Notes under the pieces: generated by a model | Databases searched by the model: none | Seen by the model: the letters and a program-made list of their open reading frames with translations, nothing else | Told to the model about the DNA's origin: nothing | Made by a program: the position numbers and the translations under genes | Assembly: GCF_020524085.2 (NCBI RefSeq) | Contig: NZ_CP129016.1 | Coordinates: 2,040,001 to 2,104,000, forward strand | Source of the DNA: Halobacillus litoralis | GTDB lineage: Bacteria; Bacillota; Bacilli; Bacillales; Halobacillaceae | Reading direction: 5' to 3' | DNA length: 64,000 nucleotides | Shown: piece after piece, positions 1 to 64,000 of the stretch | Layout: every line of letters begins with the position of its first letter | Numbering within the stretch: the stretch's first letter is position 1

Positions 1-420
1 CTTGAAAAAGAAGTAGAAGCTCAACCGGAAAAACGTGTGGCTCAACGTCGTCTAGCTGAAGAAATGACAAAGCTCGTCCATGATGAGGAAGCTTTGAAAC
101 AGGCGGAGCGCATTTCTGCTGCTTTATTCAGTGGAGATATCAAGGCTTTATCGGGTGCAGAAATTGAGCAAGGGTTTAAAGATGTTCCGACTTACCATTC
201 CGAAGAAAAAGAACCACAGCTGCTGGAACTACTTGTGAACGCAGGCATTTCCTCTTCTAAGCGTCAAGCGCGGGAGGATATCGGCAATGGTGCTGTTTAT
301 ATTAACGGAGAACGTAATCAGGATCTGAAACACACGATCAGTGAGGAAGATCGTATTGAGGATCGCTTTACCATTATTCGTCGCGGGAAGAAAAAGTACT
401 TTTTAATTAAATTCCAATAA
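1..420 (+). CDS. tyrS: Tyrosyl-tRNA synthetase, C-terminal part (cut by window start)
   Basis: The window opens inside this gene; 139 codons and the stop TAA are visible. The enzyme charges tRNA-Tyr with tyrosine in the cytoplasm. What remains is the end of the helical anticodon-binding region and a complete C-terminal S4 RNA-binding domain (LLVNAGISSSKRQAREDI, then NGAVYINGER), which contacts the tRNA. The short C-terminal tail FLIKFQ is usual for bacterial TyrS. The catalytic HIGH and KMSKS motifs lie outside the window. A strong terminator follows at once, so the gene ends its own transcript, and rpsD lies convergent downstream as in B. subtilis. The identification rests on the S4 domain together with synteny. 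Confidence 0.93.
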   Translation, partial: LEKEVEAQPEKRVAQRRLAEEMTKLVHDEEALKQAERISAALFSGDIKALSGAEIEQGFKDVPTYHSEEKEPQLLELLVNAGISSSKRQAREDIGNGAVYINGERNQDLKHTISEEDRIEDRFTIIRRGKKKYFLIKFQ

Positions 421-423
421 AAA

Positions 424-463
424 ATAAAGAGGCAGGCCGTTGAGGCCTGCCTCTTTATTTTTG
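424..463 (+). terminator. Intrinsic terminator of tyrS
   Basis: A perfect 13-bp stem (426-438 with 444-456), loop GTTGA, followed by ATTTTT. It starts directly after the tyrS stop codon. Confidence 0.9.
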
Positions 464-518
464 AGCACTTATGAAAAGGGAAGGAGTGTACTTCCTTTTC
501 TGTATAATGTTAAGACAT

Positions 519-563
519 AAAAAAGCACCTTTGAAATGTAATTCACATTCCAAAGGTGCTTTG
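519..563 (-). terminator. Intrinsic terminator of rpsD
   Basis: Inverted repeat 522-533 / 551-562 (AAAGCACCTTTG and its complement). Read on the minus strand it ends in a T run, 24 nt beyond the rpsD stop. Confidence 0.85.
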
Positions 564-586
564 TCGCCATTCTGCAAAAGCAGAAA

Positions 587-1189
587 TTAACGAGAGTAGA
601 ATTCAACGATAAGAGCTTCGTTGATTTCAGAAGGAAGCTCAGAACGCTCAGGGAAACGAGTGTACGTTCCTTCACGCTTGTCTTCGTCGAAAGTAAGATA
701 TTCTGGTACGAAGTTGTTTACTTCGATCGCTTCTTCTACGACGTTAAGCTTTTGAGATTTTTCGCGAAGGCTGATCATTTGACCAGGAGCTACGCGGTAA
801 GATGGGATATCAACGCGACCGCCATCTACTGTAACGTGACCGTGAGTAACTAGCTGACGAGCTTGGTTGCGCGTACGAGCTAGACCTAGACGGTAAACGA
901 TATTATCCAAACGGGATTCAAGAAGGATCATGAAGTTTTCACCGTGGATCCCTTTCATGTTACCCGCTTCTTCAAACAAGCGACGGAATTGACGCTCAGT
1001 CAAACCGTACATGAAACGAAGCTTCTGCTTCTCTTGTAGTTGAAGACCGAATTCGGATAGTTTTTTACGTTGGTTTGGACCGTGTTGTCCAGGAGCGTAA
1101 GGGCGCTTTTCAAGCTCCTTACCAGTTCCGCTTAAAGAAATACCATAACGACGTGATTTTTTCCAGGTTGGACCTGTATAACGTGCCAT
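587..1189 (-). CDS. rpsD: 30S ribosomal protein S4
   Basis: The protein has 200 residues, the same as other Bacillaceae S4 proteins. It is a primary 16S rRNA-binding protein that nucleates assembly of the 30S body and takes part in decoding fidelity. The N-terminus [20 protein letters not shown] and the S4 fold ([20 protein letters not shown], then [14 protein letters not shown]) are diagnostic. The ATG is preceded by AAGGAGGAAATTCCT. The gene is monocistronic, with its own promoter about 180 nt upstream and a terminator downstream. In Bacillus, S4 represses its own mRNA through the leader, and a leader of suitable length is present here. Confidence 0.98.
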
Positions 1190-1370
1190 AGGAATTTCCT
1201 CCTTTTTATTTTATTTTGCATAAAATAAAAACAGTGTGTCCCTTCGGTCATTGCTCATTATGTTTTCATGCACCTTCGCCCCAGCAGCAGAGAGTTACAC
1301 GATGCACCTCAAAGAGAGGAACAAAATGATGACAATGGTGGTTCACATAGGCTGCCATTTATTTTACACA
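1190..1370 (-). promoter_or_regulatory. Long rpsD 5' leader, probable S4 autoregulatory RNA
   Basis: About 180 nt separate the promoter from the rpsD start with no gene on this strand. The leader is GC-richer than ordinary intergenic DNA and contains paired GGTGCATCGTG / GAAGGTGCATGA segments that could form alternative stems near the ribosome binding site. Bacillus rpsD leaders are known to bind S4 as a pseudoknot. Assignment here rests on position and length; no covariance search was possible. Confidence 0.5.
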
Positions 1371-1376
1371 ACGAAT

Positions 1377-1405
1377 ATTGTAATCTTATTAGAGATGGAA
1401 GTCAA
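1377..1405 (-). promoter_or_regulatory. Sigma-A promoter of rpsD
   Basis: On the minus strand, TTGACT (1400-1405), a 17-bp spacer and TACAAT (1377-1382). This is near consensus, as expected for a ribosomal protein gene. Confidence 0.85.
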
Positions 1406-1797
1406 GGGGGTGATCTGAAAAATATAGATATGTATGGGTAAGAGGAAAATGGAATACTTGATCAACATTCTATATATATACATTTAGGGCAGAAACTTCA
1501 GCTGGTAATGAGGGAAAGCGATCTCTGAATCATCTTAAGTACAATTTTCCTGTAACCTTATATCCCTGGAAATTCCGCATGCTCTACACGATTGTACCAA
1601 AGGGTTGTCCGCATTAGAAAAAAAGGACCAAGTCTTATAAGGGTAAGGTTCAATGTTGGATGATTCCGAACATACAGAAATAGAGTGCTATAATATTGAA
1701 CATACAGTTAATAATGATATATTTTTACATATTCATGGTCGTATTTGTGATTAAAGTAATGGTACAATATACTCAAATCATTTGTTAGGGAAGATAG
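1406..1797. other. Non-coding gap between rpsD promoter and dgcP
   Basis: 392 bp between divergent genes with no convincing open frame and no repeat copy. The dgcP promoter should lie here. TATAAT occurs at 1689-1694 and TACAAT at 1763-1768, but neither has a good -35 at the right distance, so no promoter is called. Confidence 0.5.
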
Positions 1798-3690
1798 GTG
1801 AGTCGAATGATTGTCCAATCCCTCATGAAAAAGAGAGTAGAAAAACTACAAAGTCTTTTGTTCCAATATCTTATTTCAGAATCACCCTATACGTATGAAC
1901 AGTTTGTTGTCAACCTGACTGATGAAATAAAAGAATTTTCAAAAGCCTCTTTTTGTGCCATTTATTTGCTGGATGAGTGGAAAGGTCGGTTTCAAATTCA
2001 TTCAAAGGATGCGGCTGTGAAAGAATCATTGAGAAGCCACTTTTCTTTGGATGATCTATATGACGAAACAACAAGTCAATCAAATGTGTCACACATCATC
2101 GATGCAACATCAACTGTCTCCTCATTAAGAGTTACTTCCCTACACTCCGGGGAAACCGTCTTTGGATATCTAGTTTTGAAGGGGAAGTCTGCCGTCGATA
2201 TGGAGGAGAAGTTACTACGTGCGATTAGTTCAGAGGTTACGAAGTGTATAAAAAAGTTCGAAGGTTTTTACGCATCCATGGAGGAAGAGAAAAAGTACGA
2301 GTTATTATACAAAGTAACTTCTCACTTTCATTCCTCTATTGATACGGATGGAGTGTTAAAAGAAATCATAGACACCTTAAGAAAAACCTATCCAGATTTT
2401 CAATACTATTTATTGTTGTCGAATGATTATACAAAAGATAACGATCTTCCTGTCCGCGAGCTCACTTACGACATGGATCTTGAGTCAAGTGCAAGTACAC
2501 AGGCTTATTTAACCGGAGAAGTACAAATGGAAGATCACCTGGTAGAAAAACGCTCCATTCTGTATGCTCCTCTTAAAGGGAAACAAGGCATCTATGGAGT
2601 ATTGCAGGTTGTAACACCAGGGTATTTATATTTTCCCAAAAAAGATGTTGAATTTTTCATTTTCATAGCAAACACAGCAGGGAAAGCTCTTGAAAATGCC
2701 CAGCTTTATCAGCAATCAAGAAAGTTAAACAGTGATCTGCAATTAATTAATTCCACCTCGCAAAAACTTAACTCCAATATGCGATTAACAGAAAAGATCC
2801 GTTACATGGCGCATAAAATTCAACAGTCTTTTCACGCAGATGAAGTCGGTTTTGTTACGTATGAAGAACTTTCAAGTCACACGGTTCTTGAGGGAAGTAC
2901 AGAATACTTTGCTTCATCCGACTCAAGCACACTGGTGCAATATGTAAAAAGAACCATATCCCATCAAGAGGTCCCGCTTTTTATAAGTGACCTGGAGGCG
3001 AAGCCGTTTGAACATGTCCTGCCATACCGTTCTCTGATGGCCGTGCCGATGAAAGATCACGAACATATCAGTGGTCTTGCCATTGTCCTCCATAAAGATC
3101 CGTATTTTTTTACATTTGAGTCATTTAAACTTCTGCAATCGCTTGTCGCCCATTCTACACTGGCATTTGCGAATTCAATCCTGAGAGAAGAGTTGGAGAA
3201 GGCGGTCATCACTGATTATCTAACAAAACTTCATTCCAGGGTTCATCTGGACCAGTGTGTGGAACACCATGTTAAGCATGATGAGATCGGTAGTTTGATT
3301 TTGTTTGATATTGATAATTTTAAAAACATCAATGACACTTATGGGCATCAGGTTGGTGATGAAGTCATTTGCCAGGTAGCTGATATCATTAAATCCGTCA
3401 TTGGAGGTCAAGGCCTTTCCGCACGATGGGGAGGAGAAGAACTCGCGGTCTACCTTCCTATGGTTCCATCTGAAAAAGCACATGATTTAACGGAAACGAT
3501 CCGTGAAAAGATAGCGATGTCAACTTCCCCTGCTGTAACGGTTTCCTGTGGAATTGCTCCTTGGAAGGCCGAATGGCTCAGGCCGGACCGCAAGCAAATT
3601 GTACAACAGGCGGATCAAGCCTTATATAAAGCTAAAAGTTCGGGAAGAAATCGAATTGTAACCGCTCATCCAATTAAAGAGAGAAGCTAA
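1798..3690 (+). CDS. dgcP: GAF-GGDEF diguanylate cyclase
   Basis: The 630-residue cytosolic protein has repeated GAF-like domains over roughly residues 30-460 and a GGDEF domain at about 470-625. The active-site loop is RWGGEELAV, with GGEEL at residues 545-549. The metal-binding LILFDIDNFKNIND segment and DTYGHQVGD are also intact, so it should make cyclic di-GMP from two GTP. No RxxD inhibitory site sits five residues before the GGEEL motif. B. subtilis carries DgcP (YtrP) in the same place next to rpsD. The GTG start follows AGGGAAG by 8 nt. GAF ligands cannot be inferred. It is monocistronic and ends at a shared bidirectional terminator. Confidence 0.88.
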   Translation: MSRMIVQSLMKKRVEKLQSLLFQYLISESPYTYEQFVVNLTDEIKEFSKASFCAIYLLDEWKGRFQIHSKDAAVKESLRSHFSLDDLYDETTSQSNVSHIIDATSTVSSLRVTSLHSGETVFGYLVLKGKSAVDMEEKLLRAISSEVTKCIKKFEGFYASMEEEKKYELLYKVTSHFHSSIDTDGVLKEIIDTLRKTYPDFQYYLLLSNDYTKDNDLPVRELTYDMDLESSASTQAYLTGEVQMEDHLVEKRSILYAPLKGKQGIYGVLQVVTPGYLYFPKKDVEFFIFIANTAGKALENAQLYQQSRKLNSDLQLINSTSQKLNSNMRLTEKIRYMAHKIQQSFHADEVGFVTYEELSSHTVLEGSTEYFASSDSSTLVQYVKRTISHQEVPLFISDLEAKPFEHVLPYRSLMAVPMKDHEHISGLAIVLHKDPYFFTFESFKLLQSLVAHSTLAFANSILREELEKAVITDYLTKLHSRVHLDQCVEHHVKHDEIGSLILFDIDNFKNINDTYGHQVGDEVICQVADIIKSVIGGQGLSARWGGEELAVYLPMVPSEKAHDLTETIREKIAMSTSPAVTVSCGIAPWKAEWLRPDRKQIVQQADQALYKAKSSGRNRIVTAHPIKERS

Positions 3691-3732
3691 AAAGAAGCCG
3701 CTGGAGTAAAAAACACCCAGCGGCTTCTTTTT
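3691..3732. terminator. Bidirectional terminator between dgcP and ytsP
   Basis: Stem 3691-3704 / 3717-3730 (AAAGAAGCCGCTGG and its complement) with a 12-nt loop. T runs on both strands serve the two convergent genes. Confidence 0.85.
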
Positions 3733-4210
3733 AAATATGTTCTTGCAAAGTTTGTACGAATTCGACTAGTTTCTCCTCATCCACTTCATCAAATCTTCCT
3801 TTAGAAGGGCTGTCGATGTCAAGGACACCAAAAATTTCACCATTCTTTACTATGGGTACAACAATTTCAGATTGACTGGCGGCATCACAAGCAATATGCC
3901 CCGGAAACGCATGGACGTCTTCAATGCGCTGAACTTCATTATCGGCAACGGCTGTACCACAAACCCCTTTGCCTGATGGGATCCGGACACAAGCAGGAAG
4001 GCCTTGGAAAGGACCAAGGACAAGCTGGCTTTCTTTCCACAAATAGAAGCCGACCCAATTGACATCCTCTAAGAACTGGTTGAGAAGAGAGGAAGCATTG
4101 GACAAGTTTGCGATTTGATCTGGTTCGTCCTCGATGAGAGCTTTTAATTGTTTAATGACCAGATCGTATTTTTCTTTTTTTGTACCTGTATAAGAAGTTG
4201 TTTGAAACAT
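3731..4210 (-). CDS. ytsP: Free methionine-(R)-sulfoxide reductase, GAF fold
   Basis: A 159-residue single-GAF-domain protein. It reduces free methionine-R-sulfoxide with thioredoxin-type electrons and thus protects the free methionine pool from oxidation. The three redox cysteines of the family are at C74 (LPACVRI), C84 (KGVCGTA) and C108 (HIACDAA), and the ligand-pocket residues in NWVGFYLW and DIDSP are present. The ATG at 4210 has AGGAGG upstream; an in-frame extension to 4360 would run through the refZ start and lacks a ribosome binding site, so the short form is chosen. Divergent from refZ, with a shared regulatory region. Confidence 0.9.
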   Translation of the reverse strand: MFQTTSYTGTKKEKYDLVIKQLKALIEDEPDQIANLSNASSLLNQFLEDVNWVGFYLWKESQLVLGPFQGLPACVRIPSGKGVCGTAVADNEVQRIEDVHAFPGHIACDAASQSEIVVPIVKNGEIFGVLDIDSPSKGRFDEVDEEKLVEFVQTLQEHI

Positions 4211-4235
4211 CGTTATACCTCCTGAACTTATAATA

Positions 4236-4259
4236 TTCGACAAAAACAGAAATTTCTGT
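4236..4259. promoter_or_regulatory. Spo0A-box-like site and palindrome between ytsP and refZ
   Basis: TTCGACAAAA at 4236-4245 is, on the minus strand, TTTTGTCGAA, an exact match to the core of the Spo0A box. It abuts a perfect 14-bp palindrome ACAGAAATTTCTGT (4246-4259). In B. subtilis refZ is switched on early in sporulation under Spo0A. The palindrome could be an operator of the TetR-family product itself. Both assignments are inference from motif and context. Confidence 0.5.
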
Positions 4260-4331
4260 CGGTATTTGATGGACGATTGCAAGCAGGAAATCCACCAATC
4301 ATGGAGAATCTTTTCCTGAGGGGGAAAAATA

Positions 4332-4931
4332 ATGAGCCGATTAAACGTAACGCGTGACAAAGTGTTAGATGTAGCCTGCCGCCTTTTTTACAGCCAGGGT
4401 TTCAATGGAACATCTGTCCGAGATATCGCAAAGGCAGCTAATGTCAATGTCTCGTTGATCCATTACTACTTTAAGAGCAAGCAAGGCCTTTTTGAATCGC
4501 TCGCTGTCAGCTATTTTGAGCCTTATCTTGAAATGCTGGAAAACGAGCAACCCTCAGAAGGTGAATATCGTCTAAATGAATTAGTGAAAAAAATTCTACA
4601 TTATAAACAGTCGAATTATCAACTATCTTGTTTGTTAAATAGGGAGCTGACGTTGAACACAACGTTTGCAAGAGAAATGCTCGTCACTTACTTAGCGAAA
4701 GAGAATCACTTACTTACCCAAATCCTTTTCCATAAAAACTCCCATATTGAAGTCACGTTCAAAGAAAAATTATGCTTATTACAATTAAAAGGACTTTTAA
4801 ATGCTCCGTTCATGATGCCGCATGAATTTAAAGATCCATTTATTACAGATGCTTCCCTCAATCACTTTGTAGAAATATATAGCGGACTAATGAACGATCA
4901 TCGTTCCGTTCAGGAGCTTGCTAAAGCTTGA
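4332..4931 (+). CDS. refZ: TetR-family regulator of FtsZ ring positioning
   Basis: The 199-residue protein has an N-terminal TetR helix-turn-helix at residues 5-50 (FNGTSVRDIAKAANVNVSL, then IHYYFKSKQGLF). The ligand-type C-terminal domain is divergent, as in RefZ (YttP). RefZ binds motifs near the origin and helps redirect the Z-ring during sporulation. The assignment rests on the HTH and on synteny: in B. subtilis refZ lies between ytsP and hisJ. The ATG at 4332 has GAGGGGG upstream. Its 3' end overlaps the convergent hisJ by 11 bp with no terminator between them. A plain TetR repressor of the neighbouring genes is the alternative. Confidence 0.8.
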   Translation: MSRLNVTRDKVLDVACRLFYSQGFNGTSVRDIAKAANVNVSLIHYYFKSKQGLFESLAVSYFEPYLEMLENEQPSEGEYRLNELVKKILHYKQSNYQLSCLLNRELTLNTTFAREMLVTYLAKENHLLTQILFHKNSHIEVTFKEKLCLLQLKGLLNAPFMMPHEFKDPFITDASLNHFVEIYSGLMNDHRSVQELAKA

Positions 4932-5724
4932 GAATCCGGTGGTCGATTGAGCTGTATCCTTGACCTAGGCCTGATGCTGTATGAGCGTCAGAACCATATA
5001 TTAAAGGAATGCCCATGGAAGAGGCTTGTCTTGCCATTTGTAATGGCGGATAAGTCTCTTTGCAGTGCTCTTTCACTGTCCCTGCCCCGTTATAATCAAG
5101 GGTATAGCCGTGATCCTGAACGAGTTGAAGGAACGAATGAGCCTGCTTTTCCCAATTTTCCGGCGCGGGATAGAGGCGTTGGAATTTCTTCACAAGGGTC
5201 ATATGCCCGACACGGGTTGGTTTGTAATCTCCTAAATCACTGAGTACCGATTGGGTGAGCGTATTGTAGTAGGCTTGGTAAAGTTGACCCACTCCACCGA
5301 AATCATGAATAGCTTCTTTATACATGTCCGGGCTGTAGTCGATACAGTACCACTGACTTTGACCCCTTAAGAAGTGAACGGACAGGATGCTGTCATCAAG
5401 AGAGGGGCCATAGGTATGAAGAAAGCTTTCCACCTCTTTTTCATACCCTTCGATATAATCCACTTCAAAACCCTTCTGAATGTGAATTTCATTTTTGTAT
5501 TCTACTTTTAGCTGATCGATTTCTTTTAAATACGCTTCCACTTGTTGAAAAGACATCCCGCTGTCCTTTTCCGGGACGGGATCTTCAAATGTGGAAGGAA
5601 GTGGCGCATGCTCTGTAAATGTCATGGAATGATATCCGCATTTTATGGCTTCTTCAATGTAACTTTTAAGCGTGTCTGAAGAGCCGTGGGGGCAATAAGG
5701 TGTATGGATGTGACCATCAATCAT
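4921..5724 (-). CDS. hisJ: Histidinol-phosphatase, PHP family
   Basis: 267 residues. The PHP-type histidinol phosphatase removes phosphate from L-histidinol phosphate in histidine biosynthesis. Metal-binding motifs are visible: DGHIHTPYCPHG at the N-terminus, FTEHAP, GFEVDYIEGYE, SVHFLRG, VGHMTLV and the C-terminal YGSDAHTASGLG. The ATG at 5724 has AAAGGAGAG upstream; the in-frame extension beyond it lacks a ribosome binding site and gives a basic leader foreign to the family. No other his genes are near, as in B. subtilis, where hisJ also lies outside the his operon. The stop overlaps the end of refZ. Confidence 0.92.
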   Translation of the reverse strand: MIDGHIHTPYCPHGSSDTLKSYIEEAIKCGYHSMTFTEHAPLPSTFEDPVPEKDSGMSFQQVEAYLKEIDQLKVEYKNEIHIQKGFEVDYIEGYEKEVESFLHTYGPSLDDSILSVHFLRGQSQWYCIDYSPDMYKEAIHDFGGVGQLYQAYYNTLTQSVLSDLGDYKPTRVGHMTLVKKFQRLYPAPENWEKQAHSFLQLVQDHGYTLDYNGAGTVKEHCKETYPPLQMARQASSMGIPLIYGSDAHTASGLGQGYSSIDHRILKL

Positions 5725-5883
5725 AGTCGTCTCTCCTTTGCGCTTGAAATTTTTGTCAATATGATAATAAATTTGAAATATTTTAGCCAAAAGGATGTTT
5801 TACATGGTATCATTATAAACAACTAAATCACAATTCGGAACGTAATACATCCGTATGGCACGTTTATTGTAAGGAGGCTGTTT

Positions 5884-7575
5884 ATGAAGTACGTCATCGG
5901 GGCTATTTTACTACTCATCGCATTGTTCATCATAGGGCTGATTTGGCGGAAAAAGGTCTATGATGAAGTGGATCGCCTGGAAGGTTGGAAAATGGATATC
6001 ATGAACCGACGCGTCACTGAAGAATTATCCAAAGTGAAAAGTTTAAACCTTTCTGGTGAGACTCAGGAAAAGTTCGAGGCGTGGCGGGCTCGTTGGGATC
6101 AAATTTTGACAAAAGAGCTGCCTGAGCTGGAGGAAGACCTTTTCGATGCAGAAGAAGCGGCGGATCGCTATCGTTTTAAACGAGTAAAAGTCGTCTTGGC
6201 AAACACCGAGAAAAAGTTAGTAGCCATTGAGGAAGACATCAAAATGATGCTTCAAGAGTTGGAAGACCTCCTTGATTCTGAAAAGCAAAGCCGTTTGGAA
6301 ATTGAATCGATGGAGCCGGAATTGAAAGAACTAACCAAACTTCTTATTCAAAATCGTCATCAATACGGTAAAGCGGTCCGTGTTTTTGAACAAAGAGTGG
6401 GTGAATTGAAGGACAAGCTCAGTGAATATGAACAATTAACCGAGCAAGGGGATTACATCGAAGCCAATACCCTTGTGCAAACGATACGTCAAGAGACTAC
6501 ACAATTGCAGGAGGATATCCAGTATTTTCCTGATCGATTGAAACAAGTGAAAATTGAATTACCTGAACAGTTGAAAGAGCTGAAAAACGGTGTGGAAGAG
6601 ATGAAGGCGGAAGGTTACCGTATTTCTCATTTTGATTTCCTTCCAGAGTTACATAATTATGAGCGGTCTCTGGAGGAAATGCTCGTTCAAATGGAGCAGG
6701 GAGATCAATCAGGAATGGAAGAAACCTTGGCAGAAATACAGACAAGAATCCAGGAAATGTATCAGCTGCTAGAAAGTGAAGCAGTGGCCCATCATTATGT
6801 GGAAAAGCAATTTGTACCGCTTAAAGCTCAGTTGGATGAGTTGGAATATGTTTTGGCAGACACGGAACGGGAACTAGAGGAAATACAACAAACGTATCAA
6901 GTAGAGGAAGGACATTTGGATTCTCACCGAAGCTTGAAGAAGTGGTTTAATCAAATGCGTAAACGCGTGACGAGTCTTGATTTCAGGCGGGCAGATGGTG
7001 AAACATCCTATGTCCTCCTCCGCGAAGAGGTTGAAGATACGGAAAAACAATTGCAAGAACTTGAAGAACAACATGGGTATTTCCAAGAGCGTGTTCAAAA
7101 CCTCAGAAAAGATGAACGGGAAGCCAAGCAGAAATTGACCAAGATGGAAAACCTTCTTTTAGATACTCATCGTAGATTAAAGAGAAGCAATATTCCTGGT
7201 GTTCCTACGTCTATCTATGAAGATATGAAAGCAGCGAGTCATCAAGTAGATGAGGTATTTCAAAGTCTTGAAGCACAGCCGCTGGATATGGCTGTAGTCA
7301 ATGAAAAACTGGATGAGGCAATGGAAATGACGGAGCAGTTAAGTCGAGATGCTGAAAAGGTAATGGAAACAGCTCAGCTTGCAGAACGTGTCATTCAATG
7401 CGGCAATCGTTATAGAAGCAAATATCCAATCTTAGCAGCGAAACTTCTTGAAGCAGAGGAGAAATTCAGGTCTTATCACTATGATCAAGCACTGACTCTT
7501 GCTACAGAAGCCATTAAAGAAGTGGACCCAGCTGCACTGTCCAAAATTGACAAAGAGGAAGAAGTCCTAGTTTAG
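5884..7575 (+). CDS. ezrA: Septation ring formation regulator EzrA
   Basis: 563 residues, normal for EzrA. It has one N-terminal membrane anchor (residues about 3-22) with the N-terminus outside, then a long cytosolic region of spectrin-like coiled-coil repeats rich in Glu, Leu and Gln. EzrA binds FtsZ, prevents extra Z-rings at poles and shuttles PBP1 to the septum. A C-terminal patch near residues 510-520 (RYRSKYPILAAKLLEAEE) corresponds to the conserved QNR-type region, here read as GNRYRS. RBS AAGGAGG precedes the ATG by 7 nt. A small membrane gene follows within 12 nt. Synteny with hisJ and nifZ supports the call. Confidence 0.95.
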   Translation: MKYVIGAILLLIALFIIGLIWRKKVYDEVDRLEGWKMDIMNRRVTEELSKVKSLNLSGETQEKFEAWRARWDQILTKELPELEEDLFDAEEAADRYRFKRVKVVLANTEKKLVAIEEDIKMMLQELEDLLDSEKQSRLEIESMEPELKELTKLLIQNRHQYGKAVRVFEQRVGELKDKLSEYEQLTEQGDYIEANTLVQTIRQETTQLQEDIQYFPDRLKQVKIELPEQLKELKNGVEEMKAEGYRISHFDFLPELHNYERSLEEMLVQMEQGDQSGMEETLAEIQTRIQEMYQLLESEAVAHHYVEKQFVPLKAQLDELEYVLADTERELEEIQQTYQVEEGHLDSHRSLKKWFNQMRKRVTSLDFRRADGETSYVLLREEVEDTEKQLQELEEQHGYFQERVQNLRKDEREAKQKLTKMENLLLDTHRRLKRSNIPGVPTSIYEDMKAASHQVDEVFQSLEAQPLDMAVVNEKLDEAMEMTEQLSRDAEKVMETAQLAERVIQCGNRYRSKYPILAAKLLEAEEKFRSYHYDQALTLATEAIKEVDPAALSKIDKEEEVLV

Positions 7576-7587
7576 GAAGTGTTTCAT

Positions 7588-7917
7588 TTGAATAAAAGAA
7601 TCATCATCGGATTAATTTCAGGAACAGTTCTAATATGGGCAAGTGTTCTTACCGTTTTTATTCTAACTTCAGATACCAACGTGTTAGAAAGCGGGGAACA
7701 TGGTTTTACTCGTTCCATGACAATGGGCAAAAACTTGAATGATCAATCAACCGCTGATTTTTTTGAAAGAAACCAAGGAGTTGAAAATGCTACTCGAACA
7801 ATCATTGGAGAAAAAACTTTGACAAAAGACTGGGTCCACGATGTTCGTGAAGATGGAAAACTGAGTATCGATACCCTCCTTGAATCTCTTGAATTAAATG
7901 ATACGGACAATAGTTAG
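7588..7917 (+). CDS. Small membrane-anchored protein of unknown function
   Basis: 109 residues, not recognised. There is an N-terminal hydrophobic segment (residues about 5-27) preceded by KR, so it is probably a single-pass protein with the acidic remainder outside, or a signal-anchored exported protein. The TTG at 7588 is preferred: AGGAAG, overlapping the ezrA stop, lies 8 nt upstream. GTG at 7579 is possible but sits on that ribosome binding site. The 12-nt gap to ezrA and the terminator after this gene make it the last cistron of the ezrA transcript. Function could be linked to division, but only by position. Confidence 0.65.
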   Translation: MNKRIIIGLISGTVLIWASVLTVFILTSDTNVLESGEHGFTRSMTMGKNLNDQSTADFFERNQGVENATRTIIGEKTLTKDWVHDVREDGKLSIDTLLESLELNDTDNS

Positions 7918-7921
7918 GATG

Positions 7922-7956
7922 AAGAGCATCTGCTTATGGCAGATGCTCTTTTATTG
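7922..7956 (+). terminator. Terminator of the ezrA operon
   Basis: A 12-bp stem (7922-7933 / 7939-7950), loop TTATG, then TTATTGTT. Confidence 0.85.
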
Positions 7957-8037
7957 TTCCTAAACCAGGTGTTTCCTTTGGCTTCGTGTTATGATAAAAT
8001 AATGAGCTGCAATTCGAAAATAAAGGAGTCAGAGCCC

Positions 8038-9177
8038 ATGATTTACCTAGATAATAGTGCCACAACTCATCCGCACTTCGAAGTGTTGGAGAGTTTTAAA
8101 AAGGTCGCAGACCAATATTTTGCCAACCCATCTTCCGTTCATGCTTTCGGGAGTGAAGCTGAACGCTTATTGGATCGATCGAGGAAACAAGCGGCCCAGC
8201 TATTAAACGTCCATCCTCAGGAAGTGGTTTTCACATCCGGGGGTACGGAAGGGAATAATATGGCCATTAAAGGGGTTGCGCTTCAACATCAATCCAGAGG
8301 GAAACATTTGATTACAACTGCGATTGAACACCCTTCTGTGATGGAAGCATTCAAGGCACTGGAAACATTGGGTTTTGAAGTCACTTATATAAATGTTGAT
8401 CAGAACGGGAAAGTTAATCCTGAAGATATTAAGCAAGCATTAAGAGAAGATACGATCCTTGTCAGTGTGATGAGTGTAAATAATGAGCTTGGTACCGTTC
8501 AACCCGTGCGAGAAATCGGGGAATTACTCAAGGCTTTCCCTAAGGTGTTCTTTCATGTTGATCATGTTCAAGGGTTAGGGAAAATAGAGTTTTTTGTGAA
8601 AGATTGGGGCATTGATCTTTGCACCCTTTCTGGTCATAAGATTCATGGATTGAAAGGGACTGGAGCTCTACTCATGCAAAAGCATGTGCGAATTTTTCCC
8701 TTATTGCATGGAGGAAGCTAGGAAGGAGAAGTCAGAGCAGGAACAGAAAATCTACCTGGAACGGTATCATTTGTAAAAGCTCTTCGACTGCTTCACGAGA
8801 ATCGCGCACAAAAAGTGAAACACTTAAGTGAAATGAGAACCAAGTTATGGGAAGGGCTTATGCTTCGAGATTATTGTAAAATTAATTCACCCGAGAACGG
8901 GGCTCCCCATATAATGAATTTTTCCGTTCCAGGATATAAACCTGAAGTTGTTATTCACGCTCTTGGGGAAGAAGGAATATTCATCTCAACCAAGTCTGCC
9001 TGTTCTTCCAAACAGCCGGACGTGAGCGCTGTACTCAAGGCATGTAACTTAGACTATGAGCGGACGACTTCTGCCTTGCGTGTCAGTCTTTCTACAATAA
9101 ATGAAATCGATGAGATTGATTTGTTCCTGAAAAAATTAGATCAAACTATTGAAAACTTACAAGCGACGATGGGGTGA
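8038..9177 (+). pseudogene. nifZ: Cysteine desulfurase NifZ/IscS, interrupted by in-frame TAG
   Basis: A 380-codon frame with one stop, TAG at 8719-8721 (codon 228). Both sides stay in frame and align with NifS/IscS proteins. The family normally reads GG-x-QEGxxRAGTENxP here, so the stop replaces the expected Gln (CAG). The PLP lysine K201 (SGHKIHG) lies before the stop, the catalytic cysteine C322 (KSACSSKQ) after it, so a terminated product could not transfer sulfur. In B. subtilis the equivalent gene serves ThiI in making 4-thiouridine in tRNA. ATG at 8038 follows AAAGGAG. The downstream neighbour thiI, 5 nt away, is also interrupted. Recent mutation or a sequence error are both possible. 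Confidence 0.88.
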
Positions 9178-9182
9178 GCATA

Positions 9183-10396
9183 ATGAATTTTGACCGGATT
9201 ATGATTCGATATGGTGAAATGGCGTTGAAAGGGAAAAATAGACGGGCTTTTGAACAAAAACTGCAAAGTAATATCGCCATAAAGCTGAGAAAATATCCAA
9301 ATACAACGATATAAAAAAAACACAAGGGCGCATGTTCGTCCTGCTGAATGGAGAGGACCCTCACGAAGTAATGAAAGAATGCCAGGAAGTCTTTGGTATT
9401 CACAGTCTCAGTTTCGCTGTAAAAGTGGATAAAGAAGAAGAGCAAATGAAAGATGCTGCGATGCTGGCCTTTCATGATGCAAGGAATGCCCACACATTCA
9501 AAATATCATCAAAGCGGACCGACAAAACTTTTCCTATCGCTTCCCAGGAGATCAACCCTTTATTAGGTGGACATATCCTTCGTCAAACGGAAGATACAAA
9601 GGTTGATGTACACAATCCTGATGTAGAAATAAAAGTAGAGGTCCGTCATGAAGGGTGTTATGTGACCGCACAAGATTACCCAGGAGCGGGTGGATTGCCT
9701 GTCGGTACCACAGGAAAGAGTTTGTTGATGCTTTCAGGTGGAATCGACAGTCCTGTCGCCGGTTATTTGACTATGAAGCGCGGAGTTGAAATTGAAGCGA
9801 TTCATTTTCATTCGCCTCCATACACAAGCGAACGGGCGAAACAAAAAGTCATCGATCTCGCCCAGGCCTTATCCAACTTTGGTTCCAAAGTGAAGATTCA
9901 TGTCATTCCATTCACAGAAATTCAGCAGAAGATTCACCGTGAAATGCCAGAAGGTTACAGTATGACAATCATGCGCCGAATGATGATGAGGATCAGTGAG
10001 CAAGTGGCTGCTAAGAATGAACTTCTTTCCATCACTACCGGCGAAAGCCTAGGACAAGTAGCCAGTCAGACGATGGAGAGCATGAATACCATTAATGAAG
10101 TAACCAATTACCCGATTATCAGGCCGCTTGTTTCAATGGACAAAATAGAGATTATCGATATATCAAGAAAAATTGGAACGTATGAGATTTCTATACGCCC
10201 TTTTGAAGATTGTTGTACAGTATTTGTGCCAAAAGCACCTAAGACCAAGCCGACAAGAAAAAATGCCAATTATTATGAATCCAATTCAGATTTCACCGAA
10301 GATATTGAAAAAGCATTGGAAGATTCCTATATCATTGAAGTCTCCCCTGATCGTCAATCGGGTCAAAAAGACGAAGAATTCGATGATTTACTGTAG
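9183..10396 (+). pseudogene. thiI: tRNA 4-thiouridine synthetase ThiI, frameshifted near the start
   Basis: ThiI adenylates U8 of tRNA and inserts sulfur. The frame opens at ATG 9183 ([20 protein letters not shown], a typical ThiI N-terminus) and stops at TAA 9312 beside an A8 tract (9313-9320). The rest (KKTQGRMFVLLNGED onward) continues in another frame to 10396. One missing base near 9312 would restore a protein of about 404 residues, the usual length. The distal part holds the THUMP domain and the PP-loop motif SGGIDSPVAG, and ends without a rhodanese domain, as in Bacillus. A fragment starting at ATG 9332 would lack the N-terminal ferredoxin-like half. It lies directly after the interrupted nifZ. 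Confidence 0.9.
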
Positions 10397-10403
10397 ATTA
10401 TAT

Positions 10404-10437
10404 AATCTCTGGTCTCTAAGGCCAGAGATTTTTTATT
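10404..10437 (+). terminator. Terminator of nifZ-thiI
   Basis: Stem 10404-10412 / 10422-10430 (AATCTCTGG and its complement) followed by TTTTTATT, just after the thiI stop. Confidence 0.8.
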
Positions 10438-10604
10438 GTCCAGGAAATAATGAAACCTTACACTGTGATTTAATCAGATAGAACTTTAACATCTCGATGC
10501 CTTAGCACAGACACTCACATTTGTTCGTTTAGTAGCTTGTACTTCATTTCTGGCCACATATCGATTATGGTATAGATAAAAGGAAGAAAGAAGGAGTGTT
10601 AAAA

Positions 10605-12194
10605 GTGAAGCTCTGGTATGGTGGAAAAATATATACGATGAAAAAAGAAGGAGAATGGGTGGAAGCGGTCGTGACTTCCAAGGGAAAGGTGAAAGCAGTT
10701 GGCGATACACAGCTTTTATATCAAACCTACAAAGATCAAATCAAAGAAGAACACGACCTAAAAGGGGCTGTCATGTACCCGGGATTCACGGATAGTCATT
10801 TACACATCATTGGCCACGGGGAACGTCTGATGAGGCTTGACCTTTCATTTATGAAATCTGCAGAAGAAGTGAAACAGGCTTTACAACAGCACGCAGAACA
10901 ACTGCCACCTGGAGAATGGATCATTGGGGATGGTTGGAATGAAAATCAATGGGAAGAAAAACGCATCATACATAAAGATGAGCTTGATGAAATTTCTTCC
11001 GAACATCCTATGATGCTGACAAGGGTGTGCCGACATGCTTTATTAGCCAACACAAAAGCGATGACCATGGCTGGAATTAAGAGAGACACCAAAGACCCTC
11101 AGGGAGGCGTGATTGTAAGGGATGGTCATGGTGAGGCGACTGGGTACTTTCATGATCAGGCGCAGGAACTTATTAAAGGGGCCATGCCTGAAGTGACGCC
11201 TGAGTATCTAAGAAAAGCTACGGATTTAGCTGTTAAAGATATGCATTCTTTTGGGCTCGTAGGCGGCCATAGTGAAGATTTAAATTATTATGGGGGTTTT
11301 AGAAAAACGTACGATGCGTTCCTGAATGTTATTGACGGTAAGGAAACTAAATTCCGTGCCCATCTTTTGATCCATCACGGTGTCATTGAACAGGTAGATC
11401 AAGAAAAACTAGGGTTTAAAAAAGGGACGGACTTCGTGGAATTAGGAGCTTTGAAAATTTTCTCTGATGGAGCATTAGGCGGAAGGACGGCATGGTTAAA
11501 AGATGCGTATGCAGATGATCCGGAAAACCATGGTGTGGCCATTCACACTACTGAAGAGCTTGATCACCTTGTAAAAGAAGCAAGAAAAAGGGATATGCCG
11601 GTTGCTGTACACGCCATTGGTGACGGAGCTGTTGAAGCGGTGGCGAATGCCATTGCGTCTAATCCTCTTAAAAATGGGGAACGTGATCGTATCATTCATG
11701 CGCAAATCCTAAGCCCTGCGTTAATCCATCAGTTGCAGCGCTTAAATATCGTTTTGGATATTCAACCAACCTTCGTTGCTTCTGACTTTCCGTGGGTCAT
11801 AGAACGCCTGGGAAACTTAAGGTTAAAGAATTCCTATTCATGGAAAACGCTGCTTGATGCGGGAATTAAATGTGCTGGAGGATCGGATGCTCCTATAGAA
11901 GAAATTAACCCTTTGCTGGGTATCCGAGCAGCTGTAGACAGAAGGGCCTCCTATGATCACGCTGTCTATCAGGCAGAAGAGAAGCTGACCGTTTATGAAG
12001 CCATTTCCCTTTATACGAAAGGGAGTGCTCAAGCCATTTACAAGGAGAACGAACAGGGGATGATTCAGGAAGGATTTCTTGCTGATTTTACCGTGTTAGA
12101 TAGAGACCTTTTTGCTTTGAAATCTCATGAACTCGCAGACGCAACTGTTACTATGACCGTCGTTGATGAAGAAATTGTCTACCAACGCTCCTGA
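10605..12194 (+). CDS. ytcJ: Amidohydrolase family 3 protein, YtcJ type
   Basis: 529 residues, the usual size of YtcJ-like metal-dependent amidohydrolases. It has an N-terminal beta-sandwich part (KLWYGGKIYTM), the metal-binding TDSHLHIIGHGE at about residues 62-73, GDGWNEN, a histidine in HAIGDGAVEAV, RIIHAQI, and the C-terminal GGSDAPIEEINPL that supplies the metal Asp. The substrate is unknown; related proteins hydrolyse N-acyl or cyclic amide bonds. The GTG at 10605 has AAGGAG 8 nt upstream and is preferred to a GTG three codons earlier. B. subtilis has ytcJ in the same interval. It is monocistronic by spacing. Confidence 0.87.
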   Translation: MKLWYGGKIYTMKKEGEWVEAVVTSKGKVKAVGDTQLLYQTYKDQIKEEHDLKGAVMYPGFTDSHLHIIGHGERLMRLDLSFMKSAEEVKQALQQHAEQLPPGEWIIGDGWNENQWEEKRIIHKDELDEISSEHPMMLTRVCRHALLANTKAMTMAGIKRDTKDPQGGVIVRDGHGEATGYFHDQAQELIKGAMPEVTPEYLRKATDLAVKDMHSFGLVGGHSEDLNYYGGFRKTYDAFLNVIDGKETKFRAHLLIHHGVIEQVDQEKLGFKKGTDFVELGALKIFSDGALGGRTAWLKDAYADDPENHGVAIHTTEELDHLVKEARKRDMPVAVHAIGDGAVEAVANAIASNPLKNGERDRIIHAQILSPALIHQLQRLNIVLDIQPTFVASDFPWVIERLGNLRLKNSYSWKTLLDAGIKCAGGSDAPIEEINPLLGIRAAVDRRASYDHAVYQAEEKLTVYEAISLYTKGSAQAIYKENEQGMIQEGFLADFTVLDRDLFALKSHELADATVTMTVVDEEIVYQRS

Positions 12195-12288
12195 CGGCTG
12201 ATCTATCGATGGAAAGCGCTCTATATCACGCGCTCAACAGGTACTACTGAGCTTGGACGTTTAAATTCTTCCAGCTCCCTTATAAATG

Positions 12289-12377
12289 AAAGCTTTTTAT
12301 TCAGAAGGTGGTTTCGAGAGCCGCCATCCACTAAACAAAAGTCTCGGAACTGAGTATTTCACAATGGAGATCTTTAG
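12289..12377 (+). repeat. Repeat copy A, deleted or core-less form of the palindromic element
   Basis: The left end (GTGGTTTCGAGA at 12308-12319) is joined directly to the right end (CATCCACT, then GTCTCGGAACTGAG and a degenerate GGAGATCTTTAGT). The GC-rich central stem seen in copies B, C and D is absent. The two ends are imperfect inverted repeats of each other. It lies between ytcJ and the nadK terminator. Confidence 0.65.
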
Positions 12378-12401
12378 TAATAGCAGATATATTTAAAACA
12401 T

Positions 12402-12435
12402 AAAAGGAACTTCCGATGCCTCGGAAGTTCCTTTT
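12402..12435 (-). terminator. Terminator of nadK
   Basis: A 15-bp perfect stem (12402-12416 / 12421-12435) with a 4-nt loop. On the minus strand the arm ends in TTTTATG, 16 nt after the nadK stop. Confidence 0.85.
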
Positions 12436-12451
12436 CAGGTGTTAGTCGATA

Positions 12452-13255
12452 TTAAAGAAACGTACGTTTCACGCGGTCCCAATACGTATTATTTTTAAGC
12501 TTGACAGTCTTAATAACGTTCTCACTGAGGTTGATCGTGACGTCACGAATGTTACGAACGGAGAATGCCTCGTTATCCATGCCAATAATCGGATAATCAT
12601 TCCCATCTTGGCGGACTTTGAGCTTGAGAGACCGTTCCCCGCTTAAAATAAAGGAAGAGCCGAGTGTGCGGTAGCGGTTATTGTTAAGAGAAGCAAGCTC
12701 ACTAATTTGGAAGCACGGAAGCTTCGGATCTACGACCGCACCGTTAATGGATTTATTGTATGCGGTGCTCCCAGTAGGGGTGGCAATAATTAAGCCGTCT
12801 CCACGGAAGGTTTCAAAATGCAAGTCATCAATGTGGACATCAATGACGATTGACTTGATCAACGTGGATCGGACGCTGCATTCATTCAAACACATGAATG
12901 TGGATTCGTCATTAATTGTTGTTTCAATGACTGGGAAGCGGCGTACTTCAACTTCAGAATTCTTCATCGCATCAATCATTTCATCATGATCATCGATGTC
13001 GAAATCGCAGTATAGCCCTGCTTCATGACCGGTTCGAATCCCTACATATAGACAGTCCTGTCGGAAGCCCGTTTTGCGGACAGCCTGCAAGAAGGTGCCA
13101 TCGCCGCCTACAGCGATGATGATGTTAGCATCTGTGGAATCTTCGACAATGTGAAAATCATTGTCGCGTGCGAGTTGGAATAAGGATTCCAATTTATCAT
13201 TTAGTTCTTCGGTTTGTTGATAAAAAAAGTATAAATTTCTTCGTTGGTCGTTCAT
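12452..13255 (-). CDS. nadK: NAD kinase
   Basis: 267 residues, the same length as the second B. subtilis NAD kinase (YtdI/NadK2). It phosphorylates NAD to NADP with ATP or polyphosphate. The GGDGTF motif (VGGDGTFLQAV), the NE box (CLNECSVR) and the glycine-rich TPTGSTAYNKS are all intact. ATG 13255 has AAGGAGGATG upstream. In B. subtilis sppA and yteJ follow, but here the next gene is ytxK, so a small block is missing. Monocistronic with its own terminator. Confidence 0.94.
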   Translation of the reverse strand: MNDQRRNLYFFYQQTEELNDKLESLFQLARDNDFHIVEDSTDANIIIAVGGDGTFLQAVRKTGFRQDCLYVGIRTGHEAGLYCDFDIDDHDEMIDAMKNSEVEVRRFPVIETTINDESTFMCLNECSVRSTLIKSIVIDVHIDDLHFETFRGDGLIIATPTGSTAYNKSINGAVVDPKLPCFQISELASLNNNRYRTLGSSFILSGERSLKLKVRQDGNDYPIIGMDNEAFSVRNIRDVTINLSENVIKTVKLKNNTYWDRVKRTFL

Positions 13256-13376
13256 CAAGCATCCTCCTTTTATGTATAGCTTGATGTCATTTTATCATTT
13301 CATTCTTGAAACCGCACACAATTTTCAAACAAATCGGGAAAGTTTAACATTGTTGAATTGAAGGGTGGAATTCGAT

Positions 13377-13460
13377 ATGGTGGAGATAGATGAAAACGTA
13401 AATGAAGGTTGGCGCATCATGTTTGCTTCAAACAGCTGCGCCAATTTCTTTTGAGTTGGT
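13377..13460 (+). other. Hairpin with T-rich tail and a 25-codon frame in the nadK-ytxK gap
   Basis: TTGGCGCA (13409-13416) pairs with TGCGCCAA (13437-13444), with an inner GTTTG/CAAAC helix, then TTTCTTTT. This looks like a terminator but no annotated gene precedes it on this strand. A frame ATG 13377 to TGA 13454 (25 codons) has AGGGTGG upstream and spans the hairpin. It may be a small RNA or tiny peptide, or the leftover terminator of a gene lost from this syntenic interval. Weak evidence. Confidence 0.35.
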
Positions 13461-13513
13461 CCTATAAATTTCATTAAGTATGGAAGCAAGATTCTATTTT
13501 AAGGAGAATGATT

Positions 13514-14506
13514 ATGAAGCAGGAACAAGTGGAAAAACTATTTCAATGGATCGATGATACTTCAACGGTCATATCCGAAGACTTGAATATCACCTATTTA
13601 GAAGCGATTGCAGAAACAATGGATGTCCTGTTCAATGGACAACCTTTTGATGATATGGGCGATTCTTTGCAAACCTTTCTTACGAACGAACTGCTGAAAG
13701 TGAAAAAAGAAGAGTTCGAAAAAGAAGAAATACGAAAAGCGGTTCAACTTGCCATTCTAAAAGGAATGAAAGGTGCCACTCAGCAGCAGCATTTGATCAC
13801 ACCAGACTCTGTGGCCATGTTCATGGGTTATCTGGCTTCTAAATTGTTCGAAGGAAAAGAAAGCTTGAAACTCTTTGATCCAGCTTCTGGAAGCGCAAAT
13901 TTAATGACATCCGTTATGAACCAGCTGGATATGTCGCTGCAAGCATATGCCAGTGAAGTAGACCCTACACTTATTCAGCTTGCCGTTGCGAATGCCAACT
14001 TGCAAAAAAATGAAATTGAATTCTTCCACCAGGACAGCCTGGCTCCGTTCTTAATGGAGCCTGTCGACTTTGTACTGGCTGATCTTCCTGTCGGATATTA
14101 TCCGGATGACGCTCAAGCAGCAAGATATAAGCTTAAAGCGGACGAGGGCTTGTCCTATGCTCACCACCTGTTTATTGAGCAGGGGTTGAATTATACAAAA
14201 GAAGGCGGCTTCCTCATGTTCATCGTGCCGAATTTCCTTTTTGAGAGTGAGCAGTCTAAGGCGCTGAATGAATTCTTACGTGAGCATGCTCACATCGTGG
14301 GAATGCTTCAGCTTTCCGATAGCTTATTTAAAGATGAAAAACATGGAAAGAGCATTTTGATTTTACAAAAAAAAGGTCAAGAAACGAAGGCGCCGAAGCA
14401 AGCATTGTTGGCCAAGCTTCCTTCCTTTAAGAATCCGAACGGAATGGCGGATATCCTTGCTCAAATGAACCAATGGTTTGATGAATATAAAAGGACGCAA
14501 TTGTGA
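13514..14506 (+). CDS. ytxK: Class I SAM-dependent methyltransferase, YtxK family
   Basis: 330 residues, as in B. subtilis YtxK. The SAM-binding motif I is LFDPASGSANL near residue 120. The catalytic-type motif IV appears as LADLPVGYYPDD, related to the (D/N)PPY box of N6-adenine DNA methylases but with Leu in place of the first Pro. No target-recognition domain is present, so it is unlikely to be a restriction methylase; the substrate is unknown. Start ATG 13514 is chosen because AAGGAG lies 7 nt upstream, whereas ATG 13508 overlaps it. An A8 tract at about codon 285 does not disturb the frame. It lies upstream of ackA as in B. subtilis. Confidence 0.88.
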   Translation: MKQEQVEKLFQWIDDTSTVISEDLNITYLEAIAETMDVLFNGQPFDDMGDSLQTFLTNELLKVKKEEFEKEEIRKAVQLAILKGMKGATQQQHLITPDSVAMFMGYLASKLFEGKESLKLFDPASGSANLMTSVMNQLDMSLQAYASEVDPTLIQLAVANANLQKNEIEFFHQDSLAPFLMEPVDFVLADLPVGYYPDDAQAARYKLKADEGLSYAHHLFIEQGLNYTKEGGFLMFIVPNFLFESEQSKALNEFLREHAHIVGMLQLSDSLFKDEKHGKSILILQKKGQETKAPKQALLAKLPSFKNPNGMADILAQMNQWFDEYKRTQL

Positions 14507-14525
14507 GAAAATAACGAATATAACA

Positions 14526-14539
14526 AGTAAACGTTATCA
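14526..14539 (+). promoter_or_regulatory. CcpA cre site upstream of ackA
   Basis: AGTAAACGTTATCA matches the cre consensus TGWAARCGYTWNCW at 13 of 14 positions. It is centred about 56 bp before the likely transcription start, a placement matching CcpA activation of ackA in B. subtilis (overflow acetate production). Confidence 0.75.
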
Positions 14540-14552
14540 TAGCTCAGCGACC

Positions 14553-14582
14553 TTGAAATCGATGATAACGGGTGATTAAATA
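14553..14582 (+). promoter_or_regulatory. Probable sigma-A promoter of ackA
   Basis: TTGAAA (14553-14558), 17-bp spacer, TTAAAT (14576-14581). The cre site lies directly upstream. Confidence 0.55.
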
Positions 14583-14630
14583 GTAGTGGTAGAAAATTAC
14601 GAACCTATATTTTTAAGGGGATGAGCAACG

Positions 14631-15821
14631 TTGAGTAATAAAATTCTTGCTATAAACGCAGGTAGTTCATCACTGAAATTCCAACTGATTGAAATGCCTG
14701 AAGAAACTGTAATTACCAAAGGTCTAGTAGAGCGTATCGGCTTGAATGATGCTGTATTTACAATTGAAGTAAATGATGAAAAAGATGAAACCGTAACAGA
14801 TATCCCTGATCATGGAGAAGCTGTAAAAATGCTTCTTGATAAATTGACTGCTAATGGAATCATCGACTCTCTTGATGAAATCAATGGTGTGGGTCACCGT
14901 GTCGTTCACGGAGGCGAGCGTTTCAGCGAATCTGTACTCATCACGGATGAAGTCATCCAAGAAATCGAGGAAGTATCCGACTTGGCTCCATTGCATAACC
15001 CTGCTAACTTGACTGGAATCAACGCTTTCCGTGAAGTGCTTCCGAATGTACCTCACGTAGCTGTATTTGATACGGCATTCCACCAGTCCATGCCGGAACA
15101 GTCTTACCTGTACAGCCTGCCATATGAGTATTATGAAGACTATGGCATCCGTAAGTATGGTTTCCATGGTACTTCCCACAAGTATGTTTCAGAACGTGCT
15201 GCTGAGATGTTGGGACGCCCAGTGGAAGAGCTTCGACTTCTTTCCTGCCACCTAGGAAATGGTGCAAGTATTGCAGCCATCGAAGGCGGCAAGTCCATTG
15301 ACACATCTATGGGCTTCACACCACTTGCTGGGGTTACCATGGGGACGCGCTCTGGTAACATCGACCCTGCATTGATTCCATTCATCATGGAGAAGACAGG
15401 TAAAACAGCGAATGAAGTCATGAATGTCTTGAACAAAGAAAGTGGTATGCTTGCACTTTCTGGTTTCTCCAGTGACTTGAGAGATATCGAAAAGCGTGCA
15501 GAAGATGGGGACGAGCGTGCGGAGCTCGCTCTTGAAGTCTTTTCCGCTCGTATTCACAAATATATCGGTTCTTACGCTGCGCGTATGCACGGCATCGATG
15601 GAATTATCTTCACAGCTGGTGTAGGTGAAAACAGTGTTACGATGCGTGAGCGTGTCTTGAAAGGACTTGAGTTCATGGGTGTGTACTGGGACCCTGCTCT
15701 TAACAAAGTTCGTGGAAAAGAAGCATTTGTAAACTACCCTCACTCCCCTGTTAAGGTCATGATTATTCCGACAAACGAAGAAGTCATGATTGCTCGTGAC
15801 ACCGTTGAAAAAGGACTATAA
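14631..15821 (+). CDS. ackA: Acetate kinase
   Basis: 396 residues, the usual length. It makes ATP and acetate from acetyl phosphate in overflow metabolism. Signatures: [10 protein letters not shown] at residues 8-17, the second kinase signature [20 protein letters not shown] and AGVGENS. The TTG start is forced by reading frame: the nearby ATG at 14622 begins a five-codon frame that ends in TAA just inside ackA. AAGGGG lies 10 nt upstream. A cre site and promoter precede it; a strong terminator follows. Confidence 0.97.
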
Positions 15822-15826
15822 TAGGA

Positions 15827-15861
15827 AAAGCAATCGCACCTGGGTGCGATTGCTTTTTTTT
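15827..15861 (+). terminator. Terminator of ackA
   Basis: A 13-bp stem (15827-15839 / 15844-15856), loop CTGG, then an uninterrupted T run to 15861. Confidence 0.92.
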
Positions 15862-15913
15862 GAGCTTTCAGTCTACAATATATGGTAAGGAACAAAGACG
15901 AGGAGGGAGCGCT

Positions 15914-16744
15914 TTGTCACACCAACGAATTCGTACGGAATTAAAGACATGGTTAGAGCAATACCAACAGTATCAGCCGAATGATTTTGAGATGGTTTAT
16001 GATCATTGGGTTCAACAAAGTATGATGAATGTAGATCCTCAGGTGAAAAAAGCATTTTTCTCAAAATTAGATGCCTGGTTTTTCCATACCCATGCTTTTT
16101 TGCAAGGAACTTCTTATCAATATGAGGCCAGAGAACGAATCTTAACAGTGGGGAGGATTTTTTCCAATCAGATTGAAAAAATCGAAGATATGGAGAAAGA
16201 GCTGACCGTGGAACAGTTGACCTACATAGCCGAGCAGCAGATGGCTCGCGGGCGGCTTTATTCTTTTGCCCAGGGTGGCTTGACAGGGGCCGGGGGCTGG
16301 CTTTTCTTAGGGATGGATTATCCTTTGATGATGTTAATGAACATAAGAGCCATTCAGCTGATTGGTCTAACATTTGGCCATGAGATGAACCACCCTTACG
16401 AAATGATGATCTCCCTCAAAGTTTTTCATGCTGCTACCTTGCCGAAAAGACTGAAAGCAAGTGCTTGGAATGAGTTAATTGAAGAAGTGAAAAAGAAAGA
16501 ACACCCTTTTATCTTTGCAGGAGAGGATCAATTGACTGATGAAGGTTGGATGGAACAACCGATGAAACAATGTTTCAAATCCTTATTCATCCTCATGTTC
16601 AGAAAAAAGCTCGTTCAAGGTCTGCCATTCATCAGTATCGCAATAGGTGCTTATTCAAACTATCATTTAACAAAACAAGTGACAGAGTTCGCTATGAAGT
16701 TTTATCAATATCGTCACCTTATGAACAAGGAAGGAGCGTCTTGA
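15914..16744 (+). CDS. EcsC-family protein
   Basis: 276 residues from TTG 15914, which has AGGAGGGAG 4-5 nt upstream. It resembles the EcsC family (peripheral protein associated with the Ecs transporter in Bacillus, function unclear). The body is mostly helical, with a glycine-rich hydrophobic stretch at about residues 115-160 (FAQGGLTGAGGWLFLGMDYP, typical of EcsC) and another near 235-250. No ecsA or ecsB is adjacent, so it acts on its own or has another role. Its TGA abuts the moaB start, which suggests cotranscription and translational coupling with moaB. Confidence 0.7.
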   Translation: MSHQRIRTELKTWLEQYQQYQPNDFEMVYDHWVQQSMMNVDPQVKKAFFSKLDAWFFHTHAFLQGTSYQYEARERILTVGRIFSNQIEKIEDMEKELTVEQLTYIAEQQMARGRLYSFAQGGLTGAGGWLFLGMDYPLMMLMNIRAIQLIGLTFGHEMNHPYEMMISLKVFHAATLPKRLKASAWNELIEEVKKKEHPFIFAGEDQLTDEGWMEQPMKQCFKSLFILMFRKKLVQGLPFISIAIGAYSNYHLTKQVTEFAMKFYQYRHLMNKEGAS

Positions 16745-17258
16745 TTGGCTGTTGAAGAACATAAAACAAGCGCTAGGGATTCGATTTCCTGTCTTGTGCT
16801 CACAGTAAGCGACACCCGTACAGAAGAAACGGATAAAAGTGGTAAGCTGATGATTGATAAGCTTACGAAGGAGGGACACACGGTCGGGGCATACCATATT
16901 GTTAAAGATGAACAAAGTCAAATTCATGACTATGTGAAGCAAGGTGTGGACCACCCTGATATTGATGCAGTCTTACTAAACGGAGGGACTGGGGTGGCCA
17001 AAAGGGATGTAACGATCGAAGTGATTAAAAAAAATGCTGGATAAAGAGATGCCTGGTTTTGGAGAAATCTTCAGAATGCTTAGCTACAAAGAGGATATCG
17101 GATCAGCGGCAATTTTATCCCGCGCCATAGCAGGTGTATCTGGACGAACGGCTGTTTTCTCTACCCCGGGTTCTTCCGGTGCTGTCAAACTAGCGATGGA
17201 TCAATTAATTCTTCCTGAACTTCCACACGTTGTTGGAGAACTGAATAAAGACAAATAA
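16745..17258 (+). pseudogene. moaB: MoaB/MogA molybdopterin protein, frameshift at an A8 tract
   Basis: The frame opens at TTG 16745 and matches MoaB (LTVSDTRTEETDKSGKLMID, GGTGVAKRDVTIEV). It breaks at an A8 run (17027-17034): read with eight A it ends NAG-stop at 17044; with seven A it continues IKKMLDKEMPGFGEIFRMLS to 17258, the normal MoaB ending. MoaB adenylates molybdopterin in molybdenum cofactor assembly. The split removes the C-terminal half, including the FSTPGSS segment. Start overlaps the EcsC-family stop. No other moa genes are in the window. Either a true +1 mutation, slippage-tolerated expression or a homopolymer sequencing error. Confidence 0.88.
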
Positions 17259-17289
17259 AAGAGCCCTGACCAGGGCTCTTTTATTTGTC
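17250..17289. terminator. Bidirectional terminator shared by moaB and uspA
   Basis: A 19-bp perfect inverted repeat (GACAAATAAAAGAGCCCTG at 17250-17268 against 17271-17289). The outer part encodes the last codons and stop (DK-stop) of both convergent genes. Confidence 0.9.
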
Positions 17290-17746
17290 TTGGCTTTCTT
17301 CTGTGTCATCCGGTCGGACAACAAGTACATCGCAAGTAGCGTATCTTGTGATGTGCTCGGACACACTCCCGATAAAGAAACGTTCCATTGCATTCAATCC
17401 TGTTGCACCGCAGATGATTAGGTCGGCATTATATTTCGGAGCGACATCTTTAGCAATTTTTACTTTTGGAGAACCGTATTCAATGTCAACCACTACATTT
17501 TTCACACCGGCTTTTTTTTGCTTTTTCCTGGTAGTCATTTAATAATTCGGTCGCATATTGTTCCGCGCGGATCGCAAGGGAACGGTCATAGGCTTCTACG
17601 GTCGCAAAGGCTCGTGTATCCACCACGTGAGCTAAAACCAGTTTCGCCTCATTCCGGTTCGCAATGTCAATGGCTTTATTGAATGCCACTTCTGCCGTTA
17701 CAGAACCGTCGACCGCCACAACAATATCCTTATATTCAAAAGTCAT
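17281..17746 (-). pseudogene. Universal stress protein UspA, frameshift at an A8 tract
   Basis: On the minus strand the N-terminal half (MTFEYKDIVVAVDGSVTAEV) and the C-terminal half (ADLIICGATGLNAMERFFIG, the ATP-binding G-x2-G-x9-G region, then SVSEHITRYATCDVLVV) lie in different frames. They join at a T8 run on the plus strand (17512-17519). Seven A instead of eight restores a standard Usp of about 154 residues. This is the same change as in the neighbouring moaB. ATG 17746 has GAGGAGG upstream and an extended -10 TGATATAAT at 17778-17786. Usp proteins bind ATP and support stress survival. Real mutation or homopolymer error. Confidence 0.88.
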
Positions 17747-17863
17747 GCTTGATGCCTCCTCTCTTTTCTATATCATTATTATATCATGCCAGTTTGTTGG
17801 ATAGTCGGGCAATTCATGCATAATTATAACAATTTTTCGAAAACTAAACAGGGAGGTGGTCAC

Positions 17864-17980
17864 ATGAAGAAACCGAAGAATCCAATGGAAAAAGAAAAAG
17901 AAATGCAAAAGGAACAACAACTCATGCAGTCGATAAATGAAAGTTACCAATCAGGATATAAGAAAAAAGATAAACGTTAA
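17864..17980 (+). CDS. Small basic/hydrophilic protein, 38 residues
   Basis: ATG 17864 has GGGAGGTGG at ideal distance, and a plausible promoter lies at 17797-17826 (TTGGAT, 18 bp, TAATTA). The product is highly charged (Lys, Glu, Gln, Met) with a predicted short helix and a C-terminal YKKKDKR. There is no membrane segment or cysteine. It is not recognised. It has small-protein features like some sporulation or stress peptides, but nothing in the sequence fixes a role. Convergent with the NCS1 permease downstream. Confidence 0.55.
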   Translation: MKKPKNPMEKEKEMQKEQQLMQSINESYQSGYKKKDKR

Positions 17981-17983
17981 TAA

Positions 17984-18013
17984 AAGCCCCAGCAGCTTTA
18001 AGCTGCTTGGGTA
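17984..18013 (-). terminator. Terminator of the NCS1 permease gene
   Basis: AGCAGC-TTAAA-GCTGCT stem extended by G/C pairs. On the minus strand it is followed by CTTTTATT, close after the permease stop. Confidence 0.65.
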
Positions 18014-18016
18014 CTT

Positions 18017-19334
18017 CTATGATCTTCTTTTTATAAAAAATGGGTAAATGGTGAAGATGACTAAGAACGTTAAGAACCCTGGAGACCATGCATCAGGAAG
18101 AAGGAAATAAAGTAGGCTTCCTGTCATTATTGCTCCCATAGCCAAGCAGTTCACATAACGGGGCTTCGTTAAAAGAATTAAATCTTCTTCGTTCAATCGG
18201 TTTCTCTTTACAATAAGGTAATCACTACAAATAACAGCTGAAATTGGAATGATCAAACCGCCAAGCAAAGAGATGAATGATTCTGCTTCATTTACAAGGG
18301 CGGGGAAGCCACTAAGGAACACACCTACTGAGCCGAAAGCAACCGCCGCTTGAACTCTAGAGAGTTTGGGGAAGGTATTCAAAAGGCTGAACCCTCCTGT
18401 GTAAGCATTACTGACATTAATGCTGACCATAGAAATGATGGCGGTTGCAGTAATGATCGCTATAAGAAGCGGAGAATTCGTCAAGTCAGTGGATGATACA
18501 TATGGGTTGATATCGTGAAATAAATAGGCGGATGCACACCCGATGACCGCTGTTATAAAGAAGCCGATTCCATTTCCGATTAGTAGTCCATAAAAACCAT
18601 GAGAAGGGGTTTTTGCATACCTTGTCATATCCGCTGATGCACTTACGCCTGATACATACTGCACAAAAGCAAGGCTTGCAAAGAATAACATGGAGGAGAA
18701 AGACCCTTCCAAACCTCCCATTTGAAGCATCAACAGTGAATCGGTTGTGTGATTTGTAGTAAAGTAAACATACAAGATCGTTGCTTCACCGATGAGTAAT
18801 AAAGGTAAAAAATAGCTCATGGCTTGTTTTACCGCATCAAAACCAACAATTGCAAGTGTAACCATGAGGATAGAAAGCGGAATAGAATAAACCCAAAATG
18901 GGAGTTCAATACCTGTTAAACGTAGTATCAATTGTTGGATGACATATGTACCACCAATGGTTTGTACACTGAACCAATAAAGAGAAGTGAGACTTCGAAT
19001 CGGTGCGGATAAAAAACGTGTCCCATTAACTCCAAGAATGGTACGTAATGCATATTGCGCCGGGATGCCGAGTCTTGCACCTGGTAAGGATAAAAATGAT
19101 ACAAGTAAGAAGCCGAGGAGGGCCCCGAGGCTTGTGGAGATGACACCTGTCCAGAAGGAAAGTCCACCTTCCAAGACAGCCAGTGCGGGCACAAGAAAGT
19201 TACCTGCGTTGGCAGCTATGGCAATCTGAATGAAAGCAAAGCGGTACCAGGGTGTATCCCCGTCGATCAGGAGGGACAGCTTCTAAACCATATTGTTCAA
19301 TCACACGTTTCCGTGGTGCATAAGCTTTCAACAC
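18017..19334 (-). pseudogene. NCS1-family cytosine/purine permease, frameshifted near the N-terminus
   Basis: The open part is an NCS1 (CodB-like) permease with about 12 hydrophobic segments: NAGNFLVPALAVLEGGLSFW, then GIPAQYALRTILGVNG and SLTSLYWFSVQTIGGTY. The true start is upstream at GTG 19334 (AAAGGA before it), coding VLKAYAPRKRVIEQYGLEAV and then PPDRRG in another frame. One extra base in the C4 run at 19258-19261 (G4 on the coding strand) explains the shift; removing it gives PPDRRDTPWYRFAF, a family-typical junction. It would import a nucleobase or related solute with H+ or Na+. No pathway gene lies next to it, so the substrate is not inferred. Confidence 0.78.
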
Positions 19335-19418
19335 ATTCACGTCCTTTCTGACCCAATCATTGTACAGAAAGGTGACTCAAGTGTAAATGAAAATGGAGAC
19401 TTAAGGAGGTTTGGGAAG

Positions 19419-20177
19419 ATGAAACATGCATTGATTACAGCTGGGACCAAGGGGCTTGGCAGGAAAGTAGCCGAACACATGTTGAAACAAAATCATTCCA
19501 TTACCGTTACATATAGAAATGATGAAGCTAAAGCCCTCACTTTACTCGATGATTTCCCGGGTGATCATGACAGAATACAAATCATACAGGCTGATGTGAC
19601 AGTTAAAGAAGACATCCATCGCCTTACAGAAAGTACACTGAAGCGCTTTGGAAGAGTAGATTATCTAATCAACAATGCAGGGCCTTATATTTTTGAACGG
19701 AAAAAGCTGATGGACTACACAGATGAGGAATGGAACTCGATGATTCGAGGGAATCTTGATGCTGTGTTTTATCTTATGAAAGCCACTATTCCTCATATGA
19801 GGAAGCAAAATTTCGGCAGGATCATTAATTATGGGTTCCAAGGTGCACAATCTGCCTCAGGGTGGATCTATCGTTCTGCTTTTGCTGCAGCAAAAGTTGG
19901 ACTTGTATCCCTGACTAAAACCATTGCCTATGAAGAAGCAGAATATGGCATCACATCAAATATGATATGTCCGGGAAACATAACAGGAGAGTGGAAGGAA
20001 TCGTGCATTGAGGTGAGCAGAAAAAGTAAAGATGAAGAAACCCCAATAGGACGTCCAGGAACAGGGGAAGATGTGGCACGAACCATTGCTTTTTTATGTG
20101 AAGAGGACTCGGATATGATTACGGGTACGATCTATGAAGTCACCGGAGGATTAGACGTTATACACAGACACCGGTAA
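19419..20177 (+). CDS. Atypical short-chain dehydrogenase/reductase, YtkK-like
   Basis: 252 residues with the SDR Rossmann fold: TAGTKGLG dinucleotide-binding motif at residues 6-13, NNAG at about 83-86 and a C-terminal TGTIYEVTGGLDVI. The catalytic Y-x3-K motif reads F-A-A-A-K (SAFAAAKVGLVSLTK), so Phe stands where the catalytic Tyr should be. The catalytic Ser position (IINYGFQGA) is also not Ser. It may bind NAD(P) without classical reductase chemistry. ATG 19419 has AAGGAGG 9 nt upstream. A YtkK-type SDR lies near ytkL in B. subtilis, which fits this neighbourhood. Confidence 0.78.
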   Translation: MKHALITAGTKGLGRKVAEHMLKQNHSITVTYRNDEAKALTLLDDFPGDHDRIQIIQADVTVKEDIHRLTESTLKRFGRVDYLINNAGPYIFERKKLMDYTDEEWNSMIRGNLDAVFYLMKATIPHMRKQNFGRIINYGFQGAQSASGWIYRSAFAAAKVGLVSLTKTIAYEEAEYGITSNMICPGNITGEWKESCIEVSRKSKDEETPIGRPGTGEDVARTIAFLCEEDSDMITGTIYEVTGGLDVIHRHR

Positions 20178-20228
20178 TGGATGTGGAAATGGTCAATCCT
20201 GGAGTATTTCCATCACATTTAAAAGATT

Positions 20229-20237
20229 TGGTACAAT
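20229..20237 (+). promoter_or_regulatory. Extended -10 element of the ald promoter
   Basis: TGGTACAAT is an extended -10 (TGn plus TACAAT). The -35 region is poor, TTCCAT at 18 bp. It lies 77 nt before the ald start. Confidence 0.5.
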
Positions 20238-20313
20238 GGAAGGGCTTTCTTTTGTTAGTAGTTGTTTTGTTTGAGACCCATTACGAGAAACAGCATAAGG
20301 AGGTAGGGTTGCG

Positions 20314-21432
20314 GTGAAGATAGGTGTACCAAAAGAAGTGAAAAATAATGAGAACCGTATAGCAATGACGCCTGCAGGAGTGGTCAGCTTAACCAATGCA
20401 GGACATGAAGTGTTTGTAGAATCAGGTGCAGGATTAGGCTCAGGATTCACTGATGATCAATACAAAGAAGCAGGTGCTTCAATCGTTGAGTCAGCTCAGA
20501 AAGCATGGAGTCAGGAAATGGTCATGAAAGTGAAAGAACCTGTTCCGGAAGAGTACGATTATTTTTATGAAGGTTTAATCCTATTCACTTATTTACACTT
20601 AGCGCCGGAAGCTGAATTGACAAAGGCTCTCGTGAATAAGAAAGTAATTTCAATTGCATATGAGACCGTCCAATCACCGAATGGATCATTACCGCTTTTA
20701 ACACCGATGAGTGAAGTAGCAGGAAGGATGGCTTCCCAAATCGGCGCTCAATACCTGGAAAAATCAAAGGGTGGAAAAGGAATTCTGTTAGGAGGCATCC
20801 CGGGTGTAAGACGCGGAAGAGTCACTGTTATCGGTGGAGGCGTTGTAGGTACAAATGCAGCTAAGATTGCCATGGGACTCGGAGCGGATGTCACCATCAT
20901 TGACCTGAACCCTGAACGGCTGCGCCAGCTTGATGATATTTTTGGTTCTGATATCAACACGTTGATGTCGAACCCGCTTAATATTCAGGAGGCCTTGGAA
21001 GAGTCTGATCTAGTTATTGGAGCTGTTCTTATTCCGGGAGCTAAAGCGCCAAGCCTTGTTACAGAAGATATGGTCAAATCAATGAAAGAAGGATCTGTCA
21101 TTGTGGATGTAGCCATTGATCAGGGAGGTATTTTCGAAACGACCGATCGAATCACCACTCATGATGACCCTACTTATGAAAAACATGGGGTGCTTCACTA
21201 TGCAGTAGCAAACATGCCGGGTGCCGTTCCAAGGACGTCCACCATCGGTTTAACGAATGTAACCGTTCCTTACGCTCTTCAGTTAGCGAATAAGGGGTAT
21301 GTGAGGGCGTGTCAGGAAAATGGGGCGCTTTATAAGGGACTAAACACGCTTGGTGGACATGTGACCTACAAAGCGGTCGCTGAAGCTCAAGGTCTTGAAT
21401 ATACAGATGCCAAGCAACTTTTTAATAAATAA
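20314..21432 (+). CDS. ald: Alanine dehydrogenase
   Basis: 372 residues, the usual size. It catalyses the NAD-linked conversion of L-alanine to pyruvate and ammonia, used in alanine catabolism and during sporulation and germination. It begins [20 protein letters not shown], with substrate residues Arg15 and Lys75-type positions in MKVKEP. The NAD-binding [20 protein letters not shown] and the DQGGIFETT catalytic segment are present. GTG 20314 has AAGGAGG upstream. Monocistronic, with a strong terminator, and directly followed by repeat copy B. Confidence 0.96.
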
Positions 21433-21438
21433 TGATTT

Positions 21439-21472
21439 AAAAAAGCGAGGACTTTACGTCCACGCTTTTTTT
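21439..21472 (+). terminator. Terminator of ald
   Basis: AAAAGCG-A-GGAC / GTCC-A-CGCTTTT stem (21439-21452 / 21458-21472), loop TTTAC, ending in a T7 run. Confidence 0.88.
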
Positions 21473-21501
21473 CATAGTCCTAAACCATTCTTACGCCATA
21501 T

Positions 21502-21713
21502 AGCAGGATTGTGGAAGATTTGATTTCGATACTTATGTTGAGTGGGTGGGGCGGAGGGGAATGACTCGCTTTCCGCGGGAGCGCGATGAGCCTCCTCAGG
21601 CTGACGCCTTGCGGGGGGCTCACCAAGCACTCTTTTCCCGCAGGAGTCTCGTCATTCCCCTCCGCCCCTTTGCTATATCAGTGTCTCGAAACCACTTCCC
21701 GAATAATCAGCTA
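21502..21713 (-). repeat. Repeat copy B of the palindromic element
   Basis: About 210 bp in minus orientation. The core is closed by a perfect 18-bp inverted repeat GGGGCGGAGGGGAATGAC (21548-21565) against 21651-21668. Inside are GAGACTCCTGCGGGAAAA and GAGGAGGCTCA motifs. The outer ends are GTGGTTTCGAGA (left, 21683-21694 on the minus strand) and TATCGAAATCAAATCTTCCA (right). It is strikingly similar to copy D at 51.3 kb. No transposase is encoded. Confidence 0.85.
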
Positions 21714-21829
21714 TTCAGCTTGATGAGAGGATTAGGATACAACTCCATGCATAGGTATCTGAATCCCTAAAGCTTGAGACAAAGCGTTTTATGCTTTAAC
21801 AATCGGTGTAACGGAAGACAATCCAACTT

Positions 21830-22056
21830 GGTAAAGGGTTCGTATCTCACAAACATCTGAATGGGGTGGTGGGAATCTGCGAGACTCCCGTGGGAAAAGG
21901 AGATAGGCGAGATCCCTTAGTGCTTCAGACCGCCCGAGGAAGCTCGCCACTCCCCCACAGGAAAGCGAGTAGCTTCCCGGCCACCCCTGATGCTCATGTT
22001 GGGCAACGACCCCCGAGAACATTTCGAAACTGAGTTCCACAATTGGGAGCTTTAGT
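21830..22056 (+). repeat. Repeat copy C, divergent copy of the palindromic element
   Basis: Plus orientation, more diverged. The core keeps GAGACTCC-GTGGGAAAAG, CCGAGGAAGCTCGC and CAGGAAAGCGAG. The right end TTTCGAAACTGAGTTCCACA, then GGGAGCTTTAGT (22045-22056), matches copies A and D closely. Together with copy B it fills the 612-bp gap between ald and the transporter gene; nothing else is seen there. Confidence 0.75.
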
Positions 22057-22084
22057 TGAATAATTGGTTGTTAACTGTAGTCTT

Positions 22085-23053
22085 TTAGGCTGATTTGATA
22101 TGGTTCTTATTTGTATCTTTTGTGTCTGCATCTTTCTGTTTTCTAAAGATGGTTGCAAGGATCGGGCCTGAGATGTTGTGCCAAACACTGAAAATAGCGC
22201 TGGGTACAGCAGCGAGCGGGTTGAAGTGAACTGCTGCGAGAGATGCGCCAAGGCCGGAGTTTTGCATACCAACCTCAATAGAAATGGCTCGTTGTTTTGC
22301 CGGCTCCATGTTGAACAACTTTCCTAAACCGTAGCCTGCTAAATAACCGAGGAGGTTATGGACGACGACGATTGCGAATATAGCTGCTCCTGTCTCGGCA
22401 ATTTGAGATTGATTGACACTTACAACTGCTGCGACGATGGCTACTATACTAATAACCGATATAAGTGGCAGGGCTTTGACTGTCGCTTGTACTTTTTTCT
22501 TGAATATGGATTGCACGATAAGACCTAGAATAATCGGCACAAGAACGACCTTAACGATGGAGACGAAAAGATCTCCTGCTGAAACCGGAAGCCACTGGCT
22601 AGCAAACACCAAAACGAGTAACGGGGTGAAGAGAGGGGCCAACAGGGTGGATACAGCTGTAATTGAAACAGAAAGAGCGGTATCGCCTTTGGAGAGATAC
22701 GTCATAACATTGGAAGAAGTCCCTCCTGGACAACATCCCACAAGAATGACACCGACCGCTACTTCTGGTGAAACGGGAAGGATTGTGACTAATAGAAAAG
22801 CGAGAAGCGGCATAAGCGTAAACTGTGCTCCCACACCGATCGCTACATCTTTCGGTCGTTTGAAAACTTCATGGAAGTCTTGTTTAGACAGAGTCAATCC
22901 CATTCCAAACATGATAATCCCTAATAAGGGAACAATATATGGGGCGATCCATGTAAATCCTCCTGGGAGAAAAAAAGATAAGGCCGCAAAAAGAAGGACC
23001 CATATAGCGAAGGTGCTGCCCGCAAATTGACTTATTCTTTCTAATGTTTTCAT
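22085..23053 (-). CDS. Bile acid:sodium symporter (BASS) family transporter
   Basis: 322 residues with about 9-10 transmembrane helices. Family hallmarks are GCCPGGTSSNVMTYLSKGD and EVGMQNSGLGASLA, the two crossed, broken-helix motifs that form the Na+ and substrate sites. Bacterial members import keto acids such as pantoate or other organic anions with Na+, and B. subtilis YocS is a homologue. The substrate is not determined by sequence. ATG 23053 has AAGGAG upstream. It is divergent from the PspA operon. A hydrophilic tail (KDADTKDTNKN) ends the protein. Confidence 0.87.
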   Translation of the reverse strand: MKTLERISQFAGSTFAIWVLLFAALSFFLPGGFTWIAPYIVPLLGIIMFGMGLTLSKQDFHEVFKRPKDVAIGVGAQFTLMPLLAFLLVTILPVSPEVAVGVILVGCCPGGTSSNVMTYLSKGDTALSVSITAVSTLLAPLFTPLLVLVFASQWLPVSAGDLFVSIVKVVLVPIILGLIVQSIFKKKVQATVKALPLISVISIVAIVAAVVSVNQSQIAETGAAIFAIVVVHNLLGYLAGYGLGKLFNMEPAKQRAISIEVGMQNSGLGASLAAVHFNPLAAVPSAIFSVWHNISGPILATIFRKQKDADTKDTNKNHIKSA

Positions 23054-23206
23054 TCAATTCAACTCCTTATGTAAAAAGATATTTTCTGATTATACGCTCT
23101 TTTCAGAAAAAACAAAGGATTAACGACCAGAAAAAAATGAAAAAAACATGAAATGAGCAAGGATTTGAGATTCCTTAAGATCATGCGTAAAATAAAAAGA
23201 AAAAAG

Positions 23207-23233
23207 TGAAACCTTTTAAGAACTTATTGCGTA
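23207..23233 (+). promoter_or_regulatory. ECF sigma-W-type promoter of the PspA operon
   Basis: TGAAAC (23207-23212), 17 bp, CGTA (23230-23233) matches the sigma-W consensus TGAAAC-N16/17-CGTA. The start codon is about 40 nt beyond. In B. subtilis the pspA operon (ydjFGHI) is a sigma-W target. Confidence 0.75.
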
Positions 23234-23275
23234 CATACAGGTACACAGGGTCACAGTTGAAGGAGAGGTGAAGAT

Positions 23276-23788
23276 TTGGGTTTCTTTTCTAGATTGTTTT
23301 CGAAAAATGAGAAGCAGGCACCAGAAGTGAAAGAGCGAACACCATTGAATATCCAAGTCGGGGACATTGTCACATACGATCTTGTGGATTATGAAGTTGT
23401 TGGGAAAATTACGTATCGTGACGGAGGTTACGAGTGGTTCTCTTATCAGCTATTGGAAGGGAATCAAACAAAGTGGCTGGCAGCTGAAATGGATGATGAG
23501 CTGGAATTAGGGGTGTATGAGACGGTCAAACTCCCTGTATCCATGCCCTTCCCTGAGAAACTTGAGTATGAGGGCCAAACCTTCTTCAAAGATGAAGAAG
23601 GAGAAGCGCGGGTTACGGGAGAAGGAAGAAGTACGAACATTAATGGGCGTACCTCCCGATATGCGGAGTATATCTCAGAAGATGAAGAGACGTATTTAAG
23701 CCTTGAATCATGGGGCAGTGAAGTAGAAGTCAGTGTAGGGTATGACATAGAAGCCTATGAAATCAAAATCCTGGCAGGTTCAAAATAA
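23276..23788 (+). CDS. DUF4178-domain protein
   Basis: 170 residues, cytosolic, beta-rich (NIQVGDIVTYDLVDYEVVGK, YRDGGYEWFSYQLLE, WLAAEMDDELELGVYETV), with features of DUF4178. The function is unknown. Related domains recur beside PspA, DUF350 and spermidine-synthase-like genes in other bacteria, so it probably belongs to an envelope-stress module. The TTG start is supported by GGAGAGGTG just upstream. First gene of the operon, 12 nt before pspA. The N-terminal MGFFSRLFSKN resembles a short amphipathic membrane-contact helix, like that of PspA. Confidence 0.75.
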   Translation: MGFFSRLFSKNEKQAPEVKERTPLNIQVGDIVTYDLVDYEVVGKITYRDGGYEWFSYQLLEGNQTKWLAAEMDDELELGVYETVKLPVSMPFPEKLEYEGQTFFKDEEGEARVTGEGRSTNINGRTSRYAEYISEDEETYLSLESWGSEVEVSVGYDIEAYEIKILAGSK

Positions 23789-23800
23789 GGAGGAAGAAAA

Positions 23801-24472
23801 ATGTTTAAATTTTTTAATCGTGTAAAGACAGTCGTAGGTTCAGAGTTAAACGCTATGTTGGATAAAGCAGAAGACCCTGTGAAAATGCTTGATCAATTCA
23901 TGCGTGATATGGAGAATGACATCCGTGAAGCTGAAAGTGCGGTAGCCAAGCAGATTGCTAACGAGAAAATGTTGAAACGAAAATACGATGACTCTCAGGC
24001 TCTTGTAGATAAGCGGATGCAGCAGGCAGAGAAAGCCATTGAAGCAGGAAATGAAGATTTGGCTCGTCGTGCCTTGGAAGATAAGAAGAACCATCAGGAT
24101 CAGGCAGATCAATTCAAGGCTTCCTGGGAGCGTGCTCAACAGGATGCGAATAACCTTCGTCAAAAGCTCGATGAAATGAAGAAGGAATATCAGGAAATGA
24201 AATTGAAGAAAGATTCCTTGAAAGCACGTGCCGAATCTGCGAAAACACGTACTAAAATGAACCGTACCATGTCGAACATCGGCGGAGATCAGTCACGCCA
24301 AGGTTTTGAACGTATGGAAGAAAAAGTCATGCACTATGAAGCAGAAGCTGAAACGAGTGAGGATATGTCTTCACAATCCCGCTCCTTAGACGATGAATTT
24401 GAAGATTTGGATAACAAAGGCAGTGTAGACAGTGAATTGGAAGCGCTGAAGAAAAAGATGAACAAAGAGTAA
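23801..24472 (+). CDS. pspA: PspA/IM30 family membrane-stress protein
   Basis: 223 residues, almost entirely coiled-coil. The N-terminal amphipathic helix MFKFFNRVKTVVGSELNAML contacts the membrane, followed by the family region KAEDPVKMLDQFMRDMENDI. PspA proteins oligomerise into ESCRT-III-like helices that shield damaged membranes and limit proton leak. The RBS AAGGAGG overlaps the end of the previous gene's spacing. No pspF or pspBC is present; as in Firmicutes, control is likely by an ECF sigma factor. A 162-nt gap with two hairpins separates it from the next gene. Confidence 0.92.
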   Translation: MFKFFNRVKTVVGSELNAMLDKAEDPVKMLDQFMRDMENDIREAESAVAKQIANEKMLKRKYDDSQALVDKRMQQAEKAIEAGNEDLARRALEDKKNHQDQADQFKASWERAQQDANNLRQKLDEMKKEYQEMKLKKDSLKARAESAKTRTKMNRTMSNIGGDQSRQGFERMEEKVMHYEAEAETSEDMSSQSRSLDDEFEDLDNKGSVDSELEALKKKMNKE

Positions 24473-24488
24473 TCTCTGGTCTAACATT

Positions 24489-24609
24489 CGTGCCTGGCTT
24501 AGTGGTCAGGCACGGCTGTTTTATGGACTGGAAAATAACAAATTCCGAGTCGTGGATGGATTGCCTTACTATTGACATCCGGCTTTAGCGCTCAGTGTAA
24601 CCTGAGCGA
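24489..24609 (+). other. Two hairpins in the pspA to DUF4247 gap
   Basis: CGTGCCTG (24489-24496) pairs with CAGGCACG (24507-24514), followed by GCTGTTTTAT: a weak terminator or processing site. A second hairpin, CGCTCAG-TGTAAC-CTGAGCG, lies just before the next ribosome binding site. A weak promoter-like TTGACA (24572-24577), 18 bp, TGTAAC lies between. They could lower expression of the distal genes relative to pspA. Confidence 0.5.
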
Positions 24610-24634
24610 TTGTTATGTGGAAGGAGGATGTGTG

Positions 24635-25303
24635 TTGAAAGATTATGCAGGGATCATAGTCGTAGGAATCATTGCCTTTTTCTTATTGTTCAATGTATTC
24701 GGTGGGAATGACCAAAGAGGGATGTCCGGTTCTTATACCGAAGATACATATGGAGAACTACCTTCAGAGCCTGATCGGTCAGAGATACTAAGTGGGTTAG
24801 AAAATTCAGAAACAAACGATATCGAATCGCTGATTCAGAATCATTTCCCCTTATTGGATACAGTCCGATCTGATCAGGGCATCTCTAGAATTTATATGAC
24901 AAAAGAATTGTCGTTAACCGAGGTCTCAGATTCTTTGACCTCAGCTATTCCTCCTGAAGAAATAAGTGAAAGGCAGGAAAATAAGCAAGCTCTCATTTAT
25001 CCTGATCATTTTGTGATCCTCCAGGAAAGTACGGAAGAACCTGGGGTCATTACAATTGAACTTGCATCAGATGATTTTGTGAGAAATCATTATTCTCCCG
25101 GTTTCTTTAGTGGGTTATTTTTAGGATCTATTCTTAACCGTTCTTTGGGATCTAATGACTGGTATGAGCGCCGAAGGGCCAATTGTCAGCAAACAGGGAA
25201 CTGTTATGGTGGATATGGGATGTACGGGAATTATAATTCAGGTGGAACCACTTCTATGAGAGGGTCATCGAATCGTGGTGGAGGTCCTGGTACAGGAAAA
25301 TAA
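24635..25303 (+). CDS. DUF4247-like membrane-anchored protein
   Basis: 222 residues from TTG 24635 (AAGGAGG upstream). There is one N-terminal membrane helix at about residues 6-24, then an extracellular or cytosolic alpha/beta domain (residues about 60-165, ISRIYMTKELSLTEVSDSL, DHFVILQES). A second hydrophobic Phe/Gly patch (PGFFSGLFLGSILNRSLG) follows, then a Gly/Tyr/Asn-rich tail with two cysteines (NCQQTGNCYGGYGMYGNYN). The arrangement fits DUF4247, which keeps company with DUF350 and aminopropyltransferases. Function unknown; 14 nt before the DUF350 gene, so cotranscribed. Confidence 0.65.
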   Translation: MKDYAGIIVVGIIAFFLLFNVFGGNDQRGMSGSYTEDTYGELPSEPDRSEILSGLENSETNDIESLIQNHFPLLDTVRSDQGISRIYMTKELSLTEVSDSLTSAIPPEEISERQENKQALIYPDHFVILQESTEEPGVITIELASDDFVRNHYSPGFFSGLFLGSILNRSLGSNDWYERRRANCQQTGNCYGGYGMYGNYNSGGTTSMRGSSNRGGGPGTGK

Positions 25304-25317
25304 AGGAGGTTATCATT

Positions 25318-25713
25318 ATGGAACCATTTTTGGCTACGTTAGGTTATTTTGTAATGGCAATTGTGATTGTTGTAATTGGATTGGTTATCTTCGAATGGTT
25401 AACCAGGCAGTATAAGGATTGGGAAGAGGTAAAGCAAGGGAATCAGGCAGTGGCGATGTCAATTGCAGGAAAAATCATCGGCATATGTATTGTTCTGTCA
25501 TTCGCAATCTATCATAGTTTCACTGTATGGGATACGTTGATTTGGGGAGCGTACGGGGTTGTACTTCAAATGATTGCCTACCTATTGTTTGAATTGTTCA
25601 CACGCAAGTTTTCTGTAGAAACGAAATTAAAGGAAAATAATACAGCGGTCGGAATCATTACAATGGGTGTATCGATCGGTTTAGCTTTTGTTATCGGTGC
25701 GTCGATTACATAA
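25318..25713 (+). CDS. DUF350 (YjfL/UPF0719) membrane protein
   Basis: 131 residues with four transmembrane helices arranged as two repeated pairs, the typical DUF350 layout (residues about 8-28, 47-67, 75-95, 108-130). E. coli YjfL, in the yjfIJKLMC cluster with a PspA homologue (YjfJ), is the best known relative; its function is unknown. RBS AAGGAGG is 7-8 nt before ATG. It sits between the DUF4247-like gene and the polyamine-synthase-like gene. An intrinsic terminator follows 21 nt downstream. Confidence 0.85.
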   Translation: MEPFLATLGYFVMAIVIVVIGLVIFEWLTRQYKDWEEVKQGNQAVAMSIAGKIIGICIVLSFAIYHSFTVWDTLIWGAYGVVLQMIAYLLFELFTRKFSVETKLKENNTAVGIITMGVSIGLAFVIGASIT

Positions 25714-25734
25714 CGGCCTTGGAATATTTGAGAG

Positions 25735-25769
25735 AAGCCACTATGATCCATTCTCATAGTGGCTTTTTA
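25735..25769 (+). terminator. Intrinsic terminator inside the PspA operon
   Basis: A 12-bp perfect stem (25735-25746 / 25754-25765) then TTTAA, only 28 nt before the next start. It should reduce, not abolish, expression of the following two genes, since no promoter is evident in between. Confidence 0.8.
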
Positions 25770-25797
25770 ACATTCAAGTTTAAGTGGAGTGAACGAA

Positions 25798-27345
25798 GTG
25801 GAAGCGAATATTAGAAAAAGTCATTTTATATACTGGGCCTCAGGCATTGTTTCCATTTGTGGGATTATTTTTGAAGTGTTATTTGGGGCTCTTGGATCTT
25901 ATATTCTTGGTGATGGTGTAAAACAGTACACATTGACAATCAGCCTGTTCCTTACCGGGATGGGGATTGGTGCGAGCATAAGTGAGAGAGTGATGAAGCA
26001 ATTGATTGTCACCTTCATCTGGATTGAATTCATGGTGGCCTTAATCGGTGGCTTTTCCAGCTTCACGATGTTTGGGATGACAGCTTTTGCTCCCTCAGGA
26101 ACGGATGCTCTGTTCTTATATTTAGTCACATTCACCATTGGTGCACTGACCGGTCTTGAGCTGCCTATTCTTATCAGAAAGGCAAATGAAATAGGTGTAG
26201 AGCTCAACAGGAGCACGGCGAGGGTACTGTTTTCTGACTACGCAGGTGGATTGATCGGTGGTCTGCTGTTTGCTTTCTATCTCAGGCCGCAAATGGGTAT
26301 GGTGAAAAGCGCCTTCTTTGTGGCGTGTATCAATTTGGCCGTTGCCGTTTTAGTCTTGTATTTATTCCGCTCTGAAATTAAGACTTTCTCCATCCATTTG
26401 ACAGGAGCCATTATCATTGGCGTCCTTCTTATTGGTGGGCTGTTTTTCGGTGAAGAAATGGCCTTCTCGTTCGAACAGAAGCTGTATAAAGATCCGATCA
26501 TTCATATGGAAGAGAGTGCTTATCAACGGATCGTACTTACAAAGGAGCAGGGAGACACACGTCTTTTCTTAAACGGATCCTTGCAGTTCAGTTCAACAGA
26601 TGAACATCGCTATCATGAAACACTTGTCCATCCTCCCGTCGCTTTTTCTGACAAACATGAACATGTGCTTATCCTTGGGGGAGGAGATGGAATTGCGGCT
26701 AGAGAGTTATTAAAGTATGAGGAAATCAAAGAGATTACGCTTGTCGATCTTGATTCTGCAGTCACAAACCTTGCACGATCCAATTTTCATCTGCTGCAAG
26801 TAAATAAAGGAGCTCTTGATGATCCGAGGGTTCATGTATTGAATAAAGATGCGTTTAAATTTTTGGAGAATGCGGATCAATTCTATGATGTGATTATTAT
26901 CGACCTCCCTGATCCGAATAACGAAAGTCTGAACAAACTCTATACACGGGAGTTTTATTCTTTAGTGAGAAACCATCTATCCCCTGGAGGAGCAGTGATG
27001 ATCCAGGCGACAAGTCCTCTCTTTGCGACAGAAGTGTACTGGACAATCGATAAAACGGTAGCCTCTACGGGACTTTACACTGAGAATTTTCATGTGGATG
27101 TTCCGAGCTTTGGAAATTGGGGATTTATTCTGGCTGCACGGAAACCACTGGCGGTTGAAGAGGTCCAATTTAATGTGGAAACTGAATTTCTAACAGAGGA
27201 AGTTTTTCAATCTATGACAGTGTTTGGAAAAGATGAAGATGGGGAAATCTTGAATGGAGAAGGCCAAGTGGTCAAGTTGGAACCCAATACTCTGATCAAC
27301 CCACATCTTATTCAGAAGTATGAACAAGCTTGGCGTAATTATTAA
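25798..27345 (+). CDS. Membrane-fused spermidine/spermine synthase-like protein
   Basis: 515 residues. The N-terminal half (residues about 10-220) has seven hydrophobic helices. The C-terminal half is an aminopropyltransferase fold: [18 protein letters not shown] binds decarboxylated [12 protein letters not shown] follows, and the catalytic loop is [16 protein letters not shown], retaining the key Asp but with LPDP in place of the canonical SxDP. The domain also has [10 protein letters not shown], the substrate region. It may make a polyamine at the membrane, or use the fold for another purpose. GTG 25798 is chosen for its AAGTGGAG spacing. speD lies 32 kb away and could supply the co-substrate. 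Confidence 0.85.
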
Positions 27346-27374
27346 ATAAGCAATGTTTAAAAGGAGTGTTATGG

Positions 27375-28055
27375 ATGAAAGTTTCTTATCATGGTCATGC
27401 CGTTGTGAAAGTTGAAGCCAATGGAAAGACGATTCTTTTTGATCCTTTTATTTCGGACAACGGGAATACAGATCTCGATGCTGACCAAGTAAAAGCAGAT
27501 GTGATTCTGCTTACTCATGGTCACAACGATCACGTTGGGGACACATTTGAGATTGCAAAAAGAAATGATGCTCAAGTCATCGCTCCGTTCGAGTTAGCTA
27601 CTTACCTTGGAAATAAAGGCCTGAACGCTCACCCTATGTATATCGGTGGAGGTCATGAATTCGACTTTGGACATGTGAAATTCACCCAAGCTTTTCATGG
27701 TTCTTCTTATCAAGAAGAAGATGGAACGATCGTGTACACAGGAATGCCTACAGGTATATTACTAACGATTGATGGAAAGACCATTTACCATGCCGGAGAT
27801 ACCGGATTGTTCTCTGATATGAAGATGATTGGGGAACGGAACGATATTGATCTTGCTTTCCTCCCTATTGGAGACAATTTTACGATGGGACCATCTGATG
27901 CGCTCGTCGCTGCTGAATGGATCCAAGCGAAACAGGTTGTTCCCGTTCACTACAACACCTTTGATTTAATTGCCCAGGATGGGGATGCCTTTGCTCATGA
28001 AGTGAAACCAGGTAAAGGGAAGGCTTTAAAGCCGGGAGAATCCATCGAGCTTTAA
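27375..28055 (+). CDS. ytkL: UPF0173 metal-dependent hydrolase (metallo-beta-lactamase fold)
   Basis: 226 residues, the same as YtkL/UPF0173 proteins. The metal site is [12 protein letters not shown] (residues about 48-59), with further ligands in YHAGDTG and VPVHYNTFD. The hydrolysed substrate is unknown. The ATG at 27375 has AAAAGGAG 8 nt upstream. It lies 29 nt after the spermidine-synthase-like gene with no terminator, so it may be the last gene of that transcript, but in B. subtilis it is next to ytoI without the PspA cluster. Its role in the module is therefore doubtful. Confidence 0.9.
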
Positions 28056-28068
28056 CACCAGGATATTC

Positions 28069-28105
28069 AAAGCCGTTTGTCTACTCTATGACAAACGGCT
28101 TTTTC
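28069..28105 (+). terminator. Terminator after ytkL
   Basis: A 13-bp stem (28069-28081 / 28090-28102) followed by TTTTT. Confidence 0.9.
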
Positions 28106-28123
28106 TGAAACTTCAGGAAGAAA

Positions 28124-28152
28124 TTGCGGATCATCTGTATCAACTGTATAAT
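28124..28152 (+). promoter_or_regulatory. Sigma-A promoter of ytoI
   Basis: TTGCGG (28124-28129), 17-bp spacer, TATAAT (28147-28152). Confidence 0.8.
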
Positions 28153-28201
28153 AACAATTATAAGAAATTGGATTAGTACAGTTAGAAAGTTTGGTGGGCG
28201 T

Positions 28202-29515
28202 ATGGCAACAAAACACGAACAGATCCTTGAACATATAGAATCCCTGTCGGTCGGCAGTAAAATATCTGTCAGAAGAATAGCGAAAGCATTGAATGTCAGT
28301 GAAGGTACAGCCTACAGGGCTATCAAAGAAGCGGAGAATCAAGACCTTGTCAGCACGATGGAACGGGTCGGGACCATCCGCATTGAAAAGAAGAAAAAAG
28401 AAAACATAGAAAAATTGACGTTTGCTGAAATTGTGAATGTCGTTGATGGTCAAGTACTTGGTGGACGGGAAGGTCTTTATAAAACACTAAGTAAATTTGT
28501 CATAGGTGCGATGAAACTTGAAGCGATGATGCGTTATACAGAAGCGGGTTCTCTTCTTATAGTGGGAAACCGGACAAATGCACATGAGCTTGCTGTGAAA
28601 GAAGGGGCAGCCGTTTTAATTACGGGTGGATTCGATACGAGTGAGACAGTCAAAAAGCTGGCTGACGAGAAGAAGCTCCCCGTCATCTCTACCAGTTATG
28701 ATACATTTACCGTCGCAACGATGATCAATCGAGCGATTTATGATCAATTAATTAAAAAAGAAATTGTGCTTGTCGATGATATTTATACTTCTTATGAAGA
28801 TTCAAAGTTCCTTCAAGCATCAGATGCGGTTGCCAGATGGCATGAATTTAACACAACCACAGGCCATAGCCGCTATCCGGTTGTAGATCAGCAGAATCGT
28901 GTAGTTGGCATCGTTACTTCAAGAGATGTGATTGGAAAAGATAAGGAGGCACGGATTGAAAAAGTCATGACTCGAAACCCGATGACTGTTCATGCCAAAA
29001 CCTCCCTTGCGAACGCTGCCCATGTCATGGTTTGGGAAGGGATTGAGTTGATGCCCGTTGTCGATCCTTCACATAAACTCCAAGGGATCATTTCCCGTCA
29101 GGATGTGTTAAAAGCCTTGCAACATATCCAGAGGCAGCCTCAGGTAGGCGAAACAATAGATGATCTGGCGACAAATCGCATGGAGGTTATTACAGAAGAC
29201 GACTCAAACCCTGTGTGGCAAACGAAAGTAACTCCCCAAATGACGAACCCACTTGGAACAATGTCTTATGGTGTTTTTATTTCGTTAATCACAGAAGCCT
29301 CGAGTCGATTATTAAGAAAGTATAAAAAGGGCGATCTTGTTGTAGAAAACATTTCTGTCTATTTTATTAAACCTGTTCAAATCGAAAGTGATATAGAAGT
29401 GCGTCCGCAAATTTTGGAGGTAGGTAGGAAATTTGCCAAAGTAGACATCGAGGTTCACCATGAGAAATCAATCGTTGGGAAAGCTCTTCTCATGGCTCAG
29501 CTCATCGACCGATAA
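28202..29515 (+). CDS. ytoI: CBS-domain regulator with DRTGG and hotdog domains
   Basis: 437 residues. Order: N-terminal winged helix (residues about 5-60, ISVRRIAKALNVSEGTAYRA), DRTGG domain (about 85-185), two CBS domains (about 195-310: HSRYPVVDQQNRVVGIVTSR and ELMPVVDPSHKLQGIISRQD), and a C-terminal hotdog/thioesterase-like domain (about 335-437). This is the YtoI architecture. CBS pairs bind adenine nucleotides, so it is likely a nucleotide-sensing DNA-binding or enzyme-regulating protein; targets are unknown. The next gene nrnA degrades nanoRNA and pAp. A strong promoter and terminator isolate it. Confidence 0.88.
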   Translation: MATKHEQILEHIESLSVGSKISVRRIAKALNVSEGTAYRAIKEAENQDLVSTMERVGTIRIEKKKKENIEKLTFAEIVNVVDGQVLGGREGLYKTLSKFVIGAMKLEAMMRYTEAGSLLIVGNRTNAHELAVKEGAAVLITGGFDTSETVKKLADEKKLPVISTSYDTFTVATMINRAIYDQLIKKEIVLVDDIYTSYEDSKFLQASDAVARWHEFNTTTGHSRYPVVDQQNRVVGIVTSRDVIGKDKEARIEKVMTRNPMTVHAKTSLANAAHVMVWEGIELMPVVDPSHKLQGIISRQDVLKALQHIQRQPQVGETIDDLATNRMEVITEDDSNPVWQTKVTPQMTNPLGTMSYGVFISLITEASSRLLRKYKKGDLVVENISVYFIKPVQIESDIEVRPQILEVGRKFAKVDIEVHHEKSIVGKALLMAQLIDR

Positions 29516-29546
29516 AAAAGTCGCTGAACAACAGCGACTTTTTCTT
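29515..29546. terminator. Bidirectional terminator between ytoI and ytpI
   Basis: AAAAAGTCGCTG / CAGCGACTTTTT (29515-29526 / 29532-29543), loop AACAA; T runs on both strands. Confidence 0.88.
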
Positions 29547-29551
29547 AGACT

Positions 29552-29854
29552 TCATGATTGAGGGCTTGTCCGGTGTTTTTGAAACTCTGCTTGGTAGTGC
29601 TTGCTTGCTTTCCATCCCAAACGAGCTTGGAAAATACCAAGCGCAATGAATACAAGGCCTACAAAAAGTGAAAGTTTCGTTTGATAGAATACATACTGGT
29701 TAATTCCAAAAAAGAAAATGAAACTTCCAAGGAAAAGCTTGGATTTACTATTTAAGTATTCTTGAGTAAGTGGATCATTGGAACGGACAATCATCACCTT
29801 GTAGTAAATGTAGAGCACAAAAGAGACTAATATAAGGATCGGAAAAATAATCAT
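29552..29854 (-). CDS. ytpI: YtpI family membrane protein
   Basis: 100 residues with three hydrophobic segments (residues about 1-20, 40-55, 60-78), the compact YtpI pattern. Its function is unknown. The assignment rests on size, topology and its position between ytoI and nrnA on the opposite strand, exactly as in B. subtilis. ATG 29854 has AGGAG upstream. Confidence 0.8.
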   Translation of the reverse strand: MIIFPILILVSFVLYIYYKVMIVRSNDPLTQEYLNSKSKLFLGSFIFFFGINQYVFYQTKLSLFVGLVFIALGIFQARLGWKASKHYQAEFQKHRTSPQS

Positions 29855-29973
29855 TTGATCGACTCCTGCGTTTAATTTTCCCTTTTATTGTAGCTTGTTT
29901 CTACGGAAAAGGCTACCTGTACAAAGAATTCTACGATTAAATGACACGGAAAACAAAAGAGGAGGACCTTTTT

Positions 29974-30933
29974 ATGAGTAAGAAGGCCATTATAAAAGCT
30001 ATTAAAGATTACGAAGTGATCATCATCCATCGTCATGTGCGTCCAGATCCGGATGCCTATGGATCGCAGGCTGGTTTAGCAACATTGATCCAAGCCACTT
30101 TTCCACAAAAACAAGTATTTATCACCGGCGCAGCTGAATCGTCTTTGGAGTTTCTTGCTTCGATGGATGAAGTTCCTGATGGAGCCTTTAAAGGAGCTCT
30201 TACAATCGTGTGTGATACCGCAAATCAGGCTCGCATCGATGATCAGCGCTATAATCAGGGAGACTTATTAATAAAAATCGATCACCACCCGGAAGTAGAT
30301 GCTTATGGAGATATCCAGTGGGTGGACACAACAGCAAGCTCCACTTCTGAAATGATCTATCAATTGTACTCTGAGTACGCAGAGGAAGGGTTGGTCCTTA
30401 CTGATGAGGCAGCTCGACTTCTTTACGCAGGAATTGTAGGGGATACGGGGCGGTTCCTCTTTCCAAGTACGACGAAACAGACGCTGTCTTATGCAGCTGA
30501 CCTTGTGAATTTTGAGTTCGATCGACCATCATTATACAACGAAATGTATAAGACGCCTGTTCATGTCGCCAAGCTGAAAGGATATGTTTTACAAAATTTC
30601 ACCGTTCATGATGCTGGCTATTCAACCATCCGTCTGGATCGTAAAACGTTGGATCAGTTTAACGTTTCACCGTCAGAAACGAGTCAGCTCGTAGGTTTGC
30701 TGGGAGACATAGAAGGGATGCTGGCATGGGCATTTTTCGTGGAGGAAGAAGATACCATCCGTGTCCGTTTACGTTCGAAAGGTCCGGTGATTAATGGGAT
30801 CGCAGCCAACCATAATGGAGGAGGTCACCCGATGGCTTCAGGTGCTTCTGCTTCTTCATGGGACGAAACCGCTGAAATCGCAAAAGAACTTGAAGCTGTA
30901 TGTCTGAAGTATAAAAAAGAGCAGGCGGACTAA
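29974..30933 (+). CDS. nrnA: Oligoribonuclease / pAp phosphatase NrnA (DHH-DHHA1)
   Basis: 319 residues. A bifunctional DHH-family phosphoesterase: it degrades 2-5 nt RNA and dephosphorylates 3'-phosphoadenosine-5'-phosphate, as in B. subtilis YtqI. The manganese-binding motifs are HRHVRPDPDAYGSQ (residues about 17-30), VCDTANQARID, and the DHH motif IDHHPEVDAYG. The C-terminal DHHA1 domain ends with NHNGGGHPMASGAS. ATG 29974 follows GAGGAGGACC; upstream in-frame codons lack a ribosome binding site. It shares its terminator with the convergent ytrI. Confidence 0.93.
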   Translation: MSKKAIIKAIKDYEVIIIHRHVRPDPDAYGSQAGLATLIQATFPQKQVFITGAAESSLEFLASMDEVPDGAFKGALTIVCDTANQARIDDQRYNQGDLLIKIDHHPEVDAYGDIQWVDTTASSTSEMIYQLYSEYAEEGLVLTDEAARLLYAGIVGDTGRFLFPSTTKQTLSYAADLVNFEFDRPSLYNEMYKTPVHVAKLKGYVLQNFTVHDAGYSTIRLDRKTLDQFNVSPSETSQLVGLLGDIEGMLAWAFFVEEEDTIRVRLRSKGPVINGIAANHNGGGHPMASGASASSWDETAEIAKELEAVCLKYKKEQAD

Positions 30934-30942
30934 GCCTGCTCG
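30912..30942 (-). terminator. Terminator of ytrHI
   Basis: GAGCAGGC / GCCTGCTC stem (30919-30926 / 30934-30941) spanning the nrnA stop codon. On the minus strand it is followed by TTTTTTAT, so it mainly serves ytrI. Confidence 0.8.
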
Positions 30943-30947
30943 GATTT

Positions 30948-31445
30948 CTATCTTTTTAATTTAATTTCGAGGTGCAGGGTCATGGTTTCACTAACAATTA
31001 ATTTCGTTACTTTCAACTCATAAGTGAAATCATCGACCACATAGTTTTTGTTTTCGATCGTCGAGATGATGAGATCCACTTGATCAGCAACGATGGAGAC
31101 ATCCTTACCCGATACAGTTACCAGTTGATCTTTGACTAAAGCATTCAGCTGATGCTGAGTTAACAGGTCAACCTCTAGTTTTTTGGCATTCGTAAACGCA
31201 ACGCTTATTTCTTTGACACTCATGGGCTTGCCTTCAGATTTTTGATTCTGATTGTTTAGGAGAGCTTCATATTTGGTTTCCCACTCACTTAATTGGGCGG
31301 TCATTTCTATATGTTCTTCTGTGTATTTTTGCTGTAATTGGCCATGCACGTAAATGAAAAAGGTATAACCGATAATCGCTCCTAAAACAAGACCTGCAAA
31401 AAAACGTCTCCATTCCTTGTTTTTATGGTAGGCAGGAAAGTGCAT
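30948..31445 (-). CDS. ytrI: Sporulation membrane protein YtrI
   Basis: 165 residues, with one N-terminal transmembrane helix (residues about 15-33), a coiled-coil stretch (QQKYTEEHIEMTAQLSEWET) and a C-terminal beta-rich part. In B. subtilis ytrI and ytrH are mother-cell sporulation genes opposite dnaE, needed for full spore resistance. Its ATG overlaps the ytrH stop by one base (TAATG), which indicates translational coupling. Confidence 0.87.
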   Translation of the reverse strand: MHFPAYHKNKEWRRFFAGLVLGAIIGYTFFIYVHGQLQQKYTEEHIEMTAQLSEWETKYEALLNNQNQKSEGKPMSVKEISVAFTNAKKLEVDLLTQHQLNALVKDQLVTVSGKDVSIVADQVDLIISTIENKNYVVDDFTYELKVTKLIVSETMTLHLEIKLKR

Positions 31446-31777
31446 TACGTCACCTCATCACCTAATAACCATTCAAATAAAAGCAAGGCTGTTTTTACTC
31501 CACCCATGGCGGCTATAATGATCATCACCTGCTTGAAGATATCAAAAGTGGAACCATCAAAAATTCCTTTTTCAAAATTGCTTATGGCATCAAATGTTCC
31601 GCCGATGGCTGCGACAATAGCCCAAATCCTTAAGCCTTTTGCGATCCGAAACATGGATGTCAATGCGGCTTCCCCTGTCAATAAACTTCCTATACTTCCG
31701 ATAATGGTTCCACCTACAATCACCCCGAACGCGATAAAGAAGCATTGAATCATGGATATGACTAAACGATCTTCCAT
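31445..31777 (-). CDS. ytrH: Sporulation membrane protein YtrH
   Basis: 110 residues with three hydrophobic helices (residues about 6-33, 45-62 and 82-100), the YtrH pattern. It is expressed under sigma-E in the B. subtilis mother cell; no clear sigma-E promoter was found by eye in the 130 bp shared with dnaE. It begins MEDRLVISMIQCFFIAFGVI. First gene of the ytrHI pair. Confidence 0.87.
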   Translation of the reverse strand: MEDRLVISMIQCFFIAFGVIVGGTIIGSIGSLLTGEAALTSMFRIAKGLRIWAIVAAIGGTFDAISNFEKGIFDGSTFDIFKQVMIIIAAMGGVKTALLLFEWLLGDEVT

Positions 31778-31855
31778 CTTGTCCCTCTTTTCGCTGTCTG
31801 AAAATACTCTCTTATCTAACCATTATTCTTCCACCCCTCTCTTTATGCAGAAGGC

Positions 31856-31884
31856 TTTCATCCAGTCCCCAGAGTAGCTATAAT
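31856..31884 (+). promoter_or_regulatory. Sigma-A promoter of dnaE
   Basis: TTTCAT (31856-31861), 17-bp spacer, TATAAT (31879-31884); 24 nt before the start codon. Confidence 0.7.
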
Positions 31885-31907
31885 TTATATGAAAGAAGGT
31901 GTGCGAA

Positions 31908-34900
31908 ATGACGTTTACCCATTTGAATGTGCAATCAGGGTACAGCTTGATGAATAGTACGATTAAGATCAAGGACCTTGTACGTACAGCAAAAGCATCC
32001 GGGTTTGGTGCTGTTGCCCTCACTGATGAGGGTACAATGAGCGGAGCGGTCTCATTTTATGAGGCATGTAAAAATGAGGGGATTAAACCAATCATTGGAC
32101 TAAAGACCTCTGTCGTGGATCAAGCATTCTCCTTTCCGATGATTTTGTTGGCGGAAACTACCAGGGGTTATCACAACCTGCTAGAAATAAGTACATTAGT
32201 TCAAACAGAAAACTTAACGCTTGAGCAATTGACCATGTACAAAGAAGGTTTGATTTTTATCCAATTGACCTCAAGTTCTCCGTGGGCTGAGTCGATTTCT
32301 AATCGTATGACTGACAGCATAGAGAAGTCTAGGAATCGCTGGGTAAATCTCTTGGGTAAGAATCGTTTATACTTGAGTATCCAGGATCGTGATCTGCAGT
32401 CAGAGCGACACTTACATACACCTTTAAAAGAATGGGTGGATAAAAACGGAATGAAGGTCGTGGCCATTGGAGATGTCCGTTATTTGGATCGCGGGGATGC
32501 GGATGCTTTCCAATGTCTGCGTGCGATTGACGAGGGAATACGGTACAGCCCTGAAAACAATGATCACCACTCCTATTTCAAATCTAAAGAAGAAATGGAG
32601 AATTTCTTTGGAGAATGGTGGCCGGAATCCATTGCAGCAACAGAAGAAATTGTGAATGCGTGCCAGGTGGATTTAGAATTAAACAGGCAATTGCTCCCTT
32701 CCTATCCTTCCCCGGAAAATAAAAGCTCGGATGATTACTTGCGACAGCTTTGTGAATCCTCATTGCCAGATAAATACGACAAAAAGAATCGCCAACAAGC
32801 TGTGGAGAGACTGAATCATGAATTGTCCATCATAGCCTCTATGGGTTTCAGCGATTATTTCTTGATCGTTTGGGATTTCATCAGTTATGCGAGGGAGAAC
32901 GGCATTCACGCCGGGCTAGGGCGTGGGTCGGCCGCGGGGTCCATCGTCTCCTATTTGCTGGGGATCACTCAGGTTGATCCGTTAGAGTATCATTTGTTAT
33001 TCGAACGGTTTCTCAATCCTGAAAGAATAACAATGCCGGATATAGATATTGACTTTCCGGACCATCGCAGGGACGAAGTGATCTCCTATGTAGCTGAGAA
33101 ATATGGGAGTGACCATGTGGCACAAATTTGTACATTTGGTACGTTTGCAGCCAGGAGTGTTTTGAGAGAGTTGTTTAAGGTATTGAAAATAGATGAAAGT
33201 GATGCTTCCTTTATTCTTAACCAAATGCCTAAGACGACCGCTTCGTCACTCGTTGATGTCGTGAAGAAATCGGAGGAGCTGAAAGAGTACATTAGAAACT
33301 CGGATCGTTTAAAGTTGTTGTTCCGGGTGGCTACGAAGCTTGAAGGGCTTCCGCGACATGTATCGACCCATGCGGCAGGCGTTGTATTGAGTGAAGAACC
33401 ACTAGTGAACTATACGGCTCTATTGAAAAGTCAGGGACCTGTATCTTTAACCCAGTATGCCATGGGGGACCTGGAAAAAGTGGGGCTCCTTAAAATTGAT
33501 TTTCTCGGTCTCCGGAATCTCTCTTTCTTGGAAAGAATGGAACGGAAAGTAAAACGATATCGTCAAAAGGACTTTTCAATCAGTCATATTCCGTTGGATG
33601 ACGCTCTAACTTTTGAACTCTTAAAAGAAGGAAGAACCAATGGAGTTTTTCAACTGGAGTCTCAAGGAATGAAAAATGTACTTCAACGGTTAAAACCGAG
33701 TCATTTTGAAGATGTTGTCGCAGTCAACGCTCTTTACAGACCAGGACCGATGGAGTACATCCCTTTGTATATTGAAAGAAAGCATGGACGCGAAAATATT
33801 GAATATCCACATCCTGACTTGAAGCCGATTCTTGCCCATACGTTTGGAGTGTTGGTGTATCAAGAACAAATCATGGAAGTGGCTCGTCGTGTGGCGGGAT
33901 ATTCATTGGGAGAAGCCGATCTTTTAAGACGAGCAGTGAGTAAAAAGCAAGCTGGAGTTCTAGAGAAGGAACGGATGACGTTTGTACAAGGATGTAAAAC
34001 GAAAGGCTATGTTGAGTCGATTGCTCACCAATTGTTTGATTGGATCGTTAAGTTCTCGAATTATGGATTTAACAGGAGCCATGCGGTTGCTTATAGTTTG
34101 ATCTCTTACAGATTAGCATTCATGAAAGCTCATTATCCTTCTTACTTTATGGCAGAGTTAATGAACGCCCACCTTGGTGATCACGAAAAGATGACGATGT
34201 ATATTCGTGAAGCCAGGGATATGAACGTAAAAGTTAAAGCTCCATCTGTGAATAGAAGTCAAGCGCTTAACCATGATGACGCAGGGGAAATCAGGATCGG
34301 AATGACGGCTGTCAAAGGGATCGGCTATCAAGCTGCCCAGGCTATCATTGAAGAGAGAACAAAAGGACCGTTCCGAAACCTCAACGACTTTTGTTTGCGT
34401 GTGGACGGAAAGATTGTTTCAAGAAAAGTAATTGAAGCCCTTGTTCTTGCTGGTGCCTTCGACGACCTGCATCAAAATAGAGCGAGTGTTCTTGCGAGCA
34501 TTGATCAAGCTTTAGAGCAGGGGGAACTTTTTAAGGAGTTTCAAGATCAACCGGGATTTTTCGGCAATGAATTGGATATGGAAATGGTGGAAGTGGAACC
34601 ATTCCCTCCTTTAAAGCGTTTGTCGATGGAAAAAGAGGTGTTGGGCACCTATATGTCTCAACATCCATTGGGACACCAACGGAAAGACCTCGATGAGAAG
34701 GGGGTTCTTCCCCTTCGAGAGGCTCACCGTTTTACCAAGAAACAAGTGGAGGTTGCTGTTGTAATTGATGGCCTTCGTGAAATACGGACAAAACGAGGCG
34801 ATCCTATGGCATTTTTGACGATTAGTGATGAAACCGCTGAGATGGATGCCGTCCTTTTTCCGGAAACTTATAGGAATATAAAAGTATGGGTGAAAGAACA

Positions 34901-35252
34901 AATGCTCGTGCACTTGCAAGGGAAAGTTGATGAGAGAAAAGGGCAGAAACAATTGATCATTAACCATGCAGATCCTTTAGGTATGGATGAATTCCAAGGT
35001 GAAAAAAAGCAACGCTTGTTTATTAAGGTGACAGAAGAACATGAACACTATTCCATAGAAAAATTAAAAAAGCTTGCTGAATATTTCCCGGGTAATACAC
35101 CAATCTTCATTTTTCGATCTGAAGACCGAGTGACTTATAAACTGGATGAAACCTATTGTCTTGAGGTGAATGATGTTTCGATGGGTAAATTGAATGAATT
35201 TTTCGGAGAGTCATCCGTAGCAGTCAGACCTGTGAAAGATGGGGCCGGGTAA
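31908..35252 (+). CDS. dnaE: DNA polymerase III subunit alpha, DnaE type
   Basis: 1114 residues, as in B. subtilis DnaE, the error-prone replicative partner of PolC that extends RNA primers. Domains: PHP (1-about 200, THLNVQSGYSLMNSTIKI), palm/thumb/fingers (about 260-780), a helix-hairpin-helix region (about 800-880, GIGYQAAQAIIEERTKGPF) and an OB fold (about 960-1040). The catalytic aspartates are in MPDIDIDFPDHRRDEV, and GLGRGSAAGSIVSYLLGIT is the nucleotide-binding palm segment. ATG 31908 is preferred to a GTG three codons earlier because of the GAAAGAAGG spacing. Confidence 0.97.
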   Translation: MTFTHLNVQSGYSLMNSTIKIKDLVRTAKASGFGAVALTDEGTMSGAVSFYEACKNEGIKPIIGLKTSVVDQAFSFPMILLAETTRGYHNLLEISTLVQTENLTLEQLTMYKEGLIFIQLTSSSPWAESISNRMTDSIEKSRNRWVNLLGKNRLYLSIQDRDLQSERHLHTPLKEWVDKNGMKVVAIGDVRYLDRGDADAFQCLRAIDEGIRYSPENNDHHSYFKSKEEMENFFGEWWPESIAATEEIVNACQVDLELNRQLLPSYPSPENKSSDDYLRQLCESSLPDKYDKKNRQQAVERLNHELSIIASMGFSDYFLIVWDFISYARENGIHAGLGRGSAAGSIVSYLLGITQVDPLEYHLLFERFLNPERITMPDIDIDFPDHRRDEVISYVAEKYGSDHVAQICTFGTFAARSVLRELFKVLKIDESDASFILNQMPKTTASSLVDVVKKSEELKEYIRNSDRLKLLFRVATKLEGLPRHVSTHAAGVVLSEEPLVNYTALLKSQGPVSLTQYAMGDLEKVGLLKIDFLGLRNLSFLERMERKVKRYRQKDFSISHIPLDDALTFELLKEGRTNGVFQLESQGMKNVLQRLKPSHFEDVVAVNALYRPGPMEYIPLYIERKHGRENIEYPHPDLKPILAHTFGVLVYQEQIMEVARRVAGYSLGEADLLRRAVSKKQAGVLEKERMTFVQGCKTKGYVESIAHQLFDWIVKFSNYGFNRSHAVAYSLISYRLAFMKAHYPSYFMAELMNAHLGDHEKMTMYIREARDMNVKVKAPSVNRSQALNHDDAGEIRIGMTAVKGIGYQAAQAIIEERTKGPFRNLNDFCLRVDGKIVSRKVIEALVLAGAFDDLHQNRASVLASIDQALEQGELFKEFQDQPGFFGNELDMEMVEVEPFPPLKRLSMEKEVLGTYMSQHPLGHQRKDLDEKGVLPLREAHRFTKKQVEVAVVIDGLREIRTKRGDPMAFLTISDETAEMDAVLFPETYRNIKVWVKEQMLVHLQGKVDERKGQKQLIINHADPLGMDEFQGEKKQRLFIKVTEEHEHYSIEKLKKLAEYFPGNTPIFIFRSEDRVTYKLDETYCLEVNDVSMGKLNEFFGESSVAVRPVKDGAG

Positions 35253-35281
35253 TAAAAGCTCAGTCCGGATTTTTGTATTTC

Positions 35282-35337
35282 TTTACACTCTATATTCATC
35301 TGTTATAATTAAGAGGTTAATGGTGGTCAGACCACCA
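35282..35337 (+). promoter_or_regulatory. ytsJ promoter with a palindromic operator
   Basis: TTTACA (35282-35287), 16 bp, TATAAT (35304-35309), then TGGTGGTCAGACCACCA (35321-35337), a perfect 8+1+8 palindrome about 5-20 bp after the expected transcription start. TGGTnnGACCA-type half sites are typical of FadR-subfamily GntR repressors, one of which is encoded two genes downstream. Confidence 0.7.
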
Positions 35338-35375
35338 GGGTCGGTTCACTATAAGTTTAAAAGGAGAGTGTCGTC

Positions 35376-36614
35376 GTGTCGAATTTAAGAGATGAAGCTT
35401 TGCACATACACCGTGTTAATAAAGGGAAACTCGAAACCCATTCTAAGGTTCCTGTGAGGAATGCTAGAGACTTGAGCCTTGCTTATTCCCCTGGGGTGGC
35501 AGAACCTTGTAAAGAAATTTATGATCACAAGGATACGGTGTACGATTATACAATGAAGGGCAATATGGTAGCCGTCGTCAGTGATGGATCGGCTGTTCTT
35601 GGACTCGGGAATATTGGCCCTGAGGCTGCTTTGCCAGTCATGGAAGGTAAAGCTGCTTTATTCAAGAGTTTTGCAGGAGTAGATGCATTCCCTATTTGTT
35701 TGAACACACGTGATATTGATCAGATCGTGCAGACAGTAAAATTGATGGAACCTACTTTCGGCGGTGTGAACCTGGAAGATATCGCAGCACCCAACTGCTT
35801 CATCATCGAAGATCGACTGAAGAAAGAGACGAATATCCCGATTTTCCATGACGACCAACATGGTACGGCAATCGTTACAGTAGCAGGATTAATGAATGCA
35901 TTAAAAATAACCGGGAAAACCTTCTCGGAAATTAAAGTGGTGGCAAACGGCGCTGGAGCTGCTGGAATTGCTATTATTAAATTGCTCTATCACTTCGGTG
36001 TCCGTGACATCATCATGTGTGATTCCAAAGGAGCTATCTTTGAAGGACGCGACTACGGAATGAACGATGTGAAAGATGAAATTGCTAAGATTACGAATAA
36101 AGACCGGACAGAAGGGAATCTTGAAGAGGTCATGGAAGGTGCGGATGTGTTTATTGGTGTATCCGTTGGTGGATTGCTTTCCAAAGAGACCGTATCTAAA
36201 ATGAATGATGATTCTATCATTTTTGCCATGGCAAATCCTGAACCTGAAATTATGCCTGAGGATGCAAAAGAAGCCGGAGCGCGTGTCATCGGGACAGGTC
36301 GTTCAGACTTTCCTAATCAGGTAAATAATGTGCTGGCATTCCCCGGCATCTTCCGTGGTGCGTTGGATGTAAGAGCGACTAGAATTAATGAAAAGATGAA
36401 GATTGCTGCAGCTGAAGCCATTGCCTCCTTAGTAAGCGAGGATGAATTGAGTGAGGACTATGTCATTCCTGCACCATTCGATTCACGAGTGGCCCCAGCT
36501 GTTGCTGCAAGCGTAGCGAAAGCGGCGATGGAGTCCGGGGTAGCCCGCCATCATGTAGACCCAGAGGAAGTTGCAGAAAAAACAAGACAACTGACATTAA
36601 TTGATGAAGATTGA
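35376..36614 (+). CDS. ytsJ: NAD(P)-dependent malic enzyme
   Basis: 412 residues, the short bacterial malic enzyme. It converts malate to pyruvate and CO2; B. subtilis YtsJ is NADP-linked and important for growth on malate. Signatures: AYSPGVAEPCKEI, MEGKAALFKSFAGVDAFPI, the divalent metal site EDRLKKETNIPIFHDDQHGT and the dinucleotide-binding KVVANGAGAAGIAIIKLLY. The C-terminus (RVAPAVAASVAKAAMES) is complete. GTG 35376 has AAAGGAGAG 7-8 nt upstream. Promoter and palindrome directly upstream suggest repression by the downstream GntR protein. Confidence 0.95.
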   Translation: MSNLRDEALHIHRVNKGKLETHSKVPVRNARDLSLAYSPGVAEPCKEIYDHKDTVYDYTMKGNMVAVVSDGSAVLGLGNIGPEAALPVMEGKAALFKSFAGVDAFPICLNTRDIDQIVQTVKLMEPTFGGVNLEDIAAPNCFIIEDRLKKETNIPIFHDDQHGTAIVTVAGLMNALKITGKTFSEIKVVANGAGAAGIAIIKLLYHFGVRDIIMCDSKGAIFEGRDYGMNDVKDEIAKITNKDRTEGNLEEVMEGADVFIGVSVGGLLSKETVSKMNDDSIIFAMANPEPEIMPEDAKEAGARVIGTGRSDFPNQVNNVLAFPGIFRGALDVRATRINEKMKIAAAEAIASLVSEDELSEDYVIPAPFDSRVAPAVAASVAKAAMESGVARHHVDPEEVAEKTRQLTLIDED

Positions 36615-36695
36615 TATGAGAGGGAGAAGCCTTTTTGGTTTCTCCTTCTACATAAAATGATTGTGGTTAGAGATGAAAAGAGGTGTCCGTGTAAC

Positions 36696-37295
36696 GTGGC
36701 CCAGGAGCAGCGAGGAAAAGTTTATGAAGGTGTTCTTCAACAGTTGAAATCCTACATTGAAGAGCATCGGTTAAAGCCTGGAGATAAGCTCCCTTCAGAA
36801 CGAGAGTTAAGTGAACAACTGAATGTAGGCAGATCCTCAATCCGGGAAGCCTTTCGGGCGATGGAGCTCTTAGGATTGATTGAAACAAGAAGAGGCGAAG
36901 GCACCTATATGAGAGCATATCGTCCTTACCATATGGTCGAGCTGCTTTCCAACTTCTTACTTAACGAATCAAGGACCAAGAGTGAATTGATGACTGCTAA
37001 ACAAATGATAGAAAAAGAAGTACTGCTTTTGTTGAACGGAAGTTTAGCCCGCCAGGATATGAGCGCATTAAAATCAATCATATCCGGCCATTCCAACACT
37101 CAGAGGCACCAAAAGGTATTTGAATATTTGTTCAGCCTTTGTGATCAACCTCTCCTTCTGTCGATGTGGCAATTCATCTCAGGATTTACCCATACCTTCC
37201 ATGATGTAAGCTATTCTGATGAATGGTATGAAGAATTAGTAAGCGTCATGGAAGAAGAAGAAGATACAATGAAAATTATACGTCTATTTCAATGA
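36696..37295 (+). CDS. GntR-family regulator, FadR subfamily
   Basis: 199 residues from GTG 36696 (AGAGGTG upstream); an in-frame ATG at 36657 would add 13 residues but has no ribosome binding site. The N-terminal winged helix (residues about 8-70) is typical: LKPGDKLPSERELSEQLNVG, RSSIREAFRAMELLGLIETR and GEGTYM. The C-terminal helical domain is shorter than a full FadR FCD domain and lacks a clear His-rich metal site. Lying between malic enzyme and accDA, it is a candidate controller of one or both; the palindrome at 35321 suits it. Effector unknown. Confidence 0.82.
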   Translation: MAQEQRGKVYEGVLQQLKSYIEEHRLKPGDKLPSERELSEQLNVGRSSIREAFRAMELLGLIETRRGEGTYMRAYRPYHMVELLSNFLLNESRTKSELMTAKQMIEKEVLLLLNGSLARQDMSALKSIISGHSNTQRHQKVFEYLFSLCDQPLLLSMWQFISGFTHTFHDVSYSDEWYEELVSVMEEEEDTMKIIRLFQ

Positions 37296-37308
37296 TCGTA
37301 TCGTTTAG

Positions 37309-37327
37309 TGTCGAATCTAATTCGACA
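37309..37327 (+). promoter_or_regulatory. Inverted pair of Spo0A-box cores upstream of accDA
   Basis: TGTCGAATCTAATTCGACA carries TGTCGAA in both orientations, the core of the Spo0A box. It lies 76 bp before accD. In B. subtilis accDA is reported to be activated by Spo0A early in sporulation, so conservation of control is plausible. Confidence 0.6.
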
Positions 37328-37402
37328 GAATGAGTCATATTGCGAATTGGAATTTATGTATATTGTAAAGAAAGGAAGCTTTGTCCCAAAGGAGGAATCA
37401 CC

Positions 37403-38263
37403 TTGCTAAGAGACTTTTTCAGCAAGAAAAAAAGATACGCATCCATCCCGAGCCAAGAAGCAAAGCAGGATGTACCTGAAGGTTTGATGCAGAAATGTCC
37501 AAACTGCCAGAAAATCTTCTATAGAAAAGAATTAAATCGAAACATGAATGTTTGCCCTCATTGCGATCATCATCATCGTCTAAGTGCGTACGAACGTATC
37601 CAACATTTATTTGATGAGGAATCCTTTGTAGAATGGGACAAACATATGATTTCCAACAACCCATTGCATTTCCCGGAATACGAAGAAAAATTGGAAAAGG
37701 ACCGTCAAAAGTCTGACTTGAATGAAGCGGTTGTCACTGGAAAGGCGAAAATGAATGACATGGAGACAGCTGTGGCCGTCATGGATGCCCGCTTCCGAAT
37801 GGGAAGCATGGGATCGGTGGTAGGTGAGAAAATTACGAACGCCATCGAAAATGCTAGAAAAGAGAATCTTCCATTTATCATTTTTACAGCATCCGGCGGT
37901 GCAAGAATGCAGGAAGGTGTGCTTAGCCTTATGCAAATGGGGAAAACATCGGTCGCTCTCCAGCGTCTTCATGCAGACGGAGGTCTTTTCATTTCCGTCA
38001 TGACCCATCCGACAACAGGCGGTGTTTCTGCAAGTTTTGCCTCATTAGGTGATTATAATTTTGCAGAGCCTGGTGCTTTAATTGGATTTGCAGGTCGGAG
38101 AATCATTGAACAAACGATTCGTGAAAAGCTTCCAGAAGATTTTCAGACAGCTGAATTCCTCCTGGAACATGGTCAACTGGACAAAGTCATTCACCGGCAT
38201 GACATGAAAAAGACACTAACGACGGTTCTTGATCTTCATAATGTGGGAGGTGACCAATCGTGA
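37403..38263 (+). CDS. accD: Acetyl-CoA carboxylase carboxyltransferase, beta subunit
   Basis: 286 residues. With AccA it transfers CO2 from biotin to acetyl-CoA to form malonyl-CoA, the first step of fatty acid synthesis. The N-terminal zinc ribbon [13 protein letters not shown], then [10 protein letters not shown], and the carboxyltransferase core ([36 protein letters not shown]) are present. TTG 37403 has AAAGGAGG 7 nt upstream. It overlaps accA by 4 nt (GTGA), so the two subunits are translationally coupled. Confidence 0.96.
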
Positions 38264-39222
38264 AGCACGTACTTGAATTCGAGAAACCGGTCATTGAACT
38301 AAGAGAAAAAATCTCTGATTTAAAGCGACTGACTGAAAATAGTGAAATGGATCTAAGTGACGAAATCGTCACGTTAGAGAAGCGATTGGAAAGACTTGAA
38401 ACAGATGTGTATGATCGAATGGCTCCATGGGATCGTGTGCAAATGGCAAGGCACCCTGAGAGACCAACGACGCTAGATTATATCGAATATCTTTTCACAG
38501 ACTTTCTTGAGCTTCACGGGGACCGTAATTTTGGTGACGATGCTGCAATCGTCTCTGGAATTGCAAAATTCAAAGGTCGCCCCGTAACCGTGATTGGTCA
38601 TCAGAGGGGTAAAGATACAAAAGAAAATATACGCCGTAATTTCGGCATGCCTCATCCTGAAGGGTACAGAAAAGCTCTCCGCTTAATGAAACAGGCAGAT
38701 AAATTCAAGAGACCGATCATTACATTTATCGACACAAAGGGTGCCTATCCTGGGAAAGCAGCAGAGGAAAGAGGCCAAAGTGAAGCAATTGCCAGAAACT
38801 TGATGGAAATGGCAGGTCTCACAGTTCCTGTAATATGTATAGTGATTGGTGAAGGTGGTAGCGGTGGTGCGCTCGGCCTTGGTATTGGAGATCGTATTTT
38901 CATGCTCGAGAATTCCACATATTCTGTGATTTCCCCAGAAGGGGCTTCCTCTATTTTATGGAAGGATGCAGGCCTAGCCCAGGAAGCGGCAGAATCCATG
39001 AAAATTACTTCCTATGACTTGAAAAAATTGAATGTCATTGATGGTGTCATCCCAGAGGTAAGAGGGGGAGCGCACAGGGATATTCAGGCGCAGGCTCAAG
39101 AAATTGAGAAAATCATTGCCGAATCTTTAGAGACGTTGAGTACTCTTGAAGTTGAGGAATTATTAGAAAAACGTTTCTTAAAGTATAAAAATATTGGCGA
39201 TTACACGTATCTTGATTTATAA
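38260..39222 (+). CDS. accA: Acetyl-CoA carboxylase carboxyltransferase, alpha subunit
   Basis: 320 residues. Partner of AccD in the heterotetrameric carboxyltransferase. It shows the alpha-subunit N-terminal helix pair ([20 protein letters not shown]), [20 protein letters not shown], the oxyanion-hole region [19 protein letters not shown] and [23 protein letters not shown] start overlapping the accD stop; GGGAGGTGACC serves as its ribosome binding site inside accD. Confidence 0.96.
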
Positions 39223-39250
39223 TAGGATGGTTGAAATTAATAAGTCCGTA

Positions 39251-39281
39251 AAGAAAGGTCGCACTTGGGTGCGGCTTTTCG
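39251..39281 (+). terminator. Terminator of accDA
   Basis: AAGGTCGCAC / GTGCGGCTTTT stem with G-U pairs, loop TTGG, short T run (39253-39279). Moderately strong. Confidence 0.6.
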
Positions 39282-39343
39282 CATCTTAACAGGATGGTAA
39301 CGCTATCATTGATGAATGGAATGTTGAAGTTTTATTAATTGTA

Positions 39344-39372
39344 TAGACTAGAGGATAGGCTATCCTTATAAA
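39344..39372 (+). promoter_or_regulatory. pfkA-pyk promoter with a palindrome in the spacer
   Basis: TAGACT (39344-39349), 17 bp, TATAAA (39367-39372). The spacer contains the perfect palindrome GGATAGGCTATCC (39353-39365), well placed for a repressor to block RNA polymerase. The regulator is unknown. Confidence 0.5.
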
Positions 39373-39420
39373 AATAGACGGAGGTTTCGATTCATCTTTG
39401 GGTGGGGACAACATAAATAG

Positions 39421-40401
<981 letters not shown>

Positions 40402-40429
40402 TGCAAGAGGCACTTGAGGAGGAAATAAA

Positions 40430-42193
40430 ATGTTTAGAAAAACAAAAATCGTTAGTACAATCGGACCTGCTTCTGAGTCTGTCGAAAAATTGACCCAGCT
40501 GATTGAAGCAGGGATGAATGTCGCTCGTTTGAATTTCTCACACGGAGATTTTGAAGAGCACGGAGCTAGAATCGATAATATCCGTGAAGCTTCTAAAGCG
40601 ACAGGTAAGACTGTAGCTATTCTACTTGATACAAAAGGTCCGGAAATTCGTACCGGGACATTGAAAGATGGAGAAGCTTATTTGGAAAAAGGCTCAACGA
40701 CTTATGTATCTATGGACGAAATTGAAGGGGATGCTGAACGCTTCTCTGTCACTTATCCTGGATTGATCAATGATGTTCACCCGGGCTCTAAGATCTTGTT
40801 GGATGATGGCCTCGTAGAACTTCAAGTAGAAGAAATCGACAAAGAGAAAAATGAGATTAAGACGACTGTATTGAACAATGGCCCATTGAAAAATAAAAAA
40901 GGGGTCAACGTTCCCAATGTAAGTGTCAACTTGCCTGGAATTACGGAAAAAGATGCGAAGGATATCGAGTTCGGAATCGAGCAAGGCGTTGACTTTATCG
41001 CTGCATCTTTCGTACGTCGTGCGTCAGATGTTCTAGAAATTAAAGAACTTCTTGAGAAACATAACGCCAGTCACATTCAAATCATTCCAAAAATCGAAAA
41101 CCAAGAAGGTGTCGACAACATCGATGATATCCTTGAAGTCAGCGATGGCTTGATGGTTGCTCGTGGAGACCTTGGTGTTGAAATTCCAGCTGAAGATGTA
41201 CCACTTGTACAAAAGCGTTTAATTCGTAAATGTAATGAAGCAGGTAAGCCTGTCATTACAGCTACTCAAATGCTTGACTCAATGCAACGTAACCCACGTC
41301 CGACTCGTGCAGAAGCGTCTGACGTTGCGAACGCTATTTTTGATGGTACGGATGCAATTATGCTTTCTGGTGAAACAGCTGCAGGAGATTACCCTGTTGA
41401 GGCCGTTCAAACGATGCATAATATTGCAAGCAAAACAGAAACAGGTTTAAACCACATGGCTCTATTGCAAGAACGTTCCAAGCACAGTGACATGACAATC
41501 ACGGATGCGATCAGCCAGTCGGTTACTCATACGGCGATTAACTTAAACGCAGCAGCTATCGTTACACCTACAGAAAGTGGACATACGGCTCGCATGATTT
41601 CTAAGTATCGTCCGAAAGCCCCGATTGTAGCTATTACTTCTGATGAAGAAGTGAACCGTAAGCTATCCCTCGTTTGGGGAGTTTATGCCGTAATGGGACC
41701 ACGTGCTTACTCTACGGATGATATGCTGGATGTCGCAGTTGAACGCAGCCTTGCTTCCGGTCTTGCTATTCGCGGTGACCGCGTAGTTATCACTGGTGGT
41801 GTGCCTGTTGGTGAGAGTGGTACAACGAACTTGATGAAAGTCCACGTCATTGGTGATGTCCTAGTAAAAGGACAAGGCGTTGGCCAGAAGAGTGCTTATG
41901 GACGTGCCATCGTAACTAAGAATGCGCAGGAAGCTATCGATCGTGTCGAGGATGGAGACATCTTGGTCACACAAGGAACAGATCGTGACATGATGCCAGC
42001 CATTGAAAAAGCTGCCGGTATCATTACAATGGAAGGTGGACTTACTTCTCATGCAGCGGTGGTCGGATTAAGTCTTGGTATTCCAGTCATTGTTGGAGTT
42101 AACGATGCTCTTGAATTGATCAAGGATGGTTCTGACATTACCATTGATAGTTCACGTGGTGATATTTATGAAGGGCACGCAAGTGTATTATAA
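40430..42193 (+). CDS. pyk: Pyruvate kinase with C-terminal PEP-utiliser-like domain
   Basis: 587 residues. The last glycolytic step, PEP and ADP to pyruvate and ATP. The catalytic core (about 1-475) includes [41 protein letters not shown] and [16 protein letters not shown]. The extra C-terminal domain (about 480-587) ends with [20 protein letters not shown], homologous to the phosphohistidine domain of PEP-utilising enzymes, here with TSHA as in other Bacillus Pyk; it is structural rather than a phosphate carrier for the core reaction. Follows pfkA in one operon. Confidence 0.97.
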
Positions 42194-42205
42194 GACTGAA
42201 ACGAG

Positions 42206-42246
42206 AGAAGGCAGGGGAGTGTTTACTCCTCTGCCTTTTCTTTTCA
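42206..42246 (+). terminator. Terminator of pfkA-pyk
   Basis: AAGGCAGGGGAGT / ACTCCTCTGCCTT (42208-42220 / 42225-42237), loop GTTT, then TTCTTTTC. Confidence 0.85.
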
Positions 42247-42270
42247 TTGTATCCTCAAAAGAGGTATAAT
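42242..42270 (+). promoter_or_regulatory. Promoter of fxsA
   Basis: TTTCAT (42242-42247), 17 bp, TATAAT (42265-42270). The -35 overlaps the tail of the preceding terminator. Confidence 0.6.
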
Positions 42271-42298
42271 AGAGGAAATGGAAAGAAGGGAAGATTCT

Positions 42299-42691
42299 AT
42301 GTTTCGTTGGTTATTGCTTTTTATTTTAGTGGTACCCGCATTAGAAATTGGTGTACTCATATGGACAGGAAATTTAATCGGACCAATATGGGTCATTCTT
42401 TTAATTATATTGACAGGCGTTTTAGGTGCATGGTTGGCTAAAAAGCAGGGGTTAGAAACAATCAGGAACTTTCAGCAGTCCGTACAATATGGACAAATGC
42501 CTCAAGATACACTTTTAGATGGTGCCTGCATACTTGTCGGTGGAGCTGTATTGCTTACACCTGGGTTTATCACAGATGCGATTGGATTCTTATTGTTGTT
42601 CCCGGCAACCAGGTCCCCTATCAAACGAGTCATACGAAAAGCGATCGAAAAAGCCATGCAAAAAGGAACGATTACCATATACAGAAAATAA
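42299..42691 (+). CDS. fxsA: FxsA family membrane protein (YtzA)
   Basis: 130 residues, with three or four hydrophobic helices and the conserved LEIGVLIWTGNLIGPIWVIL and LLTPGFITDAIGFLLLFP segments of FxsA. E. coli FxsA relieves F-plasmid exclusion of phage T7; the role in Bacillaceae is unknown. ATG 42299 has AAGGGAAG upstream; another ATG at 42278 is possible but would add a charged leader. B. subtilis has fxsA at the same place after pyk. Confidence 0.85.
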   Translation: MFRWLLLFILVVPALEIGVLIWTGNLIGPIWVILLIILTGVLGAWLAKKQGLETIRNFQQSVQYGQMPQDTLLDGACILVGGAVLLTPGFITDAIGFLLLFPATRSPIKRVIRKAIEKAMQKGTITIYRK

Positions 42692-42695
42692 AAAC

Positions 42696-42727
42696 AAACT
42701 CAGAGATTTATTTCTCTGAGTTTTTTG
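42696..42727 (+). terminator. Terminator of fxsA
   Basis: AAACTCAGAG / CTCTGAGTTT stem (42696-42705 / 42714-42723) then TTT. Confidence 0.88.
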
Positions 42728-42845
42728 CTTTTGAACTTACACCCTATTGATTTAACTTAAGCTGTATATAATGTGGAAGATGGGGTTTTGATATAACCAG
42801 GTATCAAATCCGTATCAAGAACCAGGGGATCCGGGGAACCTCTCG

Positions 42846-43958
42846 CTAGTTTTTTCCTAATATATATGTCCAAATTTCTTTGGTCACTCCTGTTTTAACT
42901 AATGTCTGAATGGTCATGAGGACGATAGGGCTGATCAGCATCCCTATTCCTCCAAATAGTTGAAAACCGAGAAAAAGACTGATGAGAAGGATAATAGGAG
43001 GGACACCAAAGTGATCAGCCAGCAATTTTGGTTCGAGTGTTTGTCTTGTCAGCATGACAACCATATAGAGGATGGATAAGCAGATCGTCATCATAAATTC
43101 TCCGGTGAGAAATTGGTAGATAATCCACGGGAGAAAGATGATGCCTGTTCCTACATAGGGGATAAAATCGACAAGAGCTGCGAGAAATGTTATGGTCAAA
43201 GGGTGTGGAGCACCGATGATGAGTAACCCCATTGCAATGATAGAAGTTGAAATCATAACGAGCGTGCACTGAGCACGGATCAGTCCTTTGATGGTATGAA
43301 TAAATTCACCCTGGAAGATATACATACGTTCAGAAAGGTTATCAGGAAAAATTTTATTCAAAAACTTCATTATAATATACCAGTCTTTGCATATGAAGAA
43401 AGTAGCAAGCAGGGTAATAAAGACGAAGGCGAAAGAAGATGGAAGCTCTGCAAGAAAAATCCCTGTTGCTTCAAGTGCACTGTTTAACAAGGAGAGACTT
43501 GTCTCACTGAATTTCTCCTGAGCTACCTTCATATATTCTTCCAATGTTTGCTGCTGGTTTGCACTTAATTTGTCGGTGAATGCTTCTCCCCTGGATATTA
43601 AAGGGCTCAAGAGATGCATAAATCCTTGAGTTAAGTAGTTGGTTAGTAGAGAAAAATGACCAGGAACTCCAGACGCTAAATACTGAATACCTCGAATGAT
43701 TTCTGCCACTAATAGTGCTAAGAGCCCTCCTGCAAGCCCACCGAAAATGAACAGAACAAGCAAAATAGACGCACCTCTTGGAATCCGCAGGTGTTTGTTA
43801 AACAATTGAATAAAGGGTTGGAAGAAGACAGATAACACAATAGCAAATATAAACGGCTGCAAGTATATCCAGGAAAAATAAGTGAAGAATAGAAGGCTGA
43901 CAGCGATTATGACAACGAAAATAAACCGTAGAATTGCTTGTAATATTTGGTTATCCAT
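42846..43958 (-). CDS. ytvI: AI-2E family transporter / sporulation membrane protein YtvI
   Basis: 370 residues with about eight transmembrane helices and the AI-2E (UPF0118) layout: two N-terminal helices, a large soluble loop (about 95-150), then the conserved ALVDFIPYVGTGIIFLPW and LEPKLLADHFGVPPIILLIS. YtvI is found with sporulation genes in Bacillus and sits beside fxsA in B. subtilis. Substrate unknown. ATG 43958 has GGGAGGTG 7 nt upstream; an in-frame GTG at 43967 overlaps that site. Confidence 0.87.
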   Translation of the reverse strand: MDNQILQAILRFIFVVIIAVSLLFFTYFSWIYLQPFIFAIVLSVFFQPFIQLFNKHLRIPRGASILLVLFIFGGLAGGLLALLVAEIIRGIQYLASGVPGHFSLLTNYLTQGFMHLLSPLISRGEAFTDKLSANQQQTLEEYMKVAQEKFSETSLSLLNSALEATGIFLAELPSSFAFVFITLLATFFICKDWYIIMKFLNKIFPDNLSERMYIFQGEFIHTIKGLIRAQCTLVMISTSIIAMGLLIIGAPHPLTITFLAALVDFIPYVGTGIIFLPWIIYQFLTGEFMMTICLSILYMVVMLTRQTLEPKLLADHFGVPPIILLISLFLGFQLFGGIGMLISPIVLMTIQTLVKTGVTKEIWTYILGKN

Positions 43959-44092
43959 ATCATCCACCTCCCCATGGTAAAAATGAGTTTGAGCTTTGAT
44001 TAGGCAATGAAAAAATAGATAGGAACGAATGTATAATTATAATAATTATGTAGGAATATTCGATAAAATCCTGCAAAATTAAACGGTTTCAA

Positions 44093-44121
44093 TTCACATT
44101 CTCTTCAGAATACTTTATAAT
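44093..44121 (+). promoter_or_regulatory. Sigma-A promoter of citZ
   Basis: TTCACA (44093-44098), 17 bp, TATAAT (44116-44121); leader of about 95 nt. Confidence 0.75.
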
Positions 44122-44162
44122 TGTCTGTGGGGTAGTTTTCCTAAAAGGTAAATAAGCAAATA

Positions 44163-44176
44163 GTAAAGCGTTTTCT
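44163..44176 (+). promoter_or_regulatory. Candidate cre site in the citZ leader
   Basis: GTAAAGCGTTTTCT fits the cre consensus at 12 of 14 positions. It lies about 40 bp after the predicted start of transcription, a position suited to roadblock repression by CcpA. B. subtilis citZ is CcpA-repressed. Confidence 0.55.
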
Positions 44177-44222
44177 TATTAGAGTTTTAAGGAAAAAGGA
44201 ATTTTTGAAAGGGAGAGATTGT

Positions 44223-45341
44223 ATGTCATCATCAACTAAAGGTCTTGAAGGAATTACAGCAACTGAATCATCCATAAGTTCAATCATCGACGATAAACTG
44301 ACATATGTCGGATATGATATCGATGACCTGGCAAATAACTCCAGTTTTGAAGAGGTTGTCTACCTTCTCTGGAATCAAAAGCTACCAAATAAAGAAGAAT
44401 TGGATGCTTTTAAGGAAGAACTTATTTCAAATATGGACATTCCGACTGAAGTTGTCGATCATCTGAAGTCTTATGATCTGTCGACAGTACACCCTATGGC
44501 TGCTTTGCGTACGGCTGTTTCCATGCTTGGACTCTACGATCCTGAGTCTGATGTCATGGAAGAGGAAGCGAATAAGCGGAAAGCGCTGCGTTTACAAGCG
44601 AAAATCCCTACGGTTGTAACTGCATTTGCTCGTATCCGTAAAGGAGAAGAGCCGGTATCACCTAAAAAAGATTTGAGTTTTGCAGGAAACTTCCTTTATA
44701 TGCTCAACGGAAAAGACCCTGAAGACTTAGAAGTGGAAGCTTTCAATAAAGCACTTGTCCTTCATGCCGATCACGAGTTGAATGCGTCTACATTTACAGC
44801 CCGTGTCTGTGTAGCTACGCTCTCTGATGTGTACTCTGGAGTGACGGCTGCTATTGGAGCTTTGAAAGGCCCATTGCATGGTGGTGCGAATGAACGCGTC
44901 ATGAAGATGCTTACAGAAATCGGAAGTGTCGAGAACGCAATTCCTGCCATCGAGAAAAAGCTGGAAAACAAAGAAAAAATCATGGGTATGGGGCACCGTG
45001 TCTACCGTTCAGGAGATCCACGTGCAAAACACTTGAAAGAAATGTCCCGTGAATTGACAGGACTTACAGGTCACTCCAAATACTATGAAATGTCTATTAA
45101 AATTGAGGACTATATTAAAGAGAACAAAGGTCTTCCAGCGAATGTGGACTTTTATTCAGCATCTGTTTATCATAGTCTTGGAATCGATCACGATATTTTC
45201 ACACCAATCTTCGCCGTTTCCCGTGTGTCCGGCTGGTTGGCGCATATTCTCGAGCAGTACTCCAACAACCGTCTGATTCGTCCACGTGCGGAATACGTAG
45301 GACCTAAAGGCCAAAGTTATACACCAATTGAGGATCGATAA
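44223..45341 (+). CDS. citZ: Citrate synthase
   Basis: 372 residues, like Bacillus CitZ. Condenses acetyl-CoA and oxaloacetate to citrate. Catalytic and signature segments: LHADHELNASTFTARV with the active-site His, GPLHGGANERVM, GMGHRVYRSGDPRAK, and near the C-terminus VSRVSGWLAHILEQ. ATG 44223 follows AAGGGAG by 8 nt. First of the citZ-icd-mdh set, as in B. subtilis. Confidence 0.97.
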   Translation: MSSSTKGLEGITATESSISSIIDDKLTYVGYDIDDLANNSSFEEVVYLLWNQKLPNKEELDAFKEELISNMDIPTEVVDHLKSYDLSTVHPMAALRTAVSMLGLYDPESDVMEEEANKRKALRLQAKIPTVVTAFARIRKGEEPVSPKKDLSFAGNFLYMLNGKDPEDLEVEAFNKALVLHADHELNASTFTARVCVATLSDVYSGVTAAIGALKGPLHGGANERVMKMLTEIGSVENAIPAIEKKLENKEKIMGMGHRVYRSGDPRAKHLKEMSRELTGLTGHSKYYEMSIKIEDYIKENKGLPANVDFYSASVYHSLGIDHDIFTPIFAVSRVSGWLAHILEQYSNNRLIRPRAEYVGPKGQSYTPIEDR

Positions 45342-45451
45342 GAGAGCAGCCGGTACGCCGGCACGCCTCCCTTTTTATTCAACTTATTTTAACGTATGAT
45401 AGAAGAGGATGATCCATCCATATTTCTTACAAAATATTAGGAGGGTTTATT

Positions 45452-46726
45452 GTGACACAAGCACAAAAAATTACAGTAGAACAAAACGGATCACTAAATG
45501 TACCAGAGCGTCCGGTTATTCCTTACATCGAAGGTGATGGAATCGGTCCTGATATTTGGGCAGCCGCTAGCCGCGTGATCGAAGCTGCCGTTGATAAAGC
45601 ATACAATAGTGAGAAATCCATCGAGTGGAAAGAAGTACTTGCTGGTCAGAAAGCTTATGATGAAACAGGTGAGTGGCTTCCAGAAGCAACTCTGGATACA
45701 ATCAGAGATTACAAGATTGCAATCAAAGGTCCTTTGACGACTCCAATTGGTGGCGGAATCCGTTCATTGAACGTAGCCCTTCGTCAAGAGTTGGACTTGT
45801 TTACATGCCTACGTCCTGTACGCTACTTCGAAGGGGTACCTTCTCCGGTTAAGCGTCCAGAAGATACAGATATGGCAATCTTCCGTGAAAACACTGAAGA
45901 TATTTATGCAGGTATCGAGTGGCAAAAAGGAACACCAGAAGTGAAGAAAGTCATCGACTTCCTTCAAAACGAAATGGGTGTACATAACATTCGTTTCCCT
46001 GAAACTTCCGGAATCGGAATTAAGCCGGTATCCGAAGAAGGTACGAAGCGATTGGTTCGTGCAGCAATTGATTATGCATTGAATGAAGGACGTAAAAACG
46101 TCACGCTCGTACACAAAGGAAACATTATGAAGTTCACAGAGGGCTCCTTCAAAGCTTGGGGTTATGAAGTTGCTGAAGAGGAATATGCTGATAAAGTATT
46201 CACATGGGCAGAATATGACCGTATTGTTGAAAAAGAAGGTAAAGACGCTGCAAACAAAGCTCAGGACGCAGCAGAAGCTGAAGGTAAGATCATCGTAAAA
46301 GATGCGATCGCAGATATCTTCCTTCAACAAATTCTTACTCGTCCGAAAGAGTTCGATGTTGTTGCAACGATGAACCTAAACGGAGACTACATCTCTGATG
46401 CACTCGCTGCACAAGTGGGTGGAATTGGAATTGCTCCAGGTGCAAACATCAACTTTGAAACAGGACATGCAATCTTTGAAGCGACACATGGTACAGCTCC
46501 GAAGTATGCGGGTCTTGATAAAGTGAATCCATCTTCTGTTATCCTTTCTGGTGTGCTTATGCTTGAGCACCTCGGTTGGAGAGAAGCGGCTGATTTAATC
46601 ACGAAATCTATGGACAAAACAATCGGAAGTAAGGTTGTCACATATGATTTCGCTCGTATGATGGAAGGCGCAACAGAAGTGAAATGCTCTGAGTTCGGTG
46701 ATGAACTGATTAAGAATATGGATTAA
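45452..46726 (+). CDS. icd: Isocitrate dehydrogenase, NADP-dependent
   Basis: 424 residues, like B. subtilis Icd. Oxidatively decarboxylates isocitrate to 2-oxoglutarate. The N-terminal [12 protein letters not shown], the substrate loop [20 protein letters not shown] with the serine/arginine cluster, [14 protein letters not shown] and the C-terminal [20 protein letters not shown] are intact; the NADP-selecting Lys/Tyr region [11 protein letters not shown] is present. GTG start with AGGAGGG. 110 nt after citZ with no strong terminator in between, and 20 nt before mdh. Confidence 0.97.
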
Positions 46727-46746
46727 TCAATAAGGGAGAGTGGGTC

Positions 46747-47688
<942 letters not shown>

Positions 47689-47693
47689 AGGTG

Positions 47694-47730
47694 AAGGGAT
47701 TCGGGGAAAACCCTCGGGTCCCTTTTTTTA
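47694..47730 (+). terminator. Terminator of citZ-icd-mdh
   Basis: AGGGA-TTCG-GGG / CCC-TCGGG-TCCCT stem with G-U pairs, loop AAAA, then a T7 run. Confidence 0.85.
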
Positions 47731-47737
47731 ACACTAA

Positions 47738-47751
47738 AGAAAACGCTTACA
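47738..47751 (+). promoter_or_regulatory. cre site upstream of the MaoC-like gene
   Basis: AGAAAACGCTTACA matches the cre consensus at 13 of 14 positions, 12 nt before the start codon and just after the mdh terminator. It suggests CcpA control. Confidence 0.65.
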
Positions 47752-47763
47752 AGAGGTGAGGAT

Positions 47764-48240
47764 ATGTTAGGAAAAAAGAGAAAGCTTGGAAAGAAAATCA
47801 ATGATTTGAAAACCGGCGAAAAATTCACGACTTCTTTTACAGTCGAAGACCGTGATTTACTTATGTATCTAGGTTTGACCAATGATGCAAACCCTTTGTA
47901 TATTCAGCATGATTATGCTTCACAAACACCTTTTAAACGCCCGGTCGTACCGACAGTTATGGTATTTGGTATGGTGTCGTCTATTGTATCCATGCATTTG
48001 CCTGGTCCGGGGAGTCACATCATAAAGCAAAATATAGAATACCCTAAACCTGTTTATCATTATTCAGACGTCCGTTTTGACGCTGAAGTAACAGCTATTC
48101 ACAAAGAAGAACATCAAGTTGAACTGCAAGTGGTAGGACTTGATGAAGAAGGCGACGAGGTCGTGAGAGGAATGCTTGTCGTTCAACCACCGTATGAACC
48201 CGATTCTATGAATGCAATCTCATTGGAGAACTTTTATTAA
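47764..48240 (+). CDS. MaoC-like (R)-specific enoyl hydratase
   Basis: 158 residues with a hotdog fold. The hydratase-2 catalytic pair is visible in the MaoC pattern GLTNDANPLYIQHDYASQTP (Asp and His about five residues apart). VPTVMVFGMVSSIVSMHLPG and the GSHIIKQNIEYPKPVYHYSD segment complete the fold. It probably hydrates a trans-2-enoyl-CoA. ATG 47764 has AGAGGTGAGG upstream. It sits between mdh and phoP, with a cre site just ahead, hence likely catabolite-regulated. Confidence 0.82.
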   Translation: MLGKKRKLGKKINDLKTGEKFTTSFTVEDRDLLMYLGLTNDANPLYIQHDYASQTPFKRPVVPTVMVFGMVSSIVSMHLPGPGSHIIKQNIEYPKPVYHYSDVRFDAEVTAIHKEEHQVELQVVGLDEEGDEVVRGMLVVQPPYEPDSMNAISLENFY

Positions 48241-48500
48241 ATTCGGAACTGCCGCTTAGTTCTCACTTATTACAACAAGCCGCTCGGACTAAAAAGAGGC
48301 CAGCGGCTTATTCCTCTTTTCGCCATACCCCTAAAGATAGGCACACCATCCGCTTCCTTTTCCACATAATCTAAGAGTCTTTAAACGGATGAAAAAGAGC
48401 TTAATGTCTATATTAAGATTAAGTAAAAATGGTAAAGATCCGTATTCAAATTGTAAACTTCATTGTATGATGAAAGTAACTTGTAGTAGAGGTGATGGCA

Positions 48501-49196
48501 TTGGAACAAAAAATTCTAATTGTAGATGATGAAGAATCTATTGTAACTTTATTAAAATATAATATTGATCAAGCAGGATATGAGACAGATGTGGCCTTTA
48601 ACGGAACGGATGCTCTTGAAAAAGCCTCGAAAGACCATTTTGACTTAATCGTCCTTGACGTTATGCTTCCGGGGATGGATGGTATGGAAGTATGTAAGAA
48701 ATTGAGGCAAATGCAAGTGAATACGCCTGTCCTCATGTTGACTGCTAAAGACGATGAGTTTGATAAGGTACTTGGTCTTGAGCTTGGTGCAGACGATTAC
48801 TTGACCAAACCATTCAGCCCTAGAGAAGTCGTAGCTAGGATCAAAGCAATCTTGAGAAGAATGGTTCGGGAAAATGTGGTAAACGATCAAAAAATTATTC
48901 AAATTGCTGATCTATCTATTTACCCTGAACAATATGAGGCAACAATCAAGGAAGAGCCTTTAACCTTTACCCCGAAAGAATTTGAGCTTCTCTTATACCT
49001 GGCTCAAAACTTAGGTCGTGTACTTTCCAGAGACCAACTATTAAGTGCCGTTTGGAATTATGATTTCGCCGGAGACACTCGTATTGTCGATGTCCATGTT
49101 AGCCATTTACGTGAAAAAATTGAACCCGAGACGAAAAAACCAGTGTATATAAAAACAATACGTGGGCTCGGTTATAAAATGGAGGAGCCTAAATAA
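48501..49196 (+). CDS. phoP: Phosphate-responsive response regulator PhoP
   Basis: 231 residues. OmpR-type regulator: receiver domain (residues 1-about 120) with the acidic pocket DDEE, phospho-acceptor Asp53 in LIVLDVMLPG and Lys in YLTKPF; winged helix from about 135 (TFTPKEFELLLYLAQNLGRV, VHVSHLREKIE). It governs the phosphate-starvation response with PhoR. TTG 48501 is chosen because AGAGGTGAT is 8 nt upstream and gives the usual start M-x-x-KILIVDDEES; ATG 48495 is the alternative. phoR starts right after its stop (TAAATG). Confidence 0.93.
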   Translation: MEQKILIVDDEESIVTLLKYNIDQAGYETDVAFNGTDALEKASKDHFDLIVLDVMLPGMDGMEVCKKLRQMQVNTPVLMLTAKDDEFDKVLGLELGADDYLTKPFSPREVVARIKAILRRMVRENVVNDQKIIQIADLSIYPEQYEATIKEEPLTFTPKEFELLLYLAQNLGRVLSRDQLLSAVWNYDFAGDTRIVDVHVSHLREKIEPETKKPVYIKTIRGLGYKMEEPK

Positions 49197-50951
49197 ATGA
49201 GCTCCAATACTAGGCCACTGATGACCTATACGGTTTTAGTGGTCATTGTCATGCTAGGGCTGGGTATTATTCTTGCTCAACTGACCCGTGGCTATTTTAT
49301 CAATATATTTGAAGAGCGAGTAGAGTTGGAAAGTCAATATTTCATCACGTACTTGGATCAGTTTACGGAAGATAGGGAAGTAAGTCAGGATGAGTTGTAT
49401 AATTTTAGTGAACAGTTGAATACAGGCATGATTTTTATATCGGATTCTGGAGAGAGAATAATTGATACGGTTGATGCTGTACCTGTCATAAATACTGATG
49501 AAAAGCAGGAAGTGATCAAAAGGGTTGAGAATGGAACCTCCCCGATGAATGAAGGGCAGATGCTGGATGAGATCTTCTATTACCCTGTGAATAATAGTGT
49601 GGATGATATTGATGGCACACTTATTCTTCTGTCGCCCGTGGAAGCATTAACTAATATTACAAAAAATATCTGGCTTTTAATCGGGTTTACATTACTTCTT
49701 GGTCTTTTAGTTATATTTGTCATTGGCTTTAACGTGTTTTCTAAATATATCCGCCCTATTCGATCAGCCGCTAATGTCGCTACAGAACTTGCGAAAGGAA
49801 ATTATAAAGCAAGGACTTATGAAGGACATTTTGGTGAAGCTGGGCAACTTAGCCAGTCGATTAATATCCTGGCAAGGAATCTGCAGGAGATGACGAGTAC
49901 AAAGGGTATGCAGGAGAACCAATTAGAAGCTGTCATCAATAATATGGGGAATGGGTTAGTATTGATTGATGAAAAAGGGTATATTCTACTTTTGAACCGT
50001 GCTTTCTTAGAAACGTTTAAAGGAGAGCAAAAAGACTTTATCGGTCATTTGTATCACGATGCTATCCCTTACACAACCATTCACGAGACAGTACAGAAGA
50101 TTTATATGTTTGAAGAAACGGTGAGTGAAACGTTTGTCCTGCCTGTTAATATAGACAGGAAACACTTGGAGGTCACCGGGGCTCCCATATTCAGCGAAGG
50201 CCAAAAATGGAGAGGAGTCGTTTTGGTTTTCCATGATATATCTGAACTGAAACAGTTGGAGCAAATGAGAAAAGACTTTGTAGCTAACGTTTCTCATGAA
50301 TTGAAAACTCCAATTACTTCTATTCGTGGTTTTTCAGAAACACTGCTTGACGGGGCTATGAAAGATGAAAAGATGCTCGAGCAGTTTTTACAAATCATCT
50401 TAAAAGAAAGTGGCCGGTTACAGTCCTTGATTCAAGACCTTTTGGAATTGTCCAAACTTGAAAGGGATGACTTCCTCTTAAATGTTGAACAAGTGGAAGT
50501 CCAACGGTTGTTAAATGATTTACTACCAATTGTGGAACAACATGCCGAGCAAAAAGAAGTGAAGTTCCATGCTTCCGTGCATGGGAATACTATGATTCAA
50601 GGTGATTCCAGCCGCTTGAAACAAGTGTTTATGAACTTGTTAACGAATGCCATTAATTATTCAGGAGATGAAGGAGAAGTTACATTAGAATTTCAAGAAT
50701 TAGAAAATCATGTAACGATTAAAATCACTGATAATGGTGTGGGAATACCAGAGGAAGAAATATCCAGGATCTTTGAGAGGTTCTACCGTGTGGATAAAGC
50801 GAGAAGCAGGAACTCAGGTGGTACAGGTCTCGGGCTTGCCATTGTAAAACACATTGTAGAAGCTCATGAAGGGACCATCCATGTAGAAAGTGAAGTGGAT
50901 GTCGGGACGGCATTTTATGTTGAGATTCCAAAGAAGTTTACGGAAAATTAA
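49197..50951 (+). CDS. phoR: Phosphate sensor histidine kinase PhoR
   Basis: 584 residues. Two transmembrane helices (about 9-28 and 158-180) flank an extracytoplasmic domain. A HAMP linker (about 182-235), a PAS domain (about 240-345, AVINNMGNGLVLIDEKGYIL), the phospho-acceptor box FVANVSHELKTPITSIRGF with His367, and an ATPase domain with N, G1 and G2 boxes (LLTNAINYSG, DNGVGIPEEE, GGTGLGLAIVK) follow. It is directly coupled to phoP, with no gap. The terminator is 80 nt downstream. Confidence 0.95.
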   Translation: MSSNTRPLMTYTVLVVIVMLGLGIILAQLTRGYFINIFEERVELESQYFITYLDQFTEDREVSQDELYNFSEQLNTGMIFISDSGERIIDTVDAVPVINTDEKQEVIKRVENGTSPMNEGQMLDEIFYYPVNNSVDDIDGTLILLSPVEALTNITKNIWLLIGFTLLLGLLVIFVIGFNVFSKYIRPIRSAANVATELAKGNYKARTYEGHFGEAGQLSQSINILARNLQEMTSTKGMQENQLEAVINNMGNGLVLIDEKGYILLLNRAFLETFKGEQKDFIGHLYHDAIPYTTIHETVQKIYMFEETVSETFVLPVNIDRKHLEVTGAPIFSEGQKWRGVVLVFHDISELKQLEQMRKDFVANVSHELKTPITSIRGFSETLLDGAMKDEKMLEQFLQIILKESGRLQSLIQDLLELSKLERDDFLLNVEQVEVQRLLNDLLPIVEQHAEQKEVKFHASVHGNTMIQGDSSRLKQVFMNLLTNAINYSGDEGEVTLEFQELENHVTIKITDNGVGIPEEEISRIFERFYRVDKARSRNSGGTGLGLAIVKHIVEAHEGTIHVESEVDVGTAFYVEIPKKFTEN

Positions 50952-51029
50952 TATTTCATTAAATTAAGGTTAACATTACTTCGATAGAATACCTTTGAAA
51001 CCCTTTCATCCAAGGTGTTTTCTCTTTTT

Positions 51030-51062
51030 GGCAGAAGCTTCCCTCGCTTCTGCCTTTTTTTG
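51030..51062 (+). terminator. Terminator of phoPR
   Basis: GGCAGAAGC / GCTTCTGCC stem (51030-51038 / 51046-51054), loop TTCCCTC, T7 run. Confidence 0.9.
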
Positions 51063-51259
51063 TTTCGATTCCGTTAAAACCTTGTAAAAATACACCCCCA
51101 TACTTCCCATTCAAAATTCAATCCCTTAACCAATGTTCTGCTATAGGATGCATTCAATATACTGCAGTTATTATAATAAAGTGCTCTATAACAAGCTTTT
51201 CTCATGCGGAATTGCGTCCTTAGTAGTGCATTCTCTTCCAATTACCAAGTGCATAAAGG

Positions 51260-51473
51260 CAGCTTATTTCGAAGTGGTTTAGAGATACTCATCGGGCAAA
51301 GGGGCAGAGGGGAATGGGGAGACTCCTGCGGAAAAAAAGTGCATGGTGAGACCCCACAGGACGAAGTCCGAGGAGGCTCACCGCGCTTCCGCGGAAAGCG
51401 AGCCATTCCCCGCAGCCCCCATCCACTCAATAAAAGTCTCGAAATTGATTCTTCAAGAATAGGGAGCTTTAGT
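51260..51473 (+). repeat. Repeat copy D of the palindromic element
   Basis: About 214 bp in plus orientation. Left end AGCTTATTTCGAAGTGGTTT, core with GAGGGGAATGGGGAGACTCC, GAGACCCCACAGGACGAAGT, CCGAGGAGGCTCA and CGCGGAAAGCGAG, right end CATCCACTCAATAAAAGTCT and CGAAATTGAT, closing with GGGAGCTTTAGT. The two ends are imperfect inverted repeats. With the phoR terminator and the hflK promoter it accounts for the 609-bp gap between phoR and hflK. Confidence 0.85.
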
Positions 51474-51498
51474 GATGATAAAACGAAGGTTACTTTTT

Positions 51499-51524
51499 TG
51501 AAACCTTTTTGTTACATAACCGTA
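51499..51524 (+). promoter_or_regulatory. ECF sigma-W-type promoter of hflKC
   Basis: TGAAAC (51499-51504), exactly 16 bp, CGTA (51521-51524): a full match to the sigma-W consensus, 36 nt before the hflK start. The homologous SPFH genes floA and floT of B. subtilis are sigma-W targets. Confidence 0.78.
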
Positions 51525-51560
51525 ATTATAGTATCCATAAAAGATAAAGGGGAAGTCGAT

Positions 51561-52520
51561 ATGAGTCTTAAACAATTTTACAAATGGACGGGCCTTGTCG
51601 TCGTGGGGGTGTTGCTGGTCATAGCACTACTTACAACATGGTACACCGTGGATGAATCGGAGCAGGCGGTCGTCCTTACTTTCGGGAAAGCTGAGGATGG
51701 CATAACAGAACCAGGCTTGCACTTCAAAATGCCATGGCCGGTCCAAGAAGTAGAAAAAATGTCGAAAGAAACGTTTAGCTTGGATTTCGGGTTCGATGAC
51801 AGCGGAGACGAAACGGATAAAGTAACGATGATTACAGGAGACGATATGATTTTACAGGCTGATCTCGTCGTCCAATGGAAGATTACGGATCCAGCTGCTT
51901 ATTTGTTTGCCTCGGAGAAACCTGAACAGGTTTTATTTAATGCCACATCTTCTTCACTTAGAGGTGTCATTGGAAGTAGTGAAATTGATGAAGCTCTAAC
52001 ATCTGGTAAAGCTGAAATTGAAAATGAAGTGAGAGAAGGGTTAGTCAGTTTAATTGATAGCTATGAAATTGGTGTATCCATTATAGATGTTCGTCTGCAG
52101 GAGGTCGATCTTCCGAATAAGGAAGTACGCTCGGCGTTTACAAAGGTGACAGATGCGAGGGAACAGAAACAAAGTAAGGTGAATGAAGCGGAGAAGTATG
52201 CCAACCAGAAACGCGAAGAAGCGCTTGGTGAAAAAGACGCGATTATTCAAAGGTCGGAAGGTGCGAAAGTAGAGAGAATTCAACAAGCAACCGGTGCTGT
52301 TGCTAGTTTTAATGCCTTGCTTGAGGAGTATCAGGGGAACGAAGCGATTACCCGTGAGCGTCTTGTGATGGAGACACTTGAAGAAGTGCTTCCAGAGGCT
52401 AACGTCTACATTATGAATGATGATGGAAACACATTGAAATACCTTCCATTAAATCAAGGAACCGTTCAAAATGTTGTACCTCCTAGTTCGGCGGAAGACG
52501 AGGAGAGTGAAGAATCATGA
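51561..52520 (+). CDS. hflK: HflK, SPFH-family membrane protease regulator
   Basis: 319 residues. One N-terminal transmembrane helix (about 12-31), then the SPFH/band-7 domain (DESEQAVVLTFGKAEDGITE, GLHFKMPWPVQEV) and a coiled-coil with VNEAEKYANQKREEALGEKD, ending in an acidic tail. HflK and HflC form a large cage on the membrane that surrounds and modulates FtsH. The ATG at 51561 has AAGGGGAAG upstream; the much longer upstream open frame reads through the repeat and is not used. hflC overlaps by 4 nt (ATGA). B. subtilis lacks close HflKC orthologues, so this pair is an accessory trait. Confidence 0.9.
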   Translation: MSLKQFYKWTGLVVVGVLLVIALLTTWYTVDESEQAVVLTFGKAEDGITEPGLHFKMPWPVQEVEKMSKETFSLDFGFDDSGDETDKVTMITGDDMILQADLVVQWKITDPAAYLFASEKPEQVLFNATSSSLRGVIGSSEIDEALTSGKAEIENEVREGLVSLIDSYEIGVSIIDVRLQEVDLPNKEVRSAFTKVTDAREQKQSKVNEAEKYANQKREEALGEKDAIIQRSEGAKVERIQQATGAVASFNALLEEYQGNEAITRERLVMETLEEVLPEANVYIMNDDGNTLKYLPLNQGTVQNVVPPSSAEDEESEES

Positions 52521-53443
52521 GTGAAGAAATCTTTAATGAAAATGAAAAACAAAAGAAGGACCTCAGAAAGTACGTGAAAGCTGGAGTCACATTACTAGTC
52601 ATTATAGGGATTCTCCTTATAGGTATAAATTCAATGGTGATCGCTAAAGAAGGGGAGTATAAGGTCGTTCGCCAATTTGGAGATGTTGTGAAGATTCACG
52701 AAGAGCCGGGTCTTAAGTTCAAGATCCCATTAGTGCAAGAAGTATCCACCCTCTCTAAAAAGAAGATGGTCTACGATGTAGATGAAAAAGAGATCACCAC
52801 TTTGGATAAAAAGCGGATGATTATCGATAATTATGCCATTTGGAGCATCACTGACCCCGAAAATATGATTGCTAATGCCCGGACTGAGATGAATGCAGAA
52901 GCGAGAATGGGAGAGTTTATTTTCTCCATTGTCCGATCTGAATTAGGGAAGATGAATTTTTCTGAGATAATTAATGAGGAAGAGAGTTCCAGAGGCGTAT
53001 TGAATGAAGAAATTACGGCCAAGGTTAACGAATATCTGCAAAGAGACAATTATGGCATCGTTGTAGATGACGTACGAATAAAGCGGTCTGACCTGCCGGA
53101 GGCAAATGAGGAAGCTGTTTTCAATCAAATGATTACAGACCGTGAAAAAATAGCTCAACAGTACTTGTCAGAAGGAGAAGCGGATAAGAGTAGAATTCAT
53201 GCAGAAGTTGACCGGGAAGTACAGGAAATGTTGTCTACAGCTCGGGCAAATGCTGAAAAAATAAGAGCAGAAGGCGAAAAGGAAGCTGCTCAGATATACA
53301 ACAATGCCTTTTCTCAAGATCCGGAGTTCTACCAACTTTATCGAACCCTGGAATCTTATAAGAAGACGATTGATGGGGAGACGACCATTATTCTTCCTCA
53401 GGATTCTCCTTATGCTGAATTACTTTTAGGTTATTTTGAATAA
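52517..53443 (+). CDS. hflC: HflC, SPFH-family partner of HflK
   Basis: 308 residues. N-terminal transmembrane helix (about 24-42), SPFH domain (AKEGEYKVVRQFGDVVKIHE, GLKFKIPLVQEV) and the family-specific RTEMNAEARMGEFIFSIVRSELG with DDVRIKRSDLPEANEEAV, then helical oligomerisation region (ANAEKIRAEGEKEAAQIYNN) and the C-terminal FYQLYRTLESYKKTI. Translationally coupled to hflK. Followed by a hairpin and polA. Confidence 0.92.
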   Translation: MSEEIFNENEKQKKDLRKYVKAGVTLLVIIGILLIGINSMVIAKEGEYKVVRQFGDVVKIHEEPGLKFKIPLVQEVSTLSKKKMVYDVDEKEITTLDKKRMIIDNYAIWSITDPENMIANARTEMNAEARMGEFIFSIVRSELGKMNFSEIINEEESSRGVLNEEITAKVNEYLQRDNYGIVVDDVRIKRSDLPEANEEAVFNQMITDREKIAQQYLSEGEADKSRIHAEVDREVQEMLSTARANAEKIRAEGEKEAAQIYNNAFSQDPEFYQLYRTLESYKKTIDGETTIILPQDSPYAELLLGYFE

Positions 53444-53454
53444 ACGATCAGGCG

Positions 53455-53507
53455 CGCCTTTTTCCTCTCTACTGCAAACGTGGTAGAATGATGAAAAAGG
53501 CGTTTTT
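53455..53507 (+). promoter_or_regulatory. Hairpin terminator of hflKC overlapping the polA -10
   Basis: CGCCTTTTT (53455-53463) pairs with AAAAAGGCG (53494-53502), followed by TTTTT. Inside is an extended -10, TGGTAGAAT (53481-53489), likely the polA promoter. Termination and initiation signals are superimposed. Confidence 0.5.
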
Positions 53508-53628
53508 ACATACCAATGGAACCTCAGAATCCTTTGAAGAAATATACATTGATTCATTAAACCAACGAAGACTAAAAAAAGAAACAGATGGAGATCATCG
53601 AGTATCTTCTATAACGAGGAGTGAGCCA

Positions 53629-56268
53629 ATGGCTGAGAAAGTGGTATTAATTGATGGGAACAGTATTGCGTACCGGGCATTTTTTGCATTGCCTTTGTTG
53701 AACAATGATAAAGGGGTCTACACGAACGCCGTGTATGGGTTTACAACTATGTTGTTGAAAATTCTTGAAGAAGATCAACCGGATCATCTGCTCGTTGCTT
53801 TTGATGCTGGTAAAACAACATTCCGTCATAAAACTTATGAGGATTATAAGGGTGGCCGGCAGAAAACTCCTTCTGAACTATCTGAACAGTTCCCTGTCCT
53901 TAAGGAGCTCCTGGATGCATTTGAAGTCAATTATTATCAGCTTGAGAATTATGAAGCGGACGATATCATAGGAACTCTTGCGACACAGGCGGGGGATAAG
54001 GGTCTTGAAGTCAAAGTGATTTCAGGGGACAAGGACCTCCTTCAACTTGTGAATGAGAAAATCACCGTGAGCCTGACGAAAAAAGGGATTACTAATGTGG
54101 ATACATACACCCCTTCCTTCCTTATGGAGAAGATGGAAGTCCGGCCGGATCAGATTATTGACCTGAAGGCGCTCATGGGAGATAGTTCTGATAATATTCC
54201 TGGTGTCCCCGGGGTTGGTGAGAAAACGGCGGTCAAACTTTTGAAGCAATTTGATACGCTAGAAAACCTTTATGATAACTTAAGTGATGTGAGTGGGAAG
54301 AAGTTGAAAGAAAAACTGGAAACAAATAAGGAAGAGGCGTTGATGAGTCAGCAGCTGGTTACCATCGAGCGTGAAGCGCCGATCGAAATCAACATCTCTG
54401 ATATTGGTTATCCTGGTTATCAATCTCAAAAAGTGAGTGAGTTTTTTAAAGAGCTTGGATTCCAATCGCTGCTTTCCCGTGTCCAAGAAGGCGGTGCAGA
54501 ATCTGAAGAAGCCAATGAACTCCCGGAGATTGATGTAGAAGTGGTACAGGAAATAACAGCAGATCTTTTTACAGGGAAAGAGTCGGTGGTTGTCGAAATG
54601 CTTTACGACAATTACCATACGGCGCCAGTGGAAGGAATCGCTATTGTAAATGACCAACGAAAATTCGTCCTCACCATGGAAGAGGCTAAAAATTCGGATG
54701 CGTTTCAAACGTGGGCGGAAAGTGAAGAAAATGAAAAATGGGTCTTCGATGCGAAAAGGACGTGTGTGGCTCTTTTGCGTCATGGGATTGAGATGAAGGG
54801 AATCACATTCGATTTATTGCTTGCTTCTTATTTGATTAACCCTGCTGAGAATAACCATGATATTCCTGCGATTGGCCATCGTTTAGGTGAAACAGCCGTC
54901 AAGTACGATGAAGAAGTGTATGGAAAAGGCGCTAAAATGAAACGTCCAGATGATGATCAGGAGTTCTATGAGCATATCGGAAGAAAAGCATCTCTTCTTT
55001 ACAACATGAAAGAGGATATGGAAAAGAAATTGAAAGAAAATGAACAATATCAGTTATTCAGAGAACTTGAAATGCCGTTAGCGCTTATTCTTGGTCGAAT
55101 GGAGCACCGTGGTGTGTGTGTAGACGTCGAGAGGTTGGAAAATATGGGGGAGGAACTGGAAGAACGGTTGAATAAGGTTGAACAGGAAATTTACGAACTT
55201 GCAGGAGAGAACTTCAACCTCAATTCCCCTAAGCAACTAGGACCGATTTTATTTGAGAAGCTGGAGCTTCCGGTTATCAAAAAAACGAAGACCGGTTATT
55301 CCACTTCTGCGGATGTTTTAGAGCAATTGGAAGATCAACATGAGATCATCCCTAAAATCCTTCTTAACCGTCAGCTCAGGAAGCTGAAGTCGACATATAT
55401 CGAAGGTCTTCTTAAGGTCGTTCATGAAGAGACAGGGAAAATTCATACACGCTTTAACCAAGCTCTTACACAAACCGGGCGACTAAGTTCCACGGATCCT
55501 AACTTACAGAACATCCCGATCCGCCTTGAAGAAGGGCGTAAAATAAGGCAGGCCTTTATCCCATCTCAAAAAGGGTGGGTCATGTTTGCCAGTGACTATT
55601 CTCAAATTGAACTTCGTGTCCTCGCCCATATTGCCCAGGATCAAAAGCTTATGCAGGCATTCAAAGAAGGCGCAGATATTCACACCCAAACAGCAAGTGA
55701 AGTTTTCGGTGTATCCAGAGACGACGTTACAAGTGAAATGAGAAGACAGGCGAAAGCAGTAAACTTCGGGATCGTTTACGGAATCAGTGATTATGGCCTG
55801 TCACAAAGCCTTGGTATTACTCGGAAAGAAGCACAAGCTTTCATTGATAAATATTTTGAGAGCTATCCTAGAGTCAAGTCTTATATGGATGAGACCGTGA
55901 GGGAAGCGAAAGAGACAGGATATGTATCAACATTTATGAACCGTAGAAGATACCTGCCTGACATTAAGAGCCGGAATTTTAATAAACGCAGCTTTGCCGA
56001 ACGAACGGCGATGAACACACCGATTCAGGGAAGTGCAGCCGATATTATTAAAAAAGCGATGATTGACCTTGAAGAAAAACTTCAAGAAGAGAACATGCAA
56101 GCCAAAGTCCTCCTTCAAGTGCATGACGAATTGATCATTGAAGCACCGAAAGAAGAAGTGAAACAACTAGAAGAGATTGTATCATCTGTCATGGAAAATA
56201 CCGTTGATTTAGATGTTCCTCTAAAAGTCGATTCTTCTTATGGGGACACTTGGTATGATGCAAAGTAA
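53629..56268 (+). CDS. polA: DNA polymerase I
   Basis: 879 residues (B. subtilis 880). Domains: 5'-3' exonuclease (1-about 290, VVLIDGNSIAYRAFFALPLL, GDSSDNIPGVPGVGEKTAVK), a degenerate 3'-5' exonuclease (about 300-465) in which the catalytic acidic residues of the Klenow proofreading site are not evident, as in other Bacillus Pol I, and the polymerase domain (about 480-879) with ASDYSQIELRVLAHIAQD, RRQAKAVNFGIVYGISDYGL and QVHDELIIE. Start ATG 53629 has GAGGAGTGAG; the earlier in-frame ATG at 53488 lies on the upstream hairpin and gives a non-family extension. mutM follows 15 nt later. Confidence 0.96.
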   Translation: MAEKVVLIDGNSIAYRAFFALPLLNNDKGVYTNAVYGFTTMLLKILEEDQPDHLLVAFDAGKTTFRHKTYEDYKGGRQKTPSELSEQFPVLKELLDAFEVNYYQLENYEADDIIGTLATQAGDKGLEVKVISGDKDLLQLVNEKITVSLTKKGITNVDTYTPSFLMEKMEVRPDQIIDLKALMGDSSDNIPGVPGVGEKTAVKLLKQFDTLENLYDNLSDVSGKKLKEKLETNKEEALMSQQLVTIEREAPIEINISDIGYPGYQSQKVSEFFKELGFQSLLSRVQEGGAESEEANELPEIDVEVVQEITADLFTGKESVVVEMLYDNYHTAPVEGIAIVNDQRKFVLTMEEAKNSDAFQTWAESEENEKWVFDAKRTCVALLRHGIEMKGITFDLLLASYLINPAENNHDIPAIGHRLGETAVKYDEEVYGKGAKMKRPDDDQEFYEHIGRKASLLYNMKEDMEKKLKENEQYQLFRELEMPLALILGRMEHRGVCVDVERLENMGEELEERLNKVEQEIYELAGENFNLNSPKQLGPILFEKLELPVIKKTKTGYSTSADVLEQLEDQHEIIPKILLNRQLRKLKSTYIEGLLKVVHEETGKIHTRFNQALTQTGRLSSTDPNLQNIPIRLEEGRKIRQAFIPSQKGWVMFASDYSQIELRVLAHIAQDQKLMQAFKEGADIHTQTASEVFGVSRDDVTSEMRRQAKAVNFGIVYGISDYGLSQSLGITRKEAQAFIDKYFESYPRVKSYMDETVREAKETGYVSTFMNRRRYLPDIKSRNFNKRSFAERTAMNTPIQGSAADIIKKAMIDLEEKLQEENMQAKVLLQVHDELIIEAPKEEVKQLEEIVSSVMENTVDLDVPLKVDSSYGDTWYDAK

Positions 56269-56283
56269 GAGGAGAATGAAACG

Positions 56284-57123
56284 ATGCCAGAGTTACCTGA
56301 AGTAGAAACAGTCAGAAAAACATTGAAACATCTCGCTTTAGGAAAAGAGGTTGAAAAGGTATCCGTGTTTTGGGGGAATATCATTAAACAACCTCAAGAT
56401 CCAAAAGAGTTTGAGCAGTTATTGGTGGGGCAGACCATTCAAGATATCGATCGTAAAGGAAAGTTTTTAATCTTCCATATGGATGACATTGCACTCGTTT
56501 CCCATTTGCGCATGGAGGGGAAGTTTGGTGTTTACGATGGTTCGATCGAAAAGCCGAAGCATACCCACGTGATCTTCCATTTTACTGATGGAACAGAACT
56601 TCGATATAACGATGTGCGGAAATTTGGGACGATGCACGCTTTTCCAAAAGGAATGGAGCTTAAAAATAAACCGCTTATTCAATTAGGGCCTGATCCGTTC
56701 AATGAAGCTTTCACCGTGGATTATTTTTATGGGAGGCTTAAGAAAACATCTAGAAACATGAAAGCGGTCCTGCTTGACCAATCGATTGTAGCTGGACTAG
56801 GGAATATTTATGTAGACGAAGCCCTCTTCAGGGCAGGCATTCATCCTGAGCAAATCGCCAATACTCTGACAAAAATTGAGGTTGAAAAGATTCGTGAAGC
56901 TAGTATTTCCGTTATCCTTGAGGCTATTGAACAGGGCGGAACGACCATTCGCTCTTACTTGAACAGTCAGGGAGAAATCGGGATGTTTCAGCAGAAGCTC
57001 CGTGTTTATGGAAAGCAGGATTCGGAGTGTGTCGAATGTGGCACGCCGATTACAAAGTTGAAGGTCAGCGGAAGAGGGACTCACATCTGTCCTAATTGTC
57101 AACCTTTACACACTACTAGGTAA
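56284..57123 (+). CDS. mutM: Formamidopyrimidine-DNA glycosylase (Fpg)
   Basis: 279 residues. Removes 8-oxoguanine and formamidopyrimidines. The catalytic N-terminus MPELPEVETVRKTL (Pro1 nucleophile after Met removal, Glu2), Lys in MEGKFGVY, the helix-two-turn-helix QSIVAGLGNIYVDEALFRAG and the C-terminal zinc finger CVECGTPITKLKVSGRGTHI with C-x2-C are all present. Cotranscribed with polA, a repair pairing conserved in Bacillus. Confidence 0.96.
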   Translation: MPELPEVETVRKTLKHLALGKEVEKVSVFWGNIIKQPQDPKEFEQLLVGQTIQDIDRKGKFLIFHMDDIALVSHLRMEGKFGVYDGSIEKPKHTHVIFHFTDGTELRYNDVRKFGTMHAFPKGMELKNKPLIQLGPDPFNEAFTVDYFYGRLKKTSRNMKAVLLDQSIVAGLGNIYVDEALFRAGIHPEQIANTLTKIEVEKIREASISVILEAIEQGGTTIRSYLNSQGEIGMFQQKLRVYGKQDSECVECGTPITKLKVSGRGTHICPNCQPLHTTR

Positions 57124-57170
57124 AACCCCATATACTATCCCACAGCTTAAGATATGAAGGTGTGGGATGC

Positions 57171-57773
57171 ATGGGGATTGGGATGTTCATTTTTTTGTTC
57201 GTTACAGCAGTAAGCATCGATAGCTTTGGAATCGGCTGCGTTTTGGGTTTGAAAAAGGTCGGCCTTACTTTAAGAGGCGTCTTTTTAATTGCGAGTGTCT
57301 CCGGTTGTATGTTTCTTTTGTCTTCTTATTTTGGACATTTGCTGGCAGCGGTGGTGGCAGCAGAAGACGCCGAACGTGTGGGGGCACTTGCGTTAATCGG
57401 AATCGGGATCTACTTCTTATGGCAATTTTTTAAGAAAGAGAAGGATAGTGAAGAAAAGAAAGAGCCTTGGCTTAATCCGGCCAAAGTACTGAACGACCCC
57501 TTAGCTGCGGATGTAGACCACTCCGGTGGGATCCAAGGGAAAGAAGTATGGCTGCTTGGAGCAGCACTATCCCTTGATACCATTGGAGCTGGAATCAGCG
57601 GAGCGCTTATTGGAATTCCTATCTTTTTTACAGCGGTCATGATTACCGTAGCGACTTTCTGCATGCTTGGGTGTGGAATTTTGAGTGGCTCAAAGCTTAG
57701 TGATAAAGCGGAAAGCTTGTCCATTTTACCTTGAGTGTTACTTATCATCATCGGGCTGATCAAGTTGTCTTAA
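57171..57773 (+). pseudogene. ytaF: Sporulation membrane protein YtaF (MntP-like), C-terminal stop
   Basis: The frame from ATG 57171 (AAGGTG upstream) codes a MntP-like protein with six hydrophobic segments: DSFGIGCVLGLKKVGLTLRG and, in the second half, LSLDTIGAGISGALIGIPIF, the paired Asp motif. TGA at 57732-57734 ends it after 187 residues, but the same frame continues with VLLIIIGLIKLS to 57773, the last half-helix of the family. GGA or CGA to TGA would explain it. The loss is about 13 residues of the final helix, so function may survive. YtaF is a sporulation-associated protein of unknown role. In B. subtilis it also lies between mutM and coaE. Confidence 0.75.
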
Positions 57774-57785
57774 GGAGGTGACAGG

Positions 57786-58385
57786 ATGACTTTAGTCATC
57801 GGATTAACAGGAAGTATTGCGAGTGGTAAAAGTACCGTAGCAGAGATGTTCAAAAACATGGATATTCCTGTTATTGATGCTGATCAAATATCAAGGGATG
57901 TCGTCCAACCTGGAGAACCTGCCTATCAAGAAATTGTTAAAACCTTTGGAGAACAGGTGCTTGAAGAAGGCGGGGGGCTGGATCGGAAAAAACTCGGCAA
58001 GATTGTCTTTAGCGATGAAATGAAGCGGAAGCAGCTAAATGGAATTGTTCACCCTAAAGTAAGGGAGGAGATGATCAGGCGGCGCGAGCAGTATAAGCAG
58101 CAACAATATCAAGCAGTCGTCCTGGATATTCCATTGTTGTTTGAAAGCAACTTAACCGATTACGTAGAAAAAATTCTCGTTGTATATGTCGATGAAAGAA
58201 CGCAATTAGAGCGCTTGATGGAAAGGGATCAGTCTGGGCGAGAGGAAGCTGAAGAGCGGATTCACGCACAGATCCCTGTGAAAAAGAAAGCAGAAATGGC
58301 GGATGCGGTCATTGATAATACCGGAACAATTGAACAAAGTTCACAGCAATTAAGAGACATACTGCAAGGTTGGGACATCGTATAA
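57786..58385 (+). CDS. coaE: Dephospho-CoA kinase
   Basis: 199 residues. The last step of coenzyme A synthesis, phosphorylating the 3' hydroxyl of dephospho-CoA. P-loop GLTGSIASGKSTV at residues 6-18, VIDADQISRDVV, the CoA-domain DIPLLFES and the C-terminal ADAVIDNTGT. ATG follows AAGGAGGTGACAGG, 12 nt after the extended ytaF frame. Confidence 0.96.
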   Translation: MTLVIGLTGSIASGKSTVAEMFKNMDIPVIDADQISRDVVQPGEPAYQEIVKTFGEQVLEEGGGLDRKKLGKIVFSDEMKRKQLNGIVHPKVREEMIRRREQYKQQQYQAVVLDIPLLFESNLTDYVEKILVVYVDERTQLERLMERDQSGREEAEERIHAQIPVKKKAEMADAVIDNTGTIEQSSQQLRDILQGWDIV

Positions 58386-58416
58386 TAACACGTCTGGGCA
58401 GACGTGTTATTTTTTG
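58384..58416 (+). terminator. Terminator of polA-mutM-ytaF-coaE
   Basis: AATAACACGTCTG / CAGACGTGTTATT stem (58384-58396 / 58399-58411) with a minimal loop and T run. Confidence 0.9.
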
Positions 58417-58453
58417 TGGAAAGTTTTCGTTCTGTATGTAAAACCGCTTACAA

Positions 58454-58464
58454 TATGTTATACT
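58454..58464 (+). promoter_or_regulatory. CcpN-like operator over the gapB -10
   Basis: TATGTTATACT matches the CcpN consensus TRTGHYATAYW at all 11 positions and includes the gapB -10 hexamer TATACT (58459-58464). In B. subtilis CcpN represses gapB and pckA on glycolytic carbon by binding exactly there. Confidence 0.72.
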
Positions 58465-58516
58465 AATCTAGGAATTACAGAGTAAAAGTATATCATATAT
58501 AGGGGGCTGGAACAGC

Positions 58517-59551
58517 ATGGGGAAAACAAAGATTGCTATTAACGGGTTGGGAAGAATTGGTCGCATGGTATTTAGAAAGGCTGTGGCGGATGAATCTATG
58601 GAGTTGGTTGCCGTTAATGCAAGTTATCCAGCTGAAACAATTGCTCACATGATTAAATACGACAGTGTGCATGGTCGTTTTCAAGGAGAGGTCAATGTCG
58701 TAGATGGGGATTTAGTCGTTAATCGGAAAAAAGTGAAATTGTGCTCAACAAGAAACCCATTGGAACTTCCATGGGACGAACTGGATATTGATATTGTAAT
58801 TGAAGCAACGGGCAAGTTTAAAACAAAAGAAGAAGCAGGTCTTCATTTAGAGTCTGGAGCTAAAAAAGTCATTATTACAGCGCCTGGAAAACAAGTAGAT
58901 GCGACGATTGTGATGGGTGTTAATGAGGAGACATATATGCCGGGCAGTCATGATGTCATTTCCAATGCTTCCTGTACAACCAATTGTCTTGCCCCTGTAG
59001 TGAAAGTGTTGGAAGATGAATTTGGCATCGAGAATGGTTTGATGACAACAGTCCATGCCTTCACCAATGATCAGAAGAATTTAGATAATCCACATAAAGA
59101 TTTACGAAGAGCCCGCGGGTGTACTCAATCCATCATCCCGACATCCACAGGTGCAGCCAAAGCCTTAGGAGAAGTGATTCCGAGTCTTCAAGGAAAGTTG
59201 AATGGCATGGCATTACGCGTACCGACGCCCAATGTATCTCTTGTTGATCTTGTCGTCGATTTAAAAAGGGAAGTTACGGCAGACGAAGTAAATGAAACAT
59301 TTGAGAGAATGGCTAAGGGTGGAATGAAAGGGATATTGGAATACAATGAAGAGCCACTCGTTTCCATCGATTACACGACTTCTTCATCCTCAGCCATCAT
59401 AGATGGTTTATCTACACAAGTTATCGATGACCGTAAAGTAAAAGTACTGGCCTGGTATGATAATGAGTGGGGATATTCCTGCCGTGTGGTAGATCTTGCG
59501 AAGTATGTCGGTAATATGATGAAAGAAGAGAAAGAGGCACGTGTTTCATAA
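58517..59551 (+). CDS. gapB: Glyceraldehyde-3-phosphate dehydrogenase, GapB type
   Basis: 344 residues. The gluconeogenic, NADP-preferring GAPDH of Bacillus. N-terminal KIAINGLGRIGRMVFRKAV, and the catalytic Cys in VISNASCTTNCLAPV. The loop after beta-2 reads VNASYPAETIAHMIKYDSVH, with no Asp at the NAD-selective position, as in GapB rather than GapA. ATG 58517 has AGGGGGCTGG upstream. Its position before speD, and the CcpN-like operator, support gapB. Confidence 0.93.
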   Translation: MGKTKIAINGLGRIGRMVFRKAVADESMELVAVNASYPAETIAHMIKYDSVHGRFQGEVNVVDGDLVVNRKKVKLCSTRNPLELPWDELDIDIVIEATGKFKTKEEAGLHLESGAKKVIITAPGKQVDATIVMGVNEETYMPGSHDVISNASCTTNCLAPVVKVLEDEFGIENGLMTTVHAFTNDQKNLDNPHKDLRRARGCTQSIIPTSTGAAKALGEVIPSLQGKLNGMALRVPTPNVSLVDLVVDLKREVTADEVNETFERMAKGGMKGILEYNEEPLVSIDYTTSSSSAIIDGLSTQVIDDRKVKVLAWYDNEWGYSCRVVDLAKYVGNMMKEEKEARVS

Positions 59552-59627
59552 ATGATCGGAACCCTATTGAATCTAAGTCCCCTTGGGAGCGGTGAGGACG
59601 GTTGTACAAAAGCCAGTAAAATATTTC

Positions 59628-59656
59628 TTGCAAATTAAGGGTAAACCATATATACT
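59628..59656 (+). promoter_or_regulatory. Sigma-A promoter of speD
   Basis: TTGCAA (59628-59633), 17 bp, TATACT (59651-59656). Confidence 0.8.
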
Positions 59657-59662
59657 TTCTCT

Positions 59663-59796
59663 TGAACTTCTGAATTTCATATAAATTCATGTCTACTCAA
59701 AGGGTTAGGACCTCTCAGGACTAACTTTCCCCCGTGGTAGTTCATGGCTGTTATTTCAGAGGTATTGAAGTGAATGTACAAAGGGGGATCCTTAAT
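59663..59796 (+). promoter_or_regulatory. Structured speD 5' leader with possible anti-Shine-Dalgarno
   Basis: About 134 nt from the promoter to the ATG. There is a hairpin TGAATTT-CATAT-AAATTCA (59671-59689), then GTTAG (59704-59708) pairing with CTAAC (59721-59725). TCCCCC at 59728-59733 is complementary to GGGGGA of the Shine-Dalgarno (59783-59788). Folding could hide the ribosome binding site. This suggests polyamine or SAM feedback, by inference only. Confidence 0.45.
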
Positions 59797-60174
59797 ATGG
59801 ATACAATGGGAAGACACGTAATTTCTGAATTATGGAATTGTAATGAAGAAAAATTGAACGATATGTCGTATATAGAACAAGTCTTTGTAGATGCTGCTCT
59901 TAAAGCTGGTGCAGAAGTGCGGGAAGTCGCGTTTCACAAATTCGCCCCTCACGGCGTCAGTGGAGTAGTCATCATTTCTGAATCACACTTGACGATTCAT
60001 AGTTTTCCAGAGCATGGATATGCAAGTATTGATGTTTACACATGCGGAGACCGCATTGACCCTAATGTTGCCGCTCAGTACATCGTCGATGCACTAGAAG
60101 CGGGTAAGAATGAAACGGTAGAAGTACCAAGAGGAATGGGACCTGTAGAAGTACAGCAGTCTCGTGCTCTATAA
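59797..60174 (+). CDS. speD: S-adenosylmethionine decarboxylase proenzyme
   Basis: 125 residues, the short bacterial class. It makes decarboxylated SAM, the aminopropyl donor for spermidine. The proenzyme self-cleaves between Glu62 and Ser63 in [14 protein letters not shown], turning Ser63 into the pyruvoyl group; His68 and Cys83 (VYTCGD) are the processing and catalytic residues. ATG 59797 has AAAGGGGGATC; upstream in-frame codons lie in the leader. It is the obvious co-substrate supplier for the aminopropyltransferase-like protein at 25.8 kb. Confidence 0.96.
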
Positions 60175-60177
60175 TGC

Positions 60178-60217
60178 GAAAAGAAGCCACGCAGGAATCC
60201 TGCGTGGCTTCTTTTTG
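60178..60217 (+). terminator. Terminator of speD
   Basis: AAGAAGCCACGCAGG / CCTGCGTGGCTTCTT stem (60181-60195 / 60199-60213), loop AAT... centre, then TTT. Confidence 0.9.
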
Positions 60218-60445
60218 CATTAATCTATATAGTTATTTGCTCTGTGCTATTCGGTAGTATTTCCTTGAGAACATCTGTGAGATGTTAGATGGAGTATAGG
60301 GGCTTAAGGGAAGGGCTAGTCTAGTTCTGACACAAACACTACAAACTGTAAAAGAACCTTAGGTTTCAATAATCATTTCTTATTTTCATAAGTCATGTTA
60401 AAATAAAGGGAGATTATGTCGAATGGAATTGAAGGGGTTAGGTAA

Positions 60446-60820
60446 GTGAAAGCATTTATTTCCAGGTATTTCAGCAACCATTCCGAGACGAGTGAAGAGC
60501 ATAAGGATTCAGCGCTTGTCACACACTATTATAAAGCCAAGCATGATGATCTTTTCCGTGCTGTTGAAGGGTTGTTTTCGTCGCCTTCAGAAATTGTAGC
60601 AAGTTCTAAAGAACGTGGAGAACTGACCGTGAAATATAAAGGGAACAGACGCGCGTTTATAGTGGCCACGATCATAATGGTACGCCCATTTCGAACGGCC
60701 GTTGACTTTTCTGTCACCACGGACTCAGGAGGTCCTGTTGATTTTGGACACAGCCGAAATCTCATCGTTCAGCTTTATAAAAAATTGGACAGTCAGTTCA
60801 CAACGGTGGATCCTTCCTGA
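60446..60820 (+). CDS. Conserved-looking cytosolic protein of unknown function
   Basis: 124 residues from GTG 60446 (weak GGTTAGG upstream). No signal or membrane segment. It has an alpha/beta pattern: YYKAKHDDLFRAVEGLFSSP, ERGELTVKYKGNRRAFIVAT, a beta-hairpin TAVDFSVTTDSGGPVDFGHS and a C-terminal helix IVQLYKKLDSQF. It faintly resembles small DUF1499-like proteins, but I do not recognise it with certainty. It precedes nrdR by 38 nt and is probably cotranscribed with it. Confidence 0.65.
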   Translation: MKAFISRYFSNHSETSEEHKDSALVTHYYKAKHDDLFRAVEGLFSSPSEIVASSKERGELTVKYKGNRRAFIVATIIMVRPFRTAVDFSVTTDSGGPVDFGHSRNLIVQLYKKLDSQFTTVDPS

Positions 60821-60858
60821 GTGCTGCCGAAAAGAAGATGATGTGGAGTTGATCATAC

Positions 60859-61323
60859 GTGAAGTGCCCGAATTGCCACTATAAAAGTACAAAAGTCCTT
60901 GATTCCAGGCCGATAGAAGAAGGACAGGCGATCAGACGACGCAGAGAGTGTGAACAATGCCAATTCAGGTTCACAACTTTCGAACGGATTGAAGAAGTTC
61001 CACTGATTGTCGTGAAAAAAGAAGGCACAAGAGAAGAGTTCAGTCGTGAAAAATTGATGCGTGGACTGATTCGAGCTTGTGAAAAGAGACCGGTGGCCGT
61101 GGAGGAACTGGAAAGAGTAACAATGGATGTCGAGAAGGAATTAAGAAATCGTGGCGTTTCTGAAGTCATGAGTGAAGATATTGGTGAAATGGTGATGGAG
61201 CGTCTGTCTAACATTGATGAAGTTGCTTATGTTCGTTTTGCTTCCGTATATCGACAGTTCAAGGACATCAACGTTTTCATCGACGAATTAAAAGAATTAA
61301 TTAAACATGAAGACAATGAATGA
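60859..61323 (+). CDS. nrdR: Transcriptional repressor NrdR
   Basis: 154 residues. Repressor of ribonucleotide reductase genes. N-terminal zinc ribbon [16 protein letters not shown], then [18 protein letters not shown], and an ATP-cone (residues about 49-139, [20 protein letters not shown]) that senses ATP/dATP. GTG 60859 gives the standard start MKCPNC. Located before dnaB as in B. subtilis (ytcG). Confidence 0.95.
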
Positions 61324-61350
61324 GCCTGTTCCGGCTCATTTTCTTTTTCT
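61318..61350 (+). terminator. Terminator after nrdR
   Basis: AATGAGCC / GGCTCATT stem overlapping the nrdR stop, loop TGTTCC, then TTCTTTTTC. Confidence 0.78.
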
Positions 61351-61458
61351 AGGATCATAGATTGTGGAAGCCATTTGTTGTTTTAGGTTTGAAATGAATT
61401 TTAGCTTCCTGTTTGAAATAGAATGAACAAGCTTTAACGATTGAAGGAGGTGGAGGCG

Positions 61459-62817
61459 GTGAGTTACTCTATTGGCAAACTACTCCCCGTGGACGGATTT
61501 AAGATTATACGGAATGGAGAGCTGCCTCGAAGTTTTCATCGTTCCTTATCACATTTATATCAGCCGATTGTAGGAAGGTTGGCGGTTTCGCTATATCACG
61601 TCCTGATATCGGAATCGGACATGATTGAAGGGGGGCAGGTACAGTCTCATCATACATTGATGTCTTACCTTTCTGCTCCTTTGGATAAAATTTATGAGGC
61701 TAGGGGGAAATTGGAGGCCATCGGACTACTACGAACGTTCCGCTCCATGGATGAGGATCAACAGGCGGTGTATCTGTACTCCGTACACCCTCCTTTTTCT
61801 CCTGAGGAGTTTTTTCTTGATGATATGCTCTCTTTGCTTTTGCATCATGAGTTGGGGAAGGAAAAGTATGATCGCTTAAAGAGCCGTTTATTGAATACTG
61901 GACAAACGCTTGAGGGTTTCACTGAAGTAACCGCCACTTTTGATGAAGTCTTCCATAATAAAATGATTGAAACTGTCCAAAGAGAAACGGAGACCATTGC
62001 GAAGCAGCAAAATTATCAACAAGAATCCAGAGGACCCGTTGCATCCATGAATCGAGTGGATTTCGATTGGCTGAACCATGCATTAAAGAAGCGCATGTAT
62101 CCATCAGAACAAATATTGACTGGTCGCAACAAAAAATTGATTGTCCAACTGGCGACGTTGTATGACCTTTCAAACACGGAGTTGGAAAAAGCGGTCACCT
62201 GGGCTATTGATGAAAACCATTATTTAGTGGAAGAAGAGTTGAAGGCGGCCTGTCATGATTTTATGAAAGAACAAAAAAATAACAGTCAGCGGGATTCAGC
62301 TCTAGACCGCAGAGAGAAAATGAAAGTGGAAAACAAGTCAGCCAATGGTACGAAAGAGGACCAGTTTATACAAATGCTAGAGGAAATCTCTCCTAGGGAA
62401 TTGCTTGAGGATGTATCCAATGGTAACCGTGCTTCTGAACAAGACCTAAAAATGATCCGTGACGTGATGACAGAACAAGGAATTGAACCAGGTGTTATGA
62501 ATGTGCTTGTCCATTACGTATTATTAAAAACAGATATGAAATTGTCGAAACCTTATCTTGAGAAAATCGCCAGTCACTGGGCGAGGAAAAATGTAACGAC
62601 CGTGAGACAGGCGATGAATCTGGCTAAGGCGGAGCATCAGAAATATCAGCAATGGGGGAAACAGAAGTCCCAAAAGCGTAAAAACCAAAAAGAAGAAGTC
62701 ATCCCAGCCTGGTTTAAACAGCAGGACGTGCCCCAGCATGAGGAAAAGGAAGCGGTACAAGTTAATACGGATGACATAGCAGCAAGGATTAAGAAGCTGA
62801 CGAACAAAGGTAATTAA
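61459..62817 (+). CDS. dnaB: Replication initiation/primosomal protein DnaB
   Basis: 452 residues (Firmicute DnaB, not the helicase). It works with DnaD and DnaI to load the DnaC helicase at oriC and at restart sites. Two DnaD-like modules: an N-terminal winged-helix part (PVDGFKIIRNGELPRSFHRS) and a C-terminal YxxxIxxxW-type region SKPYLEKIASHWARKNVTTV, followed by a basic tail. GTG 61459 is preferred (GGAGGTGGAGG upstream). dnaI follows 14 nt later. Confidence 0.93.
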   Translation: MSYSIGKLLPVDGFKIIRNGELPRSFHRSLSHLYQPIVGRLAVSLYHVLISESDMIEGGQVQSHHTLMSYLSAPLDKIYEARGKLEAIGLLRTFRSMDEDQQAVYLYSVHPPFSPEEFFLDDMLSLLLHHELGKEKYDRLKSRLLNTGQTLEGFTEVTATFDEVFHNKMIETVQRETETIAKQQNYQQESRGPVASMNRVDFDWLNHALKKRMYPSEQILTGRNKKLIVQLATLYDLSNTELEKAVTWAIDENHYLVEEELKAACHDFMKEQKNNSQRDSALDRREKMKVENKSANGTKEDQFIQMLEEISPRELLEDVSNGNRASEQDLKMIRDVMTEQGIEPGVMNVLVHYVLLKTDMKLSKPYLEKIASHWARKNVTTVRQAMNLAKAEHQKYQQWGKQKSQKRKNQKEEVIPAWFKQQDVPQHEEKEAVQVNTDDIAARIKKLTNKGN

Positions 62818-62831
62818 AAGGGGGGATACCA

Positions 62832-63764
62832 ATGGAACCTATCCAACAATCTTTAAAAAAATGGATGCGTAACAATGAGCAGTTTCAAAAACGAATGAAC
62901 CATATGAAATCGGAAGTTATGCAATCCTCAGAAGTGAAAAAGTTGATGCAGGAGCATGTAGAATTAACGGAAGAAGCCATTGAGAAACAGTTGATTAAAC
63001 TGTACGAATACCGGACTCAATCAAAAAATTGTGAGAAATGTCCAACACGGGAAGAATGTATCAACATCCTTCCAGGTTATGTTCCAAGAGTAGAAGTGGA
63101 AGGTTCTGATGTGAAGTTGATTTATGATAAATGTCGCCGTCAACGGAAACATGAACAACAGGAAGAGCAAAAGTCCTTAGTGAGAAGTCTCCATATGCCA
63201 CGTGAAATTCTTGAGGCTTCATTAGAACGGATGGATCTTCAAGACCCGGATAGGGGAGCTGCTGTGGAGCGAACCGTCCACTACATTGAAGGTCTTAATG
63301 ATGAATTGCCAAGTAAGGGACTTTACTTTCATGGACCATTTGGTGTGGGGAAAACTTATTTCATGGGAGCTATTGCCAATGAACTAAGCTCTAAAAATAT
63401 TCCTTCCATGGTCATCTACATGCCGGAATTTGTAAGAGAAATTAAAGCATCCATCAAAGACGATTCCATGAATGAGAAGATTGAGGCATTCAAAGAAATT
63501 CCTGTACTCATGCTCGATGATATCGGGGCGGAATCTCAATCTGCGTGGTTTAGAGATGAAGTCCTCGGAAGTATCCTGCACTACCGAATGATGGAAAGAC
63601 TTCCGGTTTTCTTCACATCTAACTACAATTTAAATGAGTTGGAGAAAGTTTTGATGACGAGTAACCGTGGAGATGTAGAACAAGTAAAAGCAAAAAGAAT
63701 TACAGAGAGAATCCGCCAACTGAGTGAAGGAGTCCACGTGAATGGGCGGAATAGGCGAGGATAA
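62832..63764 (+). CDS. dnaI: Helicase loader DnaI
   Basis: 310 residues. AAA+ ATPase that loads the replicative helicase. N-terminal helicase-binding zinc region (CEKCPTREECINILPGYVPR, with further Cys in DKCRRQ), then Walker A GPFGVGKTYFMG near residue 175, Walker B VLMLDDIGAE, sensor-1 FFTSNYN and the Arg-rich RITERIRQLS. ATG has GGGGGGATACC upstream. Last gene of the window. Confidence 0.95.
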   Translation: MEPIQQSLKKWMRNNEQFQKRMNHMKSEVMQSSEVKKLMQEHVELTEEAIEKQLIKLYEYRTQSKNCEKCPTREECINILPGYVPRVEVEGSDVKLIYDKCRRQRKHEQQEEQKSLVRSLHMPREILEASLERMDLQDPDRGAAVERTVHYIEGLNDELPSKGLYFHGPFGVGKTYFMGAIANELSSKNIPSMVIYMPEFVREIKASIKDDSMNEKIEAFKEIPVLMLDDIGAESQSAWFRDEVLGSILHYRMMERLPVFFTSNYNLNELEKVLMTSNRGDVEQVKAKRITERIRQLSEGVHVNGRNRRG

Positions 63765-64000
63765 CGATTATAAAAAGGAAGTCAATAGCATGATTCCTCC
63801 CCTTGTCACATAAATATAACAGGGAATAGCCAACTTTATGTCATAGGTGCGTCATCTTTTAATGGTTGATTTCCAGAGGCTTGTCCTTGAGGTCGTCCAT
63901 TGAACATAGAAGTTGAATGAAGTCGGGACGAGGGGGAATTTTGGTGTTTTGCATTCATTTTTCTAATCGTACGGAAGCGATCCTATTCTATAATGCGATT
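63765..64000. other. Non-coding end of window after dnaI
   Basis: 236 bp without a convincing open frame. No clear terminator, tRNA or T-box specifier was recognised. In B. subtilis ytxC and a threonyl-tRNA synthetase gene come next; this stretch may contain the start of such a leader, but the window ends too soon to tell. Confidence 0.4.

Follow-up and report, generated by a model that had tools for sequence, protein, structure and literature searches.

Gene array and promoter

What is a cluster that joins PspA, three DUF-family proteins and a membrane-fused aminopropyltransferase (fSpeE) doing in Halobacillus litoralis? We approached this question through a window of 64,000 nucleotides (the whole stretch of DNA analyzed, positions 2,040,001 to 2,104,000 of contig NZ_CP129016.1) and a sample of fSpeE loci from other genomes. 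Our answer, which we regard as about evenly poised between right and wrong, is that a sigma-W-controlled envelope-stress module puts polyamine on a surface-anchored protein, with fSpeE aminopropylating the terminal lysine of DUF4247. The window holds the following features.

23207..23233, + strand: sigma-W-type promoter TGAAAC-N17-CGTA (TGAAAC 23207-23212, CGTA 23230-23233; 10/10 match)
23276..23788, + strand: DUF4178 protein, 170 aa (ORF; Pfam PF13785, E 5e-35)
23801..24472, + strand: PspA/IM30 family protein, 223 aa (ORF; PF04012, E 3e-49; NCBIfam)
24488..24515, + strand: terminator-like hairpin in the pspA/DUF4247 gap (hairpin scan)
24635..25303, + strand: DUF4247 protein (PF14042, E 2e-11)
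25274..25300, + strand: tail RGGGPGTGK at the DUF4247 C-terminus; its terminal Lys222 is the proposed aminopropyl acceptor
25318..25713, + strand: DUF350 (YjfL-like) membrane protein, 131 aa (ORF; PF03994, E 5e-39)
25737..25763, + strand: terminator-like hairpin followed by T5 in the DUF350/fSpeE gap (absent from the hairpin-scan listing that gave 24488-24515)
25789..27345, + strand: fSpeE (PF01564, E 9e-42; NF002956, 605 bits, cut-off 472)
27375..28055, + strand: metallo-hydrolase, the sixth gene (Pfam/NCBIfam)
59734..60174, + strand: ORF of SpeD (AdoMet decarboxylase), outside the array

The five-gene array described by an earlier sequence-only reading is borne out by ORFs and Pfam/NCBIfam matches, with DUF4178, PspA, DUF4247, DUF350 and fSpeE all on the + strand between 23276 and 27345. 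The DUF4247 start is TTG at 24635, behind GGAGG (our choice), and fSpeE begins with GTG at 25789 or 25798. The span first given, 23207..28055, runs on into the metallo-hydrolase gene; the five genes stand, and the sixth is not counted as a module member, its cluster occurring in 7/90 distinct sampled fSpeE loci.

How widely is this linkage kept? We surveyed 92 loci, including two duplicate pairs (L040/L074 and L050/L081) and hence 90 distinct ones; 80 of them are the best 80 of at least 567 confirmed loci found via two fSpeE motifs, so all counts hold for that sample. Genes were labeled with our own profiles and clustering and spot-checked with Pfam. The linkage anticipated from the single locus recurs: the exact five-gene order is found in 27 of the 90 distinct loci, and the array is conserved in Bacillales.

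The promoter, too, proved to be as first described, and it is conserved upstream of Bacillales operons. A 10/10 motif (spacer 15-17) precedes 18 of 33 sampled operons with PspA on the strand of fSpeE, compared with 2/334 control upstream regions taken from the same loci. Going by record titles, or for two genomes by a same-order assignment, Bacillales contribute 22 of the 33 operons, with 10/10 in 18 (19 allowing one over-extended start), 9/10 in two, and none in one. The 11 non-Bacillales operons score 8/10 at most, and we do not take sigma-W control to be a general feature of the module. A SigW orthologue scores above cut-off in the Halobacillus genome. From these motifs, envelope stress probably switches the cluster on; two terminator-like hairpins inside the array mean that a single full-length transcript is not assured.

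The catalytic domain of fSpeE

Is fSpeE an aminopropyltransferase? An MFS-half-like membrane domain and a helix extend to residue 232, followed by an aminopropyltransferase domain at 237-518. At the level of sequence and model, this domain carries the dcSAM (decarboxylated SAM) and catalytic residues of SpeE-type enzymes on their catalytic fold. D300, D372, Y275 and H276 are conserved in 60/60 fSpeE sequences and D354 in 59/60, with residue roles (GGGDG Asp, catalytic Asp, adenine Asp, Tyr plus His/Gln pair) paired via alignments and literature text. The catalytic loop had been described as an altered LPDP; this does not hold, because both D372 and D375 of the D-L-P-D-P loop are invariant (60/60) and the second-position Leu is shared with thermospermine synthase.

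Invariance of the catalytic residues (60/60) speaks against an alternative that we consider improbable, namely that fSpeE senses dcSAM or polyamine without transferring anything and that the module is a regulatory complex gating a channel or PspA. SpeD or NspC-like decarboxylase genes near fSpeE in some sampled loci point the same way. A sensor would be in keeping with the potassium-channel-like gene linked in 8/90 distinct sampled loci, and monitoring of polyamine concentration is among the proposals in the available text of Ravi et al. 2024 (PMC11237479).

In its dcSAM pocket and loop, fSpeE resembles thermospermine synthase (His276, Asp320, Leu373), and the best profile match is 6bq2. This likeness is one ground for a second alternative, in our view unlikely but deserving more weight than a sensor: fSpeE would work at the membrane to produce a free polyamine that resembles thermospermine or spermine, or is longer, and the lysine tail would be a scaffold or regulator binding in or near the groove. 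The Halobacillus genome has a separate SpeE gene, which could supply spermidine, and the accessible part of one report describes spermine synthesis from putrescine by a SpeE paralogue, Anoxybacillus Aflv_1437 (PMC2614493). Free-polyamine synthesis does not account, however, for the choice of lysine as the terminal residue or for the occurrence of such a tail on different carriers. Thermospermine synthase and the Thermus agmatine/triamine aminopropyltransferase also differ from fSpeE: they are soluble, use small-molecule acceptors, lack an Arg before the YH pair, and, as described for the plant enzymes, have an N-terminal beta-hairpin of their own.

The corresponding residue of fSpeE, Arg274, is invariant in the 60 sequences and might bind phosphate. 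Together with the fusion to a membrane domain, a catalytic domain attached straight to the final membrane helix, and the sigma-W-type promoter, it would suit aminopropylation of a lipid headgroup, yielding a cationic lipid against envelope stress with the tail proteins as accessories. We nevertheless think this very improbable, since it does not account for the lysine tail and no lipid-modifying gene was recognized among the recurrent neighbors.

A lysine-ended tail on changing carriers

What, then, is the tail? DUF4247 has a hydrophobic N-terminal anchor and a predicted extracytoplasmic domain; no lipobox was seen in the Halobacillus copy. A Gly-rich tail with a C-terminal lysine, usually RGGGxGxGK, ends 37/37 DUF4247 proteins of sampled loci and 63/63 database homologues, counts that are neither independent nor unbiased because the members are homologous and the tail lies inside the profile and query alignment used. 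Loci without DUF4247 have a similar tail at the C-terminus of DUF4178 or on a tiny one-helix protein. The set surveyed for further tail carriers consisted of loci with fSpeE on the plus strand and no DUF4247 or DUF4178 tail already assigned.

The tail is present in 77/77 distinct sampled fSpeE loci that have a DUF350 gene. No tail was found in 9/90 distinct loci (L060, L086, L091, L097, L102, L118, L120, L121 and L123); none of these has DUF350 by our profile, and several are truncated by contig ends. Six genomes of tail-less loci were followed: in G459 and G464 the remaining module lies elsewhere and includes a tail, in G455 and G482 there is a DUF350-like gene next to which no tail was seen, and G468 and G481 gave no DUF350 match. 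Nor was a tail seen with a second Streptomyces fSpeE copy (L138) or beside DUF350 genes distant from fSpeE (L148, L150 and L151). Rather than being a substrate, the tail might serve as a signal for binding or for sorting.

How does this compare with known systems? The neighborhood type is already published: the available text of Ravi et al. 2024 (PMC11237479) describes a "second major group," a PspA-CesT/Tir operon with a 7TM-spermidine-synthase fusion, and raises, as possible roles, membrane dynamics tied to polyamines or the aminopropylation of other targets. As described there, that group and the Halobacillus cluster have in common PspA, the 7TM-fused synthase, DUF350, DUF4178 and a surface lipoprotein, except that DUF4247 replaces the Ctha_1186 lipoprotein in Halobacillus, where a sigma-W-type promoter is present. 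No CesT/Tir (DUF2170) match occurs among eight proteins scanned in and around the Halobacillus operon. New relative to the published neighborhood are the C-terminal lysine tail and its change of carrier; the available text of PMC11237479 contains neither these nor an outward domain nor the DUF2617/SpeD pattern described below, and "lysine" occurs zero times in its main text.

The parallel with E. coli yjfIJKLMC drawn by the sequence-only reading is sound, as yjf has PspA and DUF350. In yjfIJKLMC and ygiBC, a polyamine-handling enzyme is encoded next to a DUF1190 protein whose C-terminal tail contains Gly, Ser and Arg. That enzyme, however, is a GSP_synth (ATP-grasp type) ligase, there is no aminopropyltransferase, and the tails end in GG, not K; the Halobacillus operon genes include no GSP_synth ligase, and the tail ends in GK. 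YjfC/YgiC are annotated "peptide--spermidine ligase" (cf. Pederick et al. 2023, by title). A further precedent comes from diatom silaffins, cell-wall proteins whose lysine epsilon-amines bear aminopropyl-derived chains according to the accessible part of PMC4557024, although these are eukaryotic and modified at many lysines within the chain instead of a C-terminal one.

Topology and proposed mechanism

On which side of the membrane would transfer occur? The membrane part of fSpeE is modeled as a six-helix bundle of MFS type, resembling an MFS half; Foldseek on the membrane-only model returned no match at E <= 0.001. By the positive-inside rule, the catalytic domain may face outward, though the rule, like the MFS match, may deceive: DSSP assigns residues 139-192 to a single unbroken helix, and if this is one crossing, catalysis lies inside, away from the tail. 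As dcSAM is cytosolic, catalysis on the outside would depend on a supply path for dcSAM that is not known to exist.

On the basis of the genes, promoter, tail and residue conservation, and fold matches, we propose the following scheme, in which the catalysis and its acceptor, the topology, the movement of dcSAM, what PspA, DUF4178 and DUF350 do, and the physiological role are all inferred. SpeD, encoded elsewhere in the genome (likely the ORF at 59734..60174), would make dcSAM. The MFS-half domain, perhaps with DUF350, would carry either dcSAM or the tail from one side of the membrane to the other. With the catalytic domain outside, as the charge pattern predicts, fSpeE would move aminopropyl groups from dcSAM to the epsilon-amine of the DUF4247 C-terminal lysine, presented by a flexible Gly/Ser/Arg tail. 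Putrescine is the classical acceptor, and the lysine side chain, -(CH2)4-NH2, resembles it. PspA and DUF4178 would keep the machinery on the inner side of the stressed membrane, and the product would be a surface-tethered polyamine during envelope stress. The original idea of a polyamine made or attached at the membrane is supported, with its acceptor now probably the DUF4247 tail lysine and not a free polyamine or lipid.

Where does dcSAM come from in other lineages? SpeD was not found in 11/49 and 3/12 fSpeE genomes, an absence less certain in the locus-derived genomes, many of them MAGs, which come without a completeness figure. DUF2617 occurs in 7/14 fSpeE genomes without SpeD versus 0/48 with it, and is by this pattern a candidate replacement decarboxylase. 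The two families have an S-H motif and a Cys in common. On sequence grounds, the idea that DUF2617 is a diverged SpeD is rejected (hhalign probability 1.5-2.3%, no support for homology), and its profile found nothing among PDB sequences at E <= 10. Of the SpeD-less genomes, G468 and G475 encode an NspC that scores in full; G448, G453 and G472 have one elsewhere plus a lower-scoring copy that is, by coordinates, the gene behind fSpeE; and G451 and G477 have neither SpeD, DUF2617 nor NspC. We tentatively extend the scheme, with less confidence than for Halobacillus itself, to an outward aminopropyltransferase-MFS-half fed dcSAM from inside that modifies the tail lysine on three carriers; in SpeD-less lineages, DUF2617 (as an unrecognized SAM decarboxylase) or an NspC-like enzyme might decarboxylate SAM or the transferred group.

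Such a scheme would assign a single testable role to four families catalogued without a known function, DUF4178, DUF4247, DUF350 and DUF2617, and to a membrane-fused synthase that is widespread. The pairing of a C-terminal lysine with an aminopropyltransferase raises the possibility of a new kind of protein modification, one with a counterpart in the peptide-spermidine ligases of E. coli, and would tie PspA and envelope stress to polyamines in concrete terms.

Distribution and organization of the operon

How widely is the five-gene array of the window kept? The operon proposed by the sequence-only reading is real, with all five genes on one strand:

23276-27345, plus strand: genes for DUF4178, PspA, DUF4247, DUF350 and fSpeE, the membrane-fused aminopropyltransferase (ORFs, Pfam/NCBIfam)

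fSpeE has 518 residues, a hydrophobic N-terminal half being joined to the aminopropyltransferase, and its closest named relatives are from Halobacillus; a canonical SpeE is encoded separately, elsewhere in the genome. Two terminator-like hairpins lie inside the array, so the distal genes may be produced at a lower level. Directly 3' lies a gene for an UlaG-like metallo-hydrolase (27375-28055), whose cluster is found in 7/90 distinct loci, close relatives only. A second PspA-family match in this genome (locus L002, G000:C1:1228054-1228689) contains one in-frame TAG stop.

Full-length fSpeE above the NF002956 cut-off was found in 13 of 398 genomes of the phylum, the window's own counted. We read 92 neighbourhoods (90 distinct loci), from 12 of those phylum genomes and the best 80 loci in a scan of 84,980 species genomes. 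With genes on either strand counted up to 6 kb from fSpeE, DUF4178 and DUF350 each occurred in 77 of the 90 distinct loci, DUF4247 in 35, PspA in 32, SpeD (AdoMet decarboxylase) in 22 (on fSpeE's strand in 15/22), FAD amine oxidases in 21, Band-7/SPFH proteins in 11, potassium channels in 8 and DUF2617 in 4, the last five being named by Pfam on examples. DUF4178, DUF350 and fSpeE therefore form the recurrent core, to which PspA is added mainly in Bacillota. The co-occurrence search bore out the expected linkage across related genomes, the exact five-gene order being kept in 27/90 distinct loci. This gene neighbourhood is already known, its type being described by Ravi et al. 2024 (PMC11237479).

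FAD amine oxidases lie on fSpeE's strand in L095 (10439-12085), L109 (4890-6542) and 19 other loci; most have twin-arginine-like starts, and they could act on the fSpeE product outside the cytoplasm. DUF350 takes the form of two tandem half-size genes in three loci (L041:6023-6479, L043:9965-10381 and L115:8500-8942), and full-size DUF350 thus looks like an internal duplication.

Is the promoter conserved as well? An exact TGAAAC-N17-CGTA lies ~40 bases 5' of the first gene and the genome encodes a SigW orthologue (313 bits; cut-off 243), in agreement with the sigma-W-type promoter read earlier. The 10/10 motif was present in 18 of 33 upstream regions of operons with PspA on fSpeE's strand and in 2 of 334 control regions from the same loci (Fisher p ~1e-19, a guide only, because the operons are related). 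All 18 are among the 22 Bacillales operons; one more joins them once an over-extended start is corrected, two score 9/10 and one is a miss. The 11 non-Bacillales operons score 8/10 at most. The predicted sigma-W-type promoter is thus conserved in Bacillales.

A lysine-ending tail and its carriers

A GK C-terminus, usually in the form RGGGxGxGK, ends 37/37 DUF4247 proteins labelled in the loci and 63/63 database homologues, a detection biased toward tailed members because the profile and query alignment contain the tail. Positions R-9, G-8, G-7, G-6, G-2 and K-1 are near-invariant (35 to 38 of 38), whereas the remainder of the protein shows little conservation, with a mean column identity of 28%. 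An upstream ORF ending in RGGGPGSGK in a Streptomyces locus is also DUF4247 by Pfam.

Because some loci lack DUF4247, we looked for the tail on other proteins. In 15 loci, many of them clostridial, the carrier is a DUF4178 protein that has a hydrophobic segment and ends in the tail (e.g., SSIRQSSVSSRKSSGGGLSSGK); in 29 it is a tiny one-helix ORF (e.g., SVRSGSAGMTSAGGYRYGK). A strict tail filter matched in 73/92 loci and in none of the 3404 ORFs lying over 5 kb away from fSpeE. Since this filter selects on the last residues, the test was repeated by position and hydrophobicity only: a lysine-ending small ORF occupied the gap after DUF4178 in 24/24 loci, 24/32 ORFs ended in lysine (two of the other eight are DUF350 frames), and the background among unrelated ORFs of these loci was 86/771.

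Does the tail accompany DUF350? Each of the 77 distinct DUF350-containing loci has a tail within 5 kb, on the strand opposite fSpeE in five of them; that of L128, read by hand, ends in GSIK. Nine of the 90 distinct loci have no tail, and DUF350 is absent from all nine. Among six of their genomes followed further, those of L097 and L091 have DUF4178, a tail ORF (SHK or GGK end) and DUF350 elsewhere, two have a DUF350-like gene with no adjoining tail, and in two DUF350 was not found. No tail was seen beside DUF350 genes unlinked to fSpeE, including the second copy in the window's genome (locus L150, G000:C1:2123648-2124022), which lies outside the window.

The terminal lysine as putative acceptor

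We read the terminal lysine as the probable aminopropyl acceptor mainly because the tail end covaries with enzyme type. The suggested parallel with E. coli yjfIJKLMC holds: the last two products of this PspA-DUF350 operon are YjfM and YjfC, with ygiBC encoding another such pair. YjfC and YgiC carry the RefSeq name peptide--spermidine ligase, and the adjoining YjfM and YgiB end in GG, unlike the lysine of fSpeE-linked tails. Three further DUF1190 proteins, from 185 genomes searched, all end in GG; DUF350 adjoins two, and a GSP_synth ligase adjoins two, the DNA stretch of the third being too short to reveal one. A GG end thus appears to go with an amine-to-carboxyl ligase and a lysine end with an amine-alkylating transferase, as judged from five GG tails of one family throughout. 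Diatom silaffins, as described in PMC4557024, offer a precedent for lysine aminopropylation.

Source of the aminopropyl donor

Where would decarboxylated SAM come from? The window itself encodes SpeD:

59734-60174: SpeD

SpeD was found in 9/12 and 38/49 fSpeE genomes in two samples; with the window's genome, 48 have it and in 14 none was seen. DUF2617 occurs in 7 of these 14 vs 0 of the 48 (Fisher p 7e-6, a guide only, since these genomes share ancestry and include MAGs). Among 14 control genomes, SpeD occurs in eight and DUF2617 in two (Corynebacterium glutamicum and Haloferax volcanii), and none has both. In three genomes, one of them Candidatus Frackibacter, the DUF2617 gene is located within the operon. 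An NspC-like PLP decarboxylase directly follows fSpeE in four Campylobacterota-type loci. Coordinates of the DUF2617 and NspC-like genes in the loci:

L040:6525-7061: DUF2617
L041:9568-10122, minus strand: DUF2617
L043:6273-6833: DUF2617
L076:4586-5107, minus strand: DUF2617
L077:8864-9928: NspC-like decarboxylase
L083:10409-11518: NspC-like decarboxylase
L084:3780-4835: NspC-like decarboxylase
L106:10457-11509: NspC-like decarboxylase

We found no sequence similarity between DUF2617 and SpeD. The restriction of DUF2617 to SpeD-less genomes, among 62 with fSpeE, suggests that it may be an unrecognised SAM decarboxylase. SpeD was found in none of the three searched genomes of the NspC-like loci; SpeD-less genomes G451 and G477 yielded neither DUF2617 nor an NspC-like decarboxylase. 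The genome of Streptomyces locus L112 has a second fSpeE copy adjoining a second DUF2617 (L132, L138), and no lysine tail was flagged there.

The open-licence papers searched yielded no account of the lysine tail, the variety of its carriers or its relation to enzyme type. Each lineage would supply one decarboxylation step (SpeD, DUF2617 or NspC-like) for the same transfer, and protein polyamination is, as a model built on sequence and structural modelling, the best single explanation for the operon.
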